From Neorhizobium sp. NCHU2750 (GTDB lineage Bacteria > Pseudomonadota > Alphaproteobacteria > Rhizobiales > Rhizobiaceae): 64,000 bases of DNA. Of this stretch, positions 1 to 64,000 are shown piece after piece. The translations under genes were made by a program, and so were the position numbers. The notes beneath the pieces were generated by a model that saw nothing but the letters and a program-made list of their open reading frames with translations, did not search any database and was not told the DNA's origin. Position 1 is the first letter of the stretch. Every line of letters begins with the position of its first letter. Where the stretch lies: positions 3,721,001-3,785,000 of the forward strand of contig NZ_CP030827.1 in NCBI RefSeq assembly GCF_003597675.1, given 5' to 3'.

Positions 1-3000
1 GCGCGCCTCCGGATCGACCTTCAGCCATGTGACCCCGATCGCCCGCATCGGCATGTGGTTTTCACGCGCCTCGCCCGGCCTGTAGAGCGTCGCTGTAATA
101 TAAGACCCGGCACCCCATTCCTTGGTCACCGGAATATCCACCTCGCCGCCATGTTCCGGAATGCTGGCGGTCTTCACCGAGATCAGCGCCTCGGATCCGG
201 CCATCACCATCAACTCGCCGGCATAGCGCGACGAGACTTTCAGTTTGGCGGTGTCACCGACCTTGTAGCTCGGCTTGTCGAGCGCGATTTCCAGCGCATC
301 CGGCGTATCGGTCGACGTGGCGGTGACGAACCAGCCGGCATCGAACTCGACGCTTGAGGCCGGGCCGCCATTGTCGGCCGTCTCGACCTCGAGCCGGTAG
401 CGGCCCCACTCGACCGGCACGGAAATACGCCCGCCATCCGTCGTCACGTCGATCGTGCCATTGGCCACCTGACGCGTGCGGGTGATCGGCTCGTAACGCC
501 AGGAATTGCCGTCGCGATACCACTGGTAATCCTGCTCGACCTTGACGAGTTTCCACGGCAGGCCCTTGGACACCTGCTTCGCCCCGGCCTCATCGACGAG
601 GATGACGTTGAAATTGCCGACCGCACCTTCCGGCAGGTCGCCGGAAAATTCCGGTTTGATGCCGATCCGCGGCCCGTCGGCCTTGACCGGCAGCGACAGC
701 GTCCGCTCGATCGCCCGTCCACCTGTCTCCTGCATCCTGACGGTGATATCGGCATTGAGAAGCCTGGTGGTCGATGGCAGTTCGGCGACATCGGCGTCGA
801 ACTCGGCCTTGCCCTCTTCATCGGTCTCGGAAAGCGCATCAAGCGGAATGCGCACGGTCTCGGTTTCCTCCTCGTCGGCAAGGCCGAACTGGTAGCCGGG
901 GAAGGCAGCATTGTCGCGAATCGGTTTCAGCGCAATCTCGCCTTCGAGGCCGAGACCGGCCGCCGGGGCGCCATAAAGGAAACGCCCGTCGATCGAAACC
1001 TTGGCCGGCTCACCGACCGCAATTTCCTTCGCCTCGCTCGTCATGTCGAACTCGATGCGATCCGGTACGAAATCGTCGACGAGAAATGTCTTTTCACCGA
1101 TCGCCGAACCCTTGGGATCGGTAAACACCTGCATCGTCCAGGTGCCGCGCATCGATGTGTCTTGCAGGGCCAGATCCAGCGTATAGCCGCCGAGATTGCC
1201 GCTCTCCACCATCCGCCGATCCTCGACGCCGTCCGGGCGCAGGAAGACGAAAGTGAGCGGCAGGTTCTCGATCGCGGTTGCATCGATAGTGCGGGCAAGC
1301 GCACTGGCATGCACCACCTCGCCCGGCCGATAGATGCCGCGCTCGGTAAAGGCGAGAAGGTCGATCGCCCCCGGCGCCGGGCGCCCGGTCACGCCGCGGT
1401 CGGAGAGATCGAAACCGGCGCGGGTCATGTCGAGGAAGACATAATCCTGGCCATTGTTTTGAGCTGTCAGCACCGCCGGCACCATCGCCGCCGTGCCGCG
1501 CATCAGCCCGGCGGTAAACGTCGCCTTACCGTCGGCATCGGTCTTAGCGGTGCCGAGGATTTCGTTGTTCTTGGCGAGAAGCTGCAGGTCGACACCGGCA
1601 ATCGGCTTGGCCGACCCGAGCGAGCGGGCAAACACAGTGAGGCCATCCGTGCCGGCATAGGTGGTAAGCCCGATATCGGAGACGACGAACCATTGCGTCG
1701 CGCGGTCGTCCCATTCCTGATTGACGGCATTGGCGGCGGCCGCCGTCAGCACATAGACGCCGGGCTTGCGCTGCGGCAGTGCCTCGTCGACCGGGAAACT
1801 GGTCGTCACGTCCTTGTTCAGCTCCTGACCGAGATCGATCGTCCCCTGCCAGACCAGTTCGCCGTTTTCCTGCTCGATCCGGTCGGCGCTGTAGCCGCTC
1901 ATCTGGGTGAGGAACTGCGAATTGGTCAGAAGCGGCGCAATGTTGCGATCGCCGATCCGGTAAAGCTTCAGGTTCGCCCGCTCGGTATTGACCGAAACGA
2001 TCGGAATGCCGCGCCGCGCCGTCGACGGCAGCACGAAGCTGTCGCCGGTAAACCGCACCAGCGGCGAGCGATCCTTCACATAGATGTCGAGATCGACCTG
2101 CGCCGCCAGCGGTTCGTCAACCGAGGATGGCAGGCCGCGGCGCAAGGAGAGCTTGTAGCGCTGGCCATGGGTCAGGCCTTCGACGCAGATCTGGTTGTCC
2201 TTCGCCTCCATTGCCTTCGGCGCCTTGCCGTCGAGCGTCACGAAGGGCGCATAATCCGTACCGGCCTTGATCAGCGGTTCGGAAAACTGGACGCAGGCGC
2301 GGGGATTGGCACTGTCGGCATCGACCGTATTGCCGGTCACGCGGAAACCCTGCCGCTCGCGCAGGTCATTATAGGCGGCCTGCACCGTGCGGGCGCTGAC
2401 AAGCGCGAGGCTTTGCTTGTAGGCGGTCAGCGCCTGCCGGTAATTCTGCTGCTTGGCAAGGGCGGCGCCGAGCACCGCCAGCGCATCGGCACGCGCCTGC
2501 GTCGTGCGCGACGTCAGATAGCCGTTGATCGCCGCAAGCGTGCCCTCGCTGTCGGCCGAGCTGTTATCCTTGGCAATGCCGGCGGCACGCGAAAGCGCAA
2601 TCCACAGGTCGCAGTCATCCGGGGTCAGCGATAGCGCACCCTTGTAATTGTAGATCGCCGTATCGACCCGGCCGGAGAGAAGCTCGTTCTGGGCAATCGT
2701 CTTCAGGTTCTCGATACCGTAACCCTGCTGGTTGTCGCCGAGTGCCAGCCCGTCCTTCTGTTCGCGCGCCTGGGTCAGCACCTCGTCCGACAGGAAAGTC
2801 AGCCGCGGCGGAGCGCCGATATCCGGCTGAGCCGCCGCCTCGACGATCTTGCCGGCGACAGCACCGGCAAAGGTGTTGAGCTGGCCGTAATCGGTCTTGA
2901 GGAAGCACCACTTGGCTTTGACATTATAGGTGAAGGCACGGCACTGGGTGTCGCCGATGCAGGCGGTGGCACACTGGTCCTGGCTGACATTCTTCACTGT

Positions 3001-3144
3001 CCTGAGGTCGAAGCCGGTATAGTCGCTATCCGCCGTCGTCTCGATGCGGCGCTCGGCCGCCTGCAGCGGCAAGGCCAGCGGGCCGACAAGGCTAAAGACT
3101 GCCATTGCAAAAGCGGAAAAGCCGAAGATCGCGCGCCTAGACAT
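1..3144 (-). CDS. Alpha-2-macroglobulin family protein with PAN domain (C-terminus outside window)
   Basis: The frame is open from an ATG at 3144 to the window edge, giving 1048 codons of a longer protein. The first 29 residues form a signal peptide ending LPLQA, so the product is exported. Residues about 31-90 form a PAN/apple-like module with four cysteines. Then come a helical TPR-like stretch and macroglobulin MG domains with many beta-rich repeats, including a typical RGIYRPGEVV segment. Bacterial alpha-2-macroglobulins are periplasmic protease traps and often pair with penicillin-binding protein 1C; that neighbour would lie left of the window. The CxEQ thioester region is not in view, so trap chemistry cannot be judged. 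A GGGGGG run lies 6 bases before the ATG as ribosome binding site. Confidence 0.85.
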   Translation of the reverse strand, partial: MSRRAIFGFSAFAMAVFSLVGPLALPLQAAERRIETTADSDYTGFDLRTVKNVSQDQCATACIGDTQCRAFTYNVKAKWCFLKTDYGQLNTFAGAVAGKIVEAAAQPDIGAPPRLTFLSDEVLTQAREQKDGLALGDNQQGYGIENLKTIAQNELLSGRVDTAIYNYKGALSLTPDDCDLWIALSRAAGIAKDNSSADSEGTLAAINGYLTSRTTQARADALAVLGAALAKQQNYRQALTAYKQSLALVSARTVQAAYNDLRERQGFRVTGNTVDADSANPRACVQFSEPLIKAGTDYAPFVTLDGKAPKAMEAKDNQICVEGLTHGQRYKLSLRRGLPSSVDEPLAAQVDLDIYVKDRSPLVRFTGDSFVLPSTARRGIPIVSVNTERANLKLYRIGDRNIAPLLTNSQFLTQMSGYSADRIEQENGELVWQGTIDLGQELNKDVTTSFPVDEALPQRKPGVYVLTAAAANAVNQEWDDRATQWFVVSDIGLTTYAGTDGLTVFARSLGSAKPIAGVDLQLLAKNNEILGTAKTDADGKATFTAGLMRGTAAMVPAVLTAQNNGQDYVFLDMTRAGFDLSDRGVTGRPAPGAIDLLAFTERGIYRPGEVVHASALARTIDATAIENLPLTFVFLRPDGVEDRRMVESGNLGGYTLDLALQDTSMRGTWTMQVFTDPKGSAIGEKTFLVDDFVPDRIEFDMTSEAKEIAVGEPAKVSIDGRFLYGAPAAGLGLEGEIALKPIRDNAAFPGYQFGLADEEETETVRIPLDALSETDEEGKAEFDADVAELPSTTRLLNADITVRMQETGGRAIERTLSLPVKADGPRIGIKPEFSGDLPEGAVGNFNVILVDEAGAKQVSKGLPWKLVKVEQDYQWYRDGNSWRYEPITRTRQVANGTIDVTTDGGRISVPVEWGRYRLEVETADNGGPASSVEFDAGWFVTATSTDTPDALEIALDKPSYKVGDTAKLKVSSRYAGELMVMAGSEALISVKTASIPEHGGEVDIPVTKEWGAGSYITATLYRPGEARENHMPMRAIGVTWLKVDPEAR

Positions 3145-3356
3145 GAAAAGTCCCCCCGTGGCTGCCGTCGGATGCGCCTTTTTCCAATGTGAGATGCCAC
3201 TTGTCAACGCACGTCGTTACGTCGCAAACGGAGCAATTCAACGCGAAAGTGGCGCGCGGAGAAAATTGCTCGTCCAAAAGCTGTGCCAGAAATGCCGTCA
3301 AGCCAACTCTATGGCGGTGGCGGCAGGACAGTCTTATCGTGTAGAAGGCAGTCGAT

Positions 3357-4280
3357 ATGGCAATTCTCAGCATCTTCAGGAACAGGCAGGCGGAAGTCGC
3401 GCCGCAAGCGTCCGTCTTCGGCGGCCTGCTCGGCGGCTATTCCATCGAGGTCATGCCGCGCACTGCGGCCAAGATCGACAGTTTCCGTGAATTCCTGCCG
3501 GCCGGCACACGCGTCTATATCGCCCATATCGACGGCACGCCGATCGAAGACATGGTGGCAACGGCGAAACGGCTGACCGACGAAGGCTACGTCGCCATGC
3601 CGCATATCCCGGCCCGCAGCATTCACGGCAAGGCAATGCTGGAGGATTGGATCGCCCGCTATGTGAACGAGGCCGGTGTCGAACAGGCGCTGTTGCTGGC
3701 CGGCGGTGTCGCCTCGCCCGCCGGAGATCTCGCAAGTTCGCTCCATCTTCTGGAAACCGGGTTGTTCGACCGCTACGGCTTCAAGCGACTGCATGTCGCC
3801 GGGCATCCGGAAGGCAACAAGGATATCGACCGCGACGGCACCACGCTTCTCGTCGACGAGGCCCTGAAGTTCAAGCAGGCCTGGTCGGAGCGCAGCAATG
3901 CCGACATGGCGATCGTCACCCAGTTCGCCTTCGATGCAAAACCGGTGATCCTCTGGGCCGAGCGAATCGCTGCCGCCGGGGTAAAACTGCCGATCCATCT
4001 CGGCGTCACCGGCCCGACCAAGCTGCAGACGCTGATCAAATTCGCCGTCTCCTGCGGCGTTGGCCCATCGCTCGGCGTCTTGCAGAAACGCGCGCTTGAT
4101 TTGAGCAAGCTTCTCACCCCCTATGAGCCGGAGGAATTTCTCACCGAAATCGCCGCCTACAAGCTTGCCCATCCCGAGAGCCTGATCGAGCAGATCCATG
4201 TCTTCCCGCTCGGCGGCATCCGCCCGAGCGCCGACTGGATGAACCAGCGGCTTCTCGAAGACCGTATCGCCGCACGCTGA
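3357..4280 (+). CDS. Methylenetetrahydrofolate reductase-like protein (MetF superfamily)
   Basis: The product is 307 residues, near the 296 of E. coli MetF. It has a TIM-barrel pattern with an N-terminal SIEVMPR strand, an LLLAGG strand end and a C-terminal HVFPLGG segment, which fit the FAD-dependent methylenetetrahydrofolate reductase fold. The SFEFFPP start typical of classical MetF is replaced by SIEVMPR, so this is probably one of the divergent rhizobial MetF paralogues used in one-carbon or methylamine/betaine demethylation rather than the methionine-pathway enzyme. GAAGG precedes the ATG. The gene stands alone: divergent from the macroglobulin gene and convergent with terC, sharing a terminator with it. 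The exact substrate is uncertain. Confidence 0.6.
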   Translation: MAILSIFRNRQAEVAPQASVFGGLLGGYSIEVMPRTAAKIDSFREFLPAGTRVYIAHIDGTPIEDMVATAKRLTDEGYVAMPHIPARSIHGKAMLEDWIARYVNEAGVEQALLLAGGVASPAGDLASSLHLLETGLFDRYGFKRLHVAGHPEGNKDIDRDGTTLLVDEALKFKQAWSERSNADMAIVTQFAFDAKPVILWAERIAAAGVKLPIHLGVTGPTKLQTLIKFAVSCGVGPSLGVLQKRALDLSKLLTPYEPEEFLTEIAAYKLAHPESLIEQIHVFPLGGIRPSADWMNQRLLEDRIAAR

Positions 4281-4293
4281 ACGGCAACAAAAA

Positions 4294-4319
4294 GCGGCGC
4301 GATCCGAAGATCGCGCCGC
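4294..4319. terminator. Bidirectional rho-independent terminator
   Basis: A perfect 11-base stem (GCGGCGCGATC) closes a CGAA tetraloop between two convergent genes. Read leftward it is followed by TTTTTG, so it is a strong terminator for terC. Read rightward it is followed by AAGATTT and may also end the MetF-like transcript. Confidence 0.8.
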
Positions 4320-4345
4320 AAGATTTGACAGACAGGACCTGAGTA

Positions 4346-4999
4346 TCAGCCTGAGACGTAGGGCAGCACCTCGTACGCACCGCGCCAGATCATTTCGAGC
4401 GCGACGTAGAGAATGACGGCAAGGCCGACATAGGCGATCCAGCGGTGTCTGTTGAGCAACCGGGCGATGAAGCTTGCCGCAATGCCCATCAGCGCGATCG
4501 ACAGGACCAAGCCGAAAACCAGCACTTCGGGATGCTCATGCGCGGCACCGGCGACGGCAAGCACGTTGTCGAGCGACATCGACACATCGGCAATGACGAT
4601 CTGCCATGCGGCCTGCGCGAAGGTTTTGCGTGGTGCACCGCCGGCGACCGAACCATCCCCGTTGAGGTCTGCATCGGCCAGCGCCTCCCCGGCCTCGTCG
4701 TCATGGCCATGCTGCGAACGAAGCTCGCGCCACATCTTCCAGCACACCCAGAGCAGCAGCACGCCGCCGGCGAGCAGCAGGCCGACAATCTGCAGAAGCT
4801 GCGTGGTTGCCAGCGCAAAACCGATACGCAGCAGCGTGGCCGCCAGAATACCGACCAGAATGGCCTTCGCGCGCTGCTCCTTCGGCAGGCCGGCAGCAGC
4901 CAGACCGATGACGATCGCATTGTCGCCGGCCAGAACCAGATCGATCATGATAACTTGCGCGAGGGCGGACAAGGCCTCGGGCGTAAAGAACTCCATCAT
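4346..4999 (-). CDS. TerC family integral membrane protein
   Basis: The 217-residue protein has about seven hydrophobic segments. The first contains DLVLAGDNAIVIGLAA and a later one contains DVSMSLDNVLAVAGAA; these two acidic D-x4-GDN/D-x4-LDN motifs are the signature of the TerC/Alx/YjbE family. Members of this family export manganese or are linked to metal insertion into exported proteins. A charged cytoplasmic loop (HGHDDEAGEALADADLNGDG) separates the halves and could bind metal. The start is a double ATG at 4999/4996. A hairpin just upstream covers part of the ribosome binding site. It is monocistronic and ends at a strong terminator. Substrate assignment is by family only. Confidence 0.85.
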   Translation of the reverse strand: MMEFFTPEALSALAQVIMIDLVLAGDNAIVIGLAAAGLPKEQRAKAILVGILAATLLRIGFALATTQLLQIVGLLLAGGVLLLWVCWKMWRELRSQHGHDDEAGEALADADLNGDGSVAGGAPRKTFAQAAWQIVIADVSMSLDNVLAVAGAAHEHPEVLVFGLVLSIALMGIAASFIARLLNRHRWIAYVGLAVILYVALEMIWRGAYEVLPYVSG

Positions 5000-5001
5000 A
5001 C

Positions 5002-5028
5002 GACACCCTTATCTTCAGATGGGGTGCC
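5002..5028 (-). promoter_or_regulatory. Leader hairpin over the terC ribosome binding site
   Basis: In the terC mRNA the arms GGCACCC (5028-5022) and GGGUGUC (5008-5002) pair over seven positions with one G-U, and ATC/GAT adds three inner pairs around a UUCA-type loop. The AAGG ribosome binding site lies partly in the 3' arm, 7 bases from the start. The structure could hold translation off. The GGGGAGTAG core of the yybP-ykoY manganese riboswitch is not visible. Confidence 0.45.
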
Positions 5029-5317
5029 TCATGTCCTGACGAGCTTTGGATGCGGATTGCCGGCAGACACCGCGCAACACGCTCATTTTAAGACCAAAAA
5101 CCATCACGACACCGGGCACCGATATTGGACAATCCAGTCCGACATCACAGTTCTTGTTCGAACTGCCAGAGGGGCCCGGTCCTGGTCGACCGAGATTTAG
5201 CGCTGGCTTGAATGAAACTCAAGACCCTTGTTCACGAAACCGTGGGTCGGCCGTGATCCGGGACATTTTCCCGGACCGGATCATCCCATATTCTCGCGGC
5301 GCGGCCGTTCCGCCTGC
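5029..5317. other. Intergenic region between acvB and terC
   Basis: About 290 bases with no convincing gene. It holds the promoter side of terC, with an AT-rich TTAAAAT box at about 5086-5092 on the minus strand as a possible -10, and an inverted repeat TCCGGGA/TCCCGGA at 5257-5275 just past acvB. The repeat is not followed by a T run, so it is a weak terminator candidate at best. Confidence 0.4.
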
Positions 5318-6787
5318 TTATTTCGGCAGACGCTTCTGCAGGCTGTCGAGGATAACCTTGCCGAGCGCCTGATAGTCCTCGTCGAAATGGTGGCCGCCGT
5401 CGATCGGCACGGCTTCCACCCCGGATGCCTTCATTGTCGGGCATGGATCATCGTCCTCGTCCGTACCGTAGACGCATTGGACAAGGCTGCTCTTGATCTT
5501 AGCGATGTCGTCGGTGGTCGTGCCGCCGTCGCCCGATCCCGCCATGCCGAGCCAGCCGGTGACAGAGATCTCGAAATCGACTTCCTTCGACAGAGCCAGC
5601 AGCGAGAGCTGCTTGACCTTACGCTTCTCCGCCTTCGGCAGAAGATTATAGGAGGCGGGAATGATATCGGCGCCGAAGGAATAGCCGATCAGCACCACAT
5701 TCGAGACACCCCACTTGGCCGTGTAGGTATCGATGATGCGTTTCATGTCCGCGGCCGTTTCCTGCGGGGTGCGCTTGGTCCAGAAATAGCGCAGTGAATC
5801 AACACCGACCGTCGGCAGGCCCTGAGACTGGAAATATTCGCCGAGCTCGCTGTCGATGTCGCGCCATCCGCCGTCGCCGGAATAGATGATTGCCATCGTA
5901 TCCATGGTCGGCTTGGTCTCCAGGATAGAGAGCGGCAGGTCGAGCGCCCCTTCCGGCTTTGCTGCCGTCATCTGGTTGCCGAGCCAGCTGGACAGATATT
6001 CCTCGGCGTCGTCGGATGTTTCCTTGATGACGATGTCGCTGTGATCCTGCTTGAGGCTCAAGGCATGCGTCTTGCCGGCCTGATCCGCATCAGGCGTAAA
6101 GGCGATGGTCACCGGCGCAGGCAATGCGCCATCCGTCAGCCCGTAGACGATGCCGGTATCGGTGACGCGCTTGTCGGCCGGCGTGCACAATTCCTTGGTC
6201 AGCGGAATGACTTCCGTCGGATCGACGGCGATCGCGCTGCCGATCGTGGCGAAAGGCGATTGCGCGATCATGGCCAGCGCCAGCGCGCCGCCTTCCTTCG
6301 CACCGGCCAGGATTGGGTGCCGGTATTCGCGGTTGCCGAGGCGTCGCTGAACCTGCTGCGAAATATCCTCGATATCCGAGACCATGTAGATGCAATCGCC
6401 GTCATCGGTGGCGAGCGACTTCATGTAGGACGGGAAATCGATGCCGACGACGGCCGCACCGTTATCCACCAGTTCCTTGGCCTGAGCCTCTTCGGAAGGT
6501 CCCCAACCCTTGGCATCGGACAGCAGGAACACCATTGCGGTGAGATCCTGCCCCTGCGGCAGATAGATATGCGGCGAAGGCACGAGACCGGTCTGGTAAT
6601 CCTGATCGGATGCCTGGCCCGGTGCTGCAGCTTGGGCCGGATTTTGGGCTGCCGCGGTGGCCGGAGCCTGACCCTGGGCACTATCCTGCGTAACGGCCGG
6701 AGCCGGAGCCTGTGTCTGGGCTTGGCTGACCGACACTGCGGCCGAACTGAGGCCGAGCGCCACAACCAGGGAAAGACATAGCTTCAT
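5318..6787 (-). CDS. acvB: AcvB/VirJ family lysyl-phosphatidylglycerol hydrolase
   Basis: The 489-residue product starts with a signal peptide (MKLCLSLVVALGLSSAAVSV) followed by an Ala/Gln/Pro-rich linker of about 45 residues. Two alpha/beta-hydrolase-like halves follow. The second carries the nucleophile elbow IGYSFGAD (GxSxG) and a late GGHHFDEDY histidine motif. In Agrobacterium AcvB is periplasmic and hydrolyses lysyl-phosphatidylglycerol, and VirJ is its virulence paralogue. The start ATG overlaps the lpiA stop by 4 bases, the same order as in other rhizobia, so the synthase and its hydrolase are made together. The long low-complexity linker is longer than I expect for the family. Confidence 0.9.
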   Translation of the reverse strand: MKLCLSLVVALGLSSAAVSVSQAQTQAPAPAVTQDSAQGQAPATAAAQNPAQAAAPGQASDQDYQTGLVPSPHIYLPQGQDLTAMVFLLSDAKGWGPSEEAQAKELVDNGAAVVGIDFPSYMKSLATDDGDCIYMVSDIEDISQQVQRRLGNREYRHPILAGAKEGGALALAMIAQSPFATIGSAIAVDPTEVIPLTKELCTPADKRVTDTGIVYGLTDGALPAPVTIAFTPDADQAGKTHALSLKQDHSDIVIKETSDDAEEYLSSWLGNQMTAAKPEGALDLPLSILETKPTMDTMAIIYSGDGGWRDIDSELGEYFQSQGLPTVGVDSLRYFWTKRTPQETAADMKRIIDTYTAKWGVSNVVLIGYSFGADIIPASYNLLPKAEKRKVKQLSLLALSKEVDFEISVTGWLGMAGSGDGGTTTDDIAKIKSSLVQCVYGTDEDDDPCPTMKASGVEAVPIDGGHHFDEDYQALGKVILDSLQKRLPK

Positions 6788-9360
6788 TTACCGACCACTC
6801 CTCTTAATCCACCACCGATCAGAAGCGTCGCATCCATCATCGCCACGGCGGGCCCAATGCCCGATACAGCCAGATAACGCGGTTCCCATCGCGGTTGAAA
6901 CTTTGACTTGAAGGCCTTCAGGCCTTTGAAATTGTAGAATCTTTCGCCGTGTTCAAAGATCACGCTGCCGATCCGGTCCCAGGCCGGCGCCGATTCCCGC
7001 TGTGCCATGCCCGAAAGCGGCGCCATGCCGAGATTGAACTGCCTGAACCCTTGGTCCCGCAGATACTCCATGATCTTGACGAAAAGAAAGTCCATCGATC
7101 CTTTTGGCGCATCCGGCATGAAACGCATCAGATCGACCGTGCCCTCTTGACGCGTGCCGGTCACTGCAAGCGTGGCGAAGGCAACGACCTGGCCTTCTTT
7201 CCTGAGGATGGCGACGGGCTGGGCCAGAACGTAATCGTCCCGGAACGCACCCAGCGAGAAGGTCTTCTCGCGCGTATTGTGGTCGTCGAGCCATGCATCG
7301 GAAACGGCCCTCAGCTCGGCAAGATGCGGTGCCACCTCTTCCGGCTGCAGCAACTCGAACTCGAGCCCTTCGCGGACCCCCTTGTTGATCGCCTGGCGCA
7401 AGGCAGCAAGCCGGCTTCCCTTCAATTCGAAGGCTGGCAGATCGACGACCGCAAGTTCGCCGAGCCGGAAGGCGCGCATGCCGGCATCGGTACAGGAAGC
7501 AAGAAGATCCGGCGAGATCTGGTAGAACACAGCCCGGCCGCCGCCGGTCCGTGCTTCCTCGACGAAGCGCCAGACGAGTTCCGCGGCTTCTTCGCTCGGG
7601 CCGACCGGGTCGAACAGCGCAATCCACGACCGCCCCTGGATACCGTACATGATGAAGGACTTGCCACTCGTCGAGAACATCAGCCGCTTGTCGCCCATTC
7701 GCACAAGATTGGCGTCGGCATAATCCTGCGCCATGGCGATTTCGGTCGCCTGCGCGAGGTCGTCGCTCGAAGACGGTTGCGAGCGTCGCACGGCCGGCCT
7801 CAAAAGGCTGAAGATCGATACGACGGCGGCCACGATGGCAATCCCGAGCGTCGCACGCAGGCCGCGCGGCGCCTCGGCCTCGAATTCGAACTGCCACCAG
7901 AGTTCCCGGCTGTAATCCACTTCACGATAGACGAAGAACAGGATCGTCGTTGCCGCCGCGACAAGGATCAGCATGGCGACGATCCATGGTGGAGTGAGCG
8001 CCTGGCGCAGCATCGAGGCCGGTCGATTGAACTGCTTGGCGCTGAGCAGCAGGCCGGCAAGCAGGATCGCGAGGAAGATCGCCTCGAACAGCGCCAGCGC
8101 CTTGACCAGCGAAAACAGCAGGCCAAGCGCAGTACAGATCGTTGCCGTCCACCAGGCACCGTCCAGCCTCTGCCCGATGCCGCGGGCCGAGACGAAGAGC
8201 AGGATGCCGATGACGCTGGAGAGGAAATGCGCGCCTTCCACCAGAGGCTCCGGCAGGTAATCACCGAGGAAATCGAGATTCCAGTCGGGCGTCGGCGTGA
8301 CGCTCGACAGCACCAGCATGGCGCCGGCCAGCAGCGCAAAGGCGGAAAGCAGCATCGGCGCCAGCCGGAATTCCAGCTTGCGCAAAGTCGATGCCACCGG
8401 ATGGTTCGCCAGCTGCCGCGCCTCGAGCACGATGACGAACAGCGTTGCAATGAGCAGCGGCAGAACGTGATAGATGACGCGATAGAGAACCAAGCTGCCG
8501 AGCACCTGATCGATATCGACCGTATTGCCGAGCGCCGCGACGATGACCGTCTCGAACACGCCGAGCCCCGCCGGGACGTGGCTGAGGACGCCGGCCCCGA
8601 CCGCCGTTGCATAGATGGCAAGGAAGGAGGGCCAGCCGAGATCCGTATGCGGCAGGAGAACATAAAGTGTCGAGGCCGATGCGGCGATATCGAGCGCAGT
8701 CACCAGGAACTGCTGCGACGATGTCCGGCTGTCCGGCAGGCGCACATGCACATGCCCGATGGTGATTACCCGCCCATCACGCCCGATGAAGACCAGAATC
8801 GAAAGCGCGATAATGATGACCAGTGCCACGCCGCGGATGATGTTTGGGTCCACGCCGATAACGTCGCCCATGCGCGGTGCCGTGGCCAGGCAGGCAAGCG
8901 CGGTAACCGAAAGCAGGCCGATACCGAAGGCGAATGTGACGAAGGCGATGACCCGACCGATATCTTCCGGAGACAGGCCGAGCCGCGAGTAGCCGCGGAA
9001 GCGGATGGCGCCGCCGCTGAGCGCGCCGAAGCCGGCTGTGTTTCCGACGGCATAGGCGCTGAATGCGGTCATCGCCACCGGCACCGTCGGCAGTTTCCGG
9101 CCAATATAGGTCAAGGCATTGAGATCGTAGCCCACCAGCGCCGCAAAGCTCAGTCCGGTAAAGAAGATGGCGAGAGCAACCGACGACCATTCCGTCGCCA
9201 TCAGCGCCGCGATGACGTCGTCGTAACTGACCTCAGTGGTCAGCTCATAGATCGCAAATGAGGTAAAGCCGAAAACCACGAGCACGACGAGCGGCACGAA
9301 TATGCCGCGATGCTCCTGAAAAAACTCTCGAATTCGACTGTAACGACTGTTGGACGCCAT
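6784..9360 (-). CDS. lpiA: Bifunctional lysylphosphatidylglycerol synthase/flippase (MprF/LpiA)
   Basis: An 858-residue protein. The N-terminal ~520 residues hold about 14 hydrophobic segments of the MprF flippase, and the C-terminal ~330 form the DUF2156 synthase domain (FIMYGIQGRSWIALFDPVGP). It transfers lysine from lysyl-tRNA to phosphatidylglycerol and moves the product across the inner membrane, lowering negative surface charge. In Rhizobium it is acid induced and protects against cationic peptides. The frame continues upstream to a TTG at 9432, but the ATG at 9360 with GAAGG 10 bases before it gives the MASNSRYSRIR start and is preferred. It is the first gene of an operon with acvB. 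Confidence 0.92.
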   Translation of the reverse strand: MASNSRYSRIREFFQEHRGIFVPLVVLVVFGFTSFAIYELTTEVSYDDVIAALMATEWSSVALAIFFTGLSFAALVGYDLNALTYIGRKLPTVPVAMTAFSAYAVGNTAGFGALSGGAIRFRGYSRLGLSPEDIGRVIAFVTFAFGIGLLSVTALACLATAPRMGDVIGVDPNIIRGVALVIIIALSILVFIGRDGRVITIGHVHVRLPDSRTSSQQFLVTALDIAASASTLYVLLPHTDLGWPSFLAIYATAVGAGVLSHVPAGLGVFETVIVAALGNTVDIDQVLGSLVLYRVIYHVLPLLIATLFVIVLEARQLANHPVASTLRKLEFRLAPMLLSAFALLAGAMLVLSSVTPTPDWNLDFLGDYLPEPLVEGAHFLSSVIGILLFVSARGIGQRLDGAWWTATICTALGLLFSLVKALALFEAIFLAILLAGLLLSAKQFNRPASMLRQALTPPWIVAMLILVAAATTILFFVYREVDYSRELWWQFEFEAEAPRGLRATLGIAIVAAVVSIFSLLRPAVRRSQPSSSDDLAQATEIAMAQDYADANLVRMGDKRLMFSTSGKSFIMYGIQGRSWIALFDPVGPSEEAAELVWRFVEEARTGGGRAVFYQISPDLLASCTDAGMRAFRLGELAVVDLPAFELKGSRLAALRQAINKGVREGLEFELLQPEEVAPHLAELRAVSDAWLDDHNTREKTFSLGAFRDDYVLAQPVAILRKEGQVVAFATLAVTGTRQEGTVDLMRFMPDAPKGSMDFLFVKIMEYLRDQGFRQFNLGMAPLSGMAQRESAPAWDRIGSVIFEHGERFYNFKGLKAFKSKFQPRWEPRYLAVSGIGPAVAMMDATLLIGGGLRGVVGK

Positions 9361-9636
9361 GGATTGCTTTGCCTTCGAGACAAGCTGGAAATCGGGAAGT
9401 GGCAATTGCGCAGGGAAAAGCAATTCGATCAAGGCTTAAGTGTGTCATCCGGCCATCACGGTTGTTGATCGCGATCACCAAATGAGAAGGAATTCCCGCA
9501 TATGGAGTGGGGAAATACTGTCGCCCTCGATAGATGAACAGGGCGCCCCGGCCTGTGCGGAGTGGCCGGCGATGGCAACAGCCGCGGCCAGCATCGAATG
9601 CTGCAAACAGCGATCCGGCCGCCCATGGCCCAAACG
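9361..9636. other. Upstream region of lpiA, no gene seen
   Basis: About 275 bases between the lpiA start and the terminator of the ggu operon. No supported gene is present. It must contain the lpiA promoter on the minus strand. The palindrome GGAATTCC-like sequence near 9489-9496 and GATCGCGATC at 9468-9477 are the only inverted repeats noticed; neither can be tied to a known regulator. Confidence 0.35.
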
Positions 9637-9662
9637 CCAAAAGGGGCGCTTTCGCGCCCCTT
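9637..9662 (-). terminator. Rho-independent terminator of the chvE-ggu operon
   Basis: The stem GGGGCGC/GCGCCCC (9643-9660) with a TTTC loop is followed, in the minus direction, by TTTTGG. It lies 25 bases past the gguB stop codon and ends the long leftward sugar operon. Confidence 0.85.
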
Positions 9663-9686
9663 GGTCATTGCGGAAATCGGAATTCG

Positions 9687-10877
9687 TCAGCGGCGCTGGT
9701 TGTAGACGTCGACGCAGACGGCGCCGAGCAGCACCAGCCCCTTGATGACCTGCTGGTAGTCGATGCCGATGCCGAGGATCGACATGCCGTTGTTCATCAC
9801 ACCCATCAGGAAGGCGCCGATGACGGCACCCGTCACCTTGCCGACGCCGCCGTAAGCCGAAGCGCCGCCGATGAAGCAGGCCGCGATGACGTCGAGCTCG
9901 AAACCGGTACCGGCCTTCGGCGTGGCGCTGTTGAGGCGGGCCGCAACGACGAGACCGGCCAGTGCCGCGAGCACGCCCATGTTGACGAAAGTCCAGAACA
10001 CCAGCCGCGTCGTCTTGATGCCCGACAGTTCCGCCGCACGCGCATTGCCGCCGACGGCATAGATCTGCCGTCCAAGGATGGTGCGGTTGGTGAAGAAGCC
10101 GTAGGCGACGATCAGCACGGCCATGATGATCATCACATTCGGCAGGCCGCGATGCGAGGCGATCAGATAGGCCACATAGGCGATGGCGGCAAATACGACG
10201 ATATTCTTGCCGATGAAGAAGCCCATCGGCTCGCTCTCGACCCCGTGCACCACTCGGCGGCCACGGCTGCGGAAATTCTGCCAGACCATTGCGACGGCAA
10301 GCAGGATGCCGACGATGAGCGAGGTCAGGTAGATGCCGCCGTCGGACGAAATGAGTTCGACGAGATAGCCCGAGGACAGCTTCTGGAAGATCGGCGGGAA
10401 CGGACCGATCGCCTGGCTGCCCAGGATCGCGATCATGAAGCCGCGGAACACCAGCATGCCGGCAAGTGTGACGATGAAGGACGGTATCTTGAAATAGGCG
10501 ACGAAATAGCCCTGAACACCGCCGATAATGCCGCCGGCAATCAGGCAGGCGATGATCGCCAGCCAGATATCGACGCCCCATCGGACCATCAGCAGGCCCG
10601 CGAGCCCGCCGATGAAGCCGGCGACGGAGCCGACAGAAAGATCGATATGGCCGGTGACGATGACCATCAGCATGCCGAGCGCCATGATGACGATATAGGC
10701 GTTCTGCAGCACGATATTGGTGACGTTGAGCGGCTTCAGAAGAATGCCGTCGGTCATGATCTGGAAGAAGATGACGATGACGACCAGCGAAATCAGCATG
10801 CCGTAATCGCGAAGATTGTCCTTCCAGAACCCTGTCGCCGCTTTGGGAGCGACAATTGCTTCCTGTGGGGTGCTCAT
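9687..10877 (-). CDS. gguB: Sugar ABC transporter permease GguB (XylH/MmsB type)
   Basis: The 396-residue inner membrane protein has about ten to twelve hydrophobic segments and the BPD_transp_2 motifs GHIDLSVGSVAGFIGGLAG and GGNARAAELSGI that mark the ribose/xylose permease family. It starts 3 bases after the gguA stop and is the last gene of the chvE operon. With ChvE and GguA it should form the multiple-sugar importer for galactose, arabinose, glucose and xylose. It is longer than E. coli RbsC (321) but near XylH (393). Confidence 0.9.
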   Translation of the reverse strand: MSTPQEAIVAPKAATGFWKDNLRDYGMLISLVVIVIFFQIMTDGILLKPLNVTNIVLQNAYIVIMALGMLMVIVTGHIDLSVGSVAGFIGGLAGLLMVRWGVDIWLAIIACLIAGGIIGGVQGYFVAYFKIPSFIVTLAGMLVFRGFMIAILGSQAIGPFPPIFQKLSSGYLVELISSDGGIYLTSLIVGILLAVAMVWQNFRSRGRRVVHGVESEPMGFFIGKNIVVFAAIAYVAYLIASHRGLPNVMIIMAVLIVAYGFFTNRTILGRQIYAVGGNARAAELSGIKTTRLVFWTFVNMGVLAALAGLVVAARLNSATPKAGTGFELDVIAACFIGGASAYGGVGKVTGAVIGAFLMGVMNNGMSILGIGIDYQQVIKGLVLLGAVCVDVYNQRR

Positions 10878-10880
10878 GGA

Positions 10881-12440
<1,560 letters not shown>

Positions 12441-12461
12441 GAACAACTCCCAATATGAAGA

Positions 12462-12489
12462 GGCCGCGCGGCGAAGGCACCGCGCGGCC
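12462..12489 (-). terminator. Intercistronic stem-loop after chvE
   Basis: A perfect 10-base stem GGCCGCGCGG/CCGCGCGGCC with an 8-base loop lies between chvE and gguA. Read leftward it is followed by CTCTTC, not a T run. Such hairpins behind a binding-protein gene commonly stabilise its mRNA or cause partial termination, giving more binding protein than transporter. Confidence 0.65.
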
Positions 12490-12496
12490 TTGACGA

Positions 12497-13558
12497 TTAC
12501 TTGAGCTGGTCTTCCTTGTAGTAGCCGCTCTTGATCAGGAGATCGACATTGGTCTTGTCGATGGCAACCGGCTTCAGAAGGTAGGACGGAACGACCTTGA
12601 CGCCGTTATTGTAGGTCTTGGTGTCGTTGACCTGCGGCTCCTTGCCGTTCATCACCGCATCGACCATGTCGACGGTGACCTTGGCGAGGTCGCGGGTATC
12701 CTTGAAGATCGTCGAATACTGCTCGCCCGCCATGATCGACTTGACCGAAGGTACTTCGGCGTCCTGGCCGGACACGAACGGCATCGGCATGTCGCCGGAA
12801 CCGTAGCCGACGCCCTTCAGCGACGACAGGATGCCGATCGAGATACCGTCATAGGGAGACAGAACGGCGTTGAGCTTCTTGTCGGAATAGGTCGAGGACA
12901 GGATGGCGTCCATGCGGGCCTGGGCAGTTGCCGGGTCCCAGCGCAGGGTGGCGACCTTGTCCATGCCGGTCTGGCCGGAACCGACCACGAGCGTGCCCTT
13001 GTCGATCAGCGGCTGCAGCACGCTCATCGCACCATCGTAGAAGAAGTAGGCGTTGTTGTCGTCCGGCGAACCGCCGAAGAGCTCGATGTTGAACGGGCCC
13101 TTTTCTGTGTCGGCCTTGAGAGCCTTGACCAGCGAGGTTGCCTGCAGGACGCCGACCTGGAAGTTGTCGAACGTCGCGTAATAGTCGACATTCGGCGTGT
13201 CGCGGATCAGGCGGTCATAGGCGATGACCTTGATGCCGGCGCTGTGTGCCTGGGCCAGAACGTCCGACAGCGTCGTGCCGTCGATCGAGGCAACGACCAG
13301 AACCTTGGCGCCCTTGGTGATCATGTTCTCGATCTGGGAGAGCTGGTTCGGGATATCGTCTTCAGCATACTGAAGATCGGTATCGTAGCCGCGTTCCTTC
13401 AGGACCTTGATCATGTTGTCGCCGTCGGCGATCCAGCGGGCGGAAGACTTGGTCGGCATGGCAACGCCGACGAGGCCCTTGTCCGCGGACCATGCGGGGG
13501 CTGCGACGGCCATCGAGGCCAGCATCGCCGCGGTGGTCAGAAACTTCAAAATTTTCAT
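12497..13558 (-). CDS. chvE: Multiple-sugar periplasmic binding protein ChvE
   Basis: The 353-residue protein follows Agrobacterium ChvE almost throughout, for example [48 protein letters not shown] and the C-terminal end GYYKEDQLK. The first 25 residues are a signal peptide ending APAWSA. ChvE binds galactose, glucose, arabinose and related sugars for GguAB uptake; in Agrobacterium it also docks on the VirA sensor and on the chemotaxis receptors. The ATG at 13558 follows TAGGAGGAG; an upstream in-frame extension has no such site. Whether this strain has VirA cannot be seen here. Confidence 0.95.
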
Positions 13559-13615
13559 AAGTACACTCCTCCTAACGGGTCGGCTCCCAACGAGCCGCCG
13601 ATCTTGATCCTCCTG

Positions 13616-13643
13616 CGTCGGACGGCCTCCTTGCCGTCCGACG
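13616..13643 (-). terminator. Intercistronic stem-loop between the dehydratase and chvE
   Basis: A perfect 10-base stem CGTCGGACGG/CCGTCCGACG with an 8-base loop lies in the 101-base gap upstream of chvE. It lacks a T run and probably works as an attenuator or processing site that separates the catabolic genes from chvE. Confidence 0.55.
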
Positions 13644-13659
13644 GTGACTGGCATGCGCG

Positions 13660-15504
13660 TCAGTGGTTGTCGCGCGGCAGTCCTTCGGTCTGTGCGATAC
13701 GCTGGTATTTCACGGCCGGTTCGAGAACCGCACCGGTTTCCATCTGTCCGACGATGCCGCGCTGGATTTCCTGCCAAGGCGTCTGGTGCTTCGGATAGTG
13801 ATAGCCGCCATTGGCATCCAGATCACGGCGACGGGCGGCAAGCTCGTCGTCGGAAATCAGGATATTGGCTTCGCCGCGGCCGAGGTCGATGCGCACCCGG
13901 TCGCCGGTCTTCAGCACTGCCAGACCGCCGCCGGCCGCCGCTTCCGGAGAAGCGTTAAGGATCGACGGGCTGCCGGACGTACCGGACTGGCGACCGTCGC
14001 CGATGCAGGCAAGCGAGCTGATACCTCTTTTGAGAAGGTAGTCCGGCGCACGCATGTTGACGACTTCGGCGGCACCCGGATAACCGATCGGGCCGGCACC
14101 GCGCATGAACAGCACCGTATGCTCGTCAATGCCGAGCGACGGGTCGTCGATACGGTGATGATAATCCTCCGGACCGTCGAACACCACAGCCTTGCCTTCG
14201 AACGCCATCGGGTCCTTCGGATTGGACAGGTAGCGCTCGCGGAATTCCGGCGAAATGACGCTGGTCTTCATGATCGCGGAAGAGAACAGGTTGCCGCGCA
14301 GCACGCGGAAGCCGGCACGCTCCTTGAGCGGCTCTTCGTAGCGCTTGATCACCTTGTCGTCTTCGATGATCGCGCCGCGGCAGTTTTCGCCGATCGTCTT
14401 GCCGTTGACGGTGATCGCATCCTCGTTGATCAGGCCCTGGCCCATCAGCTGGTTGACGACCGCCGGAACGCCGCCGGCATGGTAATAGTCCTCGCCGAGA
14501 TATTCGCCGGCCGGCTGCAGGTTGACGAGAAGCGGCACTTCCTCGCCATAGGTCTGCCAGTCGTCGACCGTCAGTTCCACGCCGATATGACGGGCAAGCG
14601 CGTTGAGGTGGATCGGCGCATTGGTCGAACCGCCGATTGCCGAGTTGACGCGGATTGCGTTGACGAAGGCGTCTTTGGTCAGGATGTCGGACGGCTTCAG
14701 GTCTTCCTTGACCATCTCGACGATGCGAAGACCGGTCAGATAGGCAATTTCCTGGCGGTCGCGATAGGGAGCCGGAATGGCGGCCGAACCCGGAAGCTGC
14801 ATGCCGAGCGCCTCGGCGAGCGAGTTCATCGTCGTGGCCGTGCCCATCGTGTTGCAATAGCCGGTGGACGGAGCGGAAGACGCGACCAGCTTGACGAAGC
14901 CGGCATAGTCGATCTCGCCCTTCGCCAGAAGTTCGCGCGCCTTCCAGACGATCGTGCCTGAGCCGGTGCGCTCGCCGCGGAACCATCCGTTCAGCATCGG
15001 GCCGACCGACAGCGCGATCGACGGGATGTTGACGGTGGCCGCGGCCATAAGACAGGCCGGCGTGGTCTTGTCGCAGCCGATGGTCAGCACGACGGCATCG
15101 AGCGGATAACCGTAAAGCACTTCGACAAGGCCGAGATAGGCGAGGTTACGGTCGAGGCCGGCGGTCGGGCGCTTGCCGGTTTCCTGGATCGGATGGACCG
15201 GGAATTCGATGGCGATACCGCCGGCTTCACGGATACCTTCGCGCAGGCGCGTCGCGAGCTCAAGGTGATGGCGGTTACAGGGCGACAGGTCGGAACCCGT
15301 CTGCGCAATGCCGATGATCGGGCGATCCGACTGCAGTTCGGCCTGGCTGAGGCCGAAATTCATGTAGCGCTCGAGATAAAGCGCCGTCATGTCGATATTG
15401 TCCGGGTTGTCGAACCACGCCCGCGAACGCAGGCGACCCTTCAAGCCGTTATTGCCGTCAGCCTGGGCGACATCGGTGGACGGAGTCTTTCCGTTACTTG
15501 TCAT
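13660..15504 (-). CDS. Aldonate dehydratase, IlvD/EDD family (L-arabonate/D-galactonate/xylonate)
   Basis: The 614-residue product has the IlvD/EDD iron-sulfur dehydratase signature. Three conserved cysteines that hold the [2Fe-2S] cluster are seen in [23 protein letters not shown] and [10 protein letters not shown], plus the C-terminal [20 protein letters not shown] stretch. The family branch is that of rhizobial L-arabonate dehydratase and Caulobacter xylonate dehydratase, which turn an aldonate into a 2-keto-3-deoxy acid in non-phosphorylating pathways. It starts 2 bases after the aldose dehydrogenase gene stops, so it acts on that enzyme's product. Sugar specificity is inferred from its neighbours and not from residues. 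Confidence 0.85.
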
Positions 15505-15506
15505 TT

Positions 15507-16433
15507 TCAGTCCTCGAATGCTTCAGTTTCGATGCGGCGGCCGAGCAGGAAGGCATCGGCCACATGCACCAACGGCGAAAAATCTGTGTCGCTGGCGCCT
15601 TCGTTCACGAGTGAGACGAAATCCCGATAGAGGTTGCGATATTCGCGATCTTCCTCGACGATCTGTGCCTCGCCATCGACGATGAGCCGGCTTCCGCCAT
15701 GGGTCAACACGATCGGACCTTCTTCGGTCTCGACGCGGATGTCCCAGGTCTGCGGGCCGGTCTGGCGCCAATCGAACTCGGCCGTAACCGGCAGGCCGGA
15801 TGCCGTTGCAAATGTCAGGCTTGCAGCGATCGGCGCGGCGCGATTTTTCGGAAAAGTCAGATTGGATCTGGTCAGCTGGAAGGTTTCCGGCATGATGCGG
15901 GTGACGATCGACAGGGCATTGATGCCCGGATCGAACACGCCGAGCCCGCCCGGCTCCCAGATCCATGCCTGGCCCGGATGCCAGTGACGGACATCTTCCT
16001 TCCATTCGACGGAAACGCTCTTGATCCTGCGTTTGGCGATGAGGGCCCGTGCCGGCTCGACGGCCGCGGCAGCGCGCGAATGCCAGGTGGCAAACAGCGT
16101 CAATCCCTTGGCCTCTGCAAGCTTCTCCAGCGCGAACACTTCCGAAAGCGTCGCACCCGGGGGCTTTTCCAGCATTACATGCTTGCCGGCATCGATCGCG
16201 GCCTTGGCCTGTTCGAACCGGCCCTGCGGCGGCGTGCAGAGAGACACGGCGTCGATCTCGACATCCGAGGCAAGCAGGTCAGCAATGTCGTGAAAACAGT
16301 GCACACCGTCGAGCTGGGCATGGCGGCTCGCAACCGCAACCAGATCGATATCGTCGGTCGCCTTGATCGCACCGAGATGTTGATCCCGTGCGATCTTGCC
16401 CAAGCCGACGATAGCGAGACGAATATTGACCAT
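15507..16433 (-). CDS. Aldose 1-dehydrogenase, Gfo/Idh/MocA family (D-galactose / L-arabinose)
   Basis: This is a 308-residue enzyme. Residues 1-12 hold the Rossmann motif AIVGLGKIA, followed by [18 protein letters not shown] and the [10 protein letters not shown] catalytic-lysine motif. These match Pseudomonas galactose dehydrogenase and Azospirillum L-arabinose 1-dehydrogenase, which oxidise the sugar to its lactone with NAD(P). The frame extends upstream, but the ATG at 16433 behind GAGGCGG, 7 bases past the gguC stop, is the real start. Encoded between gguC and the dehydratase, it should catalyse the first step of the oxidative pathway in this operon. No lactonase gene is seen. Confidence 0.88.
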
Positions 16434-16440
16434 TGCCGCC

Positions 16441-17484
16441 TCAGAGCTTCTTGATCGCCACGGGGCGCTCGCTGGCGACGGCAAGCGTATTCACCAGCGG
16501 CAGCTTGAACGGAGCGGCGTCGATTTCAAACACGTCACCGACTTGCGTTTTGATGCCGTGCGAAACCGAAAGCGTCGCCGTGCCGAAGAAATGCACATGC
16601 AGATCGCCCGGTTCGCGGAAGATGTCGTATTTGAAATTGTGATGTTCGAGATTGGCGATCGTGTGGGACATGTTCGCTTCGCCCGACAGGAAGGGCTTTT
16701 CGAAGATCACCTCATTGCCACGGCGGATGCGCGACGTGCCCTCGACGTGATCCGGCAGGTCGCCGATCAAAAGTTCCGGTCCGAGCGATGCCTCCCGCAG
16801 CTTGGAATGAGCAAGCCACAGATAGTTGCCACGCTCGGTCACGTGGTCGGAAAACTCGTTGGCGAGACAGAAGCCGACACGGAACGGGGTGCCGTCCGGA
16901 CCGATCAGATAGATGCCCGCAAGTTCCGGCTCTTCACCGCCATCGAGCGCGAAGGCGGGTGAAACGAGGTCCGCACCGGTGGACTTCAGCTGCGAGCCAT
17001 TGCCCTTGTAGAACCATTCCGGCTGTGCGCCGACTTCGCCCGGCTTCGGCTTGCCGCCTTCGACGCCGAGCAGGAACATCCGCATCGAATCGGTCGGCTT
17101 GTCTTCCGCTTGGGCCGCCTTGTGCATCTTGTCGCGACCATCGGCCGAACCGAGATGCGTGAGGCCGGTACCAGCGACGACGAAATGCGCCGGATCGGGA
17201 TGGGAAATCGGCAGGCCGACGCGACCCTTGCGGGCAGCGGCCTTGACATCGACATCTGCGCCATAACCGAGCACCGCGATCTGCGAGGCGATGCTGCGGC
17301 CGGCGGCAATCGCCTGCATCGCAAGATCATAGGTGGACGACACGCCGTTTACGGCGCGGCCGGCCCCCTCACCTTCCCATGCCACAACCGTGATCGAACC
17401 CGCATCATCGGCAATCTGCAGAAGTCTCAGCATCGATTTCATCATCCAATTGTCATGATTTGACATGGCGCCTCCACAGGCCAT
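16441..17484 (-). CDS. gguC: GguC family protein (AraD1/FAH-like hydratase or aldolase)
   Basis: The 347-residue product belongs to the AraD1/GguC group of the fumarylacetoacetase fold. It has an acidic metal-binding region around SHTIANLEHH and a C-terminal DLHVHFFGTATLS strand. In Agrobacterium gguC lies by chvE; family members act on 2-keto-3-deoxy sugar acids in the L-arabinose/galactose pathway. Here it is the first gene of the operon. Two starts are possible: ATG 17484 with GGGAGG 5 bases before it, or ATG 17466 with GGAGG 4 bases before it. The former is used. It faces a divergent transporter operon across 271 bases. Confidence 0.85.
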   Translation of the reverse strand: MACGGAMSNHDNWMMKSMLRLLQIADDAGSITVVAWEGEGAGRAVNGVSSTYDLAMQAIAAGRSIASQIAVLGYGADVDVKAAARKGRVGLPISHPDPAHFVVAGTGLTHLGSADGRDKMHKAAQAEDKPTDSMRMFLLGVEGGKPKPGEVGAQPEWFYKGNGSQLKSTGADLVSPAFALDGGEEPELAGIYLIGPDGTPFRVGFCLANEFSDHVTERGNYLWLAHSKLREASLGPELLIGDLPDHVEGTSRIRRGNEVIFEKPFLSGEANMSHTIANLEHHNFKYDIFREPGDLHVHFFGTATLSVSHGIKTQVGDVFEIDAAPFKLPLVNTLAVASERPVAIKKL

Positions 17485-17755
17485 GCCGTCCTCCCATCAG
17501 ATCGAAGACCTGACGTTCTTCAAAAATACGACTATTGGATTTTCTCCTGCGATGTCAAGAACGTCTTTTTCCGTAAGCGTAAATCAGCATTGGTCAATTT
17601 TTAGGCTATTGTCGCGGTATATGCACGTATTTTCCCAGAATTTTCGGGGACTTGCTGGATTTCTTTGCAACCCGTCAAATTGGGGGTTGAAAAAGTATTA
17701 TTATATGCCAATCCTTCACCCGCCAGTTTGCTTCATCATCTGTGGGAGGATTGAG
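17485..17755. promoter_or_regulatory. Shared divergent control region of the ggu and ytf operons
   Basis: This AT-rich stretch serves both the leftward gguC operon and the rightward ytfQ operon. It contains a near-perfect palindrome CCCAGAATTTTCGGGG (17634-17649, pattern CCCnGAAnnTTCnGGG), a second palindrome ATTGGTCAAT (17589-17598) and a TCAA-N9-TTGA repeat ending near 17697. These are candidate operators for a LysR, LacI or the local GntR regulator. No promoter hexamers could be fixed with confidence. Confidence 0.5.
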
Positions 17756-18718
17756 ATGAAAAAAGCACTCGTCGCGGCAACTGCTGCCGCTATGTTCGCA
17801 TGCCTTGCATCAGGCGTTTCTGCAAAATCACTGACAGTCGGCTTCTCGCAGATCGGATCGGAATCCGGTTGGCGCGCTGCTGAAACGACGTTGACCAAAC
17901 AGGAAGCCGAGAAGCGGGGAATCACGCTGAAATTTGCCGATGCCCAGCAGAAGCAGGAGAACCAGATCAAGGCGATCCGCGGCTTCATCGCCCAGGGCGT
18001 CGACGCGATCCTGATCGCACCGGTCGTATCCACCGGATGGGACGCGGTGCTGAAGGAAGCCAAGGAAGAGAAGATCCCGGTCATCCTGCTCGACCGCGAA
18101 ATCGACAGCCCCAAGGATCTCTTCCTGACGGCCGTCACCTCCGACCAGGTCTATGAAGGCAAGGTCGCAGGCGAATTCCTCGCCAAGGATGTGGGTTCCA
18201 AGGACTGTAAGGTCGTGGAACTGCAGGGCACCACCGGCTCTTCTCCGGCAATCAACCGCAAGAAGGGCTTCGAGGAAGCGATCGCATCGCACAAGAATAT
18301 CAAGATCGTCCGCTCGCAGACCGGTGACTTCACCCGCACCAAGGGCAAGGAAGTCATGGAAAGCTTCATCAAGGCCGAAGGCGGCGGCAAGGATATCTGC
18401 GCCGTCTACGCCCATAATGACGACATGGCCGTCGGCGCCATCCAGGCGATCAAGGAAGCGGGCCTCAAGCCCGGCACCGACATCAAGGTCGTCTCGATCG
18501 ATGCCGTGCCGGATATCTTCCAGGCCATGGCCAAGGGCGAAGCCAATGCGACCGTCGAACTGACGCCGAACATGGCCGGCCCTGCTTTCGATGCGCTCGA
18601 TGCGTATCTAAAGGACAAGAAGGAGCCGAAGAAGTGGATCCAGACGGAATCGAAGCTCTATACCCAGAAGGACGATCCGATGAAGGTCTACGAAGCCAAG
18701 AAGGGCCTCGGCTACTGA
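17756..18718 (+). CDS. ytfQ: Galactofuranose-type sugar-binding protein (YtfQ-like)
   Basis: This is a 320-residue periplasmic binding protein. The signal peptide is MKKALVAATAAAMFACLASG, followed by TVGFSQIGSESGWR, where the family start is typically VGFSQVGSESGWR. Later come DREI and HNDDMAVGAIQAIKEAG. E. coli YtfQ binds D-galactofuranose and galactopyranose. The ATG at 17756 follows GGGAGGA; the frame runs 97 codons further upstream but without a binding site. It is the first gene of the ytfQRT-yjfF operon and is followed by a perfect stem-loop, as is usual for binding-protein genes. Confidence 0.9.
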   Translation: MKKALVAATAAAMFACLASGVSAKSLTVGFSQIGSESGWRAAETTLTKQEAEKRGITLKFADAQQKQENQIKAIRGFIAQGVDAILIAPVVSTGWDAVLKEAKEEKIPVILLDREIDSPKDLFLTAVTSDQVYEGKVAGEFLAKDVGSKDCKVVELQGTTGSSPAINRKKGFEEAIASHKNIKIVRSQTGDFTRTKGKEVMESFIKAEGGGKDICAVYAHNDDMAVGAIQAIKEAGLKPGTDIKVVSIDAVPDIFQAMAKGEANATVELTPNMAGPAFDALDAYLKDKKEPKKWIQTESKLYTQKDDPMKVYEAKKGLGY

Positions 18719-18761
18719 TCTTCCGCTCTCCGGCCGTTTGAGGCCGAAGGCTGCGAACCGA

Positions 18762-18788
18762 CCGAAGCGGGCCCACCGCCCGCTTCGG
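18762..18788 (+). terminator. Intercistronic stem-loop after ytfQ
   Basis: An 11-base perfect stem CCGAAGCGGGC/GCCCGCTTCGG with a CCACC loop is followed by CTTTCC. It lies between the binding-protein and ATPase genes and probably gives partial termination or mRNA protection, mirroring the hairpin after chvE. Confidence 0.65.
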
Positions 18789-18815
18789 CTTTCCATCATG
18801 ATGCGGGACGCAGAC

Positions 18816-20342
18816 ATGCCAGGACAACATGCTCTTCTCGAAGCCCGGGCCATCGGCAAATCCTTTTTCGGCATCCCGGCACTCGATGACGTCGACTTCA
18901 CCCTCGGGGCCGGCGAAATCCACGCCCTGCTCGGCGAAAACGGCGCCGGAAAGTCGACGCTGATCAAGATCCTGACCGGCGTCTATCGCCGTGACCGGGG
19001 AACCGTCTCGCTCGAAGGCCAGGAGATCCACCCGGAAAATGTCGGCGACGCCCAGGCCCTCGGCATCGGCACGGTCTACCAGGAGGTCAATCTTCTGGAA
19101 AACCTGACGGTCGCCGAAAACCTGTTTCTCGGCCGCCAGCCGCGCCGTTTCGGCATGATCGATCGCCGCGCCATGCGCGAAGGGGCAAGAGCCCTGCTTG
19201 CCCGCTACGGGCTCGACATCGATGTCGATGCGCTGCTCTCGTCCTTTTCCGTCGCCATTCGCCAGATCATCGCGATTGCCCGCGCCGTCGATCTGTCCGG
19301 CAAGGTTCTGGTCCTCGACGAGCCGACGGCAAGCCTTGACGCCAACGAGGTGAAGGGCCTTTTCGCCGTGCTTCGCCAGCTGCGCGCCGAAGGCCTCGGC
19401 ATCGTCATCATCACCCATTTCCTCGACCAGGTTTACGAGATCGCCGATCGCGTCACCGTGCTACGCAACGGCCGCCTCGTCGGCAGCCGCGCGCTGGCCG
19501 ACCTGCCCCGCCTCGAACTGATCTCGATGATGCTCGGCCGCGAGCTGCAGCATATCACCCGCGACCATCAGGCGGAGGCCGAGACGGTCGACGAGCGCGG
19601 ACCGCCTACGATCCGCTTCGAAAACTACGGCAAGAAGGGCAGCGTTGCGCCCTTCGATCTCGATATCAGGCCGGGAGAAGTGGTCGGCATTGCCGGGCTT
19701 CTCGGCTCTGGCCGCTCGGAAACGGCCTTCCTTCTGTTCGGCATAGATCGCGCCGACAGCGGTACGGCAACGATCGACGGGCGGGAAGTGGCAATCGCCT
19801 CGCCGGAGGCGGCAATCGCCAACGGCTTCGGCTTCTGTCCGGAAGAGCGCAAGACGGATGGCATTGTCGGAGACCTCTCCGTCGCCGACAATATCGCCCT
19901 GGCGCTGCAGGCAAGGCGCGGCTGGATGCGGCCAATCTCGTCCGCCTACAAGCGCGAACTCGCCGACAGCCTCATCAAGTCGCTCGACATCCGCCCCGCC
20001 GACCGCGAACGGCCGATAAAATTCCTGTCCGGCGGCAACCAGCAGAAGGCGATCCTGGCCCGCTGGCTGGTCACCGAACCGCGGCTGCTGATCCTCGACG
20101 AGCCGACCCGCGGCATCGATATCGGCGCCCATGCGGAAATCCTCAAGATGATCGAAAAACTCTGCGCAGAGGGCATGTCGCTCGTCGTCATCTCGTCCGA
20201 ACTGGAGGAACTGACCGCCGTCGCCCACCGCGTCATCGTACTGTCCGATCGTCGCCACGTCGCCGAACTGTCCGGCAGCCGCCTCACCACCGACGCGATC
20301 ATCGAAGCGATCGCCGGAACGGATAAGACGGAGGCCGCATGA
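18816..20342 (+). CDS. ytfR: Galactofuranose-type ABC transporter ATP-binding protein (YtfR-like)
   Basis: The 508-residue product carries two nucleotide-binding domains: Walker [10 protein letters not shown] and Walker [12 protein letters not shown] in the first, [17 protein letters not shown] and [10 protein letters not shown] in the second. The signature of the first domain is degenerate (FSVAIRQ), as in other sugar ATPases of this class. Starts at 18798, 18801 and 18816 are possible; 18816 is chosen because GGGA lies 8 bases upstream and the product then matches the usual length. The stop overlaps the ytfT start by 4 bases. Confidence 0.9.
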   Translation: MPGQHALLEARAIGKSFFGIPALDDVDFTLGAGEIHALLGENGAGKSTLIKILTGVYRRDRGTVSLEGQEIHPENVGDAQALGIGTVYQEVNLLENLTVAENLFLGRQPRRFGMIDRRAMREGARALLARYGLDIDVDALLSSFSVAIRQIIAIARAVDLSGKVLVLDEPTASLDANEVKGLFAVLRQLRAEGLGIVIITHFLDQVYEIADRVTVLRNGRLVGSRALADLPRLELISMMLGRELQHITRDHQAEAETVDERGPPTIRFENYGKKGSVAPFDLDIRPGEVVGIAGLLGSGRSETAFLLFGIDRADSGTATIDGREVAIASPEAAIANGFGFCPEERKTDGIVGDLSVADNIALALQARRGWMRPISSAYKRELADSLIKSLDIRPADRERPIKFLSGGNQQKAILARWLVTEPRLLILDEPTRGIDIGAHAEILKMIEKLCAEGMSLVVISSELEELTAVAHRVIVLSDRRHVAELSGSRLTTDAIIEAIAGTDKTEAA

Positions 20343-21373
20343 TGAACCTGATCACCCGCCGCCTTCGCCGGCTTGCCCCGCAGCTCATCGCTCTTGCCAT
20401 CATTCTTGGCGCCATCAGTCTCGTTGCTCCCGGCTTCCTCACCATTTCGGTGCAGAACGGCCGGCTTTACGGCAGCCTGATCGACATTCTCGTGCGCGCG
20501 GCCCCGGTCGCCCTGCTGACCGTCGGCATGACGCTGGTCATCGCCACGCGCGGCATCGATCTTTCCATCGGCGCCGTCATCGCCATCTGCGGTGCAGTTG
20601 CCGCAACGCTGATATCCCATGATTACCCGCTGCCTATCGTCATCTTCGTCTCGCTCGGCGTCGGCATCCTCTGCGGCCTATGGAACGGCGTGCTGGTGGC
20701 GCTCCTCGACATCCAGCCGATCATCGCCACGCTGATCCTGATGGTCGCCGGCCGCGGCATCGCCCAGCTGATCACCGAGGGCGTCATCCTCACCTTCAAC
20801 GACGACACATTCGCAGCCCTCGGCTCCGGCGCTTTGGCCGGCGTGCCCTTGCCCATCTATCTCTGGGTCGGAACCGCGCTTGTGATCGGCCTCCTGATGC
20901 GCCGCACGGCGCTCGGCTTCCTCATCGAGGCGACCGGCATCAACCGCCGCGCCGCAAGCCTAGCCGGCGTGCGCGCCCGCTTCCTGCTGTTTTCGGCCTA
21001 TGCCATATCCGGCCTCTGCGCCGCGATCGCCGGCATGATCGTCACCGCCGACATCCGTGGCGCCGATGCCAACAATGCCGGTCTGTGGCTGGAGCTCGAT
21101 GCCATTCTCGCCGTCGTCGTCGGCGGAACCTCGCTGAATGGCGGGCGCTTCTCGATCACCGCTTCGCTGATCGGCGCATTGATCATCCAGTCGATCAATA
21201 CCGGCATTCTGGTCGCCGGCTTCCCGCCGGAATTCAACCTGATCATCAAGGCCGGCATCATCATCGTCGTGCTGACGCTGCAGTCGCCGGCAGTCATGAC
21301 CCTGCTCGGCTTCCTGAAATCGTCCCGCCGGGCGCAAAAGCTCAATCACGGAACGAAGGAGGCGACACGATGA
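20339..21373 (+). CDS. ytfT: Galactofuranose-type ABC transporter permease (YtfT-like)
   Basis: A 344-residue permease of the BPD_transp_2 family with about nine hydrophobic segments, the ATRGIDLSIGAVIAICG motif and GGTSLNGGRFS near the C-terminus. A second permease gene (yjfF) follows with a 4-base overlap; two different permeases are a mark of the YtfQRT-YjfF system. It starts inside the last codons of ytfR (ATGA). Confidence 0.9.
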   Translation: MMNLITRRLRRLAPQLIALAIILGAISLVAPGFLTISVQNGRLYGSLIDILVRAAPVALLTVGMTLVIATRGIDLSIGAVIAICGAVAATLISHDYPLPIVIFVSLGVGILCGLWNGVLVALLDIQPIIATLILMVAGRGIAQLITEGVILTFNDDTFAALGSGALAGVPLPIYLWVGTALVIGLLMRRTALGFLIEATGINRRAASLAGVRARFLLFSAYAISGLCAAIAGMIVTADIRGADANNAGLWLELDAILAVVVGGTSLNGGRFSITASLIGALIIQSINTGILVAGFPPEFNLIIKAGIIIVVLTLQSPAVMTLLGFLKSSRRAQKLNHGTKEATR

Positions 21374-22356
21374 TCCACGCCCGCAACCTGCCCTTCGTCA
21401 CCACGCTTGCGATCTTCATCATCGCCTACGGGCTCTGCGTCGCGCAGTATCCCAACATGCTGTCGACGCGGGTGATCGGCAACCTTCTGACCGACAACGC
21501 CTTTCTCGGCATCGCCGCGGTCGGCATGACCTTCGTCATAATCTCCGGCGGCATCGATCTCTCGGTCGGCTCGGTGATCGCCTTCACCAGTGTCTTCGTC
21601 GCCGTCATGGTCGGCTCCTTCGGCCTGCACCCGATCACCGCCTTCATCGCCGCACTCGTCATCTCGACCCTGTTCGGCTGCCTTATGGGCGCGATGATCC
21701 GCTATCTCGGCATCCCGCCTTTCGTCGTTACCCTGGCCGGCATGTTCCTGGCCCGCGGCGCCGCCTATCTCGTCTCGACCGAATCCGTGCCGATCACCCA
21801 CGAATTCATCGATGACATGATGGGCTTCTATATCCGCTTTCCCGGCGGTGGCCGTCTGACCCTTCTCGCCATGATCATGCTTGCGGTCTTTGCCGCCGGC
21901 ATCTTCATCGCGGCGCGCACCCGCTTCGGCGCCAATGTCTATGCGATCGGTGGCAACCTGCAGTCGGCGGAACTGATGGGCGTGCCGGTGGGCGCCACGA
22001 CGATCCGCATCTATGCGCTTTCCGGCTTTCTCTCCGGCCTCGCCGGGATCGTCTACACGCTCTATACCTCGTCCGGTTATTCGCTGGCGACCGTTGGTGT
22101 GGAACTCGACGCGATAGCGGCCGTCGTCATCGGCGGCACGCTGCTGACCGGCGGCGTCGGCCTCATCGCCGGAACCTTTGTCGGCATCCTGCTGCAGGGT
22201 TTGATCCAGACATACATCGTCTTCGACGGCACGCTCTCCTCCTGGTGGACGAAGATCGTCATCGGCATCCTGCTGTTCATATTCATCGTGTTGCAGCGCA
22301 CAATCATCTGGTATTCAGACCGCCGACTTGCAGTCCGGCAATTGAAGGAGGTTTGA
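21370..22356 (+). CDS. yjfF: Galactofuranose-type ABC transporter permease (YjfF-like)
   Basis: A 328-residue membrane protein that is the second permease of the system. It shows ISGGIDLSVGSVIAF, GGNLQSAELMGV and GGTLLTGGVG, the conserved cytoplasmic-loop motifs of RbsC-type permeases. GAAGGAG lies 8 bases before the ATG, which overlaps the ytfT stop. The GntR regulator gene starts 2 bases after its stop. Confidence 0.9.
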   Translation: MIHARNLPFVTTLAIFIIAYGLCVAQYPNMLSTRVIGNLLTDNAFLGIAAVGMTFVIISGGIDLSVGSVIAFTSVFVAVMVGSFGLHPITAFIAALVISTLFGCLMGAMIRYLGIPPFVVTLAGMFLARGAAYLVSTESVPITHEFIDDMMGFYIRFPGGGRLTLLAMIMLAVFAAGIFIAARTRFGANVYAIGGNLQSAELMGVPVGATTIRIYALSGFLSGLAGIVYTLYTSSGYSLATVGVELDAIAAVVIGGTLLTGGVGLIAGTFVGILLQGLIQTYIVFDGTLSSWWTKIVIGILLFIFIVLQRTIIWYSDRRLAVRQLKEV

Positions 22357-22358
22357 TT

Positions 22359-23141
22359 TTGGGTCTTCTGGAAACGACGATCAGCGGCAGGAAGAGGGGA
22401 GGAAACCACGCCCATGTGGTGGCCGAACTCGGACGCGGCATCGTCTCCGGCAAGATACCGGAAGGATCGCTATTGCCCGGAGATGCAGAGCTTTCCGCCC
22501 GTTTCGGCGTCTCGCGCACGGTCCTGCGTGAAGCGATGAAGACGCTCTCGGCCAAGCGGCTGATCGAGGCAAAGGCAAAGGTCGGCACACGCGTGCTTCC
22601 CCGCGACAGCTGGAACTTCTTTGATTCGGATGTGCTCGGCTGGCGCTTCCAGTCGGGCCTCGATTTCGACTTCATCGAGCATCTGGCCGAAATCCGTCTG
22701 GCGCTCGAACCGGCAGCGGCAGCGGCGGCGGCCGCTCGCGCCACCAGCGACGATATCGTCGCCCTTTATGCCATCGCCGCCCGCTTCGACGACCTCAACC
22801 ACACGCCGGAAACGGTGGCCCAGGTCGATCTCGAGTTCCATCTTGCCATCGCAAGAATGTCCGGCAATCCGTTCATGCGCTCGGCAAGCGCGCTGATCGA
22901 GGCGGCACTCGCCATCTCCTTCCAGCTCTCGTCGCCGGCCGCCTCGCCGGAAACGATCGACGAGGTGGCGACCAATCACCTGCGCATCGTCCATGCGATT
23001 GCCTCGCGCGATCCGGCCAAGGCCATGTCGGCCATGCGGCATGTCATCGAGGTGGGCAAGAGCCGCATCCGCGGCTCCATACGCAGCGCCGAGCGGGACG
23101 CAAGCGACGCCCGCAAGCCGGTCAGCGTCGACGACCGCTGA
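22359..23141 (+). CDS. GntR/FadR family transcriptional regulator (FCD domain), TTG start
   Basis: The 260-residue protein has an N-terminal winged helix with GELSARF-like GDAELSARFGVSRTVLREAMKTL (residues about 40-62) and an alpha-helical FCD ligand domain. The latter has the metal-binding D/H pattern in VDLEFHLAIARMSGN and ATNHLRIVHAI. FCD regulators often sense sugar acids such as galactonate. The start is TTG at 22359: AAGGAGG sits exactly 7 bases before it and no ATG is nearby. It is co-transcribed with the transporter, so it likely controls this operon and perhaps the ggu operon through the shared control region. The ligand is inferred. Confidence 0.85.
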   Translation: MGLLETTISGRKRGGNHAHVVAELGRGIVSGKIPEGSLLPGDAELSARFGVSRTVLREAMKTLSAKRLIEAKAKVGTRVLPRDSWNFFDSDVLGWRFQSGLDFDFIEHLAEIRLALEPAAAAAAAARATSDDIVALYAIAARFDDLNHTPETVAQVDLEFHLAIARMSGNPFMRSASALIEAALAISFQLSSPAASPETIDEVATNHLRIVHAIASRDPAKAMSAMRHVIEVGKSRIRGSIRSAERDASDARKPVSVDDR

Positions 23142-23145
23142 TCTC

Positions 23146-24489
23146 TCAGCCGGCCGCAACCAGGTCCGACACGACCTTTCGGAAGCGCGACGAAATCTCG
23201 TCCCGGCCGACATGTCGCCCGCCCGAGACCAGCTTTTGACCGCGCACCCAGGCGCAATCGACGCCGATGCCCGCACCAAAGATCCATTGATCGATCGCGT
23301 GCTTTGCCGACCACGGCACATTGCTGAGGTCGAGCGTGAAGAGATCGGCCGATTGGCCGGCAACGATCCCGGCCGGCGATTTGAGTGCGGCCGCACCGCC
23401 ATCGAGAGCCTTGGTGAACAGCGACACCCCGGTCGACTGGCCGGGCGCTGCAATGACATTGCGCGAGCGTTCTGAAAGGCGCTGCGAATATTCGAGGATC
23501 TGCAACTCTTCCCTGAGCGAGATCGACACATTCGAATCCGTACCGACACCGAACCGGCCGCCATGGCCGAGGAACGACGAGACCGGGAAAATGCCGTCTC
23601 CGAGATTGGCTTCGGTGACGGGGCAGAGGCCGGCGATCGCACCCGATTTCGCCATTCTCTCGACTTCGCTCGGCGTCACATGCGTGGCATGGATGAAGCA
23701 CCAGCGATCATCGACCGGCGCATGGTTGAGCAGCCATTCGACCGGCCGCTGGCCGCTCCAGGCAATGCAGTCCTCGACTTCCTTCACCTGTTCGGCAACA
23801 TGGATATGGATCGGCCCCGACGTCATCTCGATCAGCGCGGCGAGCTCCTGCGGAGTTGCCGCGCGAAGGCTGTGGGGAGCAAGGCCCAGATTCGCGCCGG
23901 GAAGATCGCGGGCGATTTCGCCACCCCGCGCCATCAGCACAGCGAACTGGTCGAGATCATGGATGAAGCGCCTCTGCCCTTCGACCGGCGCCGTGCCGCC
24001 AAACCCGGAATGGGCATAGAAGACCGGTAGCATGGTAAGCCCGATCCCCGTCTCGACCGATGCGGCAGCGATCCGCTCCAGATGCTCTGCCGGATTGGCG
24101 TACAGCGAACCGTCGCGATCATGGTGCAGGTAATGGAATTCGCCGACACGGGAAAAACCCTGCTCGACCATTTCCATGAAGGCTTGTGCGGCGATCGCTT
24201 CCAGCTGCTCCGGATTCATCGACAGGCCGAACTGATACATCACCGTGCGCCAGCTCCAGAAACTGTCTGCGCCCGGTCCGCGGGTTTCGGCGAGACCCGC
24301 CATGGCACGCTGGAATGTGTGGCTGTGAAGATTGGGCATGCCCGGCAGGACGAAGCTGTGGCGCTCGTCGCCGGCCTCAGCCTTCACACCGATTTCGATC
24401 CGCTCAATGCGCCCGTCAGCGATGGAGATGCGCACGTCCGATTTGATTTCGTCCCCGATTAGGGCGTGTTCGGCGAATATCACAGTCAC
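23146..24489 (-). CDS. hutF: Formimidoylglutamate deiminase HutF
   Basis: A 447-residue amidohydrolase that converts N-formimino-L-glutamate to N-formyl-L-glutamate and ammonia. Metal and substrate motifs are visible: LHSHTFQRAMAG, LAPHSLRAATPQEL, HIHVAEQ, HATHVTPSE and GTDSNVSISLREELQ. The start is GTG at 24489 with AGGGA 7 bases before it; a second GTG lies two codons on. It is divergent from hutI across a 102-base control region and ends 4 bases from the GntR gene. This is the five-step histidine route, which also needs HutG, not seen in the window. Confidence 0.93.
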   Translation of the reverse strand: MTVIFAEHALIGDEIKSDVRISIADGRIERIEIGVKAEAGDERHSFVLPGMPNLHSHTFQRAMAGLAETRGPGADSFWSWRTVMYQFGLSMNPEQLEAIAAQAFMEMVEQGFSRVGEFHYLHHDRDGSLYANPAEHLERIAAASVETGIGLTMLPVFYAHSGFGGTAPVEGQRRFIHDLDQFAVLMARGGEIARDLPGANLGLAPHSLRAATPQELAALIEMTSGPIHIHVAEQVKEVEDCIAWSGQRPVEWLLNHAPVDDRWCFIHATHVTPSEVERMAKSGAIAGLCPVTEANLGDGIFPVSSFLGHGGRFGVGTDSNVSISLREELQILEYSQRLSERSRNVIAAPGQSTGVSLFTKALDGGAAALKSPAGIVAGQSADLFTLDLSNVPWSAKHAIDQWIFGAGIGVDCAWVRGQKLVSGGRHVGRDEISSRFRKVVSDLVAAG

Positions 24490-24537
24490 GGCTATTCCCT
24501 TTTTGTCACGATACCGGCTTGCCTCGCCGGCTATTAA

Positions 24538-24545
24538 GTATATAC
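24538..24545. promoter_or_regulatory. Candidate HutC operator between hutF and hutI
   Basis: The palindrome GTATATAC, in the context AAGTATATACATAA, lies in the 102-base gap between divergent hutF and hutI. HutC repressors of proteobacteria bind TGTATATACA-like sites, so urocanate-responsive control of both directions is likely. No hutC gene is seen nearby. Confidence 0.6.
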
Positions 24546-24591
24546 ATAACGACGAACGAAGCCATTCACAAGACGCGAAAGAGGGAGCGCA

Positions 24592-25818
24592 ATGGCTACA
24601 GCCTATAAGATCTGGCAGAATGCCAGGATCGCAACACTGGACCCGCATCACGCCGGCCTCGGCGCAATCGAGGATGGCGCAATCGTCGCCGATGGCGCAA
24701 CGATCGCCTTTGTCGGCAAACGGTCGGATATTCCCGCAGACATGCTCGCTTCGGCCGAGATCGTCGATTGCGGCGGACGCTGGATCACCCCGTCGCTTGT
24801 CGATTGCCACACCCATCTCGTCTTCGGCGGCGACCGGGCGATGGAATTCGAAATGCGGCTGGCCGGCGCGACCTATGAAGAAGTGGCGCGTGCCGGCGGC
24901 GGCATCGTATCTTCCGTCAAGGCAACCAATGGCTTGACGGTTGAAGGGCTCGTCGAGGCGACCCTGCCGCGGCTCGACACCCTGCTGTCGGAAGGCATCT
25001 CGACCGTCGAGATCAAGTCCGGCTACGGGCTCAATATCGAAGGCGAACTCAACATGCTGCGCGCCGCCCGCGCGCTGGAAAAGGTTCGCCCGGTCAGGAT
25101 CGCGACATCCTATCTGGCAGCCCATGCGACCCCAGTCGAATACAAGGGGCGCAACGGTGACTATATCACCGACATCGTTCTACCCGGCATGGACAAGGCC
25201 CATGCCGAAGGGCTGATCGATGCGGTAGACGGGTTCTGTGAGGGCATTGCCTTCTCCGTCGAGGAGATGCGCCGGGTCTTCGATCATGCCAAGGCACTCG
25301 GCATTCCCGTCAAGCTACACGCAGAACAGCTCTCCAATCTCGGCGGCGCCAAAATGGCTGCCTCCTACGGCGCCCTCTCTGCCGACCATGTCGAATATCT
25401 CGACGCCGAAGGTGCATCCACCATGGCAGAGGCCGGCACGGTCGCCGTTCTGCTCCCGGGCGCCTTCTACGCCATCAACGAGACGCAGAAGCCGCCGGTT
25501 CAGGCCTTGCGCGATGCCGGCACCCATATTGCCATCTCCACCGACTGTAATCCCGGCACCTCGCCGCTGACCTCGCTGCTTCTGACCATGAACATGGCAG
25601 CAACGCTCTTCCGCTTGACCGTCGACGAATGCATTGCCGGTGCCACCCGCGAGGCAGCGCGTGCTCTCGGCCTTCTCGACAGCATCGGCACGCTGGAAGT
25701 CGGCAAATCGGCCGATCTCGCCCTCTGGAACATCGAGCGGCCGGCGGAGCTCGTCTACCGCATCGGCTTCAATCCTCTCCACTCCCGTATCTTCAAGGGG
25801 CAACAGGTATCCGCATGA
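24592..25818 (+). CDS. hutI: Imidazolonepropionase HutI
   Basis: The 408-residue amidohydrolase opens the ring of 4-imidazolone-5-propionate to give formiminoglutamate. Zinc ligands appear in [12 protein letters not shown] and [20 protein letters not shown] and the substrate motif [15 protein letters not shown] are typical of HutI. The ATG follows GAGGGAG. Its stop overlaps the hutH start by 4 bases. It is the first gene of the rightward hut operon. Confidence 0.95.
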
Positions 25819-27350
25819 CCATCACTCTTCATCCGGGCAGTGTTCCCCTCAAGGATCTCGCCGAAATCTACTGGACCAACGGCTCTGCGAGACTCGATGC
25901 ATCCTTTGATGCAGCAGTGCTGAAAGGTGCCAACCGCATCGCCGAAATCGCCGCCGGCAATGCGCCGGTCTACGGCATCAATACCGGCTTCGGCAAACTC
26001 GCCTCTATCAAGATCGATAGTGCCGACCTCGCCACCCTGCAGCGCAATCTCATCCTGTCGCATTGCTGCGGCCTTGGTGCACCTCTGCCGGAAAATGTCG
26101 TTCGCCTGATCATGGCGCTGAAGCTGATCTCGCTCGGCCGCGGCGCATCGGGCGTTCGTCTCGATCTCATCCGCCTGATCGAGGCTATGCTGGAAAAGGG
26201 CGTCATCCCGCTCATTCCAGAAAAGGGTTCCGTCGGCGCCTCGGGCGACCTAGCACCGCTTGCCCATATGGCCGCCGCGATGATGGGCGAAGGCGAAGCC
26301 TTCTTCGCCGGTGAACGGATGTCATCCGCCGATGCGCTCGCCAAGGCCGGCTTAAAGCCGGTCGTTCTGGCCGCGAAGGAAGGTCTGGCACTGATCAACG
26401 GCACCCAGACCTCCACCGCACTGGCGCTGGCAGGCCTGTTCCGCGCCCACCGCGCCGCCCAGACCGCGCTTGTCACCGGCGCCCTGTCGACCGATGCAGC
26501 CATGGGGTCCTCCGCCCCCTTCCATCCCGACATCCATACCCTGCGCGGCCACAAGGGCCAGATCGATGCGGGCGCCGCCCTGCGCCAGCTTCTGACCGGC
26601 TCCCAGATCCGCGAAAGCCATATCGATGGCGATGAGCGCGTTCAGGACCCCTACTGCATCCGCTGCCAGCCGCAGGTCGATGGCGCCTGCCTCGATCTTC
26701 TGCGCCAGGTCGCCCGCACGCTCGAAATCGAAGCAAACGCAGTAACCGACAACCCGCTCGTCCTCTCGGATAACGAGGTCGTCTCCGGCGGCAATTTCCA
26801 CGCCGAACCGGTGGCCTTCGCCGCCGACCAGACGGCGCTCGCGATCTGCGAGATCGGTGCCATCGCCCAGCGCCGTATCGCACTGCTCGTCGATCCCGCC
26901 CTCTCCTATGGCCTGCCTGCCTTTCTGTCGAAGAAGCCCGGCCTGAATTCCGGCCTGATGATCGCCGAAGTCACCTCTGCCGCGCTGATGAGTGAGAACA
27001 AGCAGATGTCGCATCCGGCATCGGTCGATTCGACCCCGACCTCGGCCAACCAGGAAGACCATGTGTCTATGGCCTGCCACGGCGCCCGCCGCCTGCTGGC
27101 CATGACCGAAAACCTGTTCGGCATTCTCGGCATCGAGGCGCTGGCCGCCGTCCAGGGCGTCGAACTGCGCGGTCCCTTGAAGACCAGCCCGGAGCTCGAA
27201 AAGGCCGTCGCCGTACTTCGCTCGGCCATCCCTGCCCTGGAAGACGACCGCTACATGGCGCCGGACCTCGCGGCTGCCGCCGGCCTTGTCGCCTCCGGCG
27301 CCCTGGTCAACGCAATTTCATCCGGCATCCTGCCGGTGCTCGATATCTAA
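25815..27350 (+). CDS. hutH: Histidine ammonia-lyase HutH
   Basis: A 511-residue enzyme that deaminates histidine to urocanate. The MIO cofactor triad Ala-Ser-Gly is at residues 142-144 in [13 protein letters not shown], exactly where HutH has it. GINTGFGKL near the N-terminus and NQEDHVSM near residue 415 are also diagnostic. The length matches the family (about 510). The ATG at 25815 overlaps the hutI stop, so the ORF extension further upstream is not used. Confidence 0.96.
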
Positions 27351-27378
27351 CCAACCAACAAAGCCGGGAAATCTAGTC

Positions 27379-29064
27379 ATGACAAATCCGCGTCATAACA
27401 TCCGTGATGTCCGCGCCCCCCGCGGTAACGAACTCAACGCCAAAAGCTGGATGACCGAAGCACCGCTTCGCATGCTGATGAACAACCTCGATCCGGATGT
27501 GGCTGAAAACCCGCATGAGCTGGTCGTCTATGGCGGCATCGGCCGCGCTGCCCGCACCTGGGCCGATTTCGACAAGATTGCCGAGACACTGAAGACGCTG
27601 ACGGAAGAAGAAACCCTGCTCGTCCAGTCCGGCAAGCCGGTCGGCGTGTTCCGCACCCACAAGGATGCCCCGCGCGTCTTGATCGCCAATTCCAACCTCG
27701 TGCCGCATTGGGCGACCTGGGACCATTTCAACGAACTGGATAAGAAGGGCCTGGCCATGTATGGCCAGATGACCGCCGGTTCGTGGATCTATATCGGCGC
27801 GCAGGGCATCGTTCAGGGCACCTATGAAACCTTCGTGGAAGCCGGCCGCCAGCACTATGACGGCAACCTCAAGGGCAAGTGGATCCTCACCGGCGGCCTC
27901 GGCGGCATGGGCGGCGCCCAGCCGCTCGCAGCCGTCATGGCCGGCGCCTGCTGCCTCGCGGTCGAATGCGACGAAACCCGCGCCGACTTCCGCCTGCGCA
28001 CCCGCTATGTCGATGAAAAGACCCACGATCTCGACGAGGCTCTGGCCAAGATCGATGCCTGGACCAAGGCCGGCGAGGCGAAATCGATCGCATTTATCGG
28101 CAACGCCGCCGAGATCTTCCCCGAACTCGTGCGCCGCATGAAGGCCGGTGGCCCGCGCCCCGATATCGTCACCGACCAGACCTCCGCCCACGATCCCCGC
28201 AACGGCTACCTGCCGATCGGCTGGACGGTTGCCGAAGCCAAGGCCAAGCGTGAAAGCGATCCGAAGTCTGTCGAAGCCGCTGCCCGCGCCTCGATGAAGA
28301 TCCATGTCGAAGCCATGGTCGCCTTCTGGGATGCCGGCGTGCCGACCCTCGATTACGGCAACAACATTCGCCAGATGGCCAAGGAAGAAGGCCTCGAAAA
28401 CGCCTTCGCCTTCCCCGGCTTCGTACCCGCTTATATCCGCCCGCTCTTCTGCCGCGGCGTCGGCCCGTTCCGCTGGGCGGCGCTGTCCGGCGATCCGGAA
28501 GACATCTACAAGACCGATGCCAAGGTCAAGGAACTGCTGCCGGACAACAAGCACCTGCATAACTGGTTGGACATGGCCCGTGAACGCATCGCCTTCCAGG
28601 GCCTGCCGGCGCGCATTTGCTGGGTCGGCCTCGGCGATCGCCACAAGCTCGGCCTCGCCTTCAACGAAATGGTCCGCACCGGCGAACTCTCCGCCCCGAT
28701 CGTCATCGGCCGCGACCACCTCGACAGTGGCTCGGTCGCCTCGCCGAACCGCGAAACCGAAGCCATGAAGGACGGCTCGGACGCCGTCTCCGACTGGCCG
28801 CTCCTGAACGCCCTGCTCAACACCGCCTCGGGTGCCACCTGGGTGTCGCTGCATCACGGCGGCGGCGTCGGCATGGGCTTCTCGCAGCATTCCGGCATGG
28901 TGATCTGCTGCGACGGTTCGGAAGAGGCCGACCGCCGTCTGGAACGCGTGCTGTGGAACGACCCGGCCACCGGCGTCATGCGCCATGCCGATGCCGGCTA
29001 CGACATCGCCATCGACTGCGCCAAGGAAAAAGGCCTGCGCCTGCCGGGCATTCTCGGCAACTGA
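27379..29064 (+). CDS. hutU: Urocanate hydratase HutU
   Basis: The 561-residue product is near the usual 557. It shows [13 protein letters not shown], the NAD-binding [13 protein letters not shown] and [21 protein letters not shown], then the late [12 protein letters not shown] and [19 protein letters not shown] motifs. It hydrates urocanate to imidazolonepropionate. The start ATG at 27379 is 28 bases after hutH. A rhizobial palindromic repeat follows the stop codon before hutD. Confidence 0.96.
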
Positions 29065-29086
29065 GTACGCGAGAACTACCCCGCGA

Positions 29087-29231
29087 TCAAAGTCCCCCTC
29101 TGGCCTGCCGGCCATCTCCCCCACAAGGGGGGAGAAACATTGAGGCACCCGTCTGCCTCAAATGAGTCCCTCAGCGGCGCGGCTGGGTTTGCCCTCCCCC
29201 TTGTGGGGAGGGTTGGGAGGGGTCTTTCTTG
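29087..29231. repeat. Rhizobial palindromic intergenic repeat (RIME-like)
   Basis: About 145 bases between hutU and hutD contain two hairpins: TCTCCCCC-ACAA-GGGGGGAGA (29115-29135) and CCCTCCCC-N5-GGGGAGGG (29192-29212). The outer ends (TCAAAG-CCCC... and ...GGGG-CTTTCTTGA) are imperfect inverted copies of each other. CTGCCGGCCATCTCCCCC with ACAAGGGGGGAGA is a sequence I recognise as highly repeated between genes of Rhizobium and Sinorhizobium. It could fold the mRNA and lower hutD expression. The exact family name is from memory. Confidence 0.7.
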
Positions 29232-29276
29232 ACCAATCCACAACGTCATCTATCCATCACCTTGCGGAGTTCCAAA

Positions 29277-29888
29277 ATGATGAAAATCCTGCGAGCCTTG
29301 GACCACAGACGCATGCCGTGGAAGAACGGCCGCGGTGAAACCGTTGAAATCGCTGTCTTCCCGGACGCGGCCACCGTCGACACATTCGACTGGCGCATCA
29401 GCATGGCAACCGTCGCCGAGGATGGCCCGTTTTCCGTTTTTCCCGAGATAGATCGCACGCTATCCATCCTCGAAGGCGAGGGCATGGAACTGGCGATCGA
29501 AGGCCGCGACACCACTCTGCTCACGCAGGCATCCGCACCCTATCCCTTCCCCGCCGATGCCCCGACGACGGCCCGTCTGGTCGATGGCACGATCACCGAT
29601 CTCAACGTCATGACCCGCCGCGGCCGGTTTGCCCATGAGGTCGAGACGATAACGGCGCCGGCAAGTATCGAGACCTCGAGAACGCTCACGCTCCTTCTCT
29701 GCCATCGCGGCGAAATTCGCGTTGCAGCCGGCAAAGCAGATGCTGCTTTGGCAGCCCTCGATTGCGCCTTGCTTGAGGCTGGCACGGAGGTTAGCCTCTC
29801 CGGCAGCGGCTCCGGCTTTGTCATCCGGCTGTTCGAGGGCGCTGACACGGCCGCCCTGCCGCTACCCGACGCCGATAAGGAATGTTGA
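29277..29888 (+). CDS. hutD: HutD family protein
   Basis: A 203-residue cupin-like protein with the HutD marks PWKNGRGET near residue 17 and DWRISMA near residue 40, then VFPEIDRTLSILEG. HutD is a bicupin found in hut operons that is thought to limit toxic flux through the pathway; its biochemical role is not established. Start at ATG 29277 (a second ATG follows directly), with GGAG about 8 bases upstream. It lies beyond the palindromic repeat, so its level may differ from hutHU. Confidence 0.88.
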   Translation: MMKILRALDHRRMPWKNGRGETVEIAVFPDAATVDTFDWRISMATVAEDGPFSVFPEIDRTLSILEGEGMELAIEGRDTTLLTQASAPYPFPADAPTTARLVDGTITDLNVMTRRGRFAHEVETITAPASIETSRTLTLLLCHRGEIRVAAGKADAALAALDCALLEAGTEVSLSGSGSGFVIRLFEGADTAALPLPDADKEC

Positions 29889-29948
29889 CTTTCGAAGTCA
29901 TGAATGATCTTAGTCCGCCACACAGGACTGACATTCCGGACAGGCAAC

Positions 29949-30908
29949 ATGCTGCACCAGACCCGAGGCCGCATCACCCGTGATAACGGCGCCGCGATCG
30001 ACGCATTGAAGAAACGCGCCGCCGAATGGGATGTGCCGCTGACCGAGGAAGCCTCGGGCTTCTGCTTCCATGTGTGGAACTCCAGGGCGACGCTCTATCC
30101 TGATGCCAACGGCGTGACGATCGAGATATCCTCACCCGAACAGCGCCTGCTACAGACGCTACAGGGCAGCCTGACCGAACTCTTCGAGGAATGCCTTCTC
30201 TGCCCGAAATGGGATGAAGTCGCCGAGGGCGCGCTGGCGCCGGGCATGGCACTGATGCAGGTCGCCTCCGTCACCCGTCGCTCACCCGGTTTCACCCGCG
30301 TTCGGCTGGAAGGCCATGATGCCGAGCGCTTCGGCACCGGCAGCTATCACTTCCGCCTTCTCATTCCCCGTCGCGGACGCCCGCCCTGCTGGCCGCGTAT
30401 TGCCGCCAGTGGACGCACTGTCTGGCCGGAAGGCGACGATGCCCTGCACCGCCCCTGCTACACGACTGTCGCCTATGGCGACAACTGGCTGGAATTCGAC
30501 ATCTTCCATCACACCGGCAGCCCGACTTCGGACTGGGTGAAGGAGGATCCCACCGGCCGCACGGTCGGCATTATCGGCCCGGGCGGCGGCGCCTGCCCGG
30601 AAGGCGACAAGCTCGTCCTTTTCGGCGACGAAACGGCCATGCCGGCGATCATTCGCATGCTGCAGGATGCACCCGGAGAGGTTCGCGCCTTCATCAAGGC
30701 AAGTGCTGACAACCTCTGCGAACTGGCAGGCGACCCCCGCGTCAGCATCGTTGCAAATCTGACGGAGGCACTGGCTGAAACGGAGTTCGACGCCGGCACC
30801 TATGTCTGGTTTGCCGGGCACGCGGATGACGCCAAGATTGCCCGAACGCAGCTCCTCGAACGCGGCATGAACAAGCGCGATTTCACCGCCGCCGCCTATT
30901 GGAGCTGA
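29949..30908 (+). CDS. Siderophore-interacting FAD reductase with N-terminal DUF2218 domain
   Basis: From ATG 29949 the product is 319 residues. Residues about 1-85 are a DUF2218 domain and the rest is a SIP/ViuB domain: FTRVRLEG, the FAD loop HRPCYTTVAY, the FHHTGSPTSDW phosphate-site motif, GIIGPGGG and the C-terminal W-x-S end. Such proteins reduce ferric siderophores in the cytoplasm with NAD(P)H. An in-frame ATG at 29904 is possible but has no clear binding site. It follows hutD by 60 bases and may be read with the hut operon or from its own promoter. A terminator follows. Confidence 0.82.
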   Translation: MLHQTRGRITRDNGAAIDALKKRAAEWDVPLTEEASGFCFHVWNSRATLYPDANGVTIEISSPEQRLLQTLQGSLTELFEECLLCPKWDEVAEGALAPGMALMQVASVTRRSPGFTRVRLEGHDAERFGTGSYHFRLLIPRRGRPPCWPRIAASGRTVWPEGDDALHRPCYTTVAYGDNWLEFDIFHHTGSPTSDWVKEDPTGRTVGIIGPGGGACPEGDKLVLFGDETAMPAIIRMLQDAPGEVRAFIKASADNLCELAGDPRVSIVANLTEALAETEFDAGTYVWFAGHADDAKIARTQLLERGMNKRDFTAAAYWS

Positions 30909-30964
30909 TGCCACACCCTTGGCGCGCAGCGGGTGCTTTTCACCTAACCCACGGGAGCAGCGAG

Positions 30965-30990
30965 AGAAAAGGTATTTGATTACCTTTTCT
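30965..30990 (+). terminator. Rho-independent terminator after the SIP gene
   Basis: A 10-base perfect stem AGAAAAGGTA/TACCTTTTCT with a TTTGAT loop lies 57 bases past the stop codon. The 3' arm itself is T-rich and TTCC follows. It closes the hutIHUD-SIP block. The remaining bases to 31207 hold no other supported feature. Confidence 0.6.
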
Positions 30991-31207
30991 TCCATAGGTT
31001 GCCGTCATGCATGGCTATAAATCATCGAATTAACCTTACCTCGTAACCTCGCTAAGCATTCGAGCTTGCTCAAACGCGGAAAATGCGCACTTTTCGTTGC
31101 ATGAGGGTGCCTGCGATGACGATGCCCATGCAGCCTGGGCAACATCACAGCAATGTCGTGGACCCCCTCTAGTGTGTATTTCGCAGTCGAGTACCGGAGG
31201 TGCGGGC

Positions 31208-31444
31208 ATGACAAGTGAATCCGCCAGACTGATGTCTGAGGCCATGACGCTTTCTTCTGCGGCGTTGCTTTCGTCCCTGATCGATACTCTGATCGAGAAG
31301 GGCATATTGAGCGCCGAGGAAGAGCAGGAAATCTTTCTTTCCGCGATCGACAAGATCACGGAAGCAGCTGGAGACGATGAGGAAGGCACGCACGAACTGG
31401 CGCGTGAACTGATCGAACAGCAGATCGAAGACCGCTCGGCCTGA
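31208..31444 (+). CDS. Small acidic helical protein, function unknown
   Basis: A 78-residue ORF with a strong start: CCGGAGGTGCGGGC precedes the ATG at 31208. The product is predicted wholly alpha-helical and acidic (many Glu/Asp, e.g. SAEEEQEIFLSAIDKITEAAGDD), with no cysteine, signal peptide or membrane segment. I do not recognise a family, though small proteins of this look are common in Rhizobiales. The longer in-frame upstream extension lacks sense as protein. It is convergent with the 31516-32916 permease. Confidence 0.65.
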   Translation: MTSESARLMSEAMTLSSAALLSSLIDTLIEKGILSAEEEQEIFLSAIDKITEAAGDDEEGTHELARELIEQQIEDRSA

Positions 31445-31515
31445 GCGGTCGCCCTGAAGGCATTGCCGCCGGAATCGTCCAGATCCGCCCGGCGAGGCAC
31501 ATATCCTTTCGGATA

Positions 31516-32916
31516 TCAGAGATAAGCGATGGCCAGGACGAGCAGAAGCGAGCTCGCCATGACCGTCACGGCGAACGCGCCGTTCCACCTGAGCACGATC
31601 GTCGTGGCCGAGGTGGATGTCAGGCGTGCCATGGTAATCGTCATGGCGCTGATGGGTGAAAGCGCGATACCCGCCGCCCAGCCGAGCGAAAGTGCCAGCG
31701 CCAAAAGTATCGGATGCGCATTGCCGAAAGCGGCCGCTCCGAACAGCTGAGCCAGGAATACGACGACGATCGAATGCGGGATGAACAGCACGGCGCTTGC
31801 CGCGATGGCAAGGATACATGATCCTGCAAGCAGCGCCGGCGGCAGCTGGTTGAGCTCACCCATGAAGCTTCCACGCCCTTCAAGCAGCACAACGGCCGTC
31901 GCTCCGATCACGCTGGCCGACAGGTAGATGGCACTTTCGGTCCGCATCGCCGCCATGTTGCCGATCATCGCCTTGATCTCGTGTCCCATGCGCCGAACCG
32001 GCACATGCTGTTCGTAATGCACCCATCCGATGGCAAAAAGCGGCAGGACGATCAGCGATGCGACGAGCGGGCTGACGTCGAGCACCGCATGAAGCGCCAT
32101 CGTGCAGGCAAACAGGCCGAAACAGGCGCAGAGCGTGATCATCAACGGCAGGACGGACGGCTGATCGTCGACATCATCGGCGCCGACGACAACCAGCTTG
32201 CCCGTGGTTTCCGTGTGGAAGATCGTGGTGATCACCACCAGCGCGATGGTCGTGGCGAATGCAGCGATCACGAAGGCGGTCGGGGCCAGATTGGGGATCG
32301 ACTGGGTGATGATGGCAAAACCGACACCGAGCGGCGACCATATCGTCATCAGCACCGTGCCACGCATGGCAGCGAGCAGGATGGACCGGCGCTCGCCCTG
32401 GCGGTCGGTGCCTTCGGTGGCACGTGCCACCATCTGGCCGATCAGCGAGATGATGCCGATATTGAACAGCAGGCTCAACAGATGGCTACCCACCTTGACC
32501 GCCTGATAGCGGCGGCGGCCGGGCATGCTCATCAGATACTCCGCCGCATTACGGATAATCTCGGACCGGCCGACGGCATAACGCAGCATGCCGAGCATCG
32601 ACAGGAAGGATGAAAAGCCGACGCCCTGGTAAAGCGCCTTTTCCACCATCACGGCCTTTTCTGCAGGCAGCAGCAGTTCCGACGCAAGCAGCAGGATGAA
32701 CGCCGCGGAAACGAAGGTCTTGGCAATGACCGCCAGCCTCGTCCAGCCGGACAGCACTGCGACGATCGCCATCACGGATGCCACCTGGAACATCAATGGC
32801 GGCGCACCGGTGACCTGAGCGACCGTGTAGACCATAGCGCCTGCAAAGGTCAGCCCGTCGGCAAGTGTCATCACCTGTGTCTTTTGCGGCGCGGCAACGG
32901 CCGGGACGTTACTCAT
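31516..32916 (-). CDS. Polytopic membrane protein, permease-like, family not recognised
   Basis: The 466-residue product has roughly 11-12 hydrophobic segments with few charged residues inside them. Intramembrane prolines and glycines in WSPLGVGFAIITQSIPNLAP and the repeated SLGWAAGIALSPISAMTI segment suggest a secondary transporter of the ion-transporter type (two similar halves with re-entrant loops), but no family signature is certain. The N-terminal 15 residues are polar and cytoplasmic. It is transcribed in the same direction as ghrA, 186 bases downstream of it, with a 15-base palindrome in that gap. It may carry an organic acid, but that is a guess from context. Confidence 0.7.
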   Translation of the reverse strand: MSNVPAVAAPQKTQVMTLADGLTFAGAMVYTVAQVTGAPPLMFQVASVMAIVAVLSGWTRLAVIAKTFVSAAFILLLASELLLPAEKAVMVEKALYQGVGFSSFLSMLGMLRYAVGRSEIIRNAAEYLMSMPGRRRYQAVKVGSHLLSLLFNIGIISLIGQMVARATEGTDRQGERRSILLAAMRGTVLMTIWSPLGVGFAIITQSIPNLAPTAFVIAAFATTIALVVITTIFHTETTGKLVVVGADDVDDQPSVLPLMITLCACFGLFACTMALHAVLDVSPLVASLIVLPLFAIGWVHYEQHVPVRRMGHEIKAMIGNMAAMRTESAIYLSASVIGATAVVLLEGRGSFMGELNQLPPALLAGSCILAIAASAVLFIPHSIVVVFLAQLFGAAAFGNAHPILLALALSLGWAAGIALSPISAMTITMARLTSTSATTIVLRWNGAFAVTVMASSLLLVLAIAYL

Positions 32917-32982
32917 GGGCAGACTGATCCGAGCCGGCTACTTGTCCGGCGCGACCTTTCGATTAATTCGTTCCCCTAATAT

Positions 32983-32997
32983 TGCTGCAATGCAGCA
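32983..32997. promoter_or_regulatory. 15-base palindrome upstream of the permease gene
   Basis: TGCTGCAATGCAGCA is a perfect inverted repeat of 7-base arms around one base, 67 bases before the permease start in an AT-rich stretch. It looks like a dimeric repressor or activator site. No regulator gene lies beside it. Confidence 0.4.
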
Positions 32998-33102
32998 TAA
33001 TCCCGCTCTTGTCCACCACCGGCGGCATCAGGTCTGCTATCCGAAAACGCATGTCTCGCAATGCTTAAGAAGCCGATGCCGAGGCAAAACTCAGTTTGCC
33101 GG

Positions 33103-34023
33103 CTAATAACCGACGGCACGATCGACAAGCCCCTCGGGTCGCTCGCCTCGCTCGAAGGCCTCGATCGAACGCAGCACATGGCCGGTACCGGCAACGGGAT
33201 CGACCCAGCTTGCGATATGCGGGGTGACGGTGATGTTCGGCTCGGTCCAGAACGGGTGGTCGGCCGCCAGCGGCTCCTTGCGGAAGACATCCAGCATGGC
33301 CCCGGACAGATGGCCACTGCGCAGCTGCTCGAGCAGATCCTCCTCGACAAGCTGCTCGCCGCGCCCGGCATTGATCACATAGGCGCCCTTGGGCAGGGCC
33401 GAGAAGGTGTCGCGGTTGAGGATCGAGATCGTTTCCTGCGTATGCGGCAGAAGGCTGATGAGAATGTCGGTTCCGGAAAGAAAGGGCAGCAATCCGCTTT
33501 CGCCGCCGAATACCTCGATGCCGGCAACCGGCCGGCCGCTTCTGTTCCAGCCCCGTATCCTGTAGCCCATGGCAGAAAGCACCTTGGCAGACGCCTGCCC
33601 GAGGCCGCCCATGCCCATGATGCCGATCCGCGGGCTGACGAGATCCAGTTTCTGCCAGACCTTGTCAACTTGGTTGGCGCGCATACCCTCCATCCGGCGG
33701 TGATGATTGACCACCGCCATGACGACATATTGCACCATGCCCTCGGTGATCGACGTGTCGACCATCCGCACGATCGGCAGATGCAGCGGTATGGTATCGT
33801 CACTTAAGAGGTGATCGACCCCCGCCCCCAGAGAAAATACCGCCTTGAGATTGGGATAGCGGGCGATCTCATGCGCACCGGGCGCCCAGCAGAGAACATA
33901 GTCCACCTCTTCGAGCGGGCCGGTCTCGGGCCAGGCATGCACGGTAAGATCGGCAGCCTGGGCGGCGAAAGCCTGTTGCCAGGGAGCCGTCGGGGCGGTT
34001 TTTCTGATGATGACGAGGCTCAC
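33103..34023 (-). CDS. ghrA: Glyoxylate/hydroxypyruvate reductase A (GhrA-like)
   Basis: A 306-residue D-2-hydroxyacid dehydrogenase. The Rossmann motif GMGGLGQASAKVL is near residue 140; the catalytic residues are in INAGRGEQLVEEDLL (Arg), DVFRKEPLAADHPFW (Glu) and VTPHIASW (His). The short N-terminal domain with SLGAGVDHLL is typical of GhrA, which reduces glyoxylate and hydroxypyruvate with NADPH. The start is GTG at 34023 with GGAG 6 bases before it. It lies 107 bases after the binding-protein gene of the amine dehydrogenase operon and may belong to that pathway; a large hairpin sits in the gap. Confidence 0.85.
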   Translation of the reverse strand: MSLVIIRKTAPTAPWQQAFAAQAADLTVHAWPETGPLEEVDYVLCWAPGAHEIARYPNLKAVFSLGAGVDHLLSDDTIPLHLPIVRMVDTSITEGMVQYVVMAVVNHHRRMEGMRANQVDKVWQKLDLVSPRIGIMGMGGLGQASAKVLSAMGYRIRGWNRSGRPVAGIEVFGGESGLLPFLSGTDILISLLPHTQETISILNRDTFSALPKGAYVINAGRGEQLVEEDLLEQLRSGHLSGAMLDVFRKEPLAADHPFWTEPNITVTPHIASWVDPVAGTGHVLRSIEAFERGERPEGLVDRAVGY

Positions 34024-34053
34024 GCGGCACTCCGTAAGAAATCATTGCACGAC

Positions 34054-34109
34054 TTCGCCGGAAACCGCCTTCCAGGATCGTGAGATCCCGCAAGGCGCTT
34101 GCCGGCGAA
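34054..34109. repeat. Compound inverted repeat between the binding-protein gene and ghrA
   Basis: Three nested arm pairs fold about one centre: TTCGCCGG/CCGGCGAA outside, CGCCTT/AAGGCG in the middle and GGATC/GATCC around GTGA. The 56-base structure has no T run after it in either direction. It may be an mRNA stabiliser, a processing site or one copy of a dispersed palindromic repeat. Confidence 0.55.
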
Positions 34110-34130
34110 ACGAATGTCAGGCGAAGATGA

Positions 34131-35180
34131 TTATTGCTCGATCAGCTTGTTCCAGCGGCTGTTCCACTCGGCCCGCTTGGTGTTGATCGCATCCCAATCG
34201 AGGACGACGGCGGTCTTCATATAGGTCTGGAAGGCGGCAAGCTTGGCCTGGCCCTCCGGCGTCGAGGAAACGGCCTTCGGGTTGGACGGATAGACGTCGC
34301 CGGCATCGAGCGCCTTCGACTGCGCGTCGGCCGACATCAGGTAGGCGGCGAGCTTCTGCGTCAGTTCCGGCTCGTTGTTCTTGGCAATCGTGCAGGCGGT
34401 ATACATCAGCACGACCGAACCTTCCTTCGGCTGCGCATATTCGACCGGAATATTCTGCGCCTTCAGCGTGTTGACGGCCGTCGGCGTCAGCGGGAAGATC
34501 GCGGCTTCGCCCGACTGCGTCATTTCGGAGATCTTGGCCGAGCTCGGAATATATTCGATGACGTTCTTGCCGATCATGTCGCTGAACTTGGAAAAGCCGG
34601 GTTCGACATTGGTTTCGTCACCACCCTGGATGCGGTTGAACATCAGGAAGGCATGCAGGCCAAAGGAGGATGCGGAAGCCGACTGGAAGACGACCTTGTT
34701 GGCGAATTTCGGATCGGCGAAATCCATCCACGATGTCGGCGGTGCCCAGCCGTTATCGGCAAACACCTTGGTGTTGTAGGCAATCCCGGTCATGCCCATG
34801 TTGATGCCGACAGCCATGTCGTCCTTCATCCGCGCGGCCTTGTCGACTTCACGCAGTTCCGGGCTGTCCTGCAGCTTCTCGCAAAGGCCGAGCCCGATGG
34901 CGCGCACCATGATGCCGTCGTCGAGGAACATCAGGTTCATCTGCGGCGCGTCCTTCGAAGCGGTCGCCTTGGCCAGGATGTCGGCCGAGGTACCCGGCAC
35001 CACGACGATCTTCACGTCATTGGCCTTTTCGAAGGCAGGAAAGACCGCATCGGTGAAAGTGCGCTCGAGATTGCCGCCGTTCATCCCGACATAGAGGGTC
35101 TTCGTCTCGGCATGGGCGGAGCCCGCAACGGTCAGGCATGCGATGCTGGCGGCAAGTGCCGCATAGATGGATTTCATCAT
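34131..35180 (-). CDS. ABC transporter substrate-binding protein (family 1, polyamine/opine type)
   Basis: A 349-residue periplasmic protein. The signal peptide is MMKSIYAALAASIACLTVAG ending AHA. The mature part has LYVGMNGGNLERTFTDAVFPAFEK, GTSADILAK and the DPKFANKV, AAYLMSADAQ segments of PotD/AfuA-like binding proteins. The ATG directly abuts the stop codon of the FAD subunit upstream. It is the last clear gene of the seven-gene operon; placing the binding protein last is uncommon. The ligand is unknown, but co-transcription with an amine dehydrogenase suggests an amino acid derivative or opine. Confidence 0.85.
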   Translation of the reverse strand: MMKSIYAALAASIACLTVAGSAHAETKTLYVGMNGGNLERTFTDAVFPAFEKANDVKIVVVPGTSADILAKATASKDAPQMNLMFLDDGIMVRAIGLGLCEKLQDSPELREVDKAARMKDDMAVGINMGMTGIAYNTKVFADNGWAPPTSWMDFADPKFANKVVFQSASASSFGLHAFLMFNRIQGGDETNVEPGFSKFSDMIGKNVIEYIPSSAKISEMTQSGEAAIFPLTPTAVNTLKAQNIPVEYAQPKEGSVVLMYTACTIAKNNEPELTQKLAAYLMSADAQSKALDAGDVYPSNPKAVSSTPEGQAKLAAFQTYMKTAVVLDWDAINTKRAEWNSRWNKLIEQ

Positions 35181-36350
35181 TCACGTTCCCCTTGGTTCGA
35201 GGCTCTCTTGCAAAGCGCCGGCGCCCGAGCCCTGGGCGGCGCCGACGGAAAAACGGGTGATCGCAAAGGAGTCGATCGGTGTCGTGGCCTTGCCATCGGT
35301 AACAAGCTCGGCGATCACTTCGCCGACGCCCGGCGCGATCTGGAAGCCGGCGCCGGAAAAGCCGAAGGCATGGATCAGCCCGGCCGTGGTACTGCTTGCG
35401 CCGATCACCGGGTTCTTGTCCGGCATCGCACCTTCGGTCCCGGACCAGAAACGGATCGCATGGGCATGCTTGAGCGAAGGAAAGAGCTGCGCCGCGCGCT
35501 GCATGACGACGGATACGCCCTCGGCCGTCGGCCGCGAGAAATCCTCGTTGTCGGCGCGCGCCAGACCGCGTTGGCCACCGATGATGCAATTGCCGCGCTC
35601 GACCTGCCGGGCATAGACATTACCGCCCTCGACGCCGGTATTGACCGTCATGAACACCTTCATCGGTTCGGTGACGATCATCGACGGATAGATCCGCCCG
35701 AGCGGCACACCCTCGCCGAAGGCATCCGCAAACGGCCCGGCCCAGGCGCCGGCGGCATTGATGAGATGCGCCGCACGGATCTGCGGCATGCCCTGCGCCT
35801 CGACGAGAAAGCCGTCCTGCTCCTTCGACACGCCGAGAACCGGGGTCTGCTCGAACACCTGAACGCCCGCCCGCCTTGCGGCCGCAGCAAACCCGGCCGA
35901 GACGAGCCGGGGGTTCGCCTGTCCGTCATCCGCCGAAAACGACGCGCCGACGACGATGCTGCGGTCGATCCACGGAAACCGCTCCGCAAGCGCATTGGCG
36001 CCGAGCAGCTCGAGCTTCAGATCCGAAGTGGCAGCCACCCTGGCATAGTCCTCGAGCGAGGCCATCTCCGCCTCGCTGCGGGCAAGCTTCAGCTGACCGG
36101 TGCGGCGGAACTCTCCGTCTATGCCGATCAGTTGCTGGAGTTTCGGCCATATCGCATGCGCCCGCTGCGCCAACGGCAATTGATGCGTCGGGCGCCCCTG
36201 GCGGCGCACCCCACCATAATTGACACCGCTTGCCTGCGCACCGCAGAAGCCGCGCTCGAGAAGTGCAACCGACAGGCCCTTGTTTTTCAGCGCCAGAGCC
36301 GCCGAACAACCGACCAGCCCCCCGCCGATAATGGCGACATCGACCTTCAT
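35181..36350 (-). CDS. FAD-dependent D-amino acid/opine dehydrogenase small-chain subunit (DadA/HcnC/OoxB-like)
   Basis: The 389-residue flavoprotein starts MKVDVAIIGGGLVGCSAAL, a dinucleotide-binding GxGxxG motif, and continues as a glycine/D-amino acid oxidase (DAO) domain ending with RFWSGTEGAMPDKNPVIG and HAFGFSGAGFQIAPGVGE. In HcnABC, opine oxidase and D-hydroxyproline dehydrogenase this subunit holds the amine-oxidising active site. The ATG at 36350 overlaps the previous stop by 4 bases; the ORF extends upstream within that gene but without meaning. It is membrane-associated or cytoplasmic as part of a complex. Confidence 0.85.
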   Translation of the reverse strand: MKVDVAIIGGGLVGCSAALALKNKGLSVALLERGFCGAQASGVNYGGVRRQGRPTHQLPLAQRAHAIWPKLQQLIGIDGEFRRTGQLKLARSEAEMASLEDYARVAATSDLKLELLGANALAERFPWIDRSIVVGASFSADDGQANPRLVSAGFAAAARRAGVQVFEQTPVLGVSKEQDGFLVEAQGMPQIRAAHLINAAGAWAGPFADAFGEGVPLGRIYPSMIVTEPMKVFMTVNTGVEGGNVYARQVERGNCIIGGQRGLARADNEDFSRPTAEGVSVVMQRAAQLFPSLKHAHAIRFWSGTEGAMPDKNPVIGASSTTAGLIHAFGFSGAGFQIAPGVGEVIAELVTDGKATTPIDSFAITRFSVGAAQGSGAGALQESLEPRGT

Positions 36351-37753
36351 TGCGCAGCCTCCCCGCTCATGCCGGACGCCGGCTCGGAAAGCGAAATCGG
36401 CAAAGGCTTGACCGGCGCCTGCCCGCGCAGGCGACCGACGGCGGCTATCGGCCGCCCGGTCGACACGGCGAGAAGCTCGGCTGCCGCAGCACCACAGACA
36501 CGGCCCTGGCAACGCCCCATGCCGACGCGGCTCACCGCCTTAAGCCGGTTCATCTCGACGATGCCGAAATGATCGGTGGCATTGCGGATCGTCGCCACGT
36601 CGATCTCCTCGCAGCGACAGACCATGGTCTCGCCCGGCAGATCGGCGATCCAGTGGGCCGGAAACGGAAAGGACTGTTCGAGAACATTGCGGAAGGCGAA
36701 GATCTTCTGAAGTTTCCGCTCGATGAAGCCGGCACGGCCGGCATCGACGCCAAGGCCACGATCCTCGATCAACGACAGCGCGGCGCGCTCGCCGGAAAGC
36801 TCGGCGGCATCGGCACCGGCAATGCCGGACCCGTCACCGGCGAGATAGACGCCAGCGACGGTTGATCGCCGGGCGGCATCGACTTCCGGCAGGAAGACAC
36901 GGTCCCGTTCGTTGAAGGCGAACTGGCAACCGGCAAGATCGGCAAGCTGGGTTTCCGGCTTGAGCCCGAGCCCGAAGCCTGCGCCATCGCATGACAGGTG
37001 CCGGCGCTTGCCTCGCGCCTCGAACGAGACGCCCTCGACACGGCCTTTCCCCTCGAAGCAAAGCTTGGTGATCCCATAATGGAAAGCCACGCCCTTCATC
37101 ATCATGTCGGCCACGAAGCGCGTGCCGCGCATGACGACGGCGGGAAAGGACGACAGTGCCTTGGTCATGGCCATCTGGGCGCTGAAAGGCGCCGCATCGA
37201 GCACCGCCACGACCTTCACACCGGCCTTCATATATTGCCAGGCGACCAGATAGAGCAGCGGCCCCGTGCCGGCAAACACGACGCGCGAACCGATAACGCA
37301 GCCCTGCGCCTTCAAGGCGATCTGCGACCCGCCGAGCGAGAACACGCCGGGAAGCGTCCAGCCGGGAACCGGCAGGATCCGGTCCATCGCGCCTGTCGCA
37401 AGAATCAACCCGTCATGCGGAAGCCGCCGGTGGCTGCCATTCGTCACCACCTCGGCAACCCCATCCGACAGGCCCCAGACGAGACTGCCCGGCAGATAAT
37501 CGAGCTTGCCCTGCAGCCCTTCGAATTCCCGATGCAGTCGTTCGGCCTTCGGCGCCTCCGATCCATAGCGCGCCCTGGCGTTTCGTCCATCCGGCACGAG
37601 CGGCTGGCGATAGATCTGGCCGCCGCATGCCGGCGCCTCGTCGACGACGATCGGGCGAAGCCCTGCCCTGACGAGCGTGGCGGCAGCACGAATGCCGGCC
37701 GGGCCAGCACCGACGATCAGCGGCTGGCCGCGGTCTTGTGTACCGCCGCTCAT
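36347..37753 (-). CDS. NAD(P)/FAD-dependent oxidoreductase subunit with BFD-like [2Fe-2S] domain (HcnB/OoxA-like)
   Basis: From ATG 37753 the product is 468 residues. It has an N-terminal IVGAGPAGIRAA FAD motif, an internal FAGTGPLLYLVA second dinucleotide site, GVYLAGDGSGIAGADAAELSG, and a C-terminal four-cysteine cluster (VCRCEE plus GMGRCQGRVC) of the BFD iron-sulfur type. This matches HcnB, octopine/nopaline oxidase subunit A and D-hydroxyproline dehydrogenase beta subunits, which pass electrons from the amine site to the respiratory chain. The start overlaps the ferredoxin-like gene stop by 4 bases, so the long upstream frame extension is rejected. Confidence 0.87.
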   Translation of the reverse strand: MSGGTQDRGQPLIVGAGPAGIRAAATLVRAGLRPIVVDEAPACGGQIYRQPLVPDGRNARARYGSEAPKAERLHREFEGLQGKLDYLPGSLVWGLSDGVAEVVTNGSHRRLPHDGLILATGAMDRILPVPGWTLPGVFSLGGSQIALKAQGCVIGSRVVFAGTGPLLYLVAWQYMKAGVKVVAVLDAAPFSAQMAMTKALSSFPAVVMRGTRFVADMMMKGVAFHYGITKLCFEGKGRVEGVSFEARGKRRHLSCDGAGFGLGLKPETQLADLAGCQFAFNERDRVFLPEVDAARRSTVAGVYLAGDGSGIAGADAAELSGERAALSLIEDRGLGVDAGRAGFIERKLQKIFAFRNVLEQSFPFPAHWIADLPGETMVCRCEEIDVATIRNATDHFGIVEMNRLKAVSRVGMGRCQGRVCGAAAAELLAVSTGRPIAAVGRLRGQAPVKPLPISLSEPASGMSGEAAQ

Positions 37754-38040
37754 GCCCGCTCTCCCGCGCCTGTGATGACCTTCATTCCCTCGGCGAGCGG
37801 GGTCGAACAGGCACGAACCCGTTCGCCGCTTTCCAGCGTCACCCAGCAGTCCTGGCAGGCCGACATCTGGCAGAAGCCGGCGCGCGGCTCCTGGGTGAAG
37901 TCGCTCGGCCGCAGCATGTCGTCCACGGTGAGGATGGCGCTGAGCAGCGTGTCGCCACGCCGTCCCTCGCAAGGCTTTCCGTTCAGCACGAAATGCAGCG
38001 GAACTTCATTCTGTCGCACGATGCGATGCAGCAATGGCAT
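37750..38040 (-). CDS. (2Fe-2S)-binding subunit of the amine dehydrogenase complex (HcnA-like)
   Basis: A 96-residue protein with the plant-type ferredoxin cysteine spacing C-x4-C-x2-C (GFCQMSACQDCW) and a fourth cysteine in VRACSTP. Residues 15-40 give the beta-grasp start (VLNGKPCEGRRGDTLLSAIL). It equals HcnA or the gamma subunit of heterotrimeric opine/hydroxyproline dehydrogenases. Gene order small Fe-S, FAD/Fe-S, FAD is the same as hcnABC. Confidence 0.87.
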   Translation of the reverse strand: MPLLHRIVRQNEVPLHFVLNGKPCEGRRGDTLLSAILTVDDMLRPSDFTQEPRAGFCQMSACQDCWVTLESGERVRACSTPLAEGMKVITGAGERA

Positions 38041-38046
38041 GGCGGT

Positions 38047-38841
38047 TCATTTCTGCCCGACGAGGATACGGTCCAGTCCGAATGCCCGGTCGAGCACGAG
38101 CATGGCGACACCTGTCAGGGCGATCATCAGCGCGGACACGGCAGCCATCATCGGATCGATGGATTCCGTCGCGTACATGTACATCCTGACCGGCAGCGTA
38201 ACGGTCTGGGGTGAGGTGACGAAGATCGACATGGTCAATTCGTCGAAACTGTTGATGAAGGCGAGCAGCCACCCGCCGGTAATGCCGGGCAGGATCATCG
38301 GCACGGTGATCCGCCGGAACACGGTAAGCGGCCCCGCGCCGAGCGTCAGCGCCGCCTGCTCGGCATTGCGGTCGATGCCGGTCAGCGCTGCCATGACGAG
38401 GCGCAGCACATAAGGCGTGATCACCACGACATGGCTCGCCACCAGCCAGCCGAAACTGCCCGTGGCGCCGATCAGCGAGAACAGGCGCAGCAGCGCGACG
38501 CCGAGCACCAGATGCGGGATGATCAGCGGCGACAGGAAGAGCCCGTTGAGGAAGCCACGCCCCGGAAAGGTGTAGCGAGAGATCGCAATGCCGGCCGGCA
38601 GCGAGATCAGCACGGAAATCGTCGCCGACAGGGTCGCGAGCCACAGGCTGTTGTAGAAGGACGTCATGAAGTCCGGATGGACGAACACGGCCTTGAACCA
38701 GCGCAGTGAGAATTCCGTCGTCGGGATGGTGAGCGTGCTGTCGGGCGTGAACGCCACGAGACAGATGATGACGAGCGGCGCCAGCACGAAGCAGACGACG
38801 AGGCCGTGAAAGATGAGGGCGATGGGTCCGTTGCGTTCCAT
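38047..38841 (-). CDS. ABC transporter permease (PotC type)
   Basis: A 264-residue inner membrane protein with six hydrophobic segments and the EAA loop EQAALTLGAGPLTVFRRITVPMILPG between the fourth and fifth. It is the second permease of the polyamine/opine-type importer. It begins 11 bases after the first permease gene and ends 6 bases before the ferredoxin-like gene. Confidence 0.88.
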   Translation of the reverse strand: MERNGPIALIFHGLVVCFVLAPLVIICLVAFTPDSTLTIPTTEFSLRWFKAVFVHPDFMTSFYNSLWLATLSATISVLISLPAGIAISRYTFPGRGFLNGLFLSPLIIPHLVLGVALLRLFSLIGATGSFGWLVASHVVVITPYVLRLVMAALTGIDRNAEQAALTLGAGPLTVFRRITVPMILPGITGGWLLAFINSFDELTMSIFVTSPQTVTLPVRMYMYATESIDPMMAAVSALMIALTGVAMLVLDRAFGLDRILVGQK

Positions 38842-38852
38842 GTGCTTGCCCC

Positions 38853-39707
38853 TCAGCCCAGAACCTTGCGGGCGCGCGCCTCGATCATCCGGTTATAAGC
38901 CAGCATGATCAGAAGGTTGGCGACGAGCACGATGAAGGCGATGGCGGCACCGAGCGGCCAGTTCAGCTCGTGCATGTATTCGTCATAGACGACGGTTGCC
39001 GCCATCTTCAGCCGGCGTCCGCCGAGCAGGCCGGGAATGGCAAACGAGCTTGCCGAAAGGCCGAACACGATCAGGCTGCCGGAAAGGATGCCGAGCGAGA
39101 TCTGCGGCAGGATGATCCGCCGCATCGCCGTGAAGCGCGACGCGCCAAGCGACCATGCCGCCGGCTCAAGACCGGGATCAAGCTTCTGGATCGCCGTCCA
39201 GACGGGGATGATCATGAAGGGCAGCATGACATGGACGAGCGCGATCACGATCGCCGCCTCGCTGTAGAGGATGCGCAGCGGCCCGAAGCCCAGCATGATG
39301 CTTGCCTTGGAAATCAGCCCCGTCGAGCCGAGCAGCATGCTCCATCCGAAAGACCGCACGACGACCGAAACCAGCAGCGGCCCGATGATGACGAGCAGGA
39401 AGATCGACCGCCAGGGGTTCCACATCCTCGACAGGATATAGGCCTCCGGCACGCCGATCGCGACACAGATGATCGTGGTGATGAGCGAGATCTGCAGCGT
39501 CCGCCAGAAGATCGACAGGAAATATGGGTCCGACATCACCGTCGTGTAGTTCGACAGCGTGTAGGTGGGCAGCACGCCAGTATTGTAGTCATAGGCGTGT
39601 ACGGAAAGGATCGCCGTCAGCACCAGCGGCAGGATGACCATGCCGACGAAGAAGATCAGGCCGGGTGTCGACAGGAACCACGGCAGGCCGGAACTGCGCG
39701 CTGTCAT
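38853..39707 (-). CDS. ABC transporter permease (PotB type)
   Basis: From ATG 39707 the protein has 284 residues, six membrane segments and the EAA motif EPAAWSLGASRFTAMRRIILPQISLG. The ATG overlaps the ATPase stop by 4 bases, so the 20-residue upstream extension is not used. It pairs with the 38047-38841 permease to form the membrane channel. Confidence 0.88.
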   Translation of the reverse strand: MTARSSGLPWFLSTPGLIFFVGMVILPLVLTAILSVHAYDYNTGVLPTYTLSNYTTVMSDPYFLSIFWRTLQISLITTIICVAIGVPEAYILSRMWNPWRSIFLLVIIGPLLVSVVVRSFGWSMLLGSTGLISKASIMLGFGPLRILYSEAAIVIALVHVMLPFMIIPVWTAIQKLDPGLEPAAWSLGASRFTAMRRIILPQISLGILSGSLIVFGLSASSFAIPGLLGGRRLKMAATVVYDEYMHELNWPLGAAIAFIVLVANLLIMLAYNRMIEARARKVLG

Positions 39708-40774
39708 GCGCCGGCCTCCGCAGGCGCCTTGGTGAGAGGCGAGACGCGCGCGCTTTGCGGCAGCCATGACAGGCCGACCGCTTCGCCTTCGGATGCCGGA
39801 AGGGCGCCACCATCGCTGTTGGGCCAGGACACGACGATCTGGCCGACCGCGGTATCGACGTTGAACAGCCAGTGGCTGCCGAAGAAGAACCGCGCCTTCA
39901 CCACGCCATGCAGATGCCCGCCGCCCGGCGGCAGGATGGTGATCCGCTCGGGACGTAGCGACAGGACAGCCGGCTCGCCCTCGGCGGCGGAACAGTCTCT
40001 CGCCGGCAGGATGACGCCGGATGCCTCGATGCCGAACTTGCGCGCCCGCCCGGAAATGCTGTTCATCTTGCCGATGAAGGAGGAGATGAATTCCGTCGCC
40101 GGCCGGTCGTAGACGGCGTAGGGCGCATCGGCCTGCGTCATCTTTCCATGTTCCATGACGACCACCCGGTCGCTGATCGACAGCGCCTCGCCCTGGTCAT
40201 GCGTCACCATGATCGTCGTGGTGCCGACCGTCTGCTGGATGCGCCGGAGTTCGAACTGCATCTCCTCGCGCAGCTTGGCGTCGAGATTGGAAAGCGGCTC
40301 GTCGAGAAGCAGCACCGGCGGCTCGATCACCAGGGCGCGGGCGATCGCCACGCGCTGGCGCTGGCCACCCGAAAGCTGGCGCGGATAGCGGTCGGAAAAC
40401 CGGTCGAGCCTGACCAGCGAAAGCACCTCCGCCACGCGCTTGTCGCGTTCGGCCTTGGCTACCTTGCGCATCTCCAGCCCGAAGCTGACATTCTGCGCCA
40501 CCGTCATATGCGGGAACAGTGCATAGGTCTGGAACACGATGCCAAGCCCGCGGCGGTTCGGCTTTTCACCCGTGATATTGCGGCCATCGAGGGTGATCGT
40601 GCCGGCCGTCGGTTCGACAAGCCCGGCAATCATCTGCAGCGTCGTCGTCTTGCCGCAACCGGACGGGCCGAGCAGCGAGACGAACTCGCCCTTGCTGACT
40701 TCGAGATTGACCGCATCGACGGCAGTGAAATTGCCATAAATCTTCGACAGCGAATTGAGCGTCAGAAAGCTCAT
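39704..40774 (-). CDS. ABC transporter ATP-binding protein (PotA type)
   Basis: The 356-residue ATPase has Walker A GPSGCGKTTT, Q-loop VFQTYALFPHMTV, signature LSGGQRQRVAIARAL, Walker B VLLLDEPLSNLD and the H-loop VTHDQGEAL, then a TOBE domain with LRPERI. It is the first gene of the operon. ATG 40774 with GGAG 6 bases upstream is preferred to the GTG two codons earlier. It is divergent from the iclR-type gene across 168 AT-rich bases. Confidence 0.92.
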   Translation of the reverse strand: MSFLTLNSLSKIYGNFTAVDAVNLEVSKGEFVSLLGPSGCGKTTTLQMIAGLVEPTAGTITLDGRNITGEKPNRRGLGIVFQTYALFPHMTVAQNVSFGLEMRKVAKAERDKRVAEVLSLVRLDRFSDRYPRQLSGGQRQRVAIARALVIEPPVLLLDEPLSNLDAKLREEMQFELRRIQQTVGTTTIMVTHDQGEALSISDRVVVMEHGKMTQADAPYAVYDRPATEFISSFIGKMNSISGRARKFGIEASGVILPARDCSAAEGEPAVLSLRPERITILPPGGGHLHGVVKARFFFGSHWLFNVDTAVGQIVVSWPNSDGGALPASEGEAVGLSWLPQSARVSPLTKAPAEAGA

Positions 40775-40863
40775 GTCCACTCCAGTAGCGCCGTTTTGCG
40801 CTTTTCTAATTTCGTTCCCGAAATTGAAGAGACAGCAAGAAACTGGAAATGGTCAACAAAAAA

Positions 40864-40896
40864 TTCCAAATGGAAAAATTATCGTTGAAATATTTC
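40864..40896. promoter_or_regulatory. Candidate IclR-type operators in the divergent region
   Basis: Two palindromes lie between the ATPase gene and the IclR gene: TTCCAAATGGAA (40864-40875, arms TTCCA/TGGAA) and GAAATATTTC (40887-40896). A half-site TGGAAAT precedes them at 40844-40850. The IclR family consensus TGGAAATnATTTCCA shares these half-sites, so the local regulator probably binds here and controls both directions. Confidence 0.55.
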
Positions 40897-40942
40897 GCTA
40901 TATGTAATTCATGACCGATATCGGCGATTTGGATTACGATAA

Positions 40943-41776
40943 ATGGATGACGAAACACCACAGATCTCCAGCGCGAGGCGCGCCCTGATTGTGCTGAAGG
41001 CCCTGGCCGGTGCCGATGGCGAGGGCATGCGGCTGATCGATGTGGCGAAAACGGTCGGTTGCAACCAGCCGACGGCGCATCGCGCCATGCAGGATCTGGT
41101 TGCCGAAGGCTTCGTCGAACAGGTGGCAGGCGGCAAGCGCTATCGCCTGGCACTCGAATTCTTCGTACTCGCCGCCCGCGCCGGACGCACCGATGGCCTG
41201 CGCGAACTGGCGCGGCCGGCGCTTCTGCGCCTTTCGTCCACCTTGACCGACACCATCTTCCTTCTGGTGCGCAACGGCTATGATGCGGTCTGCCTCGATC
41301 GTGTCGAGGGTCCCTTCCCGATCCGCTCCTTCACCGGCGATATCGGTGGCAAGGTACCGCTCGGCATCGGCCAGGGCAGTACCGCCATCCTGGCAAACTT
41401 GCCGGAGGCCGAACGCGAGGCGGTGATCAAGTTCAACATGCCAAGGCTTCTCGACCGCAGCCATGTCGACGAGGCGAGCTTCCGGCTTCTGCTCGCCAAT
41501 GCGCGCGAACAGGGCTTCGTCAGCTTCAATGCCGGCCTCATTCCCGGCATGGCGGGCGTGGCCGTCCCGGTTTGCGATGCGAGCGGCACCGCCGTGGCGG
41601 CACTCAGCGTCGGCACGCTTGCCGAGCGGGCACAGGGGGAAAGACTACAGGCCATGGTCGACATTCTGGCAGCCGAGGCCCGCGAACTGGGACGCAGGAT
41701 CAACCCCTTCGATCCCGCTTTGCGCTCGCCGTCGCGCAGCCTCAGCTACGTACAGGCGCAGACCCGCCCGCTCTGA
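40943..41776 (+). CDS. IclR family transcriptional regulator
   Basis: A 277-residue protein with a winged helix at residues 10-65 (RALIVLKALAGADGEGMRLI, CNQPTAHRAMQDLVAEGF) and a C-terminal IclR effector domain (VCLDRVEGPFPIRSF, LGIGQGSTAILANLPE, GMAGVAVPV). It is divergent from the transporter-dehydrogenase operon and is its likely regulator, responding to the imported substrate or a product. It ends 5 bases before the convergent mrpG gene, with no terminator between them. Confidence 0.9.
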   Translation: MDDETPQISSARRALIVLKALAGADGEGMRLIDVAKTVGCNQPTAHRAMQDLVAEGFVEQVAGGKRYRLALEFFVLAARAGRTDGLRELARPALLRLSSTLTDTIFLLVRNGYDAVCLDRVEGPFPIRSFTGDIGGKVPLGIGQGSTAILANLPEAEREAVIKFNMPRLLDRSHVDEASFRLLLANAREQGFVSFNAGLIPGMAGVAVPVCDASGTAVAALSVGTLAERAQGERLQAMVDILAAEARELGRRINPFDPALRSPSRSLSYVQAQTRPL

Positions 41777-41781
41777 CGGAC

Positions 41782-42168
41782 CTATTCCTTGCCCTCGTCC
41801 TGCGGCCGCTCTTCCGGGCCAATCCACTTGCGCGGCACACTTTCGCTGCGCGCCGCGCGGTCGCGGTGCAGGGCCGCACGCGACAGCAGCATGAAGGTGA
41901 CCGGCGTGGTGACGGTGACGAAGATGCCGATCAGGATTTCATGGATCACCAGTCGCGACGAAGCGACGGTGAAATAGATCATCGAGGCCAGCATGATGCC
42001 GCCGATCCCCCAGCTCGTGCCGAGCGTCGGCGCATGCAGCCGTTCATAGAAGGTCGGCAGGCGCAGAAAGCCGATCGCCCCGATCAGCGCCAGCCCGGCC
42101 CCGAGAAGCAGGAAAAAGGCGACGGCAAGCGCCACCGGCAAGGGAAGATCTGCGGCGGGATACATCAT
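41782..42168 (-). CDS. mrpG: Na+(K+)/H+ antiporter subunit G
   Basis: A 128-residue membrane protein with three hydrophobic segments and the MnhG motif GAIGFLRLPTFYERLHAPTLG near residue 30. It is the last gene of the mrpAB-G operon and overlaps mrpF by 4 bases. The charged C-terminal tail (about 25 residues, ending EERPQDEGKE) is cytoplasmic. Confidence 0.92.
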   Translation of the reverse strand: MMYPAADLPLPVALAVAFFLLLGAGLALIGAIGFLRLPTFYERLHAPTLGTSWGIGGIMLASMIYFTVASSRLVIHEILIGIFVTVTTPVTFMLLSRAALHRDRAARSESVPRKWIGPEERPQDEGKE

Positions 42169-42446
42169 TCGATCACCTCCCCGCGCATCAGGAATTTGGC
42201 GAGCGCCACGGTGGAAACAAAACCGAGCAGGCCGATCACCAGCGCCGCCTCGAAATAGGTCTCCCGCCCCGTGCCGATACCGAAGGTGACGAACAGCAGC
42301 ATCGCATTGATGTAAAGCGTATCGAGCCCGATGATCCGGTCCTGCGCCCGCGGCCCGCGAAACATCCGGATCGCGGCGATCGCCATGGCGACGACCAGCA
42401 TGAACTGGGCGATCGCCACCGCGCTATAGATGATGACGGCACTCAT
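42165..42446 (-). CDS. mrpF: Na+(K+)/H+ antiporter subunit F
   Basis: A 93-residue protein with three membrane segments and the MnhF core RGPRAQDRIIGLDTLYIN. The frame extends 18 codons upstream, but ATG 42446 overlaps the mrpE stop (ATGA) and gives the normal family length. Confidence 0.92.
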   Translation of the reverse strand: MSAVIIYSAVAIAQFMLVVAMAIAAIRMFRGPRAQDRIIGLDTLYINAMLLFVTFGIGTGRETYFEAALVIGLLGFVSTVALAKFLMRGEVIE

Positions 42447-42919
42447 GCGAATATCTCCATCAACAGCTTCTCGTAGCGGTTCTTGATCGTCTCGATCCAT
42501 TGGTCTTCCTCGGCAAGGTCCAGGACATGCATGAGGATGGACTTGTCGGTACTGTCATATTCCAGCCAGGCAGAACCCGGCGTGCTGGTCAGGACGACGG
42601 CGAGGATGGCAAGCGATGTACGGTCCTCGATTTCGAGCGGGATCGTCAGGAAGCCCGGCTTGCGGCCGCTCGCGCGCCCCCGGAGGATCAGCCAGGCAAC
42701 CTGGATATTCGACCGGGCAATGTCATACATGACGATGACGAACAGCTTGGGCAGCAGATACCACTTCTTCAGACGCACCTTGTCCGGCCTCAGCGACGCC
42801 ATCGCCCAGGATGCGAAGATCGCCACCAGGATACCGAGAATCAGGTGCCCGAGCGTGAAACCGTTGAGCAGCATCCATATGATGATCAGCGAGACGGCGA
42901 GGACCGGATAGGGAAACAT
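42443..42919 (-). CDS. mrpE: Na+(K+)/H+ antiporter subunit E
   Basis: The 158-residue product has two N-terminal hydrophobic segments and the MnhE pattern LTSTPGSAWLEYDSTDKSILMHVLDL. It overlaps mrpD by one base and mrpF by four. MrpE is part of the small-subunit end of the Mrp complex. Confidence 0.92.
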   Translation of the reverse strand: MFPYPVLAVSLIIIWMLLNGFTLGHLILGILVAIFASWAMASLRPDKVRLKKWYLLPKLFVIVMYDIARSNIQVAWLILRGRASGRKPGFLTIPLEIEDRTSLAILAVVLTSTPGSAWLEYDSTDKSILMHVLDLAEEDQWIETIKNRYEKLLMEIFA

Positions 42920-44541
42920 CAGTTCTCCTCTCCGTCCGTTTCGTCAACGCCCGGGATGACCGTGGCATTGCGCACCGCGTCGATATAGACGCCCGGTGTG
43001 CTGAGCGTGCGGATCGTCGTGTCCATATATTGCAGGGCGGAATTCGCCTGGATGGTCAGCACCAGCGTCAGCGCCAGAAGGAACATGACGGGAACGATCT
43101 CGATCACGAGAACGCGCGGCACCACGCCTTCGAGCGAAGTCCAGAAGGTGCGGATGCCCACGCGCGTCATCGAGATCAGCGCCGCCACACCCGACAGGAT
43201 GACGAGCGTGATCAGCGCCCAGACGGCCGCAGTGGGCGGCACGCCGATCGAGCCGGTGCCCATCATTGCCGACAGCATGGCAAACTTGGCGATGAAGCCG
43301 GACAGCGGCGGCAGGCCCGAGAGAAGAATGCCACACATGGCAAAGCAGGTGCCGAGGATCGCCATTGTACCGGGCATGGTGACGCCATCGCCCTCTTCGG
43401 GCTCGTCCTCGTCGCCATCGCCATAGGCTTCCATCGTCACCGCAAGAACGTTGGCACCGGCATCCTGGCCGCGCTCCACAAGCTCGATCAGCATGAAGAA
43501 GGCACTGATAGTCAGTGTCGAGCTGACGAGATAGAGAAGCGCGCCGGACGACACCGCGCCGTCATTGATGCCGAGCACCATCAACAGAGTGCCGGACGAG
43601 ATAAGCACCGAAAAGCCGGCTAATCGTCCAAGCGCCTGCGACGCCAGCACCCCGATCGTGCCGAAGATCAGCGTTGCGATGCCGCCATAGAGCAGCACCG
43701 TCGAGCCGAAACCCGCCGAAGGACCGGTCTCGAAAAGCAGCATGGTCAGTCGCAGGATGACATAGATTCCGAGCTTGCTGAGAATAGCAAAGATGCCCGC
43801 GACCGGCGCGGAGGCCGCGCTATAGGCGGTGGGCAGCCAGAAGCAGAGCGGCCACATGCCGGCCTTGATCAGGAACGCGATGCCGAGCACGCCGGCACCG
43901 GCCTCCATCAGCATCCGCCGGTCCGGCTCGATCTCGGGAATGCGGGCGGCAAGATCCGCCATGTTGAGCGTTCCGGTGGTGCCGTAGATCAGGCTGACCC
44001 CGATCAGGAACAAGAGGGCGGCGGCCAGATTGACCGCGATATAATGCATTCCCGCCTTGACCCTGAGCGGGCCGGACCCATGCAGCAGCAGACCATAGGA
44101 TGCAGCCAGCATCACCTCGAAGAAGACGAACAGGTTGAACAGGTCGCCCGTCAGGAACGCACCGTTGACCCCCATCAGGAGCAGCTGGAACATCGAATGG
44201 AAATGCGCCCCCATTCCATGCCAGCGCGCCATCGAATAGACGAGTGCTGCTACCGCCACCAATGCGGTGAGGAGCAGCATCAGCGCCGACAATCCGTCAA
44301 GCACCAGAACGATGCCGAAGGGGGCCGCCCAATTGCCGAGTAGATAGACGCCCTCGAAACCGTTCGGCCCACTTTCGATGCGAAACAGCACGAAGGATAC
44401 GAACAAAAGCAGCAGTGCCGAGGCGAGGCTGACCATCGCCTTGGTCACCCGCCGTCGCTCGTCGATGAACAGCAGGACTGCCGCCGCCGCGAGCGGGATC
44501 AGGATCGGCGCGATGATGAGGTGGTGTGACCAGCCGTTCAT
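42919..44541 (-). CDS. mrpD: Na+(K+)/H+ antiporter subunit D
   Basis: From ATG 44541 the protein has 540 residues and about 14 membrane segments. It is homologous to complex I subunit N/M: FNLFVFFEVMLAASYGLLL with the key glutamate, KAGMWPLCFWLPTAYSAASAPVAG, and SGLPPLSGFIAKFAML. A strongly acidic loop (GDGDEDEPEEGDG) sits near residue 410. The long upstream frame inside mrpC is rejected because the ATG overlaps the mrpC stop. Confidence 0.93.
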   Translation of the reverse strand: MNGWSHHLIIAPILIPLAAAAVLLFIDERRRVTKAMVSLASALLLLFVSFVLFRIESGPNGFEGVYLLGNWAAPFGIVLVLDGLSALMLLLTALVAVAALVYSMARWHGMGAHFHSMFQLLLMGVNGAFLTGDLFNLFVFFEVMLAASYGLLLHGSGPLRVKAGMHYIAVNLAAALLFLIGVSLIYGTTGTLNMADLAARIPEIEPDRRMLMEAGAGVLGIAFLIKAGMWPLCFWLPTAYSAASAPVAGIFAILSKLGIYVILRLTMLLFETGPSAGFGSTVLLYGGIATLIFGTIGVLASQALGRLAGFSVLISSGTLLMVLGINDGAVSSGALLYLVSSTLTISAFFMLIELVERGQDAGANVLAVTMEAYGDGDEDEPEEGDGVTMPGTMAILGTCFAMCGILLSGLPPLSGFIAKFAMLSAMMGTGSIGVPPTAAVWALITLVILSGVAALISMTRVGIRTFWTSLEGVVPRVLVIEIVPVMFLLALTLVLTIQANSALQYMDTTIRTLSTPGVYIDAVRNATVIPGVDETDGEEN

Positions 44542-44876
44542 CGCTTGTCCCCCCGGCCGTCGACATGGTCTGTCCCGGTGAGCCCGCGCGAGGCGAGCAG
44601 CACGACGAGGAACAGTGCCGTCGTTGCAAACCCGATGACGATCGCCGTCAGCACCAGCGCCTGCGGCACCGGATCGGCCAGCACCCCGCCCGTTCCATGC
44701 TCCGACAGGATCGGCGGCACATTGGTCTTCACCCCGCCGACGCTGAAGATGAACAGGTTGACGGCATAGGAGAGCAGCGACAGGCCGACAATCACCTGAT
44801 AGGTGCGCGGCCGCAGGATCAACCACACGCCGCAGCTCGTCATCACCCCGATGGCGATCGAAAGAACGATTTCCAT
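44538..44876 (-). CDS. mrpC: Na+(K+)/H+ antiporter subunit C
   Basis: A 112-residue, three-segment membrane protein like complex I NuoK: YQVIVGLSLLSYAVNLFIFSVG and DPVPQALVLTAIVIGFATTALFLV. It starts 1 base after the mrpAB stop and overlaps mrpD by 4 bases. Confidence 0.93.
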   Translation of the reverse strand: MEIVLSIAIGVMTSCGVWLILRPRTYQVIVGLSLLSYAVNLFIFSVGGVKTNVPPILSEHGTGGVLADPVPQALVLTAIVIGFATTALFLVVLLASRGLTGTDHVDGRGDKR

Positions 44877-44877
44877 A

Positions 44878-47832
44878 TCAGCCCTCCTTCGCCCGTTCGG
44901 TTATTTTGTCGGCTTCGATCGTGCGAAGGCGGTTGATGCGGATCGACTGGTGGGCGAGTGCCACGAGGATCAGTACCGTCGAGCCGACCACCAGCATGAA
45001 GACGCCGAGATCGAAGAGAAGTGCCGTCGCCGCCGGCACCTTGCCGATCAGCGGCACCGGCACATACTGGAAATGCGAGGTGAGGAACGGATAGCCGAGG
45101 ATCCAGGCACCGATGCCGGTCGCGGTCGCCGTGAGCAGCCCTATACCCATCCAGCGCAAGGGCAGGATGCGGATGCGATCCTCCGCCCAGCGCGTGCCGC
45201 CGGCGAGATATTGCAAAAGGAAGGCGATCGACAGCGTCAGGCCGGCCGAAAAGCCGCCGCCAGGAAGATCATGCCCGCGCATGAAGATATAGACGGCGAA
45301 AGTGATGATGACCGGGAACATCCACTGCATGATCACCGATGGCACCAGCAGATAGTCGCGCACCGTATCACCCGCATTGCGTTCCGGCATCTCCTCGTCG
45401 AAACGGTTCTGAATCCGCTGCTGCTCGGGCATCGCCATGCTGTCCGGTGCCGGACGGAAGCGCCGGAGCAGCGCATAGACCGTCAGCGCCACGATACCGA
45501 GTACGGTGATTTCGCCGAGCGTATCGAAGCCGCGGAAATCGACCAGGATGACATTGACGACATTGCGCCCGCCACCCTCGGAATAGGCATTGGCGAGGAA
45601 ATAGTTGGCGATGGTGTCCGGCACCGGCATGGTCATCACGGCATAGGAGATGAAGGTCATGCCGATGCCGCAGATGATGGCGATCCAGAGGTCGCGGAAG
45701 CGCCGGAAGCGCGCCCGGAAGGTGACCGATTCATCCATCTTCTCGGTGCGCTTCGGCAGCCAGCGCAGCCCGAGCAGGATCAGAACCGTGGTGACGATCT
45801 CGACCAGCAGCTGGGTGATTGCGAGATCCGGCGCCGACAGCCAGACGAAGGTGATGCAGACGATCAGCCCGATGCCGCCAAGCATGACGAGTGCCGCCAG
45901 CCGGTGATACTTGGCCATATAGGCCGTGCCGACGGCAAGGCAGATGCCGATCGCCCAGATGCCGGCGAACGGCTTGTCGACACCGGTAAACACGAAGTTG
46001 CGCGGTTCGAAACCGGAAAGCCACAGCGGCAACAGGCCGGCGGCAAAGCCGGTGACCACCACCCAGCGCAGCTGTGGCTGCAGGTTGCGCGTACCGAGCC
46101 GCTGCTCGGCCATGCGTGCCCAGCGCCAGGAGACTTCGACGAGGATGCGCTCGAAGATGCGCTGTCCCCTTAAGCGCCGGATCAACGGAGGACCGTCCTC
46201 GCAGGTTGCGAGATAATGGCGCAGCACCGAGTAGAGCGCCGTGCCGCCGATCAGAGCGATGATGCTCATCACGAGCGGCAGGTTGAAACCATGCCAGATC
46301 GCAAGGCTGTATTCCGGCATGCGCGACCCGAGCACGCTGACGGCCGCCGTGTGCAGGAACGGTCCGATCGAAAAGGTGGGCGCTATGCCGACGACAAGGC
46401 AGATGACCACCAGAAGCTCGATCGGGAACCGCATCCAGCGCGGCGGCTCATGCGGCGTGTCCTTCGGCAGGTTGGTCGGCGAACGGCCGAAAAACACCGT
46501 GTGGATGAAGCGCACCGAGTAAGCGACGCTGAAGGCGCCCGAGAGCGTCGCGACATAGGGAAGGATCCGGTCGAGGATCGAATCCGCATGGGTCTCGATC
46601 GCTTCGGCGAAGAACATTTCCTTCGACAGGAAGCCATTGAGAAGCGGCACGCCGGCCATCGCGGCACTCGCCACCATCGCAAGCGTCGCGGTGATCGGCA
46701 TATAGCGAAAAAGCCCGCTCAGGCGCCGCATGTCGCGCGTGCCGGTCTCGTGGTCGATAATACCGGCCGCCATGAACAGCGACGCCTTGAAGGTCGCATG
46801 GTTGAGCATGTGGAAGATGGCGGCAACGGTCGCAAGCGGACTGCCGAGGCTGAGCAGCGTCGTGATCAGCCCGAGATGGCTGATCGTCGAATAGGCGAGC
46901 AGCCCCTTGAGGTCCTGCTGGAAGATGGCGAAGAAGGCGCCGATCAGAAGCGTGATGATGCCGGCCGCTCCCACCAGCCAGAACCATTCCGGGCTTCCCG
47001 CCAGGGCCGGCCAGAAGCGGGCAAGCAAGAAGACGCCTGCCTTCACCATCGTTGCCGAATGCAGGAAGGCGGAAACCGGCGTCGGCGCCGCCATCGCATT
47101 GGGCAGCCAGAAATGGAATGGAAACTGCGCGCTCTTGGTCAGCGCGCCGAGCAGGATCAGCACCAGCGCCGGCACATAGAGCGCGTGGCTGCGAATGAGA
47201 TCACCGGATGCCAGGATCTTGTCGAGATCATAGCTGCCGACGATGTTGCCGAGCAGCAGCAGCCCGATCAGCAGGCAGAAACCGCCGATCCCGGTAATCG
47301 TCAGCGCCATGCGGGCACCGTCGCGCGCTGCCGCCGCGTTGTGCCAGTAGCTGATCAATAGGAAGGACGAAATGCTCGTCAACTCCCAGAAGATCGAGAG
47401 CAGGATGACATTGCCCGACAGCACGATGCCGAGCATCGCGCCCATGAAGAACAGGAAGAAGGAAAAGAACCGCGGAACCGGATCCTCTTCCGACATGTAG
47501 TAGCGCGCATAGACGGTGACGAGAAAACCAATGCCGGAAATCAGCACGCAGAACATCCACGCAAAACCGTCAAGGCGCAGCGTGAAGTTCAGCCCGAGCT
47601 GCGGGATCCAGTCGAGATTGTAGCGCAGGACGTTGCCGTCGGTGACCTGCGGATAGGCGGCCACGACGATGAGGAGGCAGAAAAGAGCGATGATGGAGGC
47701 AAGCCGCGACGGCAATGCCACCGACCGGGTATTCAGGAGCAGGACGGAAAGAATGCTTCCGATGAACGGCAGGGCCAGCAAGATGACAAGAAACTGCGGC
47801 GCAAGCGTTATCCCAATGTCCCATCCCTTCAT
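44878..47832 (-). CDS. mrpA: Na+(K+)/H+ antiporter fused subunits A and B (PhaAB type)
   Basis: The 984-residue product is a fused MrpA and MrpB. Residues 1-~790 are MrpA with about 20 membrane segments (WELTSISSFLLISYWH with its glutamate, KSAQFPFHFWLPNAMAAPTPVSA, HLGLITTLLSLG). The last ~170 form the MnhB domain (MRGHDLPGGGFSAGLTLSIAF). This fusion is known from rhizobial PhaAB K+/H+ antiporters for alkaline pH and symbiosis. It starts the operon; no strong ribosome binding site is seen before the ATG. It is divergent from an XRE regulator gene. Confidence 0.93.
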   Translation of the reverse strand: MKGWDIGITLAPQFLVILLALPFIGSILSVLLLNTRSVALPSRLASIIALFCLLIVVAAYPQVTDGNVLRYNLDWIPQLGLNFTLRLDGFAWMFCVLISGIGFLVTVYARYYMSEEDPVPRFFSFFLFFMGAMLGIVLSGNVILLSIFWELTSISSFLLISYWHNAAAARDGARMALTITGIGGFCLLIGLLLLGNIVGSYDLDKILASGDLIRSHALYVPALVLILLGALTKSAQFPFHFWLPNAMAAPTPVSAFLHSATMVKAGVFLLARFWPALAGSPEWFWLVGAAGIITLLIGAFFAIFQQDLKGLLAYSTISHLGLITTLLSLGSPLATVAAIFHMLNHATFKASLFMAAGIIDHETGTRDMRRLSGLFRYMPITATLAMVASAAMAGVPLLNGFLSKEMFFAEAIETHADSILDRILPYVATLSGAFSVAYSVRFIHTVFFGRSPTNLPKDTPHEPPRWMRFPIELLVVICLVVGIAPTFSIGPFLHTAAVSVLGSRMPEYSLAIWHGFNLPLVMSIIALIGGTALYSVLRHYLATCEDGPPLIRRLRGQRIFERILVEVSWRWARMAEQRLGTRNLQPQLRWVVVTGFAAGLLPLWLSGFEPRNFVFTGVDKPFAGIWAIGICLAVGTAYMAKYHRLAALVMLGGIGLIVCITFVWLSAPDLAITQLLVEIVTTVLILLGLRWLPKRTEKMDESVTFRARFRRFRDLWIAIICGIGMTFISYAVMTMPVPDTIANYFLANAYSEGGGRNVVNVILVDFRGFDTLGEITVLGIVALTVYALLRRFRPAPDSMAMPEQQRIQNRFDEEMPERNAGDTVRDYLLVPSVIMQWMFPVIITFAVYIFMRGHDLPGGGFSAGLTLSIAFLLQYLAGGTRWAEDRIRILPLRWMGIGLLTATATGIGAWILGYPFLTSHFQYVPVPLIGKVPAATALLFDLGVFMLVVGSTVLILVALAHQSIRINRLRTIEADKITERAKEG

Positions 47833-47938
47833 TGTCTCGGCATATTAGTCCTTAATGATGAAGAGGGAAGCCCCACTAGCCAACCGGATCAAACTGCCAT
47901 ATATGATTGATTCTGACCAATATGGGCAATTTGGAACA

Positions 47939-48208
47939 ATGGGTCAACCGGACCGGGAAAAGTTTCTGACACCTGCCCTCTGTCGGGCAAGTCGTGGTTT
48001 TCTCGATTGGACGCAAGGCGATCTGGCTGACCGCTCGGGCGTATCGCGTAGCACGATCCGTGACTATGAAGGCGACCGCCACGAGGTTCACCGTTCGACG
48101 GAGGCACAATTGCGCCGCGCCTTTGAGGATGGCGGCCTGACATTCATGTCGGTTGACGGCGCAGGCACCGCGATCTTCCCCGACGACAAGCCATCGTCTG
48201 GAAGTTAG
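47939..48208 (+). CDS. Small XRE-family DNA-binding protein
   Basis: An 89-residue protein with a helix-turn-helix: CRASRGFLDWTQGDLADRSGV then SRSTIRDYEGDRHEVHRST, followed by RRAFEDGGLTF. This is the one-domain layout common in rhizobia. ATG 47939 is chosen because the HTH start lies just after it and GGAA is 3-4 bases upstream; ATGs at 47855 and 47903 are in frame. It is divergent from mrpA across about 106 bases and could regulate it, but such proteins also act elsewhere. Confidence 0.75.
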   Translation: MGQPDREKFLTPALCRASRGFLDWTQGDLADRSGVSRSTIRDYEGDRHEVHRSTEAQLRRAFEDGGLTFMSVDGAGTAIFPDDKPSSGS

Positions 48209-48295
48209 ATCCGCGCATCTGGCCCCAGACATCGTCCCCGCCGGGAATGTCTCATCGGCCAGCGATGCGCCTCCATTACAAGCCGCTATGAGTTC

Positions 48296-48610
48296 TCAGA
48301 TCGATCGAACGGCCTCGGCGGAGGGCAGCGTATCATCCTCCGATGGCTTCTCCAGGCTCGCCAGGCAATCCAGCAACTGTTCGCGAAGGTCATAGAGGGC
48401 ATCGCCGAAGAGATCGTCGCCGTCCCGATAGGTAAGGGCGAGGTCGGCGACCTCGCTATAGGCTGCGGCTTCGACCGCACAGCGCGGCCCCGACACACCG
48501 CCGCCTCCCATCTTTCCTGCACCTTGCCCGGCCAGCGTGCCTACCGCTGGAAGCAGGGCCGAAGCAAATGTCGAGGACGACAGGATCAGGAAGGCGGCAG
48601 TGATACGCAT
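48296..48610 (-). CDS. Small secreted protein, function unknown
   Basis: A 104-residue ORF with a signal-peptide-like start (MRITAAFLILSSSTFASALL), a Gly-rich patch (GAGKMGGGGVSG), two cysteines and an acidic C-terminal half. AGGAAA lies about 8 bases before the ATG. No family is recognised. It is tandem with another small secreted protein gene 60 bases upstream. Confidence 0.5.
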   Translation of the reverse strand: MRITAAFLILSSSTFASALLPAVGTLAGQGAGKMGGGGVSGPRCAVEAAAYSEVADLALTYRDGDDLFGDALYDLREQLLDCLASLEKPSEDDTLPSAEAVRSI

Positions 48611-48670
48611 CAGGTCATTTCCTATGCAAAATTCCGTTCACGTCTCCGGCCGGGAGGCCGAAACCAGACG

Positions 48671-48910
48671 TCAGCTCTTCCGCTTGGCCATGATGCCGGC
48701 AATGGTGGACGAGCATGCGGATGACAGCTTGTCCTTCTTCTGGTTGATGCAGGCCATCAGCTTGCCGTCGCCGGGCGCGATCCCCGGGCAAAGCTCCTGG
48801 AAGTCCTGTTTGCAATTGTCCCGCAAGGCGAGCTTGTCCGACATCGACAGCTGTTGGGCGGAAGCAACGCTTGCAGACGCAAGAAAGGCAACAGCGAGAT
48901 ATTTGAACAT
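48671..48910 (-). CDS. Small secreted protein with GLG1-like cysteine-rich repeat
   Basis: From ATG 48910, behind AAGGAAAAGATC, the product is 79 residues. The signal peptide ends SVASA. The mature part has one repeat of the pattern C-x6-LCPG-x10-C-x10-C (CKQDFQELCPG, MACINQKKDKLSSAC), which resembles the cysteine-rich GLG1 repeat found in small rhizobial exported proteins. Two disulfides are likely in the periplasm. The longer upstream frame is rejected. Function is unknown. Confidence 0.72.
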   Translation of the reverse strand: MFKYLAVAFLASASVASAQQLSMSDKLALRDNCKQDFQELCPGIAPGDGKLMACINQKKDKLSSACSSTIAGIMAKRKS

Positions 48911-49080
48911 GATCTTTTCCTTATGAGGTCTGTTCCAAAGATTGGACCGGCCATTGCGGCCCGGCGGCGCAAACGGAAGCCGATACCGGCAACCCGTTTG
49001 CAGGGGAGGTTTTCGCATCGCCACGTCGCATGTTGATGTCCAGATTGTTGCCGTTCTTTGCAGGCAGCCCGGCCGACTGG

Positions 49081-50430
49081 TCACATGCCCGTTGTCGCTG
49101 CGCCATCGATATTGGCAACCGGCAACCGGACCATTGCTCTCAATCCGGACGCATTGCTGCGGTTGGAAAGCTCGATCGATCCACCCTGCGCCTCGACAAT
49201 CTGCTTGACGATGGCAAGCCCGAGACCTGTTCCGCCGTGCGCCCGGTTGCGCGATGGCTCGCCGCGAAAGAACGGTTCGAAGACCAGCGCCAGATCTTCG
49301 TCGCGAATGCCCGGCCCGTCATCTTCGATAGTCACGATCGCACTATCTCCATGCCGCGCAGTACTGATCCGGGCGTGATCGCCGTAACGGAGAGCGTTGG
49401 AGAGAAGGTTGTCGATAACCCTGGTGAGGGCTGTCGGCGGCACCCGCACGAAAAGCGGCATAACGGCAGGCGAGATCTGCATGCGGCTGCCTTCCGGGTC
49501 CATCTCCGCAACACAGCGCCCGACAGTCTCGTTGAGATCGATCGCTTCCGCCTCGAAATTCGCAGACGAGGACTCGCTGGCGAACAACAGAACATCCCCG
49601 AGCAGCCGCTCCATCGCCTCGACGTCGTGGATTGCCTTTTCCTTGTGGGCCGACGCCGGCATGATTTCCAACCGTAGCCGGAACCGCGTCAGATAGGTCT
49701 TCAGGTCGTGCGAGATCGCACCGAGAAAAAGCGTCCGGTTGTTGACGAGGCCGAGAATTCGGCCCTGCATGTTGTTGATCGCCCTGATCAGGGTGCGCAG
49801 TTCGCGTGCTCCGCGTTCCTTCACTTCCACCGGCTCTATACTGTTTCCAAGCTCGTCGATGCTTTGTGCGAGCTGCGCCAGCGGCCGCGTTTCACGCGCG
49901 ACGGCGAGAATCGCCAGGAGCGCGACGGCTATGCCGAAAAAGCCTGCAAGAAAGCCGATAGGCATGTTCCAGACACGCAGGGTCGTGGTGTCGGAGACGG
50001 TAAAGATGACAAATTCCCCGCTTTTCAACTGCGTGACGAATGTCATGGTGAAGACGTTCGACTTTTCCTTCTGCCCCTCCACTGCACCCGCCCGCACCGT
50101 GATGCCTGGCCGGTAATCGTCGAGCATCGACTGGGCAAGCACCCGCATACGTGTGAAACTGAATTCGTCGACGAAACCCGGAGGGACAGTATCGGTGATT
50201 TCTGCTCGAAAGCCGTTGACGTTGGCGACGGCCAGCGCGCGCGGGAGTAAGTTCTCCGGCGTATCGTCAAGTAACTGAACGATGTTGGCGATGCGGTTTG
50301 CGATGGCATAGGGCGGTAGCGGTGAGCGCTCCGACTGCCACATATAGGACGTGACAACAGCCATTTGGCCGAGAAATAGGGCTATGGTGACAATCAGCGC
50401 TATTCTGGCAACGATGCCAAGTTGGCTCAT
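49081..50430 (-). CDS. Sensor histidine kinase
   Basis: The 449-residue kinase has membrane segments at about residues 5-30 and 155-180 around a ~125-residue periplasmic domain, a HAMP domain with EPVEVKERGARELRTLIRAIN, the H-box AISHDLKTYLTRFRLRLEIM, and ATPase boxes N (VIDNLLSNALRYG), G1 (EDDGPGIRD), F (FEPFFRGEPSRN) and G2 (GGTGLGLAIVKQI). The layout is EnvZ-like. It starts 6 bases after the response regulator gene. The signal is unknown; the neighbouring envelope proteins suggest an envelope or stress cue. Confidence 0.92.
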   Translation of the reverse strand: MSQLGIVARIALIVTIALFLGQMAVVTSYMWQSERSPLPPYAIANRIANIVQLLDDTPENLLPRALAVANVNGFRAEITDTVPPGFVDEFSFTRMRVLAQSMLDDYRPGITVRAGAVEGQKEKSNVFTMTFVTQLKSGEFVIFTVSDTTTLRVWNMPIGFLAGFFGIAVALLAILAVARETRPLAQLAQSIDELGNSIEPVEVKERGARELRTLIRAINNMQGRILGLVNNRTLFLGAISHDLKTYLTRFRLRLEIMPASAHKEKAIHDVEAMERLLGDVLLFASESSSANFEAEAIDLNETVGRCVAEMDPEGSRMQISPAVMPLFVRVPPTALTRVIDNLLSNALRYGDHARISTARHGDSAIVTIEDDGPGIRDEDLALVFEPFFRGEPSRNRAHGGTGLGLAIVKQIVEAQGGSIELSNRSNASGLRAMVRLPVANIDGAATTGM

Positions 50431-50436
50431 AACATC

Positions 50437-51153
50437 TCAGCCGTCAGTAATGCGCGGGTTGAAAAGATAGCCGGCATTGCGCACCGTGGTGATGACCTGG
50501 ACATCCGGCGGCAGGCACGCCGCAAGCTTGGTACGCAAGCGGGAGATCGTTACGTCGATCGTCCTGTCATAGGCATCCGTCGCTGAGCCGCGCGTATAAT
50601 CCAGCAGCTGGTCACGGGACAGCACCCGCTTTGGCCTCTCCAGAAAACAGGCAAGCAGATCGAATTCCGCCGTCGTCAGCGGCACCGACGCACCGTCTTC
50701 TGTGGTGATGCTGCGCGCATCTGGATCGACGACCAGCCCAGCGAAGCGCTTGATGGCACTGCCGACCGCCGGCTGCGCAGCAGAATTCGTCCTTCGAAGA
50801 ACGGCACGGATGCGGGCAAGAAGCTCTCGGGGATTGAACGGCTTTCCGATATAGTCATCGGCACCGAATTCCAGGCCGACGATCCGGTCGATCTCCGCCG
50901 ACTTGGCCGTCAGCATGATGATCGGCACCTGCGAGCGGGCGCGAATGCGCCGGCAGAAGGAAAGCCCGTCCTCGCGCGGCATCATCAGGTCCAGGATGAC
51001 GAGATCGGCCCAGCGGCGCTCGATAAGCCTGTCGGCGGAGGGCGGGCTGTCCGCTGTCTGCACCAGATAGCCTTCCCCGGTCAGGAATTCGTCCAGCAGT
51101 TCGCGGATTTCGGGATCGTCCTCGACGACCAGAATTTTCAAAGCCTCATCCAT
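50437..51153 (-). CDS. OmpR/PhoB family response regulator
   Basis: A 238-residue regulator. The receiver has the acidic pair EDD at 11-13, phosphate acceptor Asp55 in VILDLMMP and the lysine in IMLTAKS; the C-terminal winged helix has TTAEFDLLACFLERPKRVLSRDQLLDYTRG and DRTIDVTISRLRTKL. It is the first gene of the pair with the 49081-50430 kinase. It is divergent from the HdeD-like gene, which may be one of its targets. Confidence 0.93.
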   Translation of the reverse strand: MDEALKILVVEDDPEIRELLDEFLTGEGYLVQTADSPPSADRLIERRWADLVILDLMMPREDGLSFCRRIRARSQVPIIMLTAKSAEIDRIVGLEFGADDYIGKPFNPRELLARIRAVLRRTNSAAQPAVGSAIKRFAGLVVDPDARSITTEDGASVPLTTAEFDLLACFLERPKRVLSRDQLLDYTRGSATDAYDRTIDVTISRLRTKLAACLPPDVQVITTVRNAGYLFNPRITDG

Positions 51154-51236
51154 GTCCCTTGCTCCTTGTCAAAAGGGGGCAATCATCTCGTAACATTCCG
51201 TCACACGGACGGCATCATCCCGCAAACTGAAAGGCC

Positions 51237-51242
51237 TATAAT
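51237..51242 (+). promoter_or_regulatory. Perfect -10 box for the HdeD-like gene
   Basis: TATAAT lies 31 bases before the ATG at 51273, unusually good for this GC-rich genome. No good -35 hexamer is at 16-18 bases upstream, so an activator such as the divergent response regulator may be needed. Confidence 0.4.
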
Positions 51243-51272
51243 CTGCGCGATCCGCGTTTATTGGAACCCATC

Positions 51273-51875
51273 ATGACCTCGCCACCTCGACCCGCCACCA
51301 CGTCCCGCCAGATCGTCCAGCTCAAACGTCGTCAGGGTAATATCCTCGTTGCAGGTATCCTTTTTGCGGCAGCGGGCCTGATGTTCTTCTGCAACATAAT
51401 TGCGGTTGCCGGTGTGTCCTGGCCAGTCATCGGCCTGATGCTGATCGCAACCGGAATGTTGCAGTTCTACGCGATCTGGCAGATCCGCCAACACGTGCAT
51501 CTCCCAGCCTGGGGCCTTGTCGTCGTCTTCTACATAACTTTCGGGCTGTTTGCATTGACCGCTCCGGGTCGCCGGTTTGCCGGTCTGGCACTTGTGTTCT
51601 TTGCCGGCCTTGTCGCCATCGGCATCCTCCGTTGCCATTGCGGCTATGTATCGCGGCGTGGCGGCCGCGGATGGTATTGGCTGTTGGCGGGCGGGACGGT
51701 AACGGTCGCGATTGGCGGCCTTCTGGCGCTTCGCTGGCCGCTCAACGAACTCTCCCTCGTCAGTCAATTGCTGGCTATCGACCTTGCGCTCAACGGACTG
51801 GCCCTGATCGCCTTTGCCGTGCAGCTTGGTCATGCCGCAGCAGACGGTGCCAAGGAGCGAACCGGAGACCGGTAA
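51273..51875 (+). CDS. HdeD-like small membrane protein (DUF308)
   Basis: A 200-residue protein with six hydrophobic segments in three pairs (ILVAGILFAAAGLMFFCNIIA, WPVIGLMLIATGMLQFYAI, LALVFFAGLVAIGIL), the arrangement of HdeD/DUF308 proteins. HdeD has been linked to acid resistance in enteric bacteria, but most members are uncharacterised. An in-frame TTG at 51261 is possible; ATG 51273 is used. It is convergent with the DUF3313 lipoprotein gene. Confidence 0.65.
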   Translation: MTSPPRPATTSRQIVQLKRRQGNILVAGILFAAAGLMFFCNIIAVAGVSWPVIGLMLIATGMLQFYAIWQIRQHVHLPAWGLVVVFYITFGLFALTAPGRRFAGLALVFFAGLVAIGILRCHCGYVSRRGGRGWYWLLAGGTVTVAIGGLLALRWPLNELSLVSQLLAIDLALNGLALIAFAVQLGHAAADGAKERTGDR

Positions 51876-51881
51876 CGGCTG

Positions 51882-52583
51882 TCATCCGGCCGCCTTCGGT
51901 TTCATCAGCTCCCTTAAAGACGTCGCGGTCGCCGAGGCGCCGTGGTCGATACCGGCCTTGGCCGCATCGAGCGGCATGATGCTTGCCGGAATGTTGAGCG
52001 CGTTCGGATATTGCCGCGTTACAAAGGCATAGACGAGCTTGCCGTCGACGGAATTGAACAGCTCGACGGCATAGAGCACCGCGCCGTTGAAACTTCCTGG
52101 GAGGCCGGTTGCCGCCCGAACGCCGCTCATCGCAAAACCGACAGGCGTGACTTTTGTCACCGTGCTGAGAACCGGCACGCTCTTGTCGGCGCCGGTGATT
52201 GTCACCCGCATGCGAAGAACGTCGTTTCCTGCCGCATTCGCCAGCATCTGTCGCTGCGCCAGTTCGGCGCGGAATTTCGTCTCCGCATGGCGCGCCAGAT
52301 CCTGCTTGGCGTTATCATCGAGGCTGCCGAACTGCTGGTCTAGGCCGTGGTAGATCTGCACCGGCTCCAGCAGGATCGCGGAGTAGGATTTGAGCTTGGC
52401 CGGGTCGAGATCGGTATTGAATACGATGCGCCTGTCGCCGCCGCCGGTGCTGGCATGCAATTGGGCAGCGGATGCCAGGCCCTCGTAACGCACCGGCTGC
52501 GTGCCGCAAGAGGCGCATAGCAGGCCGAGGCCTAGGGCAACTCCACCACGAACGGCCGTGCCCGCCCTCTCGTGAACCACCAT
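51882..52583 (-). CDS. DUF3313-like lipoprotein
   Basis: From ATG 52583, behind AGGGGGAATT, the protein has 233 residues. A lipobox-like end (LGLGLLCASC) gives a lipidated cysteine near residue 26. The body has DLDPAKLKSYSAILLEPVQIY, ALR-type repeats and FNGAVLYAVELFNSVDGKLVYAFV, which match the DUF3313 family of outer-membrane-facing lipoproteins. Function is unknown. The ORF extends upstream, but that part overlaps the divergent control region. Confidence 0.72.
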   Translation of the reverse strand: MVVHERAGTAVRGGVALGLGLLCASCGTQPVRYEGLASAAQLHASTGGGDRRIVFNTDLDPAKLKSYSAILLEPVQIYHGLDQQFGSLDDNAKQDLARHAETKFRAELAQRQMLANAAGNDVLRMRVTITGADKSVPVLSTVTKVTPVGFAMSGVRAATGLPGSFNGAVLYAVELFNSVDGKLVYAFVTRQYPNALNIPASIMPLDAAKAGIDHGASATATSLRELMKPKAAG

Positions 52584-52831
52584 GAGCAATTCCCCCTGAA
52601 CGTCGTCTGATGTCGCCCGAGCTGGTGCCCGATGGCGGGAGGCCATCAACAGACAGATGGTTTTCCAGCGGATTTCAGGAATATTGCAGTTTGTTGCAGC
52701 GAGGACATGCGAGCCGCCTGCAAACTTCTGTATCAAATCTGAAACAGGCTTTCAAAGCCGTTGGGGCACGATCGGGCTATTCAACAACAGGAGCCCATAA
52801 CCCCATGGTTCAACATCGTTCTAAGGCAAAT

Positions 52832-53578
52832 ATGAGCGCGGGGAGCCGGCGCCCGGTTCGCTTCCCCATCTCACACTTCTCGATGTCGCGCTTTTCCGTG
52901 TCGCGTATCGGCAGGCCGCTCCTTGCCTTCCTGCTTGCGCTCGCAGTTATCCTGCCCTTCGGTGGGCTGACTCAAGCCTCGGCTGCCGTCGGCGGTGTCA
53001 CCATGACCAGCGTCAACCTGCGTGCCGGGCCAAGCACGCGCTATCCGGCCGTCATTACCATGCCGCCGAGCGCGTCGCTAAGTGTCTATGGGTGCATAGC
53101 CGACAGATCATGGTGTGACGTCAGCTGGAGCGGCAGCCGCGGCTGGGTCGCTGCAAGCTATATCCAGGTCTATTACGCCGGCCGTACCACCGTGCTGACG
53201 CCAGCCATCGTTCCCGCCATCGGCATTGCTACCGTCGCCTTCAGCGCGGCCTATTGGGATACCTATTACCATTCGCAGCCCTGGTATGGTCAGTGGAACC
53301 ACTACTATGTTGGCTCATCCAGAACGGTGGTCGGCGGCTGCGGTGAACATGGTTGCGGCGGAGCTGTCGTAACCCGTGGCCCCTATGGTGGCGGCCACGC
53401 CGCCGCCGGCGGATGCCACGATGGTCATTGCGGCGGTGCCTCGGCAACGCATGGCCCGCGCGGCGGTGCGCATGCGGCGGTCGGCGGCTGCAATGACGAG
53501 CGCTGCGGCGGTGCCTCCGTTACCCGCGGCCCTTATGGCAACACGGTGATCCGCCGCGGCGGCTTCGACCGGCCCTGA
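52832..53578 (+). CDS. Exported bacterial SH3-domain protein with Gly/Cys/His-rich C-terminal repeats
   Basis: From ATG 52832 (AAGG 5 bases upstream) the product is 248 residues; ATG 52805 is an alternative. Residues 28-51 are a membrane/signal segment ending TQASA. Residues about 52-112 are a bacterial SH3 domain (VNLRAGPSTRYPAV, GWVAASYIQVYY) with a Cys-x7-Cys pair. Residues about 167-237 are three 21-25-residue repeats of VGGCxxxxCGGAxxTRGPYGG (start positions 53330, 53405, 53480). The repeats could bind metal or cell-wall components. The SH3 part is common in rhizobia; I do not recognise the repeat tail. Confidence 0.75.
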   Translation: MSAGSRRPVRFPISHFSMSRFSVSRIGRPLLAFLLALAVILPFGGLTQASAAVGGVTMTSVNLRAGPSTRYPAVITMPPSASLSVYGCIADRSWCDVSWSGSRGWVAASYIQVYYAGRTTVLTPAIVPAIGIATVAFSAAYWDTYYHSQPWYGQWNHYYVGSSRTVVGGCGEHGCGGAVVTRGPYGGGHAAAGGCHDGHCGGASATHGPRGGAHAAVGGCNDERCGGASVTRGPYGNTVIRRGGFDRP

Positions 53579-53601
53579 CCCGTGGTTTTCCCGAAAGAGC
53601 G

Positions 53602-53626
53602 TCCCGCAGCCAATCTGCCTGCGGGA
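53602..53626. terminator. Inverted repeat between convergent SH3 and dehydrogenase genes
   Basis: TCCCGCAG/CTGCGGGA with a 9-base loop lies between two convergent genes, where a bidirectional terminator is expected. No T run follows in either direction, so termination is uncertain. Confidence 0.45.
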
Positions 53627-53688
53627 TGCTGTGCAACGCTTCAATATCGGCTTGAACCCTGTTGTTGAGGGACTGCCCGCAGTGCAGT

Positions 53689-54702
53689 TCAAAAACCTTC
53701 CAGCACCACCTTGCCCCTGGTCCTGCCGCTTTCGATTGCCGCATGTGCCTTCCTGAGGTTATCCGCATTGATCGGCGACAGCGTTTCCGTCACGGTCGTG
53801 CGGATCTTGCCTTCGTCGATCAGGCGCGACACGTCGTTGAGCAGCCTGCCCTGCTCTCCCATGTCCGCCGTCTCGAAGATCGAACGGGTAAACATAAGCT
53901 CCCAGTGAATGGAGACGGCCTTGCGCTTGAAGCCGACCACATCGAGGCTCTGCGGATCGTCGATCAGTCCGAAGCGGCCCTGCGGCGCAATCAGCTCGAT
54001 GATCTCCTTCAGGTGATGATCGGTCCCCGTAGTGGAAAACACGAAGGCGGGCGCGCCTATGCCAAGCGCTGCCACCTGTTCCGCTATCGGCCGGGAATGA
54101 TCGATGACATGATGGGCACCGAGCGCCCTCACCCAGTCCTGCGTCTCCGGTCGCGAGGCCGTGGCGATGACGGTCACATCCGTCAATGCTCGAACCAGCT
54201 GGATGGCGATCGAACCGACCCCGCCGGCCCCTCCGATAATCACAATCGCATTGGCGGCACCGGCAACCGGCTTGCGGATGTCGAGCCGGTCGAACAGCAT
54301 CTCCCAGGCGGTGATCGCGGTCAGCGGCATGGCTGCGGCTTCGGCATTCGACAGGCTTGCCGGCTTCTTGCCGACAATGCGTTCGTCGACCAGGTGAAAC
54401 TGGCTATTGGCGCCGGGCCGTATAAGCGAGCCGGCATAAAACACCTCATCGCCCGGCTTGAAATCGCGTGCATCGGGGCCGACTTCGACCACCTTGCCGA
54501 CGGCATCCCAGCCGAGCACCTTCCACTGGCCGGCTTCGGGATTGGCACCCTTCCTGACCTTGGTATCGACGGGATTGACGGAAATAGCATCCACTTCGAC
54601 GAGGATATCCCGGCCCGACGGCGTCGGACGCGCGAGCTCGATATCCTCCAACGCGTCCGGGCGATCGATGGCGCCTGCTGCTCTGTAACCGATGGCTTTC
54701 AT
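53689..54702 (-). CDS. Zinc-free alcohol dehydrogenase / quinone oxidoreductase family protein
   Basis: From ATG 54702, behind AAGGAG, the product is 337 residues of the MDR superfamily. It has an N-terminal GroES-like domain (SVNPVDTKVRKG, GWDAVGKVVEVG) and the nucleotide motif IIGGAGGVGSIAIQLVRAL near residue 155. The zinc-ligand cysteines of true alcohol dehydrogenases are absent, which fits the ZADH/quinone reductase branch. It is divergent from an HxlR regulator, a pairing typical of electrophile- or quinone-inducible reductases. Confidence 0.85.
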   Translation of the reverse strand: MKAIGYRAAGAIDRPDALEDIELARPTPSGRDILVEVDAISVNPVDTKVRKGANPEAGQWKVLGWDAVGKVVEVGPDARDFKPGDEVFYAGSLIRPGANSQFHLVDERIVGKKPASLSNAEAAAMPLTAITAWEMLFDRLDIRKPVAGAANAIVIIGGAGGVGSIAIQLVRALTDVTVIATASRPETQDWVRALGAHHVIDHSRPIAEQVAALGIGAPAFVFSTTGTDHHLKEIIELIAPQGRFGLIDDPQSLDVVGFKRKAVSIHWELMFTRSIFETADMGEQGRLLNDVSRLIDEGKIRTTVTETLSPINADNLRKAHAAIESGRTRGKVVLEGF

Positions 54703-54796
54703 GACTTGCTCCTTCAATGGCCGACTAGGCACCAATTGATATAGAGCCAAAATGGAGTATGCTGGCAGATAAGCAATACGCACAAAAATAGCATGT

Positions 54797-54814
54797 AGTA
54801 TCAAAAAGGATACT
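54797..54814. promoter_or_regulatory. Candidate HxlR operator overlapping the regulator's ribosome binding site
   Basis: AGTATC-AAAAAG-GATACT is a perfect 6-base inverted repeat. Its spacer and right arm contain the AAGGA ribosome binding site of the HxlR gene (start 54818), so bound repressor would block its own gene. The site also lies in the divergent promoter region of the dehydrogenase. Confidence 0.6.
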
Positions 54815-54817
54815 GTG

Positions 54818-55219
54818 ATGGCCAAAGCCCGTCATACCCGTTTCGACTGCTCTCCCGGCTGCTCGGTGGAGGCCGCGATCGGCCTCATCGACGGCAAGTG
54901 GAAATCGGTCATTCTCTTTCATCTGCTTGCGGGAACCCTACGATTCAGCGAGATCCGCAAGCACATCGAAAATGTCACGCCGCGCATGCTCACCAACCAG
55001 CTTCGCGAACTCGAAGAGGATGGCCTGATCGACCGCAAGGTTTACGCTCAGGTCCCTCCCAAGGTGGAATACAGCCTGTCGCCCCTTGGTCGCAGCATGG
55101 AGCCCATCCTTCTGGCGCTGAAATACTGGGGCGACGCCAATATCAGCCTCTATGGCAAGCCCCGCGGCATCGATCCGCGCGAACAGAAAGCTGCTTCAAC
55201 AGAGCAAGCACGAGCCTGA
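54818..55219 (+). CDS. HxlR family transcriptional regulator
   Basis: A 133-residue winged-helix protein with the HxlR pattern CSVEAAIGLIDGKWKSVILFHLL, RFSEIRKHIENVTPRMLTNQLRELEEDGLI and YSLSPLGRSM. It has cysteines at residues about 12 and 16 (FDCSPGCSVE); such N-terminal cysteines act as thiol switches in YodB/CatR/HypR. ATG 54818 is used; GTG 54815 is in frame. It probably represses the divergent dehydrogenase gene. Confidence 0.88.
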   Translation: MAKARHTRFDCSPGCSVEAAIGLIDGKWKSVILFHLLAGTLRFSEIRKHIENVTPRMLTNQLRELEEDGLIDRKVYAQVPPKVEYSLSPLGRSMEPILLALKYWGDANISLYGKPRGIDPREQKAASTEQARA

Positions 55220-55305
55220 TCGTTTCCGGCCGCATCTGTTTTCCATGGACGACGGCGTCTGAAATCGATCTAATCCATCAAAACGGGACACGGGCGGAGA
55301 CGGTA

Positions 55306-56268
55306 GTGCGACATATCGGTTTCATCATGGAAGACGGGTTCCAGGTCATGGGCATGGCAGCCCTCACCGCCTTCGAATTTGCCAATGAAGCGCTCGGCAA
55401 GGAAATGTACCGGCTCACCGTGATGTCGCAGAAGGGCGGCGCCATCCGCTCCTCTCTCGGCATCCGGATCGAGACGCAGCCGCTTGGCGATTTTCCCGAT
55501 ACGCTGATGGTGGTGGGCGAACTGTCGCCCAAGCCGACGCCGGCTCCGTTGCTCGATTATATCCGCACCGCCGGCAGCCAGTCCCGCCGCGTCGCCGGTG
55601 TCTGCACCGGAGCGTTTCTTCTGGCGGAAGCCGGCCTCCTCGATGGCAGGACCGTAACCACCCATTGGGCCCATGCCCGCACTCTGCAGGAGCGGTATCC
55701 GAATATCGTCGTCGATGACGACCGCATCTTCTCTCACGATGGACATATCTGGACTTCGGCCGGCATGAGCGCGGCAATCGACCTGACGCTGGCGATGATC
55801 GAGGACGATCATGGGGCTGATCTTTCGCGCATGATCGCCCGAAAGATGGTCGTCTACCATCGCAGGCCGGGAGGGCAGTCGCAGTTTTCTGCTCTGCTGG
55901 AACTGGAACCGCGGTCGGACCGTGTCCGTCGCGCCCTCGTCTACGCCAAGGAGAACCTCAGGAACCCGCTGACGGTCGAGGAACTGGCAGAAGCAGCCCG
56001 CCTCAGCCCCCGGCAGTTTAGCCGCCTGTTCCGCGACGAGACCGGCCAGTCACCGGCAAAGGCGGTGGAACGCCTGCGGCTGGAGGCTGCCAAGGCGATG
56101 CTGGAGGATGGACGCCATCCGATGGACATCGTTGCCCGCGATACCGGCTTTGCCGATCGAGACCGGATGCGACGCGCCTTCCTGCGCTTCTTCGGCCATC
56201 CGCCACAAAGCCTTCGCCGCAGCCTGCGCCTCATAGAAGGCGACCGCAGCGAAGAACAGGCCGCCTGA
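55306..56268 (+). CDS. GlxA-type AraC regulator (DJ-1/PfpI domain plus AraC HTH)
   Basis: The start is GTG 55306 with GGAG 6 bases upstream, giving 320 residues. Residues 1-180 form a DJ-1/PfpI-like domain with the nucleophile elbow AGVCTGAFLLAEAGLLDGR and TTHWAHA. Residues 215-310 are an AraC HTH (LTVEELAEAARLSPRQFSRLFRDETGQSPAKAVERLRLEAA, then RMRRAFLRFFGHPP). GlxA-like regulators often control nearby detoxification or amino acid genes. It precedes the short-chain dehydrogenase and MFS genes in the same direction and may activate them. The frame extends upstream over the HxlR gene without support. Confidence 0.85.
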   Translation: MRHIGFIMEDGFQVMGMAALTAFEFANEALGKEMYRLTVMSQKGGAIRSSLGIRIETQPLGDFPDTLMVVGELSPKPTPAPLLDYIRTAGSQSRRVAGVCTGAFLLAEAGLLDGRTVTTHWAHARTLQERYPNIVVDDDRIFSHDGHIWTSAGMSAAIDLTLAMIEDDHGADLSRMIARKMVVYHRRPGGQSQFSALLELEPRSDRVRRALVYAKENLRNPLTVEELAEAARLSPRQFSRLFRDETGQSPAKAVERLRLEAAKAMLEDGRHPMDIVARDTGFADRDRMRRAFLRFFGHPPQSLRRSLRLIEGDRSEEQAA

Positions 56269-56435
56269 CGGATCCGACCTCCCGCCGATCCCGTACCAGG
56301 CATCGGCCTGTCATCACTTCAATCATGTCCTGAATTGACGTTTACTTGTCATTTGAGACAGAGCCCATCAGCTGCATGATCTCTCCATCGAAACGGCCTC
56401 TCCACCCGGATGGCGAACCTCACAGGAGAACGACC

Positions 56436-57194
56436 ATGCAACTTGAGAACAACACGATCTTCGTCACCGGCGGTACCTCGGGCATCGGCCGCGCACTTGC
56501 CGAATCCTTCCACCGCCTTGGCAACAAGGTCATCATCGCCGGCCGGCGCAAGGCGCTGCTCGACGAAGTGACCGCTGCCAATCCGGGAATGGACGGAATC
56601 GAACTCGACATCGCCGACGAGGCCGATATCGACCGCGTCGCCGCCCGGCTGATCCGCGACTATCCGGCCCTCAACGTGCTCGTCAACAATGCCGGCATCA
56701 TGCCCTTCGACGATGTCTCCGGGAAGATCGACGACGCCCAGTCGCGCCGCATCATCGATACCAATCTGCTTGGCCCGATCCGCCTCACCTCTGCTCTCAT
56801 CGACCATCTGAAGAGCCAGCCGAGGGCCACCATCATCCACAACACCTCGGTTCTGGCCTACCTGCCGCTGGCCACCACGGCCGTCTACTCGGCCACCAAG
56901 GCAGCCCTGCATTCCTATGCATTGTCGCAGCGCTTCCAGCTGCGCGGCAGCAATGTCCGCGTCCAGGAAATCGCCCCGCCATGGGTGGATACCGACCTGA
57001 TCCGCAAGAGCGGCGATCCCCGCGCCATGCCGCTCGATATCTTCATCGAGAAGACCATGGCGGGCCTCGCAACGGAGGCGGAAGAAGTCGTCGTCGAGGA
57101 AATCCGCGCCATCCGCGACAATCCGGGCAGCGGCGAGCACGCGCTCATCAATGCCTTCAACGAATCCCTGATCTCGAACCCGATCCCCGTCTGA
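56436..57194 (+). CDS. Short-chain dehydrogenase/reductase
   Basis: A 252-residue classical SDR. The cofactor motif TGGTSGIG is at residues 11-18, NNAG near 86, a catalytic serine in HNTSVLAY and the YxxxK pair in VYSATKAAL. The branch resembles DltE-like reductases. ATG 56436 follows CAGGAGAACGACC. The substrate is unknown. A perfect stem-loop separates it from the MFS gene. Confidence 0.88.
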   Translation: MQLENNTIFVTGGTSGIGRALAESFHRLGNKVIIAGRRKALLDEVTAANPGMDGIELDIADEADIDRVAARLIRDYPALNVLVNNAGIMPFDDVSGKIDDAQSRRIIDTNLLGPIRLTSALIDHLKSQPRATIIHNTSVLAYLPLATTAVYSATKAALHSYALSQRFQLRGSNVRVQEIAPPWVDTDLIRKSGDPRAMPLDIFIEKTMAGLATEAEEVVVEEIRAIRDNPGSGEHALINAFNESLISNPIPV

Positions 57195-57208
57195 GGGAAA
57201 GGCCGACA

Positions 57209-57234
57209 GCCGGCCGCTCACGCGAGCGGCCGGC
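57209..57234 (+). terminator. Stem-loop between the SDR and MFS genes
   Basis: An 11-base perfect stem GCCGGCCGCTC/GAGCGGCCGGC with an ACGC loop is followed by TTTGCC. The short T run suggests partial termination or mRNA stabilisation before the MFS gene, whose own GGAGG site lies 6 bases before its ATG. Confidence 0.6.
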
Positions 57235-57254
57235 TTTGCCGGTCGGAGGTAGCC

Positions 57255-58487
57255 ATGTTGCAAAATCATGATCTGCAATCCGCCACGCCGGTGGGGAGCC
57301 CCGACCTGCGCGCACCCGCTCCGTCCATGCTGCCGGCATGGTTTCTGGCGCTCGGGACCTTCGCCATAGGCACCGAAGGCTTCATGATCGCCCCGCTCCT
57401 GCCGACGATCGCCGGCGATCTTGCGATGAGCCTGTCCGCAACGGCCATGCTGGTCGTTGTCTTCACTCTGGTTCTCGCCTTGAGCTCTCCCGTCGCGACG
57501 GTGCTGACGGCAAGGCTGCGGCGCCGCGATACGCTGCTTCTCGCCATGTCGGTCTTCATGGGCGGCAACCTGATCGCAGCCTTTGCACCGCGCTTCGACA
57601 CACTCATTCTTGCCCGCATCCTGATGGCAGTCGCCGCAGGCCTTTACGCCCCGAACGCCAATGCGCTCGCCGGCATGATCGTGCCGTCCGAAAAGCGCGG
57701 CCGGGCACTTGCCATCGTCAGCGGCGGCATGACGATTGCGATTGCCCTCGGCCTGCCGCTCGGTTCGGTCATCGGCCACGCCTTCGGCTGGCGCGCGACA
57801 TTTCTGATGGTCGCCGGCATGAGCGCCATCGCCGTGATCGGCATTCTCTTCGGTGTCGAACGACAGGCGGGTGCCCATATGGCGATACCGAGCCTTGCCC
57901 AGCGCATCGGCGTCGTCCGCCGCAAGCCGGTCCTGCAACTCTTGTCGGTGACGCTGTTCTGGTCCATGGGCGCCTATACTGCCTATCCTTATATAGCACC
58001 CTATCTTTCAGGGACGCTTGGCCTTGGCGATATCGGCATTGCCGCAACCGTGACCCTTTGGGGCATATTCGCAGCGTTCGGCGTCTTTGCAGGCGGCGCA
58101 CTCAATGACCGGTTCGGATCCTCGACGGTCGCAAGCCTGTCCCTGGTGGCGCTCGCAACCTCCTTCGCCTTCCTGGCGCTTGCCACCATCCTGCCGGCTG
58201 CTGCTGCGTTTCTGCTGGCACTTCTTGCCGTCGCCGGTTGGGGTTTCAGCGTCTGGTCCTTCTTCCCGGCACAGATGGCCCGGCTGATCGTCGCCGGGGG
58301 CCAGTCGCAGGCCTCGCTCGCCCTGTCGCTCAACACCTCCACCATGTATCTCGGCTTCTCCATCGGCAGCGCGCTCGGCGCCGGCATCATCGCAGGTGGT
58401 GGGGTATGGATGATCGGCGCAGCCGCGGCCGCGATGGAAATTCTTGCTCTGCTGCTCAATGGCCTGTGGAGCCGCAGCAAGTCATGA
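57255..58487 (+). CDS. MFS transporter (DHA1 family, AraJ/NepI-like)
   Basis: A 410-residue protein with 12 hydrophobic segments and the DHA1 opening LALGTFAIGTEGFMIAPLLPTIAGDL, plus the ANALAGMIVPSEKRGRALAIVSGGMTIA motif C-like region. Members export sugars, nucleosides or drugs. It ends the rightward GlxA-SDR-MFS set and is convergent with recQ. The substrate cannot be told from sequence. Confidence 0.88.
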   Translation: MLQNHDLQSATPVGSPDLRAPAPSMLPAWFLALGTFAIGTEGFMIAPLLPTIAGDLAMSLSATAMLVVVFTLVLALSSPVATVLTARLRRRDTLLLAMSVFMGGNLIAAFAPRFDTLILARILMAVAAGLYAPNANALAGMIVPSEKRGRALAIVSGGMTIAIALGLPLGSVIGHAFGWRATFLMVAGMSAIAVIGILFGVERQAGAHMAIPSLAQRIGVVRRKPVLQLLSVTLFWSMGAYTAYPYIAPYLSGTLGLGDIGIAATVTLWGIFAAFGVFAGGALNDRFGSSTVASLSLVALATSFAFLALATILPAAAAFLLALLAVAGWGFSVWSFFPAQMARLIVAGGQSQASLALSLNTSTMYLGFSIGSALGAGIIAGGGVWMIGAAAAAMEILALLLNGLWSRSKS

Positions 58488-58560
58488 TCGCTCAGCCGTC
58501 AAAGCGCCGGGAAGCTGCGGCCACGAACAGGAAGACCAATCGGCAGCAGCGCGCCGCCGG

Positions 58561-60420
58561 TTAGCCGTCATGCGCGCGAATGACGTCGAGAAATGCGTCG
58601 CCATAGCGTTCGAGCTTCGCCTGACCGACACCGGAAATGTCGAGAAACGCGTCATGGCTGGCCGGACGCAGCGTCGCGAACGCCACAAGGGTCGTATCGG
58701 CGAACACGACATAGGGCGGAATGGAAAGATCCTTGGCGATCTCCATCCGTTTGCGCCGCAAGGCCTCGAACAGGCCCATGTCCGCCTCGTCCAGTTGCGA
58801 ACGGGCGCCTTTTGCCGACGATGAAAGGGTCCGGTCGGCCTTGCGGCCGGTCGGGCGGTCCTTGCGGAAATGCACCTCTCTCTCGTGGCGGAACACCGCT
58901 CTCGCGTCGGGCTCCAGCTTCAGCGCCCCGAATGCATCGTGATCGACCCTGATCAGGCCGGCAGCCAGAAGCTGGCGATAGACCGACTGCCAGGTTTTCA
59001 ACGGCAGGTCGCGGCCGGCGCCGAACACCGGCATCTCGGTATGGCCGAAACGACGGGTCTTGTCATTGTCGTTGCCGAGCAGCACATCGATGACATGACC
59101 GGTGCCGAACCGCTCGCCGGTTCTGTAGATCGCCGCCAGTGCCTTGATCGCAGCCTCCGTCCCCTCCCAGGTATCGACCGGTTTGAGGCAGGTATCGCAA
59201 TTGCCGCATTGCCCGGCATGCGCCTCGCCGAAATGCGCAAGGATCGCCTGGCGCCGGCAACCCGCCGTCTCGCAAATGCCGAGCAGCGCATTGAGCTTGG
59301 CACGCTCCACTCGCTTCACGTCGTCGCTGGAATTGCCGCCGTCAATCATCCGCCCGCGCTGGATGACGTCGGCCATGCCATAGGCCATCCACACTTCCGA
59401 AGGCAGGCCGTCACGCCCTGCGCGCCCGGTCTCCTGATAATAAGCCTCGACCGAGCCCGGCAGGTCGAGATGGGCGACATAACGCACATTCGGCTTGTCG
59501 ATACCCATGCCGAAGGCAACCGTGGCAACGAGGCAAAGCTCCTCTTCCTTCAGAAACGCATCCTGGTTGGCGTCACGAACCCCGCGCTCCATGCCGGCAT
59601 GATAGGGCAGCGCGCGAATGCCCTGCGCCTCAAGCCATTCCGCCGTCTCCTCCACCTTGGCCCGCGACAGGCAATAGACGATGCCGCTCGCTCCCTTGTG
59701 CCGCGACAGGAACCGCAAGAGTTGCTGGCGCGGTTGGTCGCGCTCGACGATTTCATAGGCGATGTTGGGACGGTCGAAGGAAGAGATGAAGACCCTGGCA
59801 CCCGTCAGCGCCAGCCTTTCGATGATGTCGTCGCGCGTATGCGGGTCGGCGGTGGCCGTCAGCGCCATTCTCGGCACGCCCGGATAAAGCCGTGCAAGCT
59901 CGCCGAGCTGGCGATATTCCGGACGGAAGTCATGCCCCCATTGTGAAACGCAATGCGCCTCGTCGATGGCAAAGAGCGCGATGCGGGCATTGCCGATCAC
60001 ATCCCGAAAACCGGGCGTGGTGATCCGCTCAGGCGTCACATAAAGCAGATCGAGTGACCCCGACACCAGATCGCGACGCACATCGTCGAACTCCTCCCGC
60101 GACAGGGAGGAATTCAGCGCCGCGGCACGCACGCCGACCTGCTTCAACGCCTCCACCTGGTCCCGCATCAGCGCGATCAGCGGCGAGACGACGATACCGA
60201 CCCCTTGCCGGCAGAGCGCAGGGATCTGGAAACACAGCGACTTGCCCGCACCCGTCGGAAACAGCACGACGGCATCACCGCCCGACACGACATGATCGAC
60301 CACGCCGGCCTGCTGGCCGCGAAACGACGGATAGCCATAGACGTTGCGCAATACCTCAAGCGGATCGCGCATCGCTCTTCCGCTAAAAGAGACCTCGGCC
60401 TCCTTTGTTCTTCCCTGCAT
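58561..60420 (-). CDS. recQ: ATP-dependent DNA helicase RecQ
   Basis: The 619-residue helicase has Walker [21 protein letters not shown] box in [19 protein letters not shown], motif IV-VI features ([35 protein letters not shown]), the RQC zinc cysteines ([17 protein letters not shown]) and a C-terminal HRDC domain. It unwinds DNA in recombination repair. ATG 60420 has GAGG 5 bases upstream; an internal ATG at 60372 gives a start closer to E. coli RecQ. Confidence 0.95.
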
Positions 60421-60635
60421 GACACCCTCGGCTTTCGATAAGGTGGTTATGCCACAAGAAGGCTAACCGCTGCGAGTGTCTTGGGCGGAAAAAGCCCTTG
60501 GCGCGGCGGCCCTGTCCGAGAGGCTCAGGCGGGGGGCTCAAGTCAGGGGGCTTTGGAAAGCGCATCCCGTGCCGCACCTGAGACTGGTGTTGCACAGCGT
60601 TGTTCTGCGAGTTTGCGGTAATTTATTGAGGGCTT

Positions 60636-60712
<77 letters not shown>

Positions 60713-60716
60713 CCAA

Positions 60717-60736
60717 GCGCAAGCGTTTGCTTGCGC
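60717..60736. other. Perfect hairpin just upstream of tRNA-fMet
   Basis: GCGCAAGC and GCTTGCGC pair over 8 bases around a 4-base loop, ending 4 bases before the mature tRNA 5' end. It may guide RNase processing of the precursor. Confidence 0.5.
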
Positions 60737-60865
60737 GGTAGCGTCACAGCTATGCTGTGATGCTTTCTGCCGAAGCAACGAGGTGAGCTCGTTGTCTCCT
60801 GTAAGGTGGGCACCGGCCGAAGCCTGTGGGCCAACCTTCATTTATTTCGTTCTGCAAACAATAAA

Positions 60866-60884
60866 GGGCCGCTTTAGGCGGCCC
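60866..60884 (-). terminator. Terminator-like hairpin between 5S rRNA and tRNA-fMet
   Basis: The stem GGGCCGC/GCGGCCC with a 5-base loop is followed in the minus direction by TTTATTGTTTG. It has the form of a rho-independent terminator but stands before tRNA-fMet, so it may be leaky or serve processing. Confidence 0.65.
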
Positions 60885-60960
60885 AATCGGAGTTTCGGCT
60901 TGGGCCGAGATGTGTTGAGAAGATTGTTTTCATGCGTGTTGCATTCATTGCCTTTAAAAG

Positions 60961-61077
60961 ACCTGGCAGCGACCTACTCTCCCGCGTCTTAAGACGGAGT
61001 ACCATTGGCGCTGGGGCGTTTCACGGCCGTGTTCGGAATGGGAACGGGTGCGGCCGCCCCGCCATAACCACCAGGTC
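60961..61077 (-). rRNA. 5S ribosomal RNA
   Basis: About 117 bases. The ends GACCTGGTGG and CCAGGTC pair to close the molecule; the loop sequence CCGAACACGG and the GTAGGTCGCTGCCAGG 3' end are typical of alphaproteobacterial 5S RNA. It lies about 230 bases past the 23S 3' end. Confidence 0.95.
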
Positions 61078-61305
61078 ATTTAAGGGCAATGTGAAGAGAA
61101 GCTGGTTCACTCGAAGAGTGATTGATTGAACACGTCAGATGAACCTTTGCAGTCTGCATCGATGCTTTTGGCACCCATACAGGCCTTCAGGCCGTCGCCG
61201 ATCGTTCGGCGGGCCGTCCGCAGGCAGCATCCGAAGGATGCGTACGCCGTCAGGACAAGGTTTAAGGCTTATCGTCGCCGCGGAAGCGGCGATGATGAGC
61301 ATTGA

Positions 61306-64000
<2,695 letters not shown>

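Follow-up and report, generated by a model that had tools for sequence, protein, structure and literature searches.

A conserved Pot-type importer and flavin/Fe-S dehydrogenase operon of Neorhizobium sp. NCHU2750, putatively dedicated to a lysine-derived secondary amino acid

The heteromeric flavin/Fe-S dehydrogenases (OpnDH, D-HypDH and HcnABC) are defined as α4β4γ4 enzymes, which carry FAD, FMN and Fe-S clusters and display a dye-linked dehydrogenase activity. Members of this group were recognised by adjacent γ, α and β genes encoding a CX4CX2CX11-12C motif, a BFD-type Fe-S site, two GXGXXG motifs and an RXW motif. These features occur together in an operon of Neorhizobium sp. NCHU2750 that we analysed within a stretch of 64,000 nucleotides (hereafter the window), where γ carries CX4CX2CX12C, α two GXGXXG motifs and CXCX33CX4C, and β GXGXXG and RXW; the membership in this family put forward by the earlier note is supported. 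For the α spacing, CXCX33C in the window protein, PMC4575208 prints X15-20, and it is worth noting that the Nox, Oox, Hcn and OdhA-type α subunits tested likewise have 32-33 residues at this place. Apart from this opine dehydrogenase paper (PMC4575208), no description of the operon appeared among the listings and beginnings of abstracts searched.

The seven genes lie on the minus strand (34131-40774), and both the open reading frames and the Pfam matches place them in the order described previously. They encode a PotA-like ABC ATPase (39704..40774; PF00005 and PF08402); a PotB-like permease (38853..39707; PF00528); a PotC-like permease (38047..38841; PF00528); the γ subunit, a small [2Fe-2S] protein (37750..38040; PF13510); the α subunit, an HcnB/OdhA-like protein with FAD and a BFD-type [2Fe-2S] cluster (36347..37753; PF07992 and PF04324); the β subunit, a catalytic DAO-type flavoprotein of type 2 (35181..36350; PF01266, 250.7 bits); and PotD, a periplasmic SBP_bac_8 binding protein (34131..35180; PF13416), the N-terminus of which looks signal-like by eye. 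The gene of an IclR-type regulator (40943..41776, plus strand; PF01614 and PF09339) is divergent from potA, and the intergenic segment between them (40775..40942) is the presumed control region. All eight proteins have one or more Pfam matches above the cut-off, the runs for PotB (up to 39767), α and β having used longer frames than the final gene coordinates. The potA start was placed at the ATG at 40774 (a GTG six bases upstream is a possible alternative), and that of potB at an ATG which overlaps the stop codon of potA. Four-base overlaps join potA to potB, γ to α and α to β, and the remaining gaps are of 11 (potB-potC), 6 (potC-γ) and 0 bases (β-potD). With an ATPase bearing TOBE_2, two permeases and an SBP_bac_8 binding protein, the importer is of the Pot type; none of its proteins passes the cut-off of an NCBIfam model among the matches listed, and the nearest transporter models are those of polyamine and 2-aminoethylphosphonate systems.

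This gene arrangement is not due to chance, since the β gene adjoins the same importer in 96 loci of Alphaproteobacteria, Burkholderiales and Pseudomonas (Rhizobiales and Azospirillum being among the taxa), 92 of which have an IclR-like gene in the stretch. Genes were called with a codon-usage caller, which fails in some stretches: two cassette-like loci with broken gene calls (L069 and L279) stand outside the count of 96, and the genes of the strain's own paralog (L145) were taken from the list of open reading frames. Together with the coordinates and the Pfam matches, the conserved loci confirm the operon and its divergent regulator as first described, and the recurrent association of importer and enzyme favours the earlier proposal that transport and oxidation are dedicated to one compound.

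In the midpoint-rooted tree of the β subunits, the window protein falls in its own clade within the type-2 half of the family, on the side of the Bradyrhizobium-type OdhB2 (OpnDH type 2) subunits though as a separate branch, the OdhB2 rows being orthologues from loci of the B1-C-A-B2 layout, with bll7190 itself not among them. HcnC, LhpB, NoxB and OoxB stand across the deepest split, the support of which is 99/98 (the HcnC identity of one reference, L214, was confirmed by names). The window β is 27-31% identical to these four and to the OdhB1 type, and 36% to the OdhB2 type. The arginine kept in the 20 type-1 rows is replaced by Glu or Asp in 65 of the 66 type-2 rows, a count that excludes L187_3, wrongly labelled as a cassette in the tree and identical to the L195_9 protein of an Opp-type locus; this replacement hints at what sets the type-1 and type-2 halves of the HcnC/OdhB family apart. 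The window β groups neither with HcnC, nor with NoxB/OoxB and their type-1 arginine, nor with LhpB, and no epimerase adjoins it by tblastn of the window. The phylogeny called for by the earlier note places it with no characterised enzyme of known substrate, whereas the picture of the operon as interchangeable with HcnABC, Oox/Nox and LhpBEF is not supported, β lying across the deepest split and being devoid of their arginine.

The position of β bears on the proposal that the operon encodes a strict opine dehydrogenase, which would convert an N2-carboxyalkyl amino acid (octopine or a relative) into an amino acid and a 2-oxo acid, as is reported for Bradyrhizobium OdhAB2C. We regard this as unlikely, even though the window β shares its half of the tree with OdhB2-type subunits and has Glu where type 1 has Arg, and the importer has a PotDABC homologue in four Bradyrhizobium OdhB1-C-A-B2 loci, L142, L143, L144 and L153 (identities of 52-54% for PotA, 49-50% for PotB, 52-55% for PotC and 39-41% for PotD). 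First, the OdhB2-type subunits form a separate branch, at the low identity given above. Second, PMC4575208 reports the octopine activity of OdhAB2C with a Km of 19.5 mM, so that the natural substrate of that enzyme, too, may be a compound other than octopine. Third, tblastn of the window at 1e-5, with one or two representatives each, returned no hydroxyproline epimerase, ornithine cyclodeaminase, arginase, NAD opine dehydrogenase or RidA; the absence of the usual partner genes had been noticed before, and that of RidA, arginase and ornithine cyclodeaminase counts against the opine proposal. Fourth, this proposal does not predict the gene neighbourhood described below.

The best solved-structure match of β is 1y56_B (E 2.8e-40), and α also matches 1y56. 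In the archaeal L-proline dehydrogenase, to which 1y56_B belongs, oxidation takes place at the ring carbon distant from the carboxylate, and we counted this closest structure of a type-2 β in favour of a lysine-derived secondary amine as the substrate. Position 306 is Glu in the window β and Tyr in 1y56_B in the structure-match alignment. The names given by the sources (sarcosine oxidase subunit beta) and the DAO family match would suit an ordinary oxidation of sarcosine, glycine or D-amino acids, but β scores well below all cut-offs of the NCBIfam sarcosine oxidase, glycine oxidase and N-methyltryptophan oxidase models, and no folate or formaldehyde genes were noticed in passing among the annotated neighbours; this explanation is very improbable.

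The best clue to the substrate is the gene for piperideine-6-carboxylate/aminoadipate-semialdehyde (P6C) dehydrogenase, found near 26 of the 96 cassette loci, all Burkholderiales, as compared to 1 of the 82 loci of other trios (two of them fetched twice), in flanks of up to about 10 kb. Aminotransferase and 2-oxoadipate (HGLS-family) genes each occur in the flanks of 12/96 cassette loci versus 0/82 other trios, and nearly half of the 26 linked loci possess both. All five P6C dehydrogenases compared with NF050084 (L244, L246, L257, L261 and L280) exceed its cut-off, and the other 21 were called from their 56-73% identity to the L246 copy. In a second sample, drawn from Burkholderiaceae by β similarity alone, the gene is present at 15 of 28 cassette loci. 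It comes next after potD, on the operon strand and within 10-100 bases, in L261, L280, L246 and L067, about 40 bases after potD in the uncounted L069, and as the next gene before potA in L244 and L257. In three genomes (G104, G728 and G813) a search at 1e-200 detected no P6C dehydrogenase besides the cassette copy; at 1e-80 no AmaA-type pipecolate oxidase was found in G104 and G728, and G813 has only a below-cut-off match. From this neighbourhood, we propose that the oxidation probably yields aminoadipate semialdehyde.

The P6C dehydrogenase is lacking at 70/96 loci, occurs in 7 of the 24 β clusters at 75% identity, and was not found at 1e-200 in four Limnohabitans genomes and Paracandidimonas, which have the three-subunit enzyme. 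As the link appears only in Burkholderiales, with none among the opened Alphaproteobacterial or Pseudomonas cassettes, the connection of the window operon with lysine rests on orthology; the own genome has a P6C dehydrogenase gene at C1:3809920, outside the window. Other neighbours were discarded as clues: a Lyase_1/ASL_C2 gene before γ (L093 and L097), was considered as ethylenediamine-disuccinate-lyase-like, but the L093 protein passes the argininosuccinate-lyase model and its locus falls in a neighbouring clade; a thiamine-pyrophosphate enzyme beside P6C dehydrogenase (L266 and L270), considered as glyoxylate carboligase, is over cut-off only for a generic subfamily; and the TIM-barrel, PfkB and phosphoglucose isomerase genes near Bosea cassettes were taken as chance neighbours, like the genes for a molybdopterin oxidoreductase and a DUF6929 protein that follow the Ensifer cassette. 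Genes of 562 aa are similarly placed in L272 and L277.

Downstream of potD by 107 bases, a same-strand gene absent from the earlier note (33103..34023; PF02826 over cut-off) encodes a GhrA-like D-2-hydroxyacid dehydrogenase, and is probably the last gene of the unit; GhrA is its best NCBIfam model (238 bits, below the cut-off of 403). Such a gene would fit a substrate, for example an N-carboxymethyl amine (iminodiacetate or strombine), that releases glyoxylate or hydroxypyruvate for reduction. It follows potD in all four same-genus copies opened (the window, L025, L026 and L043), stands beside the cassette in L242, L245 and L246, and comes directly after β in L068 and L078, both inside the cassette clade. 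Taken at first as a clue to the whole cassette (9/64 loci), it was demoted to a rival because other trios have GhrA-like genes nearby just as often (7/96 cassette loci versus 8/82, Fisher p 0.6); such genes occur in 4/24 cassette clusters, and the five copies compared with the GhrA model all score below its cut-off. We find a glyoxylate-releasing substrate rather improbable. The GhrA-like gene beside the window operon is unexplained by an aminoadipate semialdehyde product.

Altogether, we lean towards a dedicated catabolic operon for the Pot-type uptake of a lysine-derived secondary amino acid and its oxidation to aminoadipate semialdehyde, a putative assignment made from sequences. What the earlier note had called an unknown amine or opine can, through the Burkholderiales link, be narrowed to a lysine-derived secondary amine, the imported compound being probably made from lysine rather than a classical crown-gall opine. 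The semialdehyde would probably derive from pipecolate, a plant immune signal, or from an N6-carboxyalkyl-lysine. An N6-carboxyalkyl-lysine, namely saccharopine or N6-carboxymethyl-lysine, a long-lived glycation product and advanced glycation end product (AGE), is our tentative choice, ranked slightly above L- or D-pipecolate, which seems somewhat doubtful. An AmaA or AmaA-like gene adjoins P6C dehydrogenase in the Pseudomonas cassette genomes tested and in Rhizobium (G000, G106 and G107), where a second L-pipecolate enzyme would be redundant, a point against our proposal; the window β itself scores 69.6 bits with the AmaA L-pipecolate oxidase model (cut-off 600). More speculatively, soil and rhizosphere Proteobacteria might share an undescribed, widespread route, for glycated or conjugated lysine, in which a dedicated AGE or lysine-opine operon takes up free N6-carboxymethyl-lysine or saccharopine through the Pot-type system and the three-subunit dehydrogenase splits off an amino acid, leaving aminoadipate semialdehyde. 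The cassette recurs widely, yet its catalytic subunit is named sarcosine oxidase; if our proposal holds, these genes gain a testable place in lysine-derived metabolism.

In the proposed pathway, the importer, recognisable from its genes, would bring in one lysine-derived secondary amino acid. By analogy with OpnDH and D-HypDH (PMC4575208), a membrane-associated α-β-γ dehydrogenase would oxidise its C-N bond in β, and the electrons would reach the respiratory chain by way of the flavins and Fe-S clusters. The carbon product, judging from the Burkholderiales neighbours, would be aminoadipate 6-semialdehyde, equilibrating with piperideine-6-carboxylate, to be handled by the aminoadipate-semialdehyde dehydrogenase and, where present, by the aminoadipate aminotransferase and the 2-oxoadipate enzyme. 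IclR presumably senses the substrate or a product.

The operon appears to be a variant within a known kind of enzyme. AmaA, the L-pipecolate oxidase acting with AmaB, would supply the same next enzyme, P6C dehydrogenase, but it is a single DAO protein, unlike the three-subunit window enzyme. NoxAB/OoxAB and LhpBEF (D-hydroxyproline dehydrogenase) have the same domain make-up as the window enzyme, and NoxAB/OoxAB also have opine import genes next door; both differ by a β-γ-α order and a type-1 β, with NocPTQM/OccTPMQ-type importers for the former and proline-racemase-family genes for the latter. HcnABC has the gene order and domain make-up of the window operon, but HcnC, 29% identical to the window β, belongs to the other half of the tree, and the Hcn loci opened had no adjoining Pot-type importer gene called. 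We know of no importer for the archaeal heteromeric L-proline dehydrogenase (1y56). Its subunit fusion differs from the window enzyme, according to PMC4575208, in which Burkholderia BtOdhC-A-B is reported to have the γ-α-β gene order of the window operon. The Bradyrhizobium-type Odh loci differ by a second β, a downstream RidA and the lack of a gene called IclR-like, but they share the homologous PotDABC importer, and both OdhAB2C (OpnDH type 2) and BtOdhC-A-B, similarly to the window enzyme, combine α and γ subunits with a type-2 β bearing Glu at the key position.

The operon for uptake and oxidation of an amine or opine proposed in the earlier note is present in the window (34131-40774, minus strand). 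Its seven genes are ordered potA, potB, potC, gamma (a small [2Fe-2S] protein), alpha (an FAD and BFD-type [2Fe-2S] protein), beta (the catalytic DAO-type flavoprotein) and potD, with 4-base overlaps or gaps of 0-11 bases between neighbours, and an IclR gene is divergent from them. A GhrA-like 2-hydroxyacid dehydrogenase gene, 107 bases downstream on the same strand, probably belongs to the unit as well. The reported absence of the usual partners was borne out: none of the customary partner genes of hydroxyproline, octopine or nopaline catabolism was matched in the window. The nearby 466-aa protein (31516-32916), membrane-like by eye, had no Pfam or NCBIfam match at 1e-3, and its gene was not found adjoining the operon in the loci L025, L026 or L043. 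The 6.35 Mb host genome (G000) is Rhizobium-like; its beta is 87% identical to the nearest copy, from a Rhizobiales isolate, and 86% identical to that of Rhizobium wenxiniae, and an orthologous beta (85-87% identity) occurs in 3/56 same-genus genomes (G007, G041, G056). Outside the window, the host has a classical opine system in addition to this operon: a nopaline-catabolism (noc) region (C5:24000-42000; L146) that encodes ornithine cyclodeaminase and arginase and includes nox genes; over 15.2 kb it is 93% identical to pTiC58. It also carries a paralogous trio (~C1:1299270-1301880; L145:8276-10878; beta 47%). MmgE/PrpD and IclR-like genes lie upstream of this trio, and genes for an SBP_bac_3 protein and two permeases come after it, as does a Dak1 gene.

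Using beta as bait, we gathered loci from named genomes (80 kept of 94), plasmids and further genomes, genes in GC-rich DNA being called with a simple script. Counting loci of at least 9 kb in which a beta of at least 46% identity adjoins the same Pot-type importer, we found 96 such cassettes, 92 of them with an IclR-like gene; the operon unit is conserved as a block. Among the carriers are, on the alphaproteobacterial side, Rhizobium, Bosea, Chelatococcus, Microvirga, Phyllobacterium, Bradyrhizobium BTAi1 and plasmids of Ensifer and Azospirillum, together with Polaromonas, Limnohabitans, Burkholderia, Caballeronia and Pseudomonas. Alpha was matched at 50-55% identity in 26/59 Pseudomonas genomes, seven of which were opened: six loci with full flanks are complete cassettes (L192, L193, L194, L196, L197 and L073 of G102), and G218 (L195) has a trio of another type. 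Beta matches occur at 1e-70 in 25/385 sampled genomes of the window's class, G000 included (part of these not being cassettes). For the Polaromonas genome G104, itself included in both counts, they occur in 9/300 genomes of its order and, at 1e-95, in 34/399 genomes of its family.

The phylogeny proposed in the earlier note was run on beta (86 rows, midpoint root), with Nox and Oox references from annotated Ti plasmids, HcnC from a name look-up, LhpBEF picked by proline-racemase-family neighbours, and OdhB1-C-A-B2 recognised by their layout in loci of Bradyrhizobium, Rhizobium and Pseudomonas (bll7190-7193 in the published case; PMC4575208). The deepest split (support 99/98) separates the HcnC, LhpB, NoxB, OoxB and OdhB1 types from the OdhB2 type and the window, which lies outside Hcn, Oox/Nox and Lhp; the tree program warned of long branches meeting, e.g. 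Hcn with Nox/OdhB1 rows and Lhp with all type-2 rows. The cassette clade (support 100/100) includes L068 and L078, in which the importer is Opp-type and beta is followed by a GhrA gene. In a quick-search alpha tree, the window again falls among the cassette rows, and OdhB1 and OdhB2 rows are intermixed because both share one alpha. These halves were named OpnDH type 1 and type 2 by Watanabe et al. 2015, who describe octopine activity of OdhAB2C (Km 19.5 mM), the closeness of type 2 to archaeal L-proline dehydrogenase, and shifts of substrate specificity by beta-subunit exchange in this dehydrogenase family (PMC4575208). Our literature search found no biochemical data for the cassette clade.

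Position 306 of the window beta, after the RXW motif, is Arg in 20/20 type-1 rows and Glu in 28/28 cassette-clade and 7/7 OdhB2-type rows; read by motif, all 66 type-2 rows comprise 55 Glu, 10 Asp and 1 His, and RXWXGXE is found in 96/96 cassette beta genes. In the GLRPGT motif of Bacillus glycine oxidase, this column aligns with Arg302, the substrate-carboxylate ligand. Judging from this replacement, the way the substrate is held probably differs in type-2 enzymes.

Several related trios have other neighbours. An SDR dehydrogenase and an Opp-type importer (SBP_bac_5) accompany the trio in L070, L074, L076, L083, L154-L156, L223, L225, L227 and L228, several of which have an IclR-like gene. 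In L195, L198, L199, L200, L240 and L249 it occurs with a distantly AmaA-like DAO protein, a HAD hydrolase and an Opp-type importer, in some also with an M20 peptidase, a succinate-semialdehyde-type dehydrogenase or a GhrA-like gene; this group is perhaps for a GABA-type conjugate. L093 and L097 (with their clade mates L088 and L096) have an argininosuccinate-lyase-family gene (~500 aa, related to 6g3d) before the trio.

Clustering the flanks of 64 loci (62 cassettes, L068 and L078) yielded two recurrent extras, the GhrA-like gene (7/96 cassettes, 8/82 other trios) and an aldehyde dehydrogenase, which proved to be L-piperidine-6-carboxylate (P6C) dehydrogenase: all five copies tested (L244, L246, L257, L261, L280) pass NF050084 (763-831 bits, cut-off 730), the remainder being assigned by 56-73% identity to the L246 copy. 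This link was first met in Polaromonas, Ralstonia, L244 and L246. A second sample was drawn by beta similarity alone (34 matches in the 399 family genomes; three already seen, one contig-edge locus left out, 30 opened, 28 counted as cassettes), and 15 of these 28 have the gene. Overall, it occurs in 26/96 cassettes versus 1/82 other trios (Fisher 3e-7, ignoring relatedness; two of the 82 are repeats), or in 7/24 beta clusters at 75% identity. In six loci it directly adjoins the cassette on the operon strand, four times after potD (gaps 10, 12, 83, 100) and twice before potA; in a seventh, L069 (Sheuella amnicola), outside the 96, it lies ~40 bases after potD.

In lysine breakdown, aminoadipate semialdehyde is converted to aminoadipate, 2-oxoadipate and then D-2-hydroxyglutarate. 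The HglS step is described in PMC7286885. A class-I aminotransferase accompanies P6C dehydrogenase in 11/26 loci, and the same 11 have an HGLS-family (2-oxoadipate enzyme) gene. HglS of L246 and L282 passes the equivalog cut-off; the Polaromonas copies and that of L244 are short relatives, of which the two scanned score 81.9 and 89 bits against PF07063. Such short proteins (~340-360 aa; 315 aa in L257, at the locus edge), unlike canonical HglS, lie next to the aminotransferase in L054, L056-L060, L080, L244, L257 and L259. These neighbours match the lysine-breakdown steps and point to lysine; the lysine-linked loci are all from Burkholderiales.

Most simply, the three-subunit enzyme would produce piperideine-6-carboxylate/aminoadipate semialdehyde, a product that would not account for the GhrA-like gene. 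P6C dehydrogenase is encoded in 33/38 cassette or cassette-clade genomes, the exceptions being four Limnohabitans-type genomes (G919-G922) and Paracandidimonas; among enzyme-negative genomes it was found in 2/20 from the order of G104 (many small) and 8/10 Pseudomonas. As it is nearly universal in Rhizobium, its presence is uninformative there.

Two substrate classes would yield this product, pipecolate and N6-carboxyalkyl-lysines. Pipecolate would be oxidised at C6, as proline is at C5 by L-proline dehydrogenase, and so fits the kinship with that enzyme; in line with this kinship, the best solved match of the window beta is 1y56_B. The single-protein pipecolate oxidase AmaA exceeds the cut-off in 7/44 cassette or cassette-clade genomes, all Pseudomonas, and its presence there suits lysine conjugates better. 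No AmaA match was obtained at 1e-80 in 22/44 genomes (including G104, G925-G927, G728); in the window's genome, an AmaA-like gene scoring 443 bits (cut-off 600) adjoins the P6C dehydrogenase gene, ~24 kb away from the window. As candidate substrates, we rank lysine conjugates only slightly ahead of pipecolate, because they suit better the co-occurrence with AmaA in Pseudomonas, the conserved acidic residue and the importer shared with OdhB2-type loci; for the Rhizobium window, the substrate would follow by orthology (~50-57% beta identity). Of the OdhB1-C-A-B2 loci (L142, L143, L144, L153, L149, L203, L205, L250), all but L250 have a RidA-family gene, and the Pseudomonas locus L149 also has PfkB, sugar-isomerase-like and LacI genes. 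Their PotDABC importer is homologous to that of the window.
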